The notes below the pieces were generated by a model. It saw only the letters and a list, made by a program, of their open reading frames with translations, searched no databases and was not told the DNA's origin. DNA of 32,076 nucleotides from contig CAIMRY010000020.1 of the NCBI GenBank assembly GCA_903843965.1, positions 1 through 32,076 of the forward strand. Direction: 5' to 3'. This document shows, piece by piece, positions 1-32,076 of this stretch (position 1 is its first letter; the number at the start of each line of letters is the position of its first letter). A program made the position numbers and the translations under genes. The DNA is from an uncultured delta proteobacterium. GTDB taxonomy: Bacteria > Desulfobacterota > Desulfovibrionia > Desulfovibrionales > Desulfovibrionaceae.

Positions 1-104
1 CTCAGCCCGGAGGCTCAGCCCGGAGGCTCAGCCCGGAGGCTCAGCCCGGAGGCTCAGCCCGGAGGCTCAGCCCGGAGGCTCAGCCCGGAGGCTCAGCCCG
101 GAGG
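1..104. repeat. 13-bp tandem repeat, eight perfect copies
   Basis: The unit ctcagcccggagg is repeated eight times without a mismatch and begins at the window edge, so the array may extend further left. The unit length is not a multiple of three, and I see no gene across it. It lies downstream of the 3' end of the minus-strand alcohol dehydrogenase. The remaining 70 bases before that gene show nothing I can name. Perfect identity suggests recent slippage (VNTR-like). Confidence 0.95.
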
Positions 105-174
105 CCAGGGCAGATGGACCCCGGCGTTGCGGGCGCAGTGCGCCTGAATTGTGCGGGAATATGTCCAAACGCCG

Positions 175-1365
175 CTAGCGCTCAAACACCCCCTCAAAGA
201 TGGCGCGGATATCAGCCTCGCCCATGGGCACCGGTGTGTGCTGGAATGGACGTGAGGCTGTAAGCTTCATCGCCGCCTCAACAAACTGTGGCACTGCCTC
301 GGCGTGAAAGCCCAGGTCCTCGGGCCGCAGCTCGGCCAGGCCAACGGCCTCCAGCAGCGACTCCAGGGCGATCAGGAAGGGATGGGCATCCTCGTCGTCA
401 TCGTCACTGGCGCCGAAGCCCATGGCCACGGCCAGGTTCAGCAGCCGGTCGCTGGTGTCGTCATTCTCGCTGGAGAGCTCGATGAGCCGCTCGAAATAGG
501 ACCGGCAGAGCAGCACCAATCCGGCCCCATGCTGGGACTCCGGGTTGGAGCCGCTGAAGGAGTATTCCAGCGGATGCTGTGAGATGGGCGAGGACAGGGT
601 CAGGCTCATACCTGCCGCTGTGCTGGCCCAGGAGAGCGCCGTGCGCGCGTTCAGGTCGTCGCCGTCGTCCACGGCGGCGGGCAGAAAGCGCGTCACCAGA
701 TGCGCGGCCTCCAGGCACAACATGTCCGTCATGGGCTGGCGGGCCGTGGACAGGAAGCACTCCACGGCGTGGAAAAAGGCGTCCATGCCGGTGATGGCCG
801 TGAGGCGCTGCGGCACGGAGCGGGTCAGTTCCGGGTCAATCAGGGCCAGGGCCGGAGCAAAAGCCGGGTGGATGAAGCCGCGCTTGCCCACGGGACCGCA
901 GAGTACGGCGATGGCGTTGCCCTCGCTGCCTGTGCCGGCGGTGGTGGGAATGGCGACCAACGGCAGACCCTTGGTGCCGTCGTACTTTTGGCCGGTCATG
1001 TTCTCCCAGAACGGGCCGTCCACTGCCGTGGCCAGGGCGATGCATTTGGCCGAGTCGATGACGCTGCCCCCGCCGAGGGCCACGATGAAGTCCACGCCCA
1101 TTGCCCTGGCCTGGGCCGCTGCCTGGTCCACATCCTCGGTGCGCGGGTTGGCGCGCACGCCGTCAAAGACGACGCTCTTGACCCCGTGCTCGGACAGAAG
1201 GCCCTGCACGCGCGCCAGGTAGCCCTGGCGCAGGATGTTGCCGCTGGCCCCGATGACGATCATGGCCTGCTTGCCCTTGGGCAGAAGGGGCGTGGTCGCG
1301 AGCTCATTGAGCCGACCAGGGCCGAAGACGAGGGTGGTGGGCAGGGAGAAAGTGAAAGAAAGCAT
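175..1365 (-). CDS. Iron-containing alcohol dehydrogenase
   Basis: This is a 396-residue protein of the group III (Fe-dependent) alcohol dehydrogenase family, cytoplasmic and NAD(P)-linked, interconverting an alcohol and an aldehyde. The family signatures are visible: the nucleotide-binding stretch GGGSVIDSAK near residue 100, IPTTAGTGSEGNAIAV near 140, and metal-ligand candidates in IDPEL, MDAFFHAVECF, SQHPLEY and ESQHGAGL. Length is normal for the family. The ATG has an aggag ribosome site about 7 nt upstream. The start lies 9 bp after the stop of the DsbD-like gene, so the two are probably co-transcribed, though no functional link is obvious. The physiological substrate cannot be read from sequence; ethanol, butanol or another short-chain alcohol are all possible. 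Confidence 0.92.
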   Translation of the reverse strand: MLSFTFSLPTTLVFGPGRLNELATTPLLPKGKQAMIVIGASGNILRQGYLARVQGLLSEHGVKSVVFDGVRANPRTEDVDQAAAQARAMGVDFIVALGGGSVIDSAKCIALATAVDGPFWENMTGQKYDGTKGLPLVAIPTTAGTGSEGNAIAVLCGPVGKRGFIHPAFAPALALIDPELTRSVPQRLTAITGMDAFFHAVECFLSTARQPMTDMLCLEAAHLVTRFLPAAVDDGDDLNARTALSWASTAAGMSLTLSSPISQHPLEYSFSGSNPESQHGAGLVLLCRSYFERLIELSSENDDTSDRLLNLAVAMGFGASDDDDEDAHPFLIALESLLEAVGLAELRPEDLGFHAEAVPQFVEAAMKLTASRPFQHTPVPMGEADIRAIFEGVFER

Positions 1366-1374
1366 GTAAGACTC

Positions 1375-3267
1375 CTATTTCGTGGTGCTTTGCCTGACGG
1401 CGTCTTCCAACTGCGCGGGCGTGAAGAGGTCGCGCAACACTAGGGGACTGTTCGGCATAGATTTCGGGAAGATGACCAGCAAGGGGATACTCTTGCTGCC
1501 CAGGGATTGCAACAGGGCCTCGGCCTCGGGGTTGCGCTCCGTGAGGTCGGCCCGCAGCAGCCGCAGGCCGTACGCGTCCTTGAGCTCCTGCATGCGCCCG
1601 GGGGTCAGCACGGTCTGCTCCAGCACCTTGCAGGTGGGGCACCAGTCCGCCGTGAAGTCGACCAGGACCAGCTTGGCGCCGAGGTCGGCCGAGAGCGTCT
1701 GCGTGGTGTAGCGCTCCCACTGGGTCTTGACCCTGGGCTGCACTACCCAGTAGGCGCTGGCCGCGATGAGCAGCGCAGCCAGGAGCTTCAACGCCCAGGC
1801 GCGCCGTGTGTCCAGGCCGGGCCCGGCCAGGCCCCAGAGCATGCAGGAGACAGAGGTGATCAAAAGCAGCACGAGGGTGGAGACGAGCATGGACTCGGGC
1901 AGGATGTTCAGGAGGTAGATGCAGGTGCCCATGAGGAACAGGGCCACCAGGCGCTCCACATATCCGGTCCAGGGGCCGGGCTTGGGGGTGAACCGCACCA
2001 GGGACGGGAACGCGCAGAGGAGCAGGTAGGGCGAGGCCATGCCCAGGCCGATGCTGAGCAGCACGGTGGTGATGACAAAGGGCGGCTGCAACAGCGCCCA
2101 GCCGAGCACGCCGCCCAGAAACGGCCCGCTGCATGGCGTGGCAAGAAGCGTGGTCAGCATGCCGGTGAAGAACGATTGCAGCTTGGGGTGCGTGGTCATC
2201 TGGTCGAACTTGAGGTCGATGACCGGCAGGGTGAACACGCCGAGCAGGCTTAAGGACAGGGCGAAGACGATGACCGTGAGCCCCAGGATGACGCTGGGCT
2301 GCTGGAAGAGCTGACCCCAGGCCAGGTCGGTGAAGCCGAACAGCGCGGCCAGGAACAGGAAGTAGGTCAGTGCGCCCAGGGCCAGGAACAGGAAGTGCGC
2401 GCGGATGTTGCTGCGGTGCTCGGCCTCGTTGCTGTCGCCGCCGCCGGCCAAAAGCGAGGAGAGCTTGATGCTGATGACCGGCAGGGCGCAGGGCATGAAG
2501 TTCAGCACGAACCCGGCCAAAAGGCCCAGCAGGATGGCCTTGGCCAGGCCGCCCACCTCCAGGCCGGGCTGCAGGTAGCGCGGCTTCAGGCCCTGCCACT
2601 GGCCCAAAGCGCTGATTGACGGCAGGGGTTGGGGCGCGGGCGCAGGATTCAGGCCCTGGCCCTGGCTTGGGGTCTGACCTTGGGCCTGGCCCTGAGTCTG
2701 GCCCTGGAGCTTCAGGCCTTCCAGCAACATGGGCCACCAGGGCTCTGTGCGGGCATCGGGCAGGCTGGCCCCGGCCCTGATGGCGAAGCGCAGGTCGATC
2801 TTGGTCGGCAGGCACTTGTCCTTGGTGCACAGAAGCATGTCCAGGCTGGCCGTGATGACCTGGGGCGGGGCAGCGCCCTCCGGCAGGGGCAGAAAGATCG
2901 GCGTGCGGCCCAGGTAGGCGTTCACCGTCACCGTGGGGTCAAAGGGGTCCTGCTTGGGGTGGCCCGGCGGATACACGGCCGCCAGCCGCGTCTTGCCGTT
3001 GTCCAGGCTGGCCGTCAGGCGCGTGGGTTTGCCGAAGCCGCCGGGGTCCTGGGCGTAGGTGTACCAGCCTGCGTCGGGCTCGATGAACAGGATGGCAAGG
3101 TGCCTGGCCGAGAGGCCGGACTGGGTGCGGGCCTCCTGGCCAAGACTATAGACCTCCCACCTGGTGGACATGGGGTAGTCGCCGTGGCGGTCTTGTGCGC
3201 TGGAAATACTGGCGAAAAGTCCAAGGCAGAGCAGGCTGGCGAAGGTGGCGCGGAAGAAATGTCGCAT
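1375..3267 (-). CDS. DsbD-like thiol:disulfide interchange protein
   Basis: A 630-residue membrane protein with the order of DsbD: signal peptide (residues 1-24, ending near SSAQD), a periplasmic domain of about 200 residues, a DsbD/CcdA-type transmembrane core (about 240-480), and a C-terminal thioredoxin-like domain. The redox cysteines are present: Cys260 in FMPCALP and Cys379 in TPCSGP in the membrane core, and the CPTC pair Cys543/Cys546 in DWCPTCK. The family moves electrons from cytoplasmic thioredoxin to periplasmic thiol proteins, as in disulfide isomerisation and cytochrome c maturation. A low-complexity Gln/Gly/Pro linker lies near residues 190-215, before the membrane core. The ribosome site is weak (ggaaaa). 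Which periplasmic partner it reduces is not visible from context. Confidence 0.88.
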   Translation of the reverse strand: MRHFFRATFASLLCLGLFASISSAQDRHGDYPMSTRWEVYSLGQEARTQSGLSARHLAILFIEPDAGWYTYAQDPGGFGKPTRLTASLDNGKTRLAAVYPPGHPKQDPFDPTVTVNAYLGRTPIFLPLPEGAAPPQVITASLDMLLCTKDKCLPTKIDLRFAIRAGASLPDARTEPWWPMLLEGLKLQGQTQGQAQGQTPSQGQGLNPAPAPQPLPSISALGQWQGLKPRYLQPGLEVGGLAKAILLGLLAGFVLNFMPCALPVISIKLSSLLAGGGDSNEAEHRSNIRAHFLFLALGALTYFLFLAALFGFTDLAWGQLFQQPSVILGLTVIVFALSLSLLGVFTLPVIDLKFDQMTTHPKLQSFFTGMLTTLLATPCSGPFLGGVLGWALLQPPFVITTVLLSIGLGMASPYLLLCAFPSLVRFTPKPGPWTGYVERLVALFLMGTCIYLLNILPESMLVSTLVLLLITSVSCMLWGLAGPGLDTRRAWALKLLAALLIAASAYWVVQPRVKTQWERYTTQTLSADLGAKLVLVDFTADWCPTCKVLEQTVLTPGRMQELKDAYGLRLLRADLTERNPEAEALLQSLGSKSIPLLVIFPKSMPNSPLVLRDLFTPAQLEDAVRQSTTK

Positions 3268-3294
3268 CTTTTTTCCAGGTTTGAGGATTTCATG

Positions 3295-3323
3295 TTGACA
3301 AAAGACGGCCTCGCCGCTTAAAC
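3295..3323 (+). promoter_or_regulatory. Probable sigma-70 promoter for tRNA-Lys
   Basis: A perfect TTGACA -35 box at 3295-3300 is followed after 17 bp by a weak -10 (ttaaac, 3318-3323). The predicted transcription start, near 3330, lies about 25 nt before the tRNA-Lys gene. Confidence 0.45.
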
Positions 3324-3355
3324 GCTTTCTCGCCGCAACGAAACGCGGCGCACGT

Positions 3356-3431
3356 GGGTCACTAGCTCAATTGGTAGAGCAGCGGACTCTTAATCCGGAG
3401 GTTCAAGGTTCGATTCCTTGGTGACCCACCA
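3356..3431 (+). tRNA. tRNA-Lys (anticodon CTT)
   Basis: A 76-nt cloverleaf can be folded by eye: acceptor GGGTCAC/GTGACCC, D-arm GCTC/GAGC, anticodon loop CTCTTAA with CTT at 3389-3391, T-arm CAAGG/CCTTG with TTCGATT loop, and an encoded ACCA end. The first anticodon-stem pair is a G-G mismatch; the other four pair normally. It reads AAG codons. Confidence 0.97.
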
Positions 3432-3442
3432 CGTAAGACTTG

Positions 3443-3474
3443 AAAAGCCGCTTCCACCTGGGAGCGGCTTTTTT
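3443..3474 (+). terminator. Rho-independent terminator of tRNA-Lys
   Basis: An inverted repeat with arms aaaagccgct and agcggctttt is followed by further T residues, starting 12 nt after the tRNA-Lys CCA end. Confidence 0.9.
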
Positions 3475-3602
3475 CTGTGCCCCGGAACGGCCAATGCACA
3501 GACCAAAACTGGCGCGGCGCGGTTCAAGGCCACGGCAAACTGTTGGGTTCATCATTGCGGAAGTGTGCGCAATTCGGCCAGGGCTGTCAAGAAATGCGGA
3601 CC

Positions 3603-3631
3603 CTGACCCGACACTGACCCGAACCTGCCCC
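3603..3631 (+). promoter_or_regulatory. Three 11-bp-spaced direct repeats (candidate Pho box)
   Basis: CTGACCC at 3603, CTGACCC at 3614 and CTGCCCC at 3625 recur at exactly 11 bp, the spacing of PhoB half-sites (CTGTCAT-N4). They lie 120-150 bp upstream of the phosphate transporter operon. The bases differ from the enterobacterial consensus, so the assignment is an inference from spacing, the CTG core and position. The rest of 3475-3750 holds no gene I can support. Confidence 0.4.
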
Positions 3632-3750
3632 AAAGGATAGGGCTTGGCAGAAGCCCAGCCGCAAGGTAGATTGCCCGAACGAAACGCGCGGGGGAAACAT
3701 TCTGCCCGAGAGGGCCGGAACACTGACCGCCGCCGCCAAAAGGAGAGTCC

Positions 3751-4380
3751 ATGGGCTTCAGCTTTTTTCCCAAGGAAATCCAATTCTTCGACCTGTTCAT
3801 GGAACAGTACGCCAAGCTCTCCGAGGCTGTGGCCGCCCTGAACGGCATCTTCCAGGAATTCACGGACTGCGAGAGCAAGTGCAAGACCATCAACCTGCTT
3901 GAAGAGAACGGCAACACCATCTCACGCAACATCGCCAAGCAGCTCTCCCTGACCTTCATCACGCCCATCGACCGTGAAGACATCCACGACATCAACATCG
4001 CCCAGGAAGACCTGCTGAACCTCATCAAGGCCATCAGCACGCGCATCGGGCTCTATGACTTCACCGTGCTCAAGTTCCCGTCCAAGAGGCTGGTCAAGAA
4101 CCTTTCCTTCATGGTCGAGGAGGTGGGCCGCATGCTCCAGCGCCTGCGCGAGCGCAAGCCCGTGGAGGAGAACGCCAAGAAGGTCAAGTCACTCAAGTAC
4201 GAGTGCGAGATGATCCTGCTGGTGGCCCTGGGCGAGGTCTATGACCTGAAGCTCCAGGGTTTTGAGACGGTGATGGAGATCGTCAAGTGGACGCACATCT
4301 ATGACCGCATCGAGCAGGCCGTGAACCAGGCGGAGCGCCTGGCCGACATCATCGAAGGCGTGGTGCTGAAAAATGCCTGA
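3751..4380 (+). CDS. DUF47 (PhoU-like) phosphate transport regulator
   Basis: A 209-residue, largely alpha-helical acidic protein of the DUF47/TIGR00153 family, which is related to PhoU and usually encoded next to PiT transporters, whose activity it is thought to modulate. It starts MGFSFFPKEIQFFDLFMEQ, the typical beginning of the family, and contains several long amphipathic helices expected to form a PhoU-like bundle. An aaaaggag ribosome site precedes the ATG. The last 8 bp overlap the start of the PiT transporter gene, indicating translational coupling and a shared function. Length matches the family. The likely promoter region carries the 11-bp repeats at 3603-3631. The location is cytoplasmic, probably at the membrane with the transporter. 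Confidence 0.9.
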   Translation: MGFSFFPKEIQFFDLFMEQYAKLSEAVAALNGIFQEFTDCESKCKTINLLEENGNTISRNIAKQLSLTFITPIDREDIHDINIAQEDLLNLIKAISTRIGLYDFTVLKFPSKRLVKNLSFMVEEVGRMLQRLRERKPVEENAKKVKSLKYECEMILLVALGEVYDLKLQGFETVMEIVKWTHIYDRIEQAVNQAERLADIIEGVVLKNA

Positions 4381-5383
4381 TGTCCCCCTGCTGCTGGTGG
4401 CCATCGTGGCCGTGGCCCTGTTCTTCGACTACACCAACGGGGCCCACGACAGCGCCAACGCCATCGCCACCGTCGTCTCCACCAAGGTGCTCTCCCCCAA
4501 GGTGGCCGTGGTCATGGCCGCCGTGCTCAACTTCGCGGGCGCCTTCATGGGCGACCAGGTGGCCAAGACCATCAGCAGCGGCATCGTCAACGCCGACATG
4601 GTCTCGGGCAGCCAGGCGCTGGTGCTGGCTGCGCTTCTGGGGGCCATTTTCTGGAACGTGCTGACCTGGTACCTGGGCCTGCCCTCGTCCTCGTCCCACG
4701 CCCTCATCGGCGGGCTCATGGGCTCGGCCATCTGCTACAGCGGCTTTTCCGCCCTGAACTACCTGTCCATTTTAAAGAAGGTCATCCTGCCCCTGGTGCT
4801 TTCGCCCCTGGGCGGCTTTTTCGGCGGGTACCTGATCATGGTCCTGTTGACCTGGATGTTTCGCCGCCACAAGCCGCGCAAGGTCAACAGCATGTTCCGC
4901 AAGCTGCAGATCCTGTCCTCGGCCTTCATGGCCACCAGCCACGGCCAGAACGATGCCCAGAAGACCATGGGCATCATCACCCTGGCCCTGTACATCTTCC
5001 ACGTGATTCCCGGCACCGAGATCCCCCTCTGGGTCAAGATCGGCTGCGCCATGGCCATGGGCCTGGGCACGGCCACGGGCGGCTGGAAAATCGTCAAGAC
5101 CATGGGCCACAAGATCTTCAAGCTCGAACCCATCCACGGCTGCGCGGCGGAGACCGCCGCCGCCCTGGTCATCACCGGGGCCAGCCATTTCGGCGCGCCC
5201 ATCAGCACCACGCATGTCATCTCCACCTCGGTGCTCGGCGTGGGCGCGAGCAAACGGCTCTCCGCCGTGCGCTGGGGCGTGGCCGGAAACATGGTCCTGG
5301 CCTGGGTCATCACCATCCCGGCCTCGGCCCTTGTGGCGGCCCTGGCCTTTTACGCGCTCAAGTTCGTCGGGGTGATCCACTAG
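4373..5383 (+). CDS. PiT-family inorganic phosphate transporter
   Basis: A 336-residue integral membrane protein of the PiT family (low-affinity phosphate or metal-phosphate symport). Both family signature halves are present: DYTNGAHDSANAIATVVSTK near residue 20 and HGQNDAQKTMGIITL near residue 190, plus GAPISTTHVISTS near 280. About ten hydrophobic segments can be counted. It has the shorter length typical of bacterial PiT proteins that pair with a DUF47 partner. The ATG lies inside the end of the DUF47 gene, an 8-bp overlap. It is the last gene of the pair; the 166 bp that follow hold no recognisable feature and no clear terminator. Confidence 0.93.
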   Translation: MPDVPLLLVAIVAVALFFDYTNGAHDSANAIATVVSTKVLSPKVAVVMAAVLNFAGAFMGDQVAKTISSGIVNADMVSGSQALVLAALLGAIFWNVLTWYLGLPSSSSHALIGGLMGSAICYSGFSALNYLSILKKVILPLVLSPLGGFFGGYLIMVLLTWMFRRHKPRKVNSMFRKLQILSSAFMATSHGQNDAQKTMGIITLALYIFHVIPGTEIPLWVKIGCAMAMGLGTATGGWKIVKTMGHKIFKLEPIHGCAAETAAALVITGASHFGAPISTTHVISTSVLGVGASKRLSAVRWGVAGNMVLAWVITIPASALVAALAFYALKFVGVIH

Positions 5384-5549
5384 GCGTACCATGCCTTGGA
5401 CCTCCTTCTGTCCTGCCACTCGGCCTGCCACCCGGTCTGATCATCAAGTCTGATATCCAGAATCAACATTGCCGATTCATTAACTCTTTGCGCCAAAGCC
5501 CCCGACCTGATAGTGTGCAGATCCATCACCCAGGCAAATGGAGGCAGGC

Positions 5550-6302
5550 ATGGACAATTTACAGGCAGACCTGTGCTCCGACATCGAGGAGCAGGTGCGC
5601 GAGCGGTTCCGCAACGTGGCCAAGAGCCCGCGCGGGCACTTCGCCTATCCCACGGGACGCGAGGGGCTGCTGGCCCTGGGCTACGCCGGGGAGGAGCTTT
5701 CGGCCTTGCCAGCGCCAGTGCAGGAATGCTTTTGCGGCGTGGGCAACCCCTTTTCCGCTGGGCTGCCCGAAGCAGGCGGCCAGGTGCTCGACGTGGGCTG
5801 TGGGGCCGGAGTGGACGCCCTGGTGGCCGCGTACCACATCGGCCAAACAGGCTGCGTGACCGGACTGGAGTTCTCCCCGGAGATGCTGGAGCTGGCGCAG
5901 GCCAACGCGGCCCTGGCCGATTGCGGCAACGTGCGCTTCCTGCCCGGCGCTGCGCAGGCGCTGCCCTTTGCCGACGAAAGCTTTGACCTTGTCCTCTCAA
6001 ACGGTGTGTACAACCTCGTGCTGCGCAAGCGCCAGGCCCTGTCCGAGGCCTTCCGGGTGCTGCGGCCCGGCGGGCGGCTCCAGGTGGCGGACCAGATCCT
6101 GGAGGACGCCGCGCCGCTTCCCGTCAGCCAACCGGCGGCCCTGTCCTGGGCCGGCTGACGCGACGGCGCTGTTCCGGGAAAGGTTTTCCTGGAGATGATG
6201 GGGTCCGCCGGGTTTGTCGAGGCCCGGTTGCTGCGCCGCACCGGCTTCAAGAGTTCGGCTGCGACCGTGGGCGCAGTCTTCAGCGCGCGCAAGCCGGGCT
6301 GA
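5550..6302 (+). CDS. ArsM-like SAM methyltransferase, probable selenoprotein (Sec203)
   Basis: Reading through an in-frame TGA at 6156-6158 gives a 250-residue class I SAM-dependent methyltransferase resembling arsenite methyltransferases. Visible motifs are CGVGNPFS, the SAM-binding VLDVGCGAGVDALVA, GLEFSPEMLELA, ALPFADESFDLVLSNGVYNL and FRVLRPGGRLQVADQI. The TGA falls in WAG-(TGA)-RDGAVP, exactly where relatives carry the Cys of the W-x-G-C-x-x-G-A motif, the last As-binding Cys of ArsM. The 47 codons after it stay in frame and keep family sequence (FLEMMGSAGFVEARLL, TGFKSSAATVGAVFSARKPG) up to a real TGA. A SECIS-like hairpin follows. The ArsM Cys in SNCV is Gly here (SNGV), so the substrate need not be arsenite. 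The ATG at 5550 has ggagg 5 nt upstream and is preferred over 5538. Alternative: a nonsense-truncated gene. Confidence 0.78.
6156..6192 (+). promoter_or_regulatory. Candidate bacterial SECIS element after UGA
   Basis: Fifteen nt after the TGA, ccgggaaa (6174-6181) pairs with tttcctgg (6185-6192) through eight pairs, one of them G-T, leaving a GGU apical loop. The loop G is 24 nt downstream of the UGA. Established bacterial SECIS elements sit inside the coding sequence with a short stem and a G-bearing (often GGU) loop about 16-37 nt from the UGA, so geometry and loop fit. Confidence 0.7.
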
Positions 6303-6449
6303 ACCACCTCGTATTTCAGCCCCCAAGGCCTCAGGCTTGACTTGCGCTCCCTGTCTGTTCACTATACGTAGCATTAGAATTGGTTGGGTTTTTTGTCCGG
6401 GCCCTGGCACGGCATTGCGTCCCATCGCCTACAAGCGGAGTGAAAGAGC

Positions 6450-7587
6450 ATGGAGCAGAAGCTGGGCAGAGTGCTGGTCGTGGACGACGAGCCGATCAAT
6501 GTGGCCGTGCTGTGCGGCATTTTGAGCCACGCCGGATACGAGGTGCTGAGCGCCGGGAACGGCCCCGCCGCCATGGCCATGGCCACGACCGAACGCCCGG
6601 ACATGATCCTGCTCGACGTGATGATGCCGGGCGAGTCGGGCTTCGAGGTCTGCGAAAAGTTGAAGAAAGATCCCGCCACCGGCCCATGTGCCCATCATCT
6701 TCGTCACCAGCCTGTCGGATGTCTCGCAGAAGCTCACCGGCTTGGAGCTCGGCGCGGTGGACTACATCACCAAGCCCTTCTTCGAGCCGGAGGTTGTGGC
6801 CCGCGTGCGCTCGCACATGGATTTCCAGCGTCGCCAGGGCACCATCATCCACGAGCAGGCCAATCGATTGGGGCAGATCCAGGCGGCCCAGCGGGCGCTG
6901 CTCGTGCGGCCGGAACAGCTGCCCGGGGCGCGCTTCGCCGTGCATTTCGTGCCCGTGCTGGAGGCCGGAGGCGACTTCTACGAGGTGGTGGACTTCGACC
7001 AGGGCCGGGCAGCCTATTTCCTGGCCGATGTGAGCGGGCACGACCTGGGCGCGTCCTTCATCACCTCCTCGCTCAAGGCGTTGTTCCACCAGCACGCCGC
7101 GCCAAGCCAGCACCCGGCGGACACCCTGAAGGCCATGAACCGCATCCTGCGCGCCATCACCCCGGAGGAGCTCTATCTCACGGCCGTGTATCTGTACGTC
7201 GACCGGGCGCGCGGGAACTATGCCCTGAGCGTGGCCGCGCACCCGCCCGTGCTGGCCTGCCTGGCCGGGGCGCCGCCCGTGTTCCTCGATCTTCCTGGCA
7301 CGCCCCTGGGGCTCTTCGACGAGGTGGATTTCGCCAGCATTGAGGGCAGCATTCTGCCGGGCGACCGTTTCTACCTCTACACCGACGGCCTGGCCGATGT
7401 GGTCGGCGGGGCCGATGGAATGAGCGGCGGCATGGCGACCTCGCCCGCGTTCCGCGCAAAGCTGACCGAGGCCTGCCAGCGGACAGGGAACATGCCGCTG
7501 CCCGATTCCGTGCGGAGCATCACCACCGAGCTTGTTGGCGCGTCCACCCCTGGCGATGATGTCGTGCTCCTCGGGGTGGAGGTATGA
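6450..7587 (+). CDS. Response regulator with PP2C/SpoIIE phosphatase domain (frameshifted)
   Basis: Two overlapping reading frames together encode one protein of about 378 residues: an N-terminal receiver domain (LVVDDEPIN, phospho-acceptor Asp56 in LLDVMMPGESG, conserved Lys in DYITKPF) and a C-terminal SpoIIE/PP2C serine phosphatase (GGDFYEVVDF, FLADVSGHDLGASF, FYLYTDGLADV). The frame breaks at about 6681. Removing one G from accgg restores DPATAHVPIIFVTS, the normal receiver sequence, so a single-base insertion (real or a sequencing error) is the simplest reading. The family (RsbU/RsbP type) dephosphorylates STAS antagonists when the receiver is phosphorylated. Its stop overlaps the next gene by 4 bp (ATGA), and the downstream gene supplies the kinase and a STAS domain, so the substrate is probably encoded next door. 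Confidence 0.8.
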
Positions 7588-8327
7588 AGCCTGACCGGGC
7601 CCAACCCCGGACCGGGGCGCTGGAGCGCAGCTTTCCCGCCAGCCTGGATGAGCTGGAGCGCTTCGTCGCCGACATGCTTGAGGTTCTGACCGCGTGCGGC
7701 CTGGAGGACAACTGCTTCGTCCTGGAGCTCATCGCGCGCGAGGCCCTGGGCAACGCCGTGCTCCACGGCTGCAATGACGACCCGACGCAGACCGTCAGCG
7801 CCAGATTTTCCGTGCGGCCCGACCGGATCGAGCTGTGCGTCGCGGACAGCGGCCCGGGCTTTGACTGGCGCAATGCGCCGGAATGCCCGCCCGAGCCGAC
7901 TTGCGAGACGGGCCGGGGCCTGTGCATCCTGAAATGCTATGCGGACTCGGTGGAGTTCAATGATTCAGGCAATTCGGTACGCATTGCCAAGCTATTGCCT
8001 GTGGAGGAGAAAGAGATGAGCAAAGACATGGAAGGCCCGGTGCAGCTCACCCTGGAGGCCAACGTCTCCGCGAAGAACGTTCAGGCCTTGCGCGAGCTGT
8101 TCAAGCAACACCTGCTGGACGGCGCCCGGAGCATGGAGCTTGACTTCAGCAAGGTGCAGAGCATCGACTCCGTGGGCATAGGGCTCTTGGTGGCCACGCA
8201 CAACTCCCTGGCCAAGGTGGGCGGAAGCCTGTCACTGTCCAATGTGGGCCAGGACATCTTCCAGCTGTTCACCCTGATGCGCCTGGACAAGCATTTCAAT
8301 GTGGCCCCGGCCAGGGCGGGGGGATGA
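7584..8327 (+). CDS. RsbW-like kinase fused to RsbV-like STAS domain
   Basis: A 247-residue protein with two partner-switching domains in one chain. Residues 1-140 are a HATPase_c_2 (GHKL) serine kinase: N-box LIAREALGNAVLHG, G1 box VADSGPGFD, G2 box ETGRGLCIL. Residues 150-247 are a STAS antagonist domain with the phospho-acceptor in SIDSVGIGLL (Ser196, equivalent to the first Ser of DSSG in SpoIIAA). In known systems the kinase and its STAS substrate are separate proteins that bind or release a target. An internal ATG at 8016 (codon 145) has a strong ggagg ribosome site at 8003-8007, so a free STAS protein of 103 residues could also be made. The ATGA overlap with the phosphatase gene and the 3-bp gap to the Hpt gene mark an operon. 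Confidence 0.85.
   Translation: MKPDRAQPRTGALERSFPASLDELERFVADMLEVLTACGLEDNCFVLELIAREALGNAVLHGCNDDPTQTVSARFSVRPDRIELCVADSGPGFDWRNAPECPPEPTCETGRGLCILKCYADSVEFNDSGNSVRIAKLLPVEEKEMSKDMEGPVQLTLEANVSAKNVQALRELFKQHLLDGARSMELDFSKVQSIDSVGIGLLVATHNSLAKVGGSLSLSNVGQDIFQLFTLMRLDKHFNVAPARAGG
8003..8018 (+). promoter_or_regulatory. Internal ribosome binding site and start for the STAS domain
   Basis: A ggagg sequence (8003-8007) lies 8 nt before an in-frame ATG (8016-8018) exactly at the junction between the kinase and STAS domains. This is a better ribosome site than most gene starts in the window. It suggests that the fusion also yields a separate STAS protein, or that the fusion arose by loss of a stop codon between two overlapping genes. 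Confidence 0.6.
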
Positions 8328-8330
8328 GCC

Positions 8331-9449
8331 ATGACGCTGGAAGTCAATGACCTGATCGAGGGCTTTGCGGAGGACTGCCGCGAGCATCTGGACCACATCG
8401 AGGCCTCGCTCATGGACATCGAGGCCGCCGGGGACAACCAGGACCCGGAAGTGGTCAACAGCGTCTTCCGCGCTGCGCACTCCATCAAGGGCGGGGCGGG
8501 CATGCTTGGACTGGACAACATCAAGTCCCTCTCGCACATGCTGGAAAACGTCCTGCACATGGTGCGCAGCAATGAACTGGCGCCCACCCACGACGTGGTG
8601 GAGGTGCTGCTCAAGGGCTTTGACCGGCTCACGGAGATGGTGAACAACATCGAGGACAGCGAGAACATCCCCATCGACGCCCATGTGGCCAAGCTGGTGG
8701 CGCTGACGTCGAAGAGCTCGTCCAGCGCCGCTGTTCCCAGAGAACCGGCGCGGATAGAGGTCGGGCAGTCGCGCATCTTCACCGTCGATCCCGTGAGCCT
8801 GGCCCAGGCCAAGGCCGGGGGCAACGAGATCTACCTGCTGGAGTACGACCTCATCCACGACATCCACGGCAAGGGCAAGATGCCCATGGAGGTCCTGCGG
8901 TCCCTCACGGACACCGGACGCATCGTGGACTGCAAAGTGGACTTTGCGGCCGTGGGCGACCTGGACGCCTTTGGCAACAGCATCCCGTTCTATGTGCTTT
9001 TCGCCACGATCCTGGAGCCCAAGTACGTGTACGGCCTGGTCAAGCTGCCGCCGGAGCGCGTGCGGCACATCGACGACGCCGGGGATGCGGTGCATGTGGC
9101 GGCGCAGGCCACCTTCCGCGAGGAGTTCGGGTCGGTGGTGCTGAACGTCAAGGACGGGGCAGGGCGCATCACCCTGCCCAAGCACATGGAGGCCCAGGTT
9201 CTGGTCAACCTGCGCGTGGCCCTGCTGGGCGCCATGAACCGCTGCGCCAGCCTGGTCGTGGACTGGGGCGGGGTCAGCCAGTGCGATGTCTTCTTCTACC
9301 AGCTGCTGTGCACCGCGCAGCACACGTTAAACGCCAAGGGCATCCGGCTGACAGTGGAGGGCCCCCTGGACGCGGACCTGCGCAAGGCGTGGGCCTCCAT
9401 GGGCTTTGGCTGCGCGGACACCCCGGCCTGCCTGTTCAACGCGTCCTGA
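8331..9449 (+). CDS. Hpt-domain phosphotransfer protein with C-terminal STAS-like domain
   Basis: A 372-residue protein. Residues 1-125 form a CheA-type Hpt (P1) domain with phospho-acceptor His50 in AAHSIKGGAGMLG. Residues 144-250 form a middle domain (EIYLLEYDLIHDIHGKG onward) that resembles the domain following Hpt in some CheA-like proteins. Residues 265-365 look like a STAS fold (SLVVDWGGVSQCDVFFYQLL). No histidine kinase catalytic domain is present, so the phosphate must come from elsewhere. The STAS-like domain has Val at the position of the phosphorylated Ser, so it is probably not a kinase substrate. It starts 3 bp after the kinase-STAS gene and is the last gene of the module. It may link a phosphorelay to the receiver-phosphatase upstream; that role is an inference. 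Confidence 0.82.
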   Translation: MTLEVNDLIEGFAEDCREHLDHIEASLMDIEAAGDNQDPEVVNSVFRAAHSIKGGAGMLGLDNIKSLSHMLENVLHMVRSNELAPTHDVVEVLLKGFDRLTEMVNNIEDSENIPIDAHVAKLVALTSKSSSSAAVPREPARIEVGQSRIFTVDPVSLAQAKAGGNEIYLLEYDLIHDIHGKGKMPMEVLRSLTDTGRIVDCKVDFAAVGDLDAFGNSIPFYVLFATILEPKYVYGLVKLPPERVRHIDDAGDAVHVAAQATFREEFGSVVLNVKDGAGRITLPKHMEAQVLVNLRVALLGAMNRCASLVVDWGGVSQCDVFFYQLLCTAQHTLNAKGIRLTVEGPLDADLRKAWASMGFGCADTPACLFNAS

Positions 9450-9518
9450 GGACAACGGGCTGGCTTGGCTGGCCCGCATGATTGACGTGCGCACACCCTC
9501 AACCTTGCGGGCGGAGAT

Positions 9519-9842
9519 ATGAACAGACGCGTAACGCTGGTGTCCTTTCTTGTGAGCGCATTGCTGGTGTTCTGCCTAACAGCGGCCCAGGCTGCGGGCG
9601 CACGGGCCGTGTCCGCCGAGGACCATGAGCTGACCCAGCGGGTGTATTCCGCCCTGAACAGGGAGTTCGCTGGTCAACCCGGCGATTCGGTTGAGGTCAT
9701 CGTGAAGACGTTTCAAGGGGAGGTCACCCTTACTGGGGCTGCGAACGAGATGGAGAGCATCACGAAGGCTGGCGAAATCGCCAGCAGGGTCAGCGGGGTA
9801 AAGTCCGTCACGAACCGCATCTCGATCAGGGTCACCTACTAG
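9519..9842 (+). CDS. Secreted BON-domain protein
   Basis: A 107-residue protein with an N-terminal signal peptide (MNRRVTLVSFLVSALLVFCL, cleavage near AAQA) followed by a single BON domain at about residues 37-105, with the typical pattern VEVIVKTFQGEVTLTGAANE and the ending SGVKSVTNRISIRV. BON domains occur in OsmY-like periplasmic proteins and in envelope or pore proteins, where they are thought to bind lipid or peptidoglycan. A ggcggag ribosome site precedes the ATG. It lies 69 bp after the signalling module on the same strand; no functional link can be shown. One BON domain instead of the two of OsmY makes it a small member of the group. Confidence 0.85.
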   Translation: MNRRVTLVSFLVSALLVFCLTAAQAAGARAVSAEDHELTQRVYSALNREFAGQPGDSVEVIVKTFQGEVTLTGAANEMESITKAGEIASRVSGVKSVTNRISIRVTY

Positions 9843-10181
9843 GTGGCCCAGCACCCGGTGTGCCTGGCGAGACCCTTCATTTTCGGCCCCAGCCTCACCG
9901 TGACGGCAGTGGACGCACCCGTGTCTGTTGACGGATGCCCGCTCATCGACTCGGACGGCGAGTTCCCGGCCAGGCTGCTGCGACGGCGCCCGCGCACCCG
10001 GAACCGTTCAGGAACCGTTGCGGAAAACCAGCAAATGGGAGGCCGTGGAGTCGTTCGTGGTCTCGGTGGAGGACCGGGCGCGGGTGAACCCGGTGGGACG
10101 AAGTGCGTCGAAATCCTTTACGCAAAGTTTACGCACGGGCGCGTAACACAGTGCCCGAATTCACTTGTTTTGCTCCACCAC
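9843..10181. other. Intergenic stretch without a supported gene
   Basis: Between the BON gene and the tRNA-Thr terminator I find no ORF with family motifs, no tRNA and no clear promoter. A long plus-strand ORF crosses this region and continues antisense through tRNA-Thr, but it is a composition artefact. Confidence 0.6.
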
Positions 10182-10220
10182 AGAAAAGACCCCGCCTGGC
10201 CTTTGAGCCTTGCGGGGTCT
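10182..10220 (-). terminator. Rho-independent terminator of tRNA-Thr
   Basis: Arms agaccccgc (10187-10195) and gcggggtct (10212-10220) pair perfectly, with a T-rich run on the minus strand just after the hairpin (10183-10187). It begins 9 bp after the tRNA-Thr 3' end. Confidence 0.85.
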
Positions 10221-10229
10221 AGTCTTTTC

Positions 10230-10305
10230 TGGAGCCAGCGCGCGGAATCGAACCGCGGACCTGCTGATTACGAATCAGCTGCTCTGCCAGCTGAGCTACG
10301 CTGGC
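10230..10305 (-). tRNA. tRNA-Thr (anticodon CGT)
   Basis: A complete 76-nt cloverleaf on the minus strand: acceptor GCCAGCG/CGCTGGC, D-arm GCTC/GAGC, anticodon stem GCTGA/TCAGC with loop TTCGTAA (CGT at 10270-10272), T-arm CGCGG/CCGCG, discriminator T and an encoded CCA. It reads ACG codons. Confidence 0.97.
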
Positions 10306-10321
10306 TGACTCGCGTCGCGCC

Positions 10322-10350
10322 TTGATATACAAGCCCTTCCGGCTGGTCAA
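10322..10350 (-). promoter_or_regulatory. Probable sigma-70 promoter for tRNA-Thr
   Basis: On the minus strand, TTGACC (10345-10350) and TATCAA (10322-10327) are 17 bp apart. The predicted start is about 10 nt before the tRNA-Thr 5' end. Confidence 0.5.
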
Positions 10351-10446
10351 GGGCAAAAATGAATCTCCCAAAATCTACCAAATTCCAGACCAAGTGGGCG
10401 GCTTCATTGTCCACGAATCATCCGCCTGATCGTGCCCGATCATCTG

Positions 10447-10465
10447 GCGATCAGCGCCTGATCGC
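10447..10465. repeat. Perfect inverted repeat, 8-bp arms, GATC-rich
   Basis: gcgatcag-cgc-ctgatcgc forms a perfect hairpin about 60 bp downstream of the moeA stop. No T-run follows on either strand, so it is not a typical terminator. Four GATC sites start at 10428, 10438, 10449 and 10460, that is, at 10-11 bp spacing. Confidence 0.6.
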
Positions 10466-10525
10466 GGCGGCAGGCGGCAGTCCGGGCCGTCAATGCACGC
10501 CGGGCGCCCACCGGGCCGAGCCGCG

Positions 10526-11800
10526 TCAATCGAACCGGTGGCCGCGCCGGTGCTCCCAGATGGGGATCATGGGCAAAAGCTCGCCCGGCTCCTCCAGCCC
10601 GGAGACGATGAGCAGGCCCTGGGCCTCGATCATGTCCCGGCGCGTCTCGCGGCTTCTGTCCAGCAACGGGTTGGCGCGCAGCTCTGATCCGTGGGGCTCG
10701 ATGGTGCAGGGCACCAGTTTTTCCCAGCCGGGCTGAGCCAGGGAGGGCATGACCAGGGGCCGCGCCAGCACGGGGCTGGGCACGGGCAGGGTGCGCCCGC
10801 GCATCCAGCACACGGCAGGCAGCACCAGGGCGTGCATGAGGGCGAACACTGCCCAGGGCGTGCCCGGTAGGGCGAAGAGCATGGTGCGGCCGCGCACGGC
10901 GGCGAAAAAGCTTTTGCCCGGCGTCAGGGCCACGCCGTTGAACAGCGGGGTGAATCCGGCCAGCACCGCCGCCCGCAGGATGAAATCGCGCTGGCCCGGC
11001 CCGGTGCCGCCCGTGGTCACGATGCAGTCGCACTCCGCCAGCCCGCGCAGCCGCTCGGCGATGTGCTCCAGGCCGTTGGCGCAGACCTCGCCGCGCACCT
11101 GATCCACGCCGCGCAGCCGCAGCAGCCCCGCAGCCAGGAGCAGGTTGTCCGCTGGCATGCGCCCGCCCGCATCCTGGCCGTCATGATCCTGGCCGTCATG
11201 ATCCTGGCAGTCCAGGGGGGCCAGCTCGTTGCCGATGGCCAGCACGCTGGTCCTTGGCGTCGAATAGGCCTCCACCTGCAGGATGCCGGACACGGCCAGG
11301 GTCGCCAGCACCGCCGGGGTGAAGTCCTGGCCGCGGCGGACGATGCGCGATCCGGCTTTGATGTCGCACCCGGCCTGGCACACGTGCAGGCCCGGCTGTA
11401 GTTCCCGTGTCAACACCAGCCTGCCGTCCTGGACCTCCACGTCTTCCATGGCCACGGCGCAGTCTGCGCCCGGAGGCATCGGCCCGCCGGTGAGCATGAC
11501 CACAGCCTGGCCCGGCGGCAGGGGCTCGGCGGGGCTGCTGCTGGGGCGTATTTCGCCCGCGATCTCAAAGCAGGCCGGGGACTCCGGGCTTGCGCCCCGT
11601 GTGGCCTGGCTGTCCAGGGCATAGCCGTCCACGTAGGATTTGGCCGCCACCGGGCTTGCGTGGGCGGCGAAAAGATCACGCGCGCAGACCAGGGCCAGGG
11701 CCTCGGTCACGGGCACGGTCTGGGTTTGCGCCGCATGGGCCTGGAGGTGGTGGCGGATGTGCTCCAGGGCCAGGTCGCGGGAGATGCGCTGGTCTGTCAT
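10526..11800 (-). CDS. moeA: Molybdopterin molybdenumtransferase MoeA
   Basis: A 424-residue cytoplasmic enzyme that inserts molybdate into adenylated molybdopterin, the last common step of Mo cofactor synthesis. Family signs are SYVDGYAL near residue 55, the MoeA/MogA-type TTGGTGPGQRDFI near 263, GVALTPGKSFF near 290 and LPGTPWAVF near 315. The start overlaps the mobA stop by 4 bp (ATGA), so the pair is translationally coupled. An odd insert, CQDHDGQDHDGQDAGG near residues 198-213, comes from a 15-bp tandem duplication at about 11170-11215 and probably forms a surface loop. Mo/W cofactor genes suit an organism with formate dehydrogenases and similar enzymes. Confidence 0.93.
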   Translation of the reverse strand: MTDQRISRDLALEHIRHHLQAHAAQTQTVPVTEALALVCARDLFAAHASPVAAKSYVDGYALDSQATRGASPESPACFEIAGEIRPSSSPAEPLPPGQAVVMLTGGPMPPGADCAVAMEDVEVQDGRLVLTRELQPGLHVCQAGCDIKAGSRIVRRGQDFTPAVLATLAVSGILQVEAYSTPRTSVLAIGNELAPLDCQDHDGQDHDGQDAGGRMPADNLLLAAGLLRLRGVDQVRGEVCANGLEHIAERLRGLAECDCIVTTGGTGPGQRDFILRAAVLAGFTPLFNGVALTPGKSFFAAVRGRTMLFALPGTPWAVFALMHALVLPAVCWMRGRTLPVPSPVLARPLVMPSLAQPGWEKLVPCTIEPHGSELRANPLLDRSRETRRDMIEAQGLLIVSGLEEPGELLPMIPIWEHRRGHRFD

Positions 11801-12489
11801 GAATACTCCTCTCCGGTTTTGGGCGTCACGGGCGGCACGTGAGCCGGAAGGAGGGACCGGCAGTCCTGCCTGAGCAGCTCCAGCTCCTCCGGGGTGTTGG
11901 CGTTGCGAAAGGTCACAAGGTCCGGGTCGGCCCGCAGCAGGGCCGCAACCGGCAGGGGCGAAACGCGCACCTTGTCGAAGAAGCGGATGATCTTGTAGTC
12001 CTCCCGCTCCAGCTGGGCCTCGATGTGCGGCAGGCAGCGGCGGGAGTAGATGGCGCAGAGCGGCTCGAAGTAGCCATCGGGTTTCATCGGCAGCACCACG
12101 TCGTCCTCTGGCCGCAGGTGGGCAAGCAGGGCGGTGAGCAGCGCCGGGCGCAGCAACGGGGTGTCGCAGGCGGTGATGAACACGTGATCGGTGCCTGCGT
12201 TGGCCAGGGCCGTGCGGATGCCGGTGAGGGAGCTGCGCGCCGGTTCCTCGTCGAGCACCAGTCGCCAGCCCGCGCCCGGCAAAAGCGGCTGGAAGGCCTC
12301 GGGCTCCTTGGCCACCAGCAGGATCTCCACAAAGCGCCCGGACAGGGTGTCCAGAAGCGTGTCGAGGATGGTCCGGCCGCCCACCTTAAGCAGGGCCTTT
12401 GTGGCGCCGCCCATGCGTCTGGCCGCGCCCCCGGCGAGGATCGCGGCGGTGCAGGGCAGGGGGGGGCTGTTCACTTCGGCTCTGCGCAT
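11797..12489 (-). CDS. mobA: Molybdenum cofactor guanylyltransferase MobA
   Basis: A 230-residue nucleotidyltransferase that joins GMP to Mo-molybdopterin to give the guanine dinucleotide cofactor used by DMSO-reductase-family enzymes such as formate dehydrogenases. The N-terminal GTP-binding signature AAILAGGAARRMGG and the following KALLKVGGRTILD are clear, and ITACDTPLL near residue 105 supplies the metal-binding Asp. It is followed directly by moeA with an ATGA overlap. The given ATG (12489) lies almost on the predicted transcription start of the promoter at 12496-12524. A GTG at 12474 (VNSPPLPCTAAILAGG) would leave a short leader with a weak gcagag ribosome site and may be the true start; otherwise the mRNA is leaderless. 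Confidence 0.9.
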   Translation of the reverse strand: MRRAEVNSPPLPCTAAILAGGAARRMGGATKALLKVGGRTILDTLLDTLSGRFVEILLVAKEPEAFQPLLPGAGWRLVLDEEPARSSLTGIRTALANAGTDHVFITACDTPLLRPALLTALLAHLRPEDDVVLPMKPDGYFEPLCAIYSRRCLPHIEAQLEREDYKIIRFFDKVRVSPLPVAALLRADPDLVTFRNANTPEELELLRQDCRSLLPAHVPPVTPKTGEEYS

Positions 12490-12495
12490 TCATTG

Positions 12496-12524
12496 ACTAT
12501 AGTGCGTATCTGTCATCCGGGCAA
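12496..12524 (-). promoter_or_regulatory. Sigma-70-type promoter of mobA-moeA
   Basis: On the minus strand, TTGCCC (12519-12524) and TATAGT (12496-12501) are 17 bp apart. The -10 matches consensus at five of six positions. The predicted start is near 12489, at the annotated mobA ATG. Confidence 0.6.
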
Positions 12525-12577
12525 CCGCATTGGCCGCGATTTGGCGAGGAAAGATCGTCCTGCCCCGGTCGAGCCCC

Positions 12578-12606
12578 TTGAGGCGCAGGCCTGGACTGTG
12601 TATTCA
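12578..12606 (+). promoter_or_regulatory. Possible promoter for the acyl-CoA synthetase operon
   Basis: TTGAGG (12578-12583) and TATTCA (12601-12606) are 17 bp apart, about 50 bp before the GTG start. The -10 is weak (three of six positions). Confidence 0.33.
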
Positions 12607-12655
12607 TAAAGACAGGCGACCAGCCCGGCCAGCACCCTCAACCCTGGAGACATGA

Positions 12656-14758
12656 GTGGACCAGCGCGCCCTGCACGCATTCTTCGCCCCGCGCACCGTG
12701 GCCGTCATCGGCGCCTCGGCCACGCCCGGCAAGATCGGGCACTGCGTGGTGGCCAACATGCTGGCTGCAGGCTTCAAGGGCCGCCTGTTTCCGGTGAACC
12801 CCAAGGGCGGCATGATCGAGGGTCTGAGCGTGGTGCGCAGCGTGTCCGAGCTGCCGGGCGGCATCGACCTGGCGGTCATCGCCGTGCCCAGGGAAAAGGT
12901 TCTCCCCGCCCTGGAGGAGCTGGCCGCCAGGGGCCTCAAGTCGGCCATCGTCATCACCGCGGGCTTCCGCGAGGTCGGGCGCGAGGGCTTTGACCTGGAG
13001 CAGCGGATGGCCGCGCTGGCCAAAAGCCACGGCATCGCGCTGCTGGGGCCCAACTGCCTGGGCATGATGAACACGGCCCAGGGGGTCAACGCGTCGTTTT
13101 CCGCCACCCAGCCCCTGCCTGGCGACCTGGCCTTCTGCTCCCAGTCCGGCGCGCTCTGCGTGGCGATCCTCGACTGGGCCAGGGGCGAGAACATCGGCTT
13201 CTCCAAGTTCGTAAGCCTGGGCAACAAGGCCGTGTTGAGCGAGACGCAGATGCTGCGTTATCTGGGCGATGACCCGGCCTCCAAGGTCGTCCTGGGCTAC
13301 ATCGAGAACGTGGAGAACGGCGAGGAGTTCATGCGCACGGCCAGGCAGGTCTGCCGCACCAAGCCCGTGATCATGCTCAAAGCCGGATCCACCGCCGCCG
13401 GGGCCAAGGCCGCCAGCTCGCACACCGGGGCCATCGCCGGGTCGGACAAGGCCTATGAGACGGCCTTCCGCCAGTCGGGCATCGTGCGCGCCAAGGACGT
13501 GGAGTCCCTGTTCTGCCTGGCCGAGGCCTTCGCCAACCTGCCCCTGCCCAAGGGCCCCAATGTGGCCATCGTGACCAATTCAGGCGGTCCGGGCATCCTG
13601 GCCGCCGATGCCTGCGAGAAGACCCGCCTGCACATGGCCCGGCTCTCGCCCGAGACCATCCAGCGTCTGCAAGCCCTCTTGCCACCGTACGCCGCCGTGT
13701 ACAACCCGGTGGACATCATCGGCGACGCCAACGCCGAGCGCTACCGCAAGGCCCTGGAGATTGTGCTGGACGATCCCCTGGTGCACGCCGTGCTGCTGGT
13801 GCTCACGCCCACGGGCATGGTCGAGATCGAGGCCACGGCCACGGCTGTGGCGCATCTGGCCCGGCGCTCGGAAAAGCCCGTTGTCTCCTGTCTCATGGGC
13901 CGCAGCCACGTTTACGACGGCAAGCGCATCCTGCGCGCGGCGGGCCTGCCGTGCTACGCCTTCCCCGAACCGGCCATGCGCAGCATCGAGGCCATGTACA
14001 CCTACGCCCTGTGGAAGCAGAAGCCCGTGCCCGTGTACGAGTCGCCCCCGCGCGACAGGGCGGCTGCAGCCAGGGTCATTGAGGAGGCGCTGGCGCGCGG
14101 CCAGAGCGAGATCGTGGAGTTCCAGGGGCGCGACGTGCTCGAAGCCTACAACCTGCCCACGCCCCGGACCAGGCTTGCCCGCAGCAGCACGGAGGCCGTG
14201 CGCGCCGCCCAGGACATGGGGGGGCCGGTGGCGCTCAAGATCGCCTCCCCGCAGATCTCGCACAAGACCGACGTGCGCGGGGTGGTCCTCAATCTCGAAG
14301 GCGAGGCGGCCATCCGCCAGGCCTTCTGGGACATCACCAGCCGCGCCCAGCGCCTGCGGCCCGACGTGTACATCGCCGGGTGCCTGGTGCAGGAGATGGC
14401 CCCCAGGAACGCCCAGGAGGTCATCGTGGGATTCAAGCGCGACGAGCAGTTCGGCCCGCTGTTGATGTTCGGCCTGGGCGGCATCCACGTGGAGATACTC
14501 AAAGATGTGGCTTTCCATCTGAACCCCTTGAGTCGCGACGACGCTTTTGGCATGATCCGGTCCATCCGGTCGTACCTGCTGCTCAAGGGGGTGCGCGGCA
14601 CCCCGTGCGTCGACCTGAACGCCCTGGCGGACGTGCTTCTGGCCCTGTCCGCCCTGGCCGATGATTTTCCGCAGGTGTACGAGGCGGAGTTCAACCCGGT
14701 TCTGGTGAACCACGAGCGCGCGCTGGTTGCGGACATGCGCATGACGCTGCGCGCGTAA
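12656..14758 (+). CDS. ADP-forming acyl-CoA (acetyl-CoA) synthetase, fused alpha-beta
   Basis: A 700-residue protein with the full domain order of NDP-forming acyl-CoA synthetases: CoA-binding domain (FAPRTVAVIGASATPGKIG, near residue 10), succinyl-CoA-ligase-like domains with the phospho-acceptor His256 in SSHTGAIAGSD, and a C-terminal ATP-grasp region (VALKIASPQISHKTDVRG near 525, MFGLGGIHVEILKD near 605). The family interconverts acyl-CoA, ADP and phosphate with acid, ATP and CoA, so it can make ATP from acetyl-CoA or activate acetate. The start is GTG at 12656 with a ggaga site 5 nt upstream; the ATG at 12652 is out of frame. The next gene follows after 26 bp on the same strand. Specificity (acetate or another acyl group) cannot be settled by eye. 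Confidence 0.9.
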   Translation: MDQRALHAFFAPRTVAVIGASATPGKIGHCVVANMLAAGFKGRLFPVNPKGGMIEGLSVVRSVSELPGGIDLAVIAVPREKVLPALEELAARGLKSAIVITAGFREVGREGFDLEQRMAALAKSHGIALLGPNCLGMMNTAQGVNASFSATQPLPGDLAFCSQSGALCVAILDWARGENIGFSKFVSLGNKAVLSETQMLRYLGDDPASKVVLGYIENVENGEEFMRTARQVCRTKPVIMLKAGSTAAGAKAASSHTGAIAGSDKAYETAFRQSGIVRAKDVESLFCLAEAFANLPLPKGPNVAIVTNSGGPGILAADACEKTRLHMARLSPETIQRLQALLPPYAAVYNPVDIIGDANAERYRKALEIVLDDPLVHAVLLVLTPTGMVEIEATATAVAHLARRSEKPVVSCLMGRSHVYDGKRILRAAGLPCYAFPEPAMRSIEAMYTYALWKQKPVPVYESPPRDRAAAARVIEEALARGQSEIVEFQGRDVLEAYNLPTPRTRLARSSTEAVRAAQDMGGPVALKIASPQISHKTDVRGVVLNLEGEAAIRQAFWDITSRAQRLRPDVYIAGCLVQEMAPRNAQEVIVGFKRDEQFGPLLMFGLGGIHVEILKDVAFHLNPLSRDDAFGMIRSIRSYLLLKGVRGTPCVDLNALADVLLALSALADDFPQVYEAEFNPVLVNHERALVADMRMTLRA

Positions 14759-14784
14759 GGCGTTTGGCGAGAGAGGAGGAGACA

Positions 14785-15849
14785 ATGGTCGGCGTGTATA
14801 TCGGCTCCACTTCGGGCTATTCCGGAAAGAACCTCATCGCCATGTCGCTCGGGCTGCGCTTCAAGAAAGAGGGCCTGCGCGTGGGCTACATGAAGCCCGT
14901 GGGCGCTGTTCCGCGCACGGAGAACGGCCAGCCCGGCGACGAGGACGCCTTCTTCCTGCAGGAGGTGCTGGGCCTGCGCCAGGACCCGGAACTGGTCACG
15001 CCCGTGGTGGTGACCCGCGAGTTCACCGTGCGCGCCTTTTCCGAGGACATCGGCGACCTCATGCCCGGCATTGTCGCGGCCTATGAGGAGCTTGCGCGCG
15101 ACAAGGACGTCATGATCATCGCCGGATCAGGCAACCTGCTGGGCTCCGGCACTTACTGCGGGCTGGACGGGGTCAGCGTGTCGCGCGCGCTGGGGGCCAA
15201 GGCCCTGGTCATCGACCGCTACCAGAACGAACTCAGGTACGACTATGTGCTGCGCTGCAAGGAGGCCCTGGGCGACAACCTGGCCGGGGTCGTCTTGAAC
15301 GACATCCCGGAGCACTACCGGGCCGAGGTGGACGAGCTCATCGCGCCCTTTTTCCGGCGCAAGGGCGTGGACGTGCTCGGCGTCATCGCCTCGGACCCGA
15401 TCATGAGCGCCATCAAGGTCAGCGACCTGGCCGAGCGCCTGGGCGGCAAGATCATCTCCGCGCACCACAAGGCCGACCGCGTGGTGGAGAACTTCCTCAT
15501 CGGCACCATGCAGGTGGAGAACTTCCTCGCACACTTCATGCGCCACAAGAACTCGGCCATCATCGTCGGCGGCGACCGCTCCGACGTGCAGCTGGTGGCG
15601 CTGGAAGGCAGCTGCCCCTGCCTGATCCTGACCGGCAACCTGTACCCCAACGACATCATCCTGACCCGCTCCGAGGTCTTGCAGACGCCCATCATCATGG
15701 TGCGCGAGGACACCTTCAGCGTGGCCAAGAAGATGGAGAACATCCTCTCGCGGCACAAGCTGCGCGACATGATCAAGGTCAACCACGGCGTGCAGTTGGT
15801 GGGCGCGGCGCTCGACTTCGAGCTTTTGAAGGACAAGCTGGGGCTGTAG
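14785..15849 (+). CDS. DRTGG-domain protein with BioD-like P-loop domain
   Basis: A 354-residue protein. The N-terminal part (1-210) is a dethiobiotin-synthase-like P-loop domain, GSTSGYSGKNLIAMSLGLRF, as in the N-terminal regulatory region of long phosphotransacetylases. The part after about residue 210 is a DRTGG domain (VLGVIASDPIMSAIKVSDLA onward). The phosphotransacetylase catalytic domain is absent. Such proteins often sit beside ADP-forming acyl-CoA synthetases, as here (26 bp downstream), which suggests a regulatory or sensing role in acetyl-CoA/acetate metabolism; that role is inferred. The ATG at 14785 follows a strong gaggagg site and is preferred over a TTG at 14764. Confidence 0.82.
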   Translation: MVGVYIGSTSGYSGKNLIAMSLGLRFKKEGLRVGYMKPVGAVPRTENGQPGDEDAFFLQEVLGLRQDPELVTPVVVTREFTVRAFSEDIGDLMPGIVAAYEELARDKDVMIIAGSGNLLGSGTYCGLDGVSVSRALGAKALVIDRYQNELRYDYVLRCKEALGDNLAGVVLNDIPEHYRAEVDELIAPFFRRKGVDVLGVIASDPIMSAIKVSDLAERLGGKIISAHHKADRVVENFLIGTMQVENFLAHFMRHKNSAIIVGGDRSDVQLVALEGSCPCLILTGNLYPNDIILTRSEVLQTPIIMVREDTFSVAKKMENILSRHKLRDMIKVNHGVQLVGAALDFELLKDKLGL

Positions 15850-15951
15850 ACCGGGGGCTGACGCTGGTCACAAGCTCTCACCCTTGGGGCTGCGACTGTG
15901 CTACGAGCCAAGCTTTCCGCGTGCTTTACTAGCACGGAGGTCTGGCTTTTG

Positions 15952-15963
15952 AGATAATTATCT
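15952..15963. promoter_or_regulatory. 12-bp palindrome upstream of the DUF262 gene
   Basis: agataattatct is its own reverse complement and contains GATAAT, a -10-like hexamer, 32 bp before the gene start. A small inverted repeat (cgtgct/agcacg) lies at 15920-15936. Together they could form an operator or promoter region; no convincing -35 box is visible. Confidence 0.3.
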
Positions 15964-15994
15964 GATTCATACTGGGCGAAAAGGAGTAATGACA

Positions 15995-18145
15995 ATGACC
16001 ATAGAATCCGGTCATAAAGACATAAAAAATCTGATCATCGGTGATAACGCACAGTTCCACATACCGACATATCAGCGTACCTACACATGGGAGGCAAAAA
16101 AACATGTAGAAAAATTAATCAATGATATTGTTGAATTTGGTCGAGAGTATGACGGGAACACAAAATCAGAATATTATATTGGAAATATCATTGTAAAAAA
16201 TCAAACTCGCGCTTTCCAGCAAGAGAGAGTTGTTATTGATGGACAACAGCGGATTACAACAACGATCCTTGTGTTGTGTGCAATCCGCGACATATATTTA
16301 AAGAAAATTAAAACAGATGAGGCAGTGCAGGCTGCTAAAAATATTAGCAGAGCATTATTTACTGATAATGATGGAATAATCAAGTTAAAGCTTAATAACA
16401 TGGAGCATCAAAGTTCATTAAGTAAACTACTTACTGGTGCGATAGACACAATCACTCCGACTGACAAGCAAACAAAATATTTTGAAAACTATCTATATCT
16501 TTTCAAAAGACTGTATGAAATGGAAAATGACGAGTTTGAGTTATTTTTGAATATTCTTGACAGAGTTAAAGTCGTCATAATATTTCTTGATGATATACAA
16601 GATGAAAATTCAGTATTCGAATCAATAAATTCTCTTGGCAAGCCACTCTCTGGTTCCGACCTAATTAAAAATTTTATTTTTACATTTAAAAAACAACAAC
16701 TCAGCCACATTGAAGAAGATCAGTTGACAAACTTATATATCAAAAATTTTGAATCATTATTTTCTAAAGAAGTTAAAGTAGAAGAAGAGTTGGAAAGCTT
16801 TTTCCGGCAATACATAGCAGTAAAAACTTTCGTTCTTGTGAATAGAGAACCAAAAACAATATATTACACATTCAAAAAACTCGTTGGTGAAATTGATGGT
16901 TTTGAACAATGCAAGCAACTAATATTTGACATCACAAAATGGGCGATCATTTATCAAGCACTCCGAGTTGGTACGCATAAAGACATTGATCAGAACAGCG
17001 TTGAATATTTGCGTTCTTCATTTTCGACATACTCAACACTATTAGTCGATATTGTTGATAAACATGCAAGAATCGAAAATGGTGGTATCGTAGTTGATAA
17101 CACTATAGGACTAAATGAAGCTTTGAAGAAAGTTGTTGCTTACGATGTGTGTCGTTTACTTGGCGGTCTACCTGCAAAGCAAATAACAAGATTTATACCT
17201 ACTATTCCAAAGAAACTTGAAAAAGACTATCCTGAATACAAGACTGATTACGCTGAAGCATTTCAAAAGCTTGTTACATCAGCACCAGAAGGCTATAGAC
17301 AGCCTAGTCTCAATCAGTTGAAGCGCAGTGTTGTTGAAATTGATCTCTATAATAGGCAGAGAAAGCAAACGTTAAAATTATTAGTATTACTAGAAAATAT
17401 TGGAAAAAAAGAACTACTTTCATTCGAGCGTGATTTAAAAGGATGTGAGATTGAGCATATTATGCCTCAGACTTTGACGCCTGACTGGCATATTTCTAAA
17501 GATGAGCACGAAAGATATTTGCATTCATTGGGTAATCTTTCTATTACATTTAACAATAAAGGGCTTAGCAACAAATCATTTGAGGAGAAGAGGAAAATAC
17601 TTAATGATGTTTCAAGAATTAAATTGAATCAACTTCTTTCAAAATATGTCACATTCGACGAATCTGCAATTCGGGATAGGTCGCTTACTCTCTTAGATAT
17701 GTTTGCCGAAGCATATGGCATTAAAGCTGAAATTGAAGATTGCACTCAAGGTCCTCAGGTCAAAGGGGAATTAAATATTTTCGATGTTAGCACTCCCACA
17801 CACAAAAAATTACAATATGCTGTGCTTGGTAGCGTAAAGCTAAAAGCAAAAAATGTGACTGAATTGTATGTTGATGTCATAAAGTACTTGTATTTAATGA
17901 ATCCTGATCTATTCACTGCCTCATCAATCGTCCCTCAAATTAAATTCACAAATATTAAAGATTCTTTGCTTGAACCTGTCAGCATATGTGATGGATATTA
18001 CATGGAAACTTGCTACAATAACGTAGCTAAATTTAAAAAAATCAAAGAGGCTTTAACAATTTTTGGAATGGAGGATCAGCTTACGGTCAAATTCATTGAT
18101 CATATAGATTCTGACGAACTACTAGCTGAGCTTGGGTTTTTGTAA
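15995..18145 (+). CDS. DUF262/DUF1524 (GmrSD-like) protein, probable defence nuclease
   Basis: A 716-residue protein. The N-terminal DUF262 domain (about 1-230) has IPTYQRTYTWE and the nucleotide-hydrolysis motif DGQQR (82-86). The DUF1524 domain (about 440-560) has an HNH-type centre, EIEHIMPQ with His488, followed by LHSLGNLSITFNNKGLSNKSF. A further C-terminal segment of about 110 residues is unassigned. This is the architecture of fused GmrSD-type enzymes, nucleotide-dependent nucleases that cut modified phage DNA; other DUF262/DUF1524 proteins have different defence roles. The gene is strikingly AT-rich and rich in AAA/ATT codons compared with its neighbours, so it is probably acquired. 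It stands alone, with no methylase or transposase beside it. ATG 15995 lies 8 nt after aaggag and is preferred over 15989. Confidence 0.85.
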   Translation: MTIESGHKDIKNLIIGDNAQFHIPTYQRTYTWEAKKHVEKLINDIVEFGREYDGNTKSEYYIGNIIVKNQTRAFQQERVVIDGQQRITTTILVLCAIRDIYLKKIKTDEAVQAAKNISRALFTDNDGIIKLKLNNMEHQSSLSKLLTGAIDTITPTDKQTKYFENYLYLFKRLYEMENDEFELFLNILDRVKVVIIFLDDIQDENSVFESINSLGKPLSGSDLIKNFIFTFKKQQLSHIEEDQLTNLYIKNFESLFSKEVKVEEELESFFRQYIAVKTFVLVNREPKTIYYTFKKLVGEIDGFEQCKQLIFDITKWAIIYQALRVGTHKDIDQNSVEYLRSSFSTYSTLLVDIVDKHARIENGGIVVDNTIGLNEALKKVVAYDVCRLLGGLPAKQITRFIPTIPKKLEKDYPEYKTDYAEAFQKLVTSAPEGYRQPSLNQLKRSVVEIDLYNRQRKQTLKLLVLLENIGKKELLSFERDLKGCEIEHIMPQTLTPDWHISKDEHERYLHSLGNLSITFNNKGLSNKSFEEKRKILNDVSRIKLNQLLSKYVTFDESAIRDRSLTLLDMFAEAYGIKAEIEDCTQGPQVKGELNIFDVSTPTHKKLQYAVLGSVKLKAKNVTELYVDVIKYLYLMNPDLFTASSIVPQIKFTNIKDSLLEPVSICDGYYMETCYNNVAKFKKIKEALTIFGMEDQLTVKFIDHIDSDELLAELGFL

Positions 18146-18239
18146 AAAGTGTGTACTTCTATTTTGTTGTTAAGATAAAGGAATGTCGATACTTTTAAGA
18201 CACACGGGTCAAATCCACCCCTAACAGCTTGCGTCTTTC

Positions 18240-18659
18240 CTACTTCCCCCGCCGGATGTTGTACACGGCCCGGCCCACGGCCACGTGCTTGTCCGGCTCG
18301 CCCGCGCTGTAGATGACCACGTGCGCGTTGCCCACGCGGTTGCCCAACAGGCGGACAGTCGCCTCGGCGTAGAGGTCCTTGTCCGGGGCCGGGCGCAGGT
18401 AGTCCACGCCCAGGTCGATGGTGGCGATGCGGTCCTCCAGGCGGCAGCTGGTCCACACCGCGAACCCGCCGCACACGTCCACCAGGGTGGAGATGACCCC
18501 GCCGTGCAGCGCGGGCCGGCGCACGTCGCCCAAAAGCTCCGGGCGGTAGGGCACGCGCAGGCGGACAAAGCCCTCGCGCAGTTCGTCGACCTTGATGCCC
18601 AGCACCGCGTTAAAGGGGATGCCTCGCTCGATGAGTTCGGTCAGCTTCGCGAAGTCCAT
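18240..18659 (-). CDS. PaaI-like hotdog-fold thioesterase
   Basis: A 139-residue protein of the 4HBT/PaaI thioesterase group. It starts MDFAKLTELIERGIPFNAVLG and carries the core helix region RRPALHGGVISTLVDVCGGF, with the HGG motif and an acidic residue (Asp) on the hot-dog helix, followed by the usual strand pattern (TIDLGVDYLRPA). The family hydrolyses acyl-CoA thioesters in the cytoplasm; the substrate is not evident. An aaggag site lies 6 nt before the ATG. A longer reading frame extends upstream into ribF, but the fold and the ribosome site favour this start. It is downstream of ribF on the same strand and convergent with the DUF262 gene, at the right edge of the AT-rich island. Confidence 0.87.
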   Translation of the reverse strand: MDFAKLTELIERGIPFNAVLGIKVDELREGFVRLRVPYRPELLGDVRRPALHGGVISTLVDVCGGFAVWTSCRLEDRIATIDLGVDYLRPAPDKDLYAEATVRLLGNRVGNAHVVIYSAGEPDKHVAVGRAVYNIRRGK

Positions 18660-18730
18660 GCCAGCTCCTTGCTTTGCATTGGCCGGTTGGCGGGCCGATC
18701 CTGACGGCTCCGGGCTGCTCTGGGCGAAGG

Positions 18731-19705
18731 CTAGTCGTCCTGTTCCGCGTTCTGCGGCCCTGTGCGCAGCTGTGCTTCCGAGCTGGCCAGAATGATGCGG
18801 CCCAGGCGCACGTCCTCGCCTATGCGCGCCTTGAGCGCGTCGATGCTCTCGAACTTGCGCTCCTGGCGCAGGCGCTGCACGAACTGCACGCCGAGGGTCT
18901 GGCCGTAGATGTCGCGGCCAAAATCCATGATGTGCACTTCCAGGGTCAGCCCGGTATCGCCGAAGGTGGGGTTGACGCCCACGTTGGCCACGGCGGGCAG
19001 GGCCTTGCCCTCCAGCATGGCCCAGACCGCGTACACGCCGGGCTTGGGCAGCAGCACGTCGGAGTATGCCAGGTTGGCCGTGGGAAAGCCCAGCAGGGCG
19101 GCGCCGCGCTTCTTGCCGTCCACCACGCGGCCTTGGACCTCGAAAAACCGGCCCAAGAGCGGGCGCGCGTCCCAGACATTGCCAGACTGCACCAGGTCGC
19201 GGATGCGCGTGGAGCTGACCACGGCCCCACCCACGATGACCGGGTCCAGCCGCTCCACGCCGAAGCACAGCTCCTGGCCAAGCCCGCTCAGCAGGTCGAA
19301 GTTGCCACGGCGGCCCTTGCCCATGGCGTAGTCGTAGCCGATGACCAGCTGGCGCAGGTTCAGGCCCTCCACCAGATAGCGGCGCACGAACTCCTCGGGC
19401 TCCAGGGCGGCCATCTGCCGGGTGAACTCCAGCACCAGGCTGACGTTGGGCCCCTGGGCCTCGATGAGGGCCAGGCGCTGGCCGGTGCTGGTGAGAAAGG
19501 GCGGGGCCTTCTGCCCCATGAGCACGGTCATGGGGTGCGGGTCAAAGGTCAAGACCACGCTGATGAGGCCCAGCTTGCGGGCCTTGGCGCAGGTGAGGGC
19601 CAGCAGGCGCTGGTGGCCCACGTGGACCCCGTCGAAATTGCCGATGGTGACGCAGGAGCCGACGATGGTGTCGCGCAGTTCTTCAATGGTGCGGGCGGTG
19701 ATCAT
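18731..19705 (-). CDS. ribF: Bifunctional riboflavin kinase/FAD synthetase
   Basis: A 324-residue cytoplasmic enzyme that phosphorylates riboflavin to FMN and adenylates FMN to FAD. The N-terminal FAD synthetase domain (about 1-185) shows GNFDGVHVGHQ, TFDPHP and VVSSTRIRDLV. The C-terminal riboflavin kinase domain (about 185-310) shows GFPTANLAY, PGVYAVWA and NVGVNPTFGDT. Length is as expected. No FMN riboswitch is recognisable in the 101 bp upstream. It lies between the M48 protease and the thioesterase on the same strand, with gaps of about 70-100 bp, so co-transcription is possible but not certain. Confidence 0.95.
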   Translation of the reverse strand: MITARTIEELRDTIVGSCVTIGNFDGVHVGHQRLLALTCAKARKLGLISVVLTFDPHPMTVLMGQKAPPFLTSTGQRLALIEAQGPNVSLVLEFTRQMAALEPEEFVRRYLVEGLNLRQLVIGYDYAMGKGRRGNFDLLSGLGQELCFGVERLDPVIVGGAVVSSTRIRDLVQSGNVWDARPLLGRFFEVQGRVVDGKKRGAALLGFPTANLAYSDVLLPKPGVYAVWAMLEGKALPAVANVGVNPTFGDTGLTLEVHIMDFGRDIYGQTLGVQFVQRLRQERKFESIDALKARIGEDVRLGRIILASSEAQLRTGPQNAEQDD

Positions 19706-19806
19706 GTGCGGGCAGCTTCCTTATGCGGGCAAGGTGCTGTGGATGGCAAAAAGACGACCGGGAATTTACGGTCAGGCATCAACGAAAAGGAATCAGCGGC
19801 CAGGCG

Positions 19807-21261
19807 TCAACGGCCTCGCCGCTCCACCTGGAGGCCGCCTTCGAAGCGCTCGCCAATGGCCTTCTGCAAGGCCGCCAGGCGCTTCTTCTGGTCATCCGTG
19901 GAGGCCAGGGCCTTGGCCCGTTCCAGGTGGAACGTGGTGTTCTTCTTGTCGCGGCCATACAGGGCGGCATAGGATAGCTGCAGGTGCGCTTCAAAGATGT
20001 TTCCGGATTCCCCGTACATGCGCCCCAGGTGCTGGCGTACCTCGGAGTCCTCCGGCACCTCGCGCATCACGCGCTCCATGGTGATGATGGCGTTTTTGTA
20101 GTCATTGCGATCGGCCATGAGCCGGGCGGTGAAGAACAGGGACATGACATCGCGCGGGTTTACGATGGCGGCCTTCTGGAGCAGCGGACCGGCCTTGGCG
20201 AAATCGCCCTTGTTGAAGTAGAAGATGCCGGCCTCGCGCAGGACCAGCGGATCGTCCTGGCCACAGGCCAGGGCCGTCTCGAATTCGCGCTCGGCCTGGC
20301 TTGTATGCTTCAGCCGGTCCAGGGCGATGCCCTTGCCCGCATAGTCCAGGCAAAGCATTTCAGCCTTGGGCTTGCTGTTGTAGTAGGCCAGGGCGGTGTC
20401 CGCATCGCTCATGCGGGCGCGCACCAGGGTCTGGATGCGCAGGAACTTGTCGCGGCTGTACTCGCGCGCAACGACCTCGGCGGGCATTCTGCGGATGCGG
20501 TCGCGCAGATAGGTTATGCGTTCGTCCAGGCCAGGGTGGGTGGAGAGGTAGGACGGAATGTCGCCGCCGCTCATGAACCAGTGGTTTCTTTGCATGATCT
20601 CGAAGGTCTTGGGCATTCCTTCCGGGTTGTACCCGGCCCTGGTCACGGTTGACAGGCCCACGTTGTCCGCCTCGCGCTCGTTCTCGCGGGTGTACATGAG
20701 AAAGGCCGACTGCGCGCCGGCCATGGAGCCCGTGGCCACGGCCTGGCCTATGGCGCTGCCGGTCTGGCCGCCCTTGGAGCCGATGAGCGCGCCCGCAACC
20801 ACGCCCGCGATGGAGGCGATGCTGATGAAGCGCATCTGGTCCATGCGCTTGGCCACGTGATGTTCCTGAACGTGTCCGAGCTCGTGGCCGATGACTGCGG
20901 CCAGCTCGTCCTCGTTCTCCACGCCCAGGATGAGGCCGGTGAAAATGTATATGTAGCCGCCGGGAATGGCGAAGGCGTTCATGGAGTTCTGGCCCACCAC
21001 GGCGCTGCGGATGGGGTAAGGCTGCTGCGGCATGACCGCCACGACGCGGTCCACGACCTCCTTGACGTAGGCCACGATCTCAGGGTCGTCCACAAAGGCC
21101 ATCTGGGCGCGGATGGCGTTGTCGAACTTCTTGCCCATCTCGATTTCGTCGGCAGTGGTGATGCGGCCGAACAGGGCCCAGGCCCGGCACGGGGCCAGGA
21201 CAAGAATCAACGCCGCCGCGAGGCTGGCGAAAAGGGGCAGTTTCTTGGACAGGGTGTTCAT
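19807..21261 (-). CDS. M48-family periplasmic metalloprotease with TPR-like tail (BepA-like)
   Basis: A 484-residue protein with a signal peptide (1-29, cleavage near AWA), an M48 peptidase domain with the zinc motif HELGH (126-130) in VIGHELGHVQEHHVAKR and the third-ligand Glu region ENEREADNVGL, and a C-terminal helical region (about 300-470) with TPR-like repeats (LALAYYNSKPKAE, AEREFETALACGQ, KGDFAKAGPLLQ). This matches the BepA/YfgC group, which degrades or assists folding of outer-membrane proteins in the periplasm. A gggag site lies 5 nt before the ATG. It is separated from rho by an intrinsic terminator and so has its own transcription start or depends on read-through. Confidence 0.9.
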   Translation of the reverse strand: MNTLSKKLPLFASLAAALILVLAPCRAWALFGRITTADEIEMGKKFDNAIRAQMAFVDDPEIVAYVKEVVDRVVAVMPQQPYPIRSAVVGQNSMNAFAIPGGYIYIFTGLILGVENEDELAAVIGHELGHVQEHHVAKRMDQMRFISIASIAGVVAGALIGSKGGQTGSAIGQAVATGSMAGAQSAFLMYTRENEREADNVGLSTVTRAGYNPEGMPKTFEIMQRNHWFMSGGDIPSYLSTHPGLDERITYLRDRIRRMPAEVVAREYSRDKFLRIQTLVRARMSDADTALAYYNSKPKAEMLCLDYAGKGIALDRLKHTSQAEREFETALACGQDDPLVLREAGIFYFNKGDFAKAGPLLQKAAIVNPRDVMSLFFTARLMADRNDYKNAIITMERVMREVPEDSEVRQHLGRMYGESGNIFEAHLQLSYAALYGRDKKNTTFHLERAKALASTDDQKKRLAALQKAIGERFEGGLQVERRGR

Positions 21262-21332
21262 GGGGCTCCCTGGGTTGCGGATGGCTTTTGAGCACTGTCA
21301 TCCAGACGAGCGTGATTCTAGCACCATTCCTG

Positions 21333-21368
21333 AAAAGAAAAAAGGATGCTCCGCAGGGAACATCCTTT
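21333..21368 (-). terminator. Rho-independent terminator of rho
   Basis: Arms aaaggatg (21341-21348) and catccttt (21361-21368) pair perfectly over a 12-nt loop, and the minus strand continues into a T-rich run (21333-21340). It is 28 bp downstream of the rho stop codon. Confidence 0.88.
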
Positions 21369-21395
21369 CTTTGAATCTTCTTGAAAACCAGAGCG

Positions 21396-22736
21396 TTACT
21401 TGTTCATGATGTTCAGGAATTCGTTGTTGCTCTTGGTCTTGCGCATCTTGTCCAGAAGGAATTCCATGCTGTCGATGGAGTTCATGGGCGAGATGACCTT
21501 GCGCAGGATCCAGACGCGGTTCAAGACATCCTCGTCCAGCAGCAGTTCTTCCTTGCGGGTTCCGGAGCGGTTGATGTCGATGGCCGGGAACACGCGCTTT
21601 TCCGAGAGGTGGCGGTCCAGGTAGATCTCCATGTTGCCGGTGCCCTTGAACTCCTCGAAGATGACCTCGTCCATGCGGCTTCCGGTGTCGATGAGGGCCG
21701 TGGCGATGATGGTCAGGCTGCCGCCGGACTCGATGTTGCGCGCGGCGCCAAAGAAGCGCTTGGGCCGCTGCATGGCGTTGGCGTCCAGGCCGCCGGAAAG
21801 CACCCGGCCCGAAGACGGGGTCACGGCGTTGTACGCGCGGCCCAGGCGGGTGATGGAGTCGAGCAGGATGACCACGTCGCGCTTGCGCTCCACCAGGCGT
21901 TTGGCCTTCTCCAGCACCATCTCGGTCACCTGCACGTGGCGGGTGGGCGGCTCGTCGAAGGTGGAGCTGATGACCTCCGCGCGCACGGTGCGCTCCATGT
22001 CGGTGACTTCCTCGGGCCGCTCGTCGATGAGCAGCACGATGAGGTAGACATCGGGGTGGTTGGCGTTGATGGAGTTGGCGATGGTCTGGAGCATCATGGT
22101 CTTGCCGGTGCGCGGCGGGGCCACGATGAGCCCGCGCTGGCCGCGGCCGATGGGGGCGAGCAGGTCGATGACGCGCGAGCCGTGGTTCTCCGCGCCGTTC
22201 TCCATGATGAAGCGCTTGTCCGGGTAGAGCGGGGTCAGGTTGTCAAAGAGCACCAGATGCTTGCTGGCCTCCGGCGGCTCAAAGCCGATTTCGCTGACCT
22301 TCAGCAGGGCGAAATAGCGCTCGCCCTCCTTGGGCGGCCTGATCTGGCCGGAGATGACGTCGCCCTTGCGCAGGCCGAAGCGGCGTATCTGCGAGGGGGA
22401 GATGTAGATGTCGTCTGGCCCGGGCATGTAGGAGTACAGGGGCGAGCGCAGGAAACCAAACCCGTCGGGCAGGATTTCGAGCACGCCTTCTCCAAAAATT
22501 TGGCCGTTTTGCGAGGCGCATTCCTGGAGCAGGGCGAAGATGAGCTCCTGCTTGCGCAGGTTGCTCGGATTTTCGACCTTGAAGTTGTTTGCCAGCTCCA
22601 TGAGCTCAGGCATGCTCTTCTGCTTCAGGTCCGTGAGGTTGAGCTTGTTCTCCGAGGTGGGGGTGTACTCTTCCTCAACGTAATCCGGGACTGGGACATT
22701 CTTGGGCTGGCGGGTCTGGTTTTTTTCGCGGGGCAT
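21396..22736 (-). CDS. rho: Transcription termination factor Rho
   Basis: A 446-residue hexameric RNA-dependent ATPase that ends transcription. The N-terminal Rho domain ([20 protein letters not shown]), the cold-shock-like RNA-binding domain ([16 protein letters not shown]), the Walker A motif [10 protein letters not shown] near 222 and the Walker B region [16 protein letters not shown] near 305 are all present. A short charged N-terminal extension (about 30 residues) precedes the Rho domain. The gene has a 275-bp non-coding region upstream, long enough for its own promoter and leader; rho is autoregulated in other bacteria, but I see no specific signal here. It follows carD on the same strand. 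Confidence 0.97.
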
Positions 22737-23011
22737 TATTAAGCCTCACGCTCCGTTGGATAAGGTTACAGCAATGGCAGAGTCCTCACAGCGAGGATGA
22801 TCTACAGGACTTGATCAATGGTTGTATGTGGGCGTGTCCGCTTTGTGGAGTGTGTTTCTGCCGCACGGCAGGAAAAAGCGAGGCATATTTCGATACGTAT
22901 CTTGGGCGACGGGTTTCCCTGATGGAGTGGCACCAGCTGCGGATGTGAAATATCCTGCGCGAACGCGCTGAACAATCGCCTAACCCAAAGGTAAAGCGTT
23001 GACAAGGGGGG

Positions 23012-23539
23012 TTACTTGGCTTTTTGCAACTTTTCCTGCTGCTTCAAAATCACGTCGGCGAACATCTCATTGATGTCGACTTTGACATCGGCCTGCTCCC
23101 GGCCCAGGGCAAAGGCCAGCTCCATGGAGACCAGGGTCATGGCCTGCTCCAGCAGGCGGCGTTCGCCAAAGGAGAGCTCCTTGTCCATGCCGATGAGGAA
23201 CAGCTCCTTGAGCACGTAGGCCACGTCGGAGAGGTCCGTGCTCTTGAGCTTTTCCGAATACTCGCGGTAGCGGCGGTTCCAGTTCTGCCCGGTGTAGCCG
23301 GTGAACTCCGAACGGTCCTTCAAAGATTCGAACACTTCCTGGCCGTTGCGCAGGCTGCACACATGGCGCAGCCCGACATTCGTGGCGTTCTTCACGGGAA
23401 CCATGAGGGTCACGGAATTGCTCAGGATGCGGACGATGTAATATTCAGCCTTCGTTCCGCTGATTTCCTGGTTTTCGATGCGTTCTATGCGGCCCACGCC
23501 CTGGGCGGGGTATACCACCAACTCATTGATTTGAAACAC
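23012..23539 (-). CDS. CarD-family transcriptional regulator
   Basis: A 175-residue protein of the CarD/CdnL family, which binds the RNA polymerase beta subunit and stabilises open promoter complexes. The N-terminal RNAP-interacting (RID) domain begins MFQINELVVYPAQGVGRIERI and continues through YYIVRILSNSVTLMVPV; the C-terminal part is helical (TDLSDVAYVLKELFLIG, LSFGERRLLEQAMTLVSMEL). Length is normal. It lies 48 bp downstream of pth and upstream of rho. A gaaggag site precedes the ATG. Confidence 0.92.
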   Translation of the reverse strand: MFQINELVVYPAQGVGRIERIENQEISGTKAEYYIVRILSNSVTLMVPVKNATNVGLRHVCSLRNGQEVFESLKDRSEFTGYTGQNWNRRYREYSEKLKSTDLSDVAYVLKELFLIGMDKELSFGERRLLEQAMTLVSMELAFALGREQADVKVDINEMFADVILKQQEKLQKAK

Positions 23540-23587
23540 TGAATCTCCTTCGAAATCTTGGGGACACTTTTCCGGTGAATTGGTACA

Positions 23588-24235
23588 TTACCCCATTGTT
23601 CCGGAAGTGTCCACCGTTGCCTCCCCGGCAGGGGAAGCCGGGAGGCGGAAGGAGTTTATGGCCTGGGTGGCCTCGCCCTGGCCGCGCCGGAGCATGAGCG
23701 TGAGGCCCTTGCAAGCCGCAGCGCAGACAGCGCGGATGGCGTCCAGGTCCTGCGGGGCGAAATTCTCCAGCACATAGCGCGCAACATCCGAGGAATATTC
23801 CGGTCGGCCGATGCCCAGGCGCAGCCGCAAAAACTCCTCGCTTCGCAAATGCTCCACAATGGAGTCCACGCCCCGGTGGCCGTTTGAGCCGCCGCCCTTC
23901 TTGAGCTTCATGCGGCCCACCGGCAGGTCCAACTCGTCGTGCACGACCACAAGGTCGGCCAGATCCACGTCGTGGCGCCCGCAGATGCGCGCCACAGCCC
24001 GCCCCGACAGGTTCATGAAGGTCATGGGCTTGGCCACAAGGCAGCTCACGCCGCCCAGGGTCAGGCTGTACAGCTGGTAGTCGCCCTCGGCCTGGATGGT
24101 CGTGAGGCGCATGCTCTTGCGTTCACGTGCGGCGGCCAGAATCTCGTCGACGACAAAAAAGCCGATGTTGTGCCGGGTGGCGGCATATTCCGGCCCTGGG
24201 TTGCCCAGGCCGACGATGAGGGGGACGGTGCGCAT
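23588..24235 (-). CDS. pth: Peptidyl-tRNA hydrolase
   Basis: A 215-residue enzyme that releases peptides from peptidyl-tRNA dropped by ribosomes. The family signature VGLGNPGPEYAATRHNIGFF (catalytic His in RHN) stands at the N-terminus, followed by KPMTFMNLSGRAV, VVHDELDLPVGRMKLKKGG and GGSNGHRGVDSI. I chose ATG 24235 because family members begin just before the VGLGNPG motif; an ATG at 24247 is the main alternative. Neither has a strong ribosome site. The C-terminal 20 residues are a variable tail. It lies downstream of rplY, separated by a likely terminator. Confidence 0.94.
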   Translation of the reverse strand: MRTVPLIVGLGNPGPEYAATRHNIGFFVVDEILAAARERKSMRLTTIQAEGDYQLYSLTLGGVSCLVAKPMTFMNLSGRAVARICGRHDVDLADLVVVHDELDLPVGRMKLKKGGGSNGHRGVDSIVEHLRSEEFLRLRLGIGRPEYSSDVARYVLENFAPQDLDAIRAVCAAACKGLTLMLRRGQGEATQAINSFRLPASPAGEATVDTSGTMG

Positions 24236-24282
24236 GGGAGCATCCATTGGGCCGTTGCGCCTGGCAGGGGCAGATGCGGTAA

Positions 24283-24316
24283 AGGGAAATGCGGGGGGAG
24301 CCGGACTCCCCCCGCA
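24283..24316 (-). terminator. Probable terminator after rplY
   Basis: A perfect 11-bp inverted repeat (tgcggggggag/ctccccccgca, 5-nt loop) lies between rplY and pth. On the minus strand it is followed by TTTCCCTTT, a mediocre U-tract, so it may terminate only partly and lower expression of pth and the genes after it. Confidence 0.6.
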
Positions 24317-24364
24317 ATTAGGCCCGGACAAAAGCCGGGAAGAGAAACGTCAGCGCCGGCGTGG

Positions 24365-24970
24365 CTACTTTTTCGCTGGCTCGGCAGCCTTGACTTCTTC
24401 TTCAGCTTCCTGGGCGACGATGCCTACCACAGCGAAGTTGTCTTCAAACACGGCCCGCACGCCTGCGGGAAGCTTGATCTCATCGATGTGCAGGTTCACG
24501 CCGACATCGAGGTCGGTCACGTCGATGACGATCTTCTCGGGCACGTCCAGCGGCTTGCAGATGACTTCCAGGGTTTCGCGGAAGATTTCCAGCAGGCCGC
24601 CCAGAACGATGCCCTTGGCCTTGCCTTCGACCACCACGCGCACGTCCACCTTGATCTCGCGGTCCAGGTCGACGCCGTAGAAATCGACATGGATGGGCGT
24701 GGACTTCAGCGGATCGTACTGCATGTCCCAGATCAGGGAGGGCAGGGACTCGGCCTTGCCGTCCAGGTCCATCTCCAGGTGGAACACGCGGGAGCTGCCG
24801 ACCTTGCGGTGCAGCTTAGTCAGCGGCAGCATGTCCACCACCACCGGGATGTTCTGGCCCTTCTGGTTGTAGTAGATGCCGGGGACCAGGTCCTTGGCGA
24901 GCATGCGGCGGCAGGTGCCTTTGCCTTTTTCGGCGCGCGGACGCACGCTCAGCTTCATCAGATCAGCCAT
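24365..24970 (-). CDS. rplY: 50S ribosomal protein L25 (Ctc form)
   Basis: A 201-residue L25/TL5/Ctc protein that binds 5S rRNA. The N-terminal L25 domain (1-95) begins MADLMKLSVRPRAEKGKGTC, and the C-terminal beta domain of the longer form (LGGLLEIFRETLEVICKPLD, IVIDVTDLDVGVNLHIDEIK) follows. The acidic-lysine tail EEEVKAAEPAKK is usual for the long form. An aaaggag site precedes the ATG. It lies 62 bp downstream of prs on the same strand; prs-rplY-pth is a widely conserved order. Confidence 0.95.
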   Translation of the reverse strand: MADLMKLSVRPRAEKGKGTCRRMLAKDLVPGIYYNQKGQNIPVVVDMLPLTKLHRKVGSSRVFHLEMDLDGKAESLPSLIWDMQYDPLKSTPIHVDFYGVDLDREIKVDVRVVVEGKAKGIVLGGLLEIFRETLEVICKPLDVPEKIVIDVTDLDVGVNLHIDEIKLPAGVRAVFEDNFAVVGIVAQEAEEEVKAAEPAKK

Positions 24971-25032
24971 TTCCTCATCTCCTTTCAGAAACCGGACAGC
25001 ATGAAGAAGCCGCCCGAAAATACGTTCAATGG

Positions 25033-25977
25033 TTAGACGAAAAGCACGCTGACCGAGGCCTCGCCGTGAACATTCACGATGGCCTTGGCCAAAAGTTCCG
25101 CAACGGAGAGCACCTTGATCTTCTTGCAGGTCTTCTTGCGCGCATCCAGGGGGATGGTGTCGGTCACAAGGATCTGCGAAAACACGGACTTGTCCATGCG
25201 CTCAATGGCCGGGCCGGAGAGCACCGGGTGGGTGGCGCAGGCCAGAATCTCGCGCGCGCCGTTGTCGGCCAGGACCTGGCCGGCGGCGCACATGGTGCCC
25301 GCCGTGTCGACCATGTCGTCGAGCACGATGGCCGTCTTGCCCTGGACATTGCCGATGAGGTGCATGGCCTTGGCCTGGTTGGGAGCATCACGGCGCTTGT
25401 CCACGATGGCCAGCCCGGCGTCCAGGCGCTTGGCATAGGCCCGGGCGCGCTCCACGCCGCCCGCGTCGGGCGAGACGACCACGATGTCCCCATCAAAATT
25501 GCGCATATAATCCAGAAAAACGGGCGCCGCGAACAGGTTGTCCACCGGGCAGTTGAAAAAGCCCTGGATCTGCCCGGCGTGCAGGTCGATGGTCATCATG
25601 CGGTGCATGCCGGCCACGGTGAGGAAATCGGCCACGACCTTGGCGCTGATGGGCACGCGCGGCAGCACCTTGCGGTCCTGGCGGGCATAGCCGTAGTAGG
25701 GCATAACTGCAGTGATGCGCCTGGCGCTGGCGCGCTTGAGCGCGTCGATCATCAGGCAGAGCTCCATCAGGTGGAAGTTCACCGGCGAGCACGTGGGCTG
25801 GACCACAAAGACGTCGTCGCCGCGCACGTTGTCGTCGATCTCGATACGGATCTCGCCGTCGCTGAACTGCTCGCGCAGGACAGGAGTGAGGCGGCAACCG
25901 ATGTGCGCACAGATGGATTCGGCCAGATCAACGTTGGCCGAGCCGCTTAGGATCTTCAGATCGCTGTTACCAGACAT
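25033..25977 (-). CDS. prs: Ribose-phosphate pyrophosphokinase
   Basis: A 314-residue class I PRPP synthase, making phosphoribosyl pyrophosphate from ribose 5-phosphate and ATP for nucleotide, His and Trp synthesis. Signatures include [16 protein letters not shown] at the start, [10 protein letters not shown] near 100, [18 protein letters not shown] near 131 and the PRPP loop [12 protein letters not shown] near 221. Length is normal. The ATG lies 18 bp after the encoded CCA of tRNA-Gln, so the mRNA is probably released by tRNA processing from an ispE-tRNA-prs transcript. Confidence 0.97.
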
Positions 25978-25995
25978 GTCCTCTACCTTGTGAAC

Positions 25996-26070
25996 TGGCT
26001 GGGGTGGAAGGATTCGAACCCTCGGATAACTGGACCAAAACCAGTCGCCTTACCGCTTGGCTACACCCCA
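25996..26070 (-). tRNA. tRNA-Gln (anticodon TTG)
   Basis: A 75-nt cloverleaf on the minus strand: acceptor TGGGGTG/CACCCCA, anticodon stem ACTGG/CCAGT with loop TTTTGGT (TTG at 26036-26038), T-arm with TTCGAAT loop, discriminator G and an encoded CCA. The first 21 nt also encode the last six codons and the stop of ispE. Confidence 0.96.
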
Positions 26071-26946
26071 TTTCCTCAGGGCTTCAATATGCACGGGCAA
26101 GCCATTCGTCCGTAAAACTTCAGCGGCAGCAAGCGCCAGGGGATTTTCCCGGAACAGGGCGGCCAGACCGGCCCCGCTCCCGCTCATGGCGGCAGATGCC
26201 GCCCCCATTTTCAGCAGGCGCTCCTTCTGTTCCCGGAGGAACGGATGCACCGGAAAGACCACAGCCTCAAAATCATTCTGAACCACTACGGGCGAAAGGG
26301 AAACACGTCTCTTATGCGTCGATGTCCGGGTTGTCAAGCATTCTGCGCAGCCCTCGGCCTCTGCCTTGCGCCTGGCGTGTTCGTCCCACGCGCCGTAGGC
26401 CCAGGCCGTGGCCACATGCACCGGCGGCAGCACCAGCAGCAGGGTGAAGGCCGACAGGTCCAGGGCCACCGGGGTCAGCTCGTCGCCAATGCCGCGCGCC
26501 CAGGCCGGGCCTTCGTGCAAAAAGAACGGCACGTCCGCGCCGATGCCCGCCGCCAGCCGCCCCAGCTCCGCCTGGGCCAGGGCGCGTGGGCCCGCCTGCG
26601 CCTGCAGCCAGCGCAGCATGGTCGCAGCGTCCGAGCTGCCGCCGCCCAGGCCAGCCCCGGTGGGGATGCGCTTGGTCAGGCGTACGTCCACATCCGGCGC
26701 AAAACCCGTGGCGGCAGCGTATGCCTTCCAGGCGCGGAACACGAGGTTTATTTCAGTGGGGGTGTCGGGCAGCTCCGGGGTCACAAGGCACCCGGAGCCG
26801 GGCCTGCCGGGGCGCATGTCCAGGGTGTCGGCCAGGCCGGCCACGGGCACGAACAGGCTCTCCAGCTCATGGTAGCCATTGGCCCGGCGGGAAATGATCC
26901 ACAGGGAAAGGTTGATCTTGGCCGGGGCCGAAAGGATGTCTGGCAT
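26050..26946 (-). CDS. ispE: 4-diphosphocytidyl-2-C-methyl-D-erythritol kinase
   Basis: A 298-residue GHMP kinase of the non-mevalonate isoprenoid pathway. The N-terminal SAPAKINLSLWI, the ATP-binding glycine-rich loop PTGAGLGGGSSDAATML near residue 100 and the C-terminal MSGSGAGLAALF are typical. The last codons (W-G-V-A-K-R-stop) are formed by the 5' end of tRNA-Gln, so coding and tRNA sequences overlap by 21 bp. A segment of about 20 residues near 198-217 (CAECLTTRTSTHKRRVSLSP) is unusual and could be a family-variable insertion. The Do-like protease gene upstream ends in a terminator at 26956-26985, so ispE is expected to have its own promoter, none of which I can place with confidence. 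Confidence 0.94.
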   Translation of the reverse strand: MPDILSAPAKINLSLWIISRRANGYHELESLFVPVAGLADTLDMRPGRPGSGCLVTPELPDTPTEINLVFRAWKAYAAATGFAPDVDVRLTKRIPTGAGLGGGSSDAATMLRWLQAQAGPRALAQAELGRLAAGIGADVPFFLHEGPAWARGIGDELTPVALDLSAFTLLLVLPPVHVATAWAYGAWDEHARRKAEAEGCAECLTTRTSTHKRRVSLSPVVVQNDFEAVVFPVHPFLREQKERLLKMGAASAAMSGSGAGLAALFRENPLALAAAEVLRTNGLPVHIEALRKWGVAKR

Positions 26947-26955
26947 GGGGTCCTT

Positions 26956-26985
26956 AAAATAAAAGGGGGGAGCCGAAGCCCCCCC
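26956..26985 (-). terminator. Rho-independent terminator of the Do-like protease gene
   Basis: On the minus strand a G-run/C-run stem closed by a TTCG tetraloop (genomic cgaa, 26974-26977) is followed by TTTTATTTT. It lies in the 53-bp gap between the protease gene and ispE. Confidence 0.88.
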
Positions 26986-26999
26986 GAGTGGTCGCGCTG

Positions 27000-28424
27000 T
27001 TATTTCTTGTCCAGGGTGATGGCCCGGAACACGTTGCGGCCCTGGCGCTTGAGCAGGAGCATGACCATGCCGCTCTGCTTGGCGTTGCCAACGACCGTGC
27101 GCAGCTGCTCCACGGTGTTCACGGGCTTCTGGTTGGCCTCGATGATCACGTCGCCGGGCTGGATGTCCACCTGGGCGGCGGCGCTGCCCGGGGCGACCTC
27201 CATGATGAGCAGCCCCTGCGGCTTGTGCAGGCCCAGGGCCTGGGCCTCCTCGCCGCCCTCAACCGGGCGCAGGCCGAGGCCCAGCTCCTTGGCCGGGACG
27301 TTGCGGTTGAGGCCGCGCTGGTCCTGTTCGGCCACGAAGTTGGGCTTGCGCTCGCCCAGGGTCACGGTGACATCAATGGTGCGGTTCTGCCGCCAGGTCG
27401 TGAGCTGGACCTTGTCGCCGGGGTGCATGCCCGCGATGCGCTTGAGCAGGTCGTCCGGGGTCTCCACATTCTGGCCTGCGGCCTTGAGGATGACGTCGCC
27501 GGTCTTCAGCCCGGCCTTGTCCGCCGGGTCTCCGGGGATGACCTGGGCCACGAGCACGCCCTTGGGCTCCTTGAGGCCCACGCCGCGGGCGGTGTTTTCG
27601 TCCAGCTCCTGCATGGTGATGCCCAGCCAGCCGCGCTTGATCTTCTTGCCGCTTTTCAGCTGCTGGATGATCTTGTCGGCCATGCTGGCGGGCGTGGCGA
27701 AGCCGATGCCCTGGCCGTTGGGCACGATGGCGGTGTTGATGCCCACCACCTTGCCGTCCATGTCGATGAGCGGTCCGCCGGAGTTGCCGGGGTTGATGCT
27801 GGCGTCGGTCTGCAGGAAGCTGTCAAAGGGCCCGGCGCCGATGTGTCGGCCCTTGCCGCTGATGATGCCCGCAGTGACCGTGTGCCCCAGGCCGAAGGGG
27901 TTGCCGATGGCCAGGACCCATTCGCCGACGCGGGTTGCGTCGGAATTGCCGAACTCCAGCACCGGCAGATTGCCGCCGGCATCAATCTTGAGCAGGGCCA
28001 GGTCGGTCTCCTGGTCGCGGCCGATGACCTTGGCGTCGTACGGCTTTTCGCGGCTCAAGAGCTTGACCTTGATTTCGTCGGCCTCGGCCACCACGTGGTT
28101 GTTGGTCACGATATAGCCGTCAGTCGAAATGATGAAGCCCGATCCCAGCGAGGTGAGCTTGCGGGGCATCGCCTCCTGCTGGCCGAAATAGCGTTCGAAC
28201 TGGTCGAAGAAATCGCGGAACGGGGAGTTTTTGGGCGCGTTCTTGAAGAACTCCTGCATCTGCGTGGAGCCCCCGGCGACATTTTTCGTGGTGCTGATGT
28301 TCACCACGGCCTTGCCGGCCTTTTCAGCCAGATCGGTGAAGTCGGGCAGACCGGCCTTGGCCAGGACAAAGTTTGGGATGACAAGAAAAATGAGCAGGGT
28401 GCACAGAGCCATGAACCGTTTCAT
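27000..28424 (-). CDS. Do/HtrA-family periplasmic serine protease
   Basis: A 474-residue DegP/DegQ-type protease. A signal peptide (MKRFMALCTLLIFLVIPNFV, cleavage near VLA) is followed by a trypsin-like domain with the triad His in VTNNHVV, Asp in ETDLALLKID and Ser in NPGNSGGPL, then two PDZ domains (WLGITMQELDEN onward; and the C-terminal IMEVAPGSAAAQVDIQPGDV). It degrades or refolds damaged envelope proteins. I chose ATG 28424 because ggagg lies 7 nt upstream; another ATG 6 bp upstream is too close to that site, and the longer reading frame runs back through tRNA-Arg antisense. Upstream is a plausible promoter. Confidence 0.94.
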   Translation of the reverse strand: MKRFMALCTLLIFLVIPNFVLAKAGLPDFTDLAEKAGKAVVNISTTKNVAGGSTQMQEFFKNAPKNSPFRDFFDQFERYFGQQEAMPRKLTSLGSGFIISTDGYIVTNNHVVAEADEIKVKLLSREKPYDAKVIGRDQETDLALLKIDAGGNLPVLEFGNSDATRVGEWVLAIGNPFGLGHTVTAGIISGKGRHIGAGPFDSFLQTDASINPGNSGGPLIDMDGKVVGINTAIVPNGQGIGFATPASMADKIIQQLKSGKKIKRGWLGITMQELDENTARGVGLKEPKGVLVAQVIPGDPADKAGLKTGDVILKAAGQNVETPDDLLKRIAGMHPGDKVQLTTWRQNRTIDVTVTLGERKPNFVAEQDQRGLNRNVPAKELGLGLRPVEGGEEAQALGLHKPQGLLIMEVAPGSAAAQVDIQPGDVIIEANQKPVNTVEQLRTVVGNAKQSGMVMLLLKRQGRNVFRAITLDKK

Positions 28425-28473
28425 ACACATACCTCCATTGGCCGCAATTCGGTGGCTGCGGCCGCGTGTCCGA

Positions 28474-28501
28474 AAAATAGCCTTTTTTTGCCCGTTGTAA
28501 A
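28474..28501 (-). promoter_or_regulatory. Probable promoter of the Do-like protease gene
   Basis: On the minus strand, TTTACA (28496-28501) and TATTTT (28474-28479) are 16 bp apart, within an A/T-rich patch that stands out in this GC-rich DNA. Confidence 0.45.
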
Positions 28502-28598
28502 GGTTGCGGCCGGAATTTTCAGCCTGCGACATTGGGCTTGAAGGCCAGCGGGTATTTGTGTAGGAACTGCTTTCCACCAGCGGCCACAGGCTGGAAAT

Positions 28599-28675
28599 GC
28601 CCTCGTAGCTCAGTCGGATAGAGCACAGGATTCCTAATCCTGGTGTCGCAGGTTCGATTCCTGCCGTGGGCACCA
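28599..28675 (+). tRNA. tRNA-Arg (anticodon CCT)
   Basis: A 77-nt cloverleaf: acceptor GCCCTCG/CGTGGGC with one T-T mismatch, D-arm GCTC/GAGC, anticodon stem CAGGA/TCCTG with loop TTCCTAA (CCT at 28633-28635), T-arm GCAGG/CCTGC, and an encoded ACCA. It reads AGG codons. A weak TTGAAG/TAGGAA pair about 35 bp upstream could be its promoter. Confidence 0.96.
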
Positions 28676-29041
28676 AGCAATTCAAGGGGTTGACGCAGCG
28701 CAGAAATGCTCTCGTGAACCCCTTTTGTCTTGCCCGAAGCACTGCTGTCCCACTTCTGTCCCACAGCTGTGGGACGTTGGCTCCAGCGAACAGCGGATGA
28801 CAAAAGAAGAAGCCGGTCCTGTGGCAATGCGGCACACCCAGCGTCATCCGGCCGCGTGCGGAACAACTGCGCTGCCATCTGAGCGCAGTTCACATACACC
28901 GCCAGCCCCACCGCCAAAGTCAGAAACAATTCCAAGCCGTTTAGACTGTTGGCTGAACCTGGGCTGTCCTTCCCATGCACAGGCCCGGGTCAAGGTTGGC
29001 TCCCGGTCGTGCCAGACGTTCCGCTCACGCCCCTGCCGGGG
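28676..29041. other. Non-coding stretch downstream of tRNA-Arg
   Basis: No supported gene. It holds a direct repeat of ctgtcccac and the perfect 18-bp palindrome gtcccacagctgtgggac (28758-28775). No integrase gene or duplicated tRNA 3' end is visible in the window. Reading frames crossing it are antisense to the tRNA and are rejected. Confidence 0.55.
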
Positions 29042-31000
29042 CTATTTGGCCTTTTTCAGCCTGATCTTGTTGTCGATGATCAGCATGCCGTTCTCCAGCT
29101 TCCACTTCATGGACGTTGGCGGTGCGCCCACAAGGTCCCAGATCATGGTGTCGTCGCTCAACGTGTATGTCCCCTTCTGGGCGGCGATGACCGGGTTCAT
29201 CGATCCCTTGGGCATCATCTTCAATGTCTCCGGCGTGAGCCTGGAATTGAAGTCGAAGGTGCCGTTCTTGTTCAGCACAACGGTGTACAGGGCCTGGGGC
29301 AACCCATCTTGAAAGCCCTTCCAGGTGCCGACCAGCGCACCGACGATGACACCCTTGCGGACGATGGGCGCCTCCTGCTTCACACCCTTGGCCTCCAGAG
29401 CGGAGACGCTGCCCGTCTTTCCGGCACGGTTGGCGTAGGCCATGACCGTTTCGCCCGCGCCGTTCTTCTTCAGCGCGTCGGCGCCCTTGTCCAGCAGCAG
29501 CTTGACGAGCTTCTCATTGCCCACGCCCGCCGCCAGCATCAGGGCCGTCTCGCCCTTGTCGTTGGTCTGGTCAAGCTTTGCGCCCTTGTTGATGAGCAGG
29601 GCCGCACGGTCGTAGCCGTCGGAATGGTCGGACTTCTGTGCGGCGGCCATGAGCGGGGTGGTGCCGTTGGGCGACGGGAAATTGATGTCGCCCTTATGGT
29701 CGAGCAGGTACTTGATGATGGCGACGTTCTTTCTGTGCTCAAGAGGATTGGGATTGCCCGCCGCATGCACCATGGGCGTGTCCATGATGTTCACCGTGGA
29801 CTTCACGTTGATGGCTGCGCCCGCGTCCACCAGCACCTCCACCATGTCCGGGTCGACCTGCAGGGTGGCGGTCAACAGCGCGGTGGAGCCGGACTTGTCG
29901 ACAAGCTCAAGGTTCGCCTTGCGCTTGACGAGCATCTTGGCGAAGTCGATCTGGTTGGCGCTGGCGGCGGTGTGCAGGGGCGTGCCGCCGGTGAGCAGGC
30001 TCTTGATGTCAAGGGTGGCGCCGCTGTCCAGCAGGAGCCTGCCGATGTCCACAAACCCGAAGCGCGCGGCCAGGTGCATGGCCGAATCGCCGCCATCCCC
30101 CTTGAGCTGCATGAAATCCAGCTTGGGCTTGAAGGTGATGAACTTCTCCAACCACTTGTAGGTCTTCTTCGCCTCCTTGGGCCTGTAGAGAATGGCCTGC
30201 ATCAGCGGGGAATCACCGCCATTGCCGGACATGTTGATATCCGCGCCATTGGCGATCAGATACTCCAACACCTCGAACTTCTTGTGCAGCACCGTGCCCA
30301 CGAGCATGGAGGCGCCCGTGTTGTCCTGATGGTTGATCCGCGCCCCGTGGTCGTGCAGGAGCTTCGCCGCCTCCAGGTCCTCCGCGGCCACCACCAAGGA
30401 GAGCGGCGTATCACCTTCCTTGTTCGTCGCATCAACGAGAATGCCTTTGCTCTGGGTGAGCAGCACCCTGATGGTCTCCGTGTGGTCCCGCCCCGCCGCC
30501 ATGATGAGGGCGGTATTCCCGCGCGCCTCGGGCACGCTGTCGGTCCGGTCGCGAGCGTTGACGCTGGCCCCGCGCTGCAGCAGCAGGGCTACGATGTCGG
30601 CCTGGCCCATGTGCGCGGCCTGGATCAGCGGCGTGCGCTCCCACGTGTTATCGAAAGAGTCATAGAGGATGCCCCGCTTGTTGACGTTCAGCCGGGGTGC
30701 CTGGAGCAGCACCTTTGTGACCTCCTGGTTCTCGAATCGTATCGCCCAGCAGAGCAGCGTATCCCGGTCGTACACGGCGTTCACGTCGTCGCCGCCGTCA
30801 ATGGCGGCCCGTGCACGGCCAATGTCGCCCTTGGTGATCGCTTTCAAAAGCTCGGGCATGGGCTTGCTGGTGTCTCGAATCCAGGTGGCGGACAGGGGGG
30901 AAAACGCCCCGCACACAAGCAGCAGCGCCAAGGATAATCCAAGAATACGCACTATTTTTCCGGGGCGATTATTCAGACGCATGTCGATGTTCGCTTTCAT
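29042..31000 (-). CDS. Exported ankyrin-repeat protein
   Basis: A 652-residue protein with an N-terminal signal or anchor segment (RILGLSLALLLVCGAF, cleavage near PLSA), then roughly a dozen ankyrin repeats (about 45-540) with the usual pattern, for example GNTALIMAAGRDHTETIRVL, TPLIQAAHMGQADIVALLLQ and TPLHTAASANQIDFAKMLV. A C-terminal domain of about 100 residues (LVGTWKGFQDGLPQALYTVV, GTYTLSDDTMIWDLVG) looks like a small beta-rich lipocalin-like fold. Ankyrin repeats bind proteins; a periplasmic or surface location is inferred from the signal. I chose ATG 31000, which has aggaa upstream and a signal peptide directly after it, over an earlier ATG at 31243. The partner is unknown. Confidence 0.82.
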   Translation of the reverse strand: MKANIDMRLNNRPGKIVRILGLSLALLLVCGAFSPLSATWIRDTSKPMPELLKAITKGDIGRARAAIDGGDDVNAVYDRDTLLCWAIRFENQEVTKVLLQAPRLNVNKRGILYDSFDNTWERTPLIQAAHMGQADIVALLLQRGASVNARDRTDSVPEARGNTALIMAAGRDHTETIRVLLTQSKGILVDATNKEGDTPLSLVVAAEDLEAAKLLHDHGARINHQDNTGASMLVGTVLHKKFEVLEYLIANGADINMSGNGGDSPLMQAILYRPKEAKKTYKWLEKFITFKPKLDFMQLKGDGGDSAMHLAARFGFVDIGRLLLDSGATLDIKSLLTGGTPLHTAASANQIDFAKMLVKRKANLELVDKSGSTALLTATLQVDPDMVEVLVDAGAAINVKSTVNIMDTPMVHAAGNPNPLEHRKNVAIIKYLLDHKGDINFPSPNGTTPLMAAAQKSDHSDGYDRAALLINKGAKLDQTNDKGETALMLAAGVGNEKLVKLLLDKGADALKKNGAGETVMAYANRAGKTGSVSALEAKGVKQEAPIVRKGVIVGALVGTWKGFQDGLPQALYTVVLNKNGTFDFNSRLTPETLKMMPKGSMNPVIAAQKGTYTLSDDTMIWDLVGAPPTSMKWKLENGMLIIDNKIRLKKAK

Positions 31001-31784
31001 TTTTGATTTTCCTGTTATTTCTGAACAAGGCCAATCCATACGCCCTCTTGTTGCCGTCCAAAGATGCTCTGCACGCTGGCAGACCTCTACCTGACCGGCC
31101 TGAGAATGAAAAGCATGAAGCGCCAGGGAGGCAAAGGAACCAGCTTCCGACTGCCCGCCAGAATCATGGCCAGGGGGCCGTCCTGCTTCGACGCAGGGGA
31201 GGGCGCGTTCTCCAACCGCAGTTGCGGCTTCGGGATGCGGCAATGCTTCGGGACCTGCTTCTGTTGTTGCCGGATTTCAGCGCTGTCCGGTCAAATCCAC
31301 GCATTGTTGGAGCGCGGATCAGATGCTTCGCCGAACCGTGCTGATTGCGTTTACCGGCGTTGCCCGGCGGCGATGGGGAGGCGTGGCGCAAGCCTTTTGG
31401 CCTTGACCTTGAGCCGCGCGGACCGCAACCGTTCCCTGGCGTCCTGCGGAACCGTCTGCCTCGCGTCGCTGACAAGAACGGCGCATCCCGTCACCCCGCG
31501 CGCTGAACAGGTGTGTTTCCGCTTGTGCGGCACCAGGCGCGGCAAGTGCTGGAAGTAAAGTCGCAGATTTGGCCCTCGGGACACGCACGCGGGAACGCAC
31601 CTGGCCGGTTCTCTGCATCCAGTTGCCGGCGTTCAAGAATCCAGCCCTCTCTTGTTCAGGAACTTCTGGAGGTTTCAGCCGGGCCGGAAAGGCCAGACAA
31701 CACGGCTGGAGCTTTGGGGCAAGGCGCGTGCAACAATCGTGGCAAACAAAGTTGTTCAAGCTTGGTTTCTCTCATCATATTATT
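31001..31784. other. Long intergenic stretch between divergent genes
   Basis: Several short overlapping frames exist on both strands, but none shows family motifs, a convincing ribosome site or a plausible protein composition. It could hold regulatory DNA for the two divergent genes or decayed coding sequence; I can support neither. Confidence 0.5.
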
Positions 31785-31813
31785 TTGACAAGTCGTTGCA
31801 GCCGATATATAAT
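31785..31813 (+). promoter_or_regulatory. Perfect-consensus sigma-70 promoter
   Basis: TTGACA (31785-31790) and TATAAT (31808-31813) are separated by exactly 17 bp, the ideal sigma-70 promoter. The predicted start near 31820 leaves a 5' leader of about 95 nt, AT-rich, before the ATG at 31915. Confidence 0.85.
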
Positions 31814-31914
31814 AAAAATAAGTAATATTTCCAGGAAACCGTTCTTGCATCAGTTGATTTGTTTGCTTTATTTTTGATTCGCTCGCCACGTACGTACACA
31901 AGAAGGTGTATGCC

Positions 31915-32076
31915 ATGGCCCAGGGAATTGGAGTAGCCAAAGCCGTTCAGGGCCAGATGACAGCCAGCGGTCCCGAAGGGACCCACGGGCTGCACCAGGG
32001 CAGCCCTGTTTTCAAGGGCGACACCATCTCCACGGCCAAGGGCTCTGCCGGGTCCATTGAATTCCTCGACCACAGC
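31915..32076 (+). CDS. N-terminus of a probable large type I secreted adhesin (retention-module type), partial
   Basis: Only the first 54 codons are in the window. The sequence GIGVAKAVQGQMTASGPEG, then SPVFKGDTISTAKGSAGSIE, resembles the N-terminal retention module of LapA-like RTX adhesins and FecR-like beta domains (a repeated pattern of V-x-G-x-V, G-D-x-I-x-T and I-x-F-x-D). In that family the module holds a giant repeat protein in the outer membrane after type I secretion. No signal peptide is present, as expected for type I export. An agaagg site lies 8 nt before the ATG. It is driven by the strong promoter upstream. The identification rests on a short stretch, and the rest of the gene is outside the window. 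Confidence 0.6.
   Translation, partial: MAQGIGVAKAVQGQMTASGPEGTHGLHQGSPVFKGDTISTAKGSAGSIEFLDHS

Follow-up and report, generated by a model that had tools for sequence, protein, structure and literature searches.

An ArsM-fold methyltransferase gene of a Desulfovibrionaceae bacterium with an almost certain selenocysteine and two of three arsenic-ligand cysteines absent

Haft and Tolstoy (mSystems, 2025) have reportedly defined the families of ArsM fusion selenoproteins. In the available part of the review PMC13188914, an arsenite methyltransferase selenoprotein with the motif UxxG is listed together with three fusion families, and a 2007 paper is cited for it. ArsM with selenocysteine (Sec) is also listed in the available parts of PMC2398784, from ocean metagenomes, and of PMC9312934, while the accessible text of PMC5029168 gives a count of 41 genes from 39 organisms; the deep-Sep paper (PMC12013277) has no mention of it in the accessible part of its main text. 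Since Sec-ArsM is a known selenoprotein family, the gene described here is a stand-alone example of a kind already known, and the listing in PMC13188914 means that the candidate Sec-containing ArsM-like enzyme proposed in a first-pass annotation of this DNA represents no new kind. The published arsenite methyltransferase selenoprotein (PRK11873/NF008823) has Sec in the same UxxG motif. The subfamily to which the present protein belongs lacks the other two arsenic-ligand cysteines, and the NF008823 model gives the protein only 167.5 bits (cut-off 263). A literature search, with most subscription papers outside its reach, found no paper linking Sec at this position with absence of the other ligands, and no description of the resulting active-site change.

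Cysteine requirements have been reported for several enzymes of this type. In human AS3MT, Cys156 and Cys206 are required in both methylation steps and Cys61 in the first, with arsenite held by three cysteines, methylarsenite by two, and dimethylarsenite by one (PMC3877260, available part). For Thermus ArsM, arsenite methylation with a single cysteine is reported, and two histidines may fill the other places (PMC8649762, available part). An ArsM phylogeny, according to the accessible text of PMC5552862, kept only proteins with at least three of the four cysteines 44, 72, 174, and 224.

The window analyzed here is a whole contig of 32,076 nucleotides (CAIMRY010000020.1, C20) from a genome of 3.56 Mb in 46 contigs with a completeness of 100%. 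Positions 5538-6302 of the forward strand form a single frame of 254 residues once the TGA at 6156-6158 is translated as Sec, which is residue 207 counted from the ATG at 5538 and residue 203 counted from the ATG at 5550; the latter is the likelier start because a GGAGG precedes it (Table 1). The Sec codon lies in the motif SWAG-U-RDGA, and 47 sense codons separate it from the stop TGA at 6300-6302; without recoding, ordinary ORF calling ends at 6158, leaving 206 amino acids from 5538. The coordinates and motif in the first-pass annotation were correct, as were its 47 codons continuing the C-terminus of the family and its expectation that an automatic caller would stop at 206 codons from 5538. 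A second Sec at the final TGA was also considered and rejected, and that codon is read as a stop, because the next stop is TAA or TAG in 23 of 42 relatives. A scan for promoters and terminators found nothing.

Table 1. Features of the methyltransferase gene, in positions of the window.
Feature	Position	Strand	Basis or remark
Gene for stand-alone SAM-dependent methyltransferase selenoprotein of the ArsM fold	5550-6302	+	250 residues including Sec; alternative start ATG 5538
GGAGG ribosome-binding site, 5 nt upstream of ATG 5550	5540-5544	+	Read directly
TGA codon for Sec, aligned with Cys224 of CmArsM	6156-6158	+	Read-through frame and alignments
SECIS-like hairpin, 10-bp stem 6172-6181/6185-6194 with apical loop GGU 6182-6184	6172-6194	+	Folding, covariation
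Val68 codon at the position of arsenic ligand Cys72 of CmArsM	5739-5741	+	Alignment to CmArsM
Gly156 codon at the position of arsenic ligand Cys174 of CmArsM	6003-6005	+	Alignment to CmArsM
Cys66 codon, two residues before the Cys72 position	5733-5735	+	Cys66 present in 30 of 42 subfamily rows

All strong Pfam matches of the protein are methyltransferase domains. The AlphaFold2 model, with Cys in place of Sec, has a mean pLDDT of 90.7, and the solved structures nearest to the predicted fold are CrArsM (32% identity), CmArsM (28% identity), and human AS3MT. Fold and SAM domain are alike in these proteins, but the window protein is shorter than its solved relatives and has Val in place of Cys72 and Gly in place of Cys174 of CmArsM. 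From the Pfam, AlphaFold2, and structural matches, an ArsM fold with use of SAM is strongly supported. The best NCBIfam matches, which extend over the whole methyltransferase part, are to double or triple selenoproteins: ArsM_AhpD_UU (NF041537; 285.9 bits, cut-off 510), ArsM_DUF2284_UU (NF041536; 267.8 bits, cut-off 575), and MTase_UXPK_star (NF047649; 247.8 bits, cut-off 460). Scores are thus under the curated cut-offs, and the protein differs from these families in ending after its single methyltransferase domain, with one Sec and no AhpD domain, DUF2284, or Sec-bearing tail. All 33 subfamily members scanned match these three models and PRK11873. A scan of genome contigs returned 79 loci at 30-46% identity, mostly covering the SAM domain only (about residues 74-190), and these loci were set aside.

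For comparison across the class, the protein was searched in 348 genomes, the best seven or fewer candidates per genome were scored, and matches were listed at E <= 1e-20; among the matches listed, 108 of the 348 genomes are represented. The 134 match rows comprise the window and 132 fetched regions, with two rows in one region (L170), giving 133 sequences that were sorted by their residues in the three columns where ArsM has its arsenic ligands. Among the matches listed, 85 rows are canonical ArsM, in which each of these columns is Cys, including the one where the window protein has Sec (85 of 85). Another five rows (L163, L164, L165, L171, and L172) keep the first two ligand cysteines and have TGA at the third (C,C,U). 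The remaining 43 listed rows have no Cys at the column of CmArsM Cys174; TGA stands at the Sec column in 42, while the last is the copy in L170, split into two frames, whose classified piece has no letter at the Sec column and whose other piece has TGA. Those 42 rows, from 41 genomes, are called the subfamily below.

Within the subfamily, all 42 rows have TGA at the Sec column and none has TAA or TAG. By contrast, all three codons serve as the next stop downstream, with TAA in 12 rows, TAG in 11, and TGA in 19, and the distance from the Sec column to that stop is 45-57 codons in 40 rows, the exceptions being L162 (191 codons) and L146 (6 codons). Nine relatives in the same genus have the gene, and in the eight compared the codons after the TGA retain 63-85% amino acid identity. 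Across 17 relatives, differences after the TGA number 200, 205, and 406 at codon positions 1, 2, and 3; third positions are the commonest, and the same pattern precedes the TGA (970, 978, and 1686). In nine further relatives that lack both other ligand cysteines, from Chelatococcus and eight haloarchaeal plasmid records, the Sec column has Cys, a direct Sec/Cys pair. The UGA therefore lies within a conserved frame and homologues have Cys at its position, two features of bacterial selenoproteins.

If the TGA were a true stop, the gene would be a truncated or decaying methyltransferase, and both the result of ordinary ORF calling and the relative L146 are in keeping with this. The first-pass annotation had named decay downstream of the same TGA in close relatives as evidence against Sec, and this was seen once, in L146, where a 66% complete assembly keeps the TGA ahead of decayed sequence with a new stop; in the other relatives compared, the downstream codons are conserved. 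With TGA invariant in the column, changes downstream falling mostly at third positions, and covariation in the hairpin described below, a true stop is very improbable. A sequencing or assembly error at 6156-6158 could be proposed because the neighboring gene at 6450-7587 looks frameshifted and the assembly may not be spotless there. The identical TGA nevertheless recurs in other genomes at the level of genus, family, order, and phylum and in a complete plasmid record of Ilyobacter polytropus, making such an error exceedingly improbable. The apparent stop codon thus almost certainly encodes Sec, judging from the sequences compared, and gives a full-length protein.

The hairpin downstream of the TGA has an 8-bp core (6174-6181/6185-6192) closed by the GGU loop, and it begins 15 nt after the TGA, as had been noted at first pass. 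Bacterial SECIS elements carry G in the apical loop. A 33-nt stretch containing the hairpin folds better than shuffled sequences (z -2.8; 3 of 200 shuffles as good), but a 48-nt stretch is unremarkable (z -1.2; 22 of 200), so that the case depends mainly on comparative evidence. Covariation was counted in 37 of the 47 TGA-bearing rows, omitting L151, L153, L154, and L157, which have a different local hairpin without the 8-bp core, the five C,C,U rows, and L146, which is broken after the TGA. The 8-bp stem and a GGN loop are common to the 37 aligned rows, with a mismatch at the loop-closing pair in two and at the outermost pair in two. Paired cells (98.5% versus 88.4 in shuffles), cells changed on both sides (25 versus a mean of 7.7), and the covariation score (0.312 versus 0.141) all have values that none of 500 shuffles reached. 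The other two of the five measures, pairs with two-sided change (3 versus 2.2; reached by 115 of 500 shuffles) and pair types (7 versus 7.7), are not above shuffles because only three pairs covary. Sliding the partner strand by 1-3 columns lowers pairing to 22-68%, and a null with the protein kept constant and synonymous codons chosen at random gives 5.8 of 8 pairs, compared to an observed mean of 7.9. Among the omitted rows, possible stems of 7-8 bp with loops starting GG occur in L164, L165, L171, and L172, a possible 6-bp stem with a CGTGC loop in L151, L153, and L154, and stems of at most 5 bp in L157 and L163. An Rfam scan of 5400-6500 matched no family. The gene thus has a SECIS-like hairpin just 3' of the UGA, with G in the apical loop and with compensatory changes in relatives.

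The genome also has the machinery for Sec, with selC (tRNA-Sec; 82.9 bits), SelB (388.8), SelA (567.9), and SelD (319.1) all over their cut-offs. Within the class, selC is found in 40 of 41 genomes with the gene and in 248 of 307 without it, the one genome with the gene but without selC (G084) being 75% complete; because selC is common in the class (288 of 348 genomes), its presence alone says little. Each of the checks suggested at first pass that was followed here, namely Cys or TGA in aligned homologues, a SECIS-like hairpin downstream of 6156, and selA, selB, selC, and selD in the genome, gave the outcome expected if residue 203 is Sec: relatives have Cys, as the conserved Cys of the first-pass annotation implied, the subfamily has TGA, the hairpin covaries, and all four genes are present. 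Comparison leaves Sec insertion at 6156-6158 only marginally short of certain. The selD gene of the genome (L187, G000:C9:74481-75407) itself has one in-frame TGA; Sec-containing SelD is known in other organisms.

While the position of Sec is that of an arsenic ligand, the other two ligands are absent. In the alignment to CmArsM, Sec falls on Cys224, Gly156 on Cys174, and Val68 on Cys72. Of the 42 subfamily rows, 36 have Gly and 6 have Ala in the Cys174 column, compared to Cys in 85 of 85 canonical rows, and the Cys72 column is Val in 36 and Phe in 6; the six Phe rows belong to a single genus that has an insert, making the alignment at this column unsure. The three ligand columns thus read V/F, G/A, U in the subfamily versus C, C, C in canonical ArsM. 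The first-pass name of ArsM-like methyltransferase holds for the fold but not in the sense of an arsenite methylase, since two of the three arsenic-ligand cysteines are missing, and the one name should not be read as the other.

The protein could still be a canonical arsenite methylase that merely carries Sec, with other groups standing in for the two missing thiolates. The ArsM fold with its identity to CmArsM and CrArsM, the name arsenite methyltransferase that NCBIfam gives to two of its three fused forms, and Cys66 near the Cys72 position would all fit, and the missing thiols do not exclude arsenite because Thermus ArsM is reported active with one Cys (PMC8649762, available part). However, the protein lacks equivalents of the Cys156 and Cys61 required in human AS3MT (PMC3877260, available part), His stays below 30% in every column of the 42 subfamily rows, and a C,C,C ArsM paralogue (L184; G000:C43, about 288-1010) is kept in the same genome, so that arsenite methylation may already be covered there. 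A canonical arsenite methylase is therefore a rather unlikely reading. From the three, two, and one cysteines of the AS3MT scheme, a single selenolate would fit a dimethylated or other monodentate substrate, and substrate binding by that selenolate alone has about an even chance of being correct. The chance that arsenic is the natural substrate is somewhat below even.

The search was extended to 395 genomes of the phylum, from which 30 loci were read out of a longer match list; the further matches include some with one TGA. Of these loci, 25 have Sec together with Gly at the Cys174 position and five are canonical; three of the 25 (L261, L262, and L270), the window among them, were already in the class set. 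Several are fusions: L266, L267, L268, and L276 have AhpD with CxxU, L275 has AhpD with CxxC, and L263 and L264 are assigned to the DUF2284 type from their resemblance to the NCBIfam forms. In L269, L277, and L278, the protein has a short tail that ends with a GGTU-like motif or one Sec. The best 10 of 59 plasmid records were also read, namely Ilyobacter and the nine Cys relatives, the latter with the V and G columns and Cys instead of Sec. Ilyobacter polytropus (Fusobacteriota) has the gene on pILYOP01 (L291, 3965-4678), with the two ligand columns occupied by Thr and Ser. Its CDS (WP_013388987.1) is annotated only to the same in-frame TGA while the C-terminus of the family continues beyond, making L291 a probable unannotated selenoprotein. 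The locus is near an IS3 transposase.

A tree of 72 selected rows (quick search, midpoint root), including four of the nine Cys relatives, places 36 Sec rows on one side of a branch with 98% SH-aLRT, with the window and the fused phylum members among them. The ligand difference takes one change on this tree and Sec/Cys at least three. Because the unrooted tree gives no direction, the subfamily is said to lack, rather than to have lost, the arsenic-ligand cysteines. The C,C,U rows make up a group of their own (99) within canonical ArsM; their Sec is therefore probably of independent origin.

Partner proteins are suggested by some of these relatives. The haloarchaeal "methyltransferase domain-containing protein" has 36-40% identity to the window protein and the same V and G columns, but has Cys where the window protein has Sec, and an OsmC gene is directly upstream in seven of eight records (L293, L294, L295, L297, L298, L299, and L300; the last is unannotated, and its OsmC was recognized by eye from likeness to that of L293). 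The eighth has an AhpD-like gene there instead. This pairing with OsmC resembles the fusion to AhpD in other relatives and suggests that the partner is a dithiol or selenol-thiol protein. In L295, merB is found near the OsmC/methyltransferase pair. Among Desulfovibrio-like genomes, no gene neighbor is conserved across most genera, four genera at most sharing a neighbor cluster, with clusters taken from a simple ORF picker that also retains spurious ORFs. An AhpD-domain query of the window genome, run with no positive control, gave no match at E 1e-3. Given these two results, a redox-partner step rests on the relatives.

Taken as a whole, a selenoprotein that is an ArsM-fold methyltransferase holding a soft substrate with a single selenolate is a probable model. 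SelB and Sec-tRNA would decode the UGA as Sec, guided by the hairpin directly downstream, and translation would terminate at 6300-6302 to give a SAM-dependent methyltransferase that stands alone and has the ArsM/AS3MT fold. Sec would occupy the place of the substrate-binding Cys224 of ArsM, and its selenolate may bind one soft acceptor atom next to SAM and present it for methyl transfer. The acceptor could be a trivalent methylated arsenical, some other metalloid or metal species, or a different soft nucleophile; ArsM holds inorganic arsenite with two further thiolates, which are missing here. In relatives, a fused or neighboring dithiol or selenol-thiol protein of the AhpD/OsmC type probably provides reducing power or a further ligand. 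A more specific version can be offered tentatively: the subfamily may contain no arsenite methylase but a one-chalcogenolate methyltransferase, with Sec alone (Cys in haloarchaea) binding a monodentate soft substrate, peroxidase-like AhpD/OsmC-type partners reducing the oxidized product or recycling a selenenyl state, and Sec fixed in anaerobic bacteria.

Ordinary annotation can truncate such genes, as for WP_013388987.1. If Sec is the only soft ligand left, the subfamily would be a natural test of one selenolate against the three thiolates of ArsM. The label "arsenite methyltransferase" may also be wrong, and would then mislead gene surveys of the arsenic cycle in sulfate-reducing bacteria.

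Some additional observations concern the surroundings of the gene and its canonical relatives. At several loci of the same genus, the gene is preceded by one for a phosphate transporter (a PHO4 match by Pfam in the window) and followed by a response-regulator gene, which looks like plain synteny. The response-regulator/SpoIIE-phosphatase gene at 6450-7587 is split between two frames near 6684-6690, its receiver and phosphatase parts match Pfam in different frames, and L126 and L127 have one ORF of 372 amino acids at its place; the split is an assembly error or a recent pseudogene. In many Desulfovibrio-like genomes (L193, L197, L209, L216, L254, and similar loci), an ArsM-like C,C,C domain lies within an open frame of about 800-1060 amino acids, which apparently encodes a large protein of several domains.
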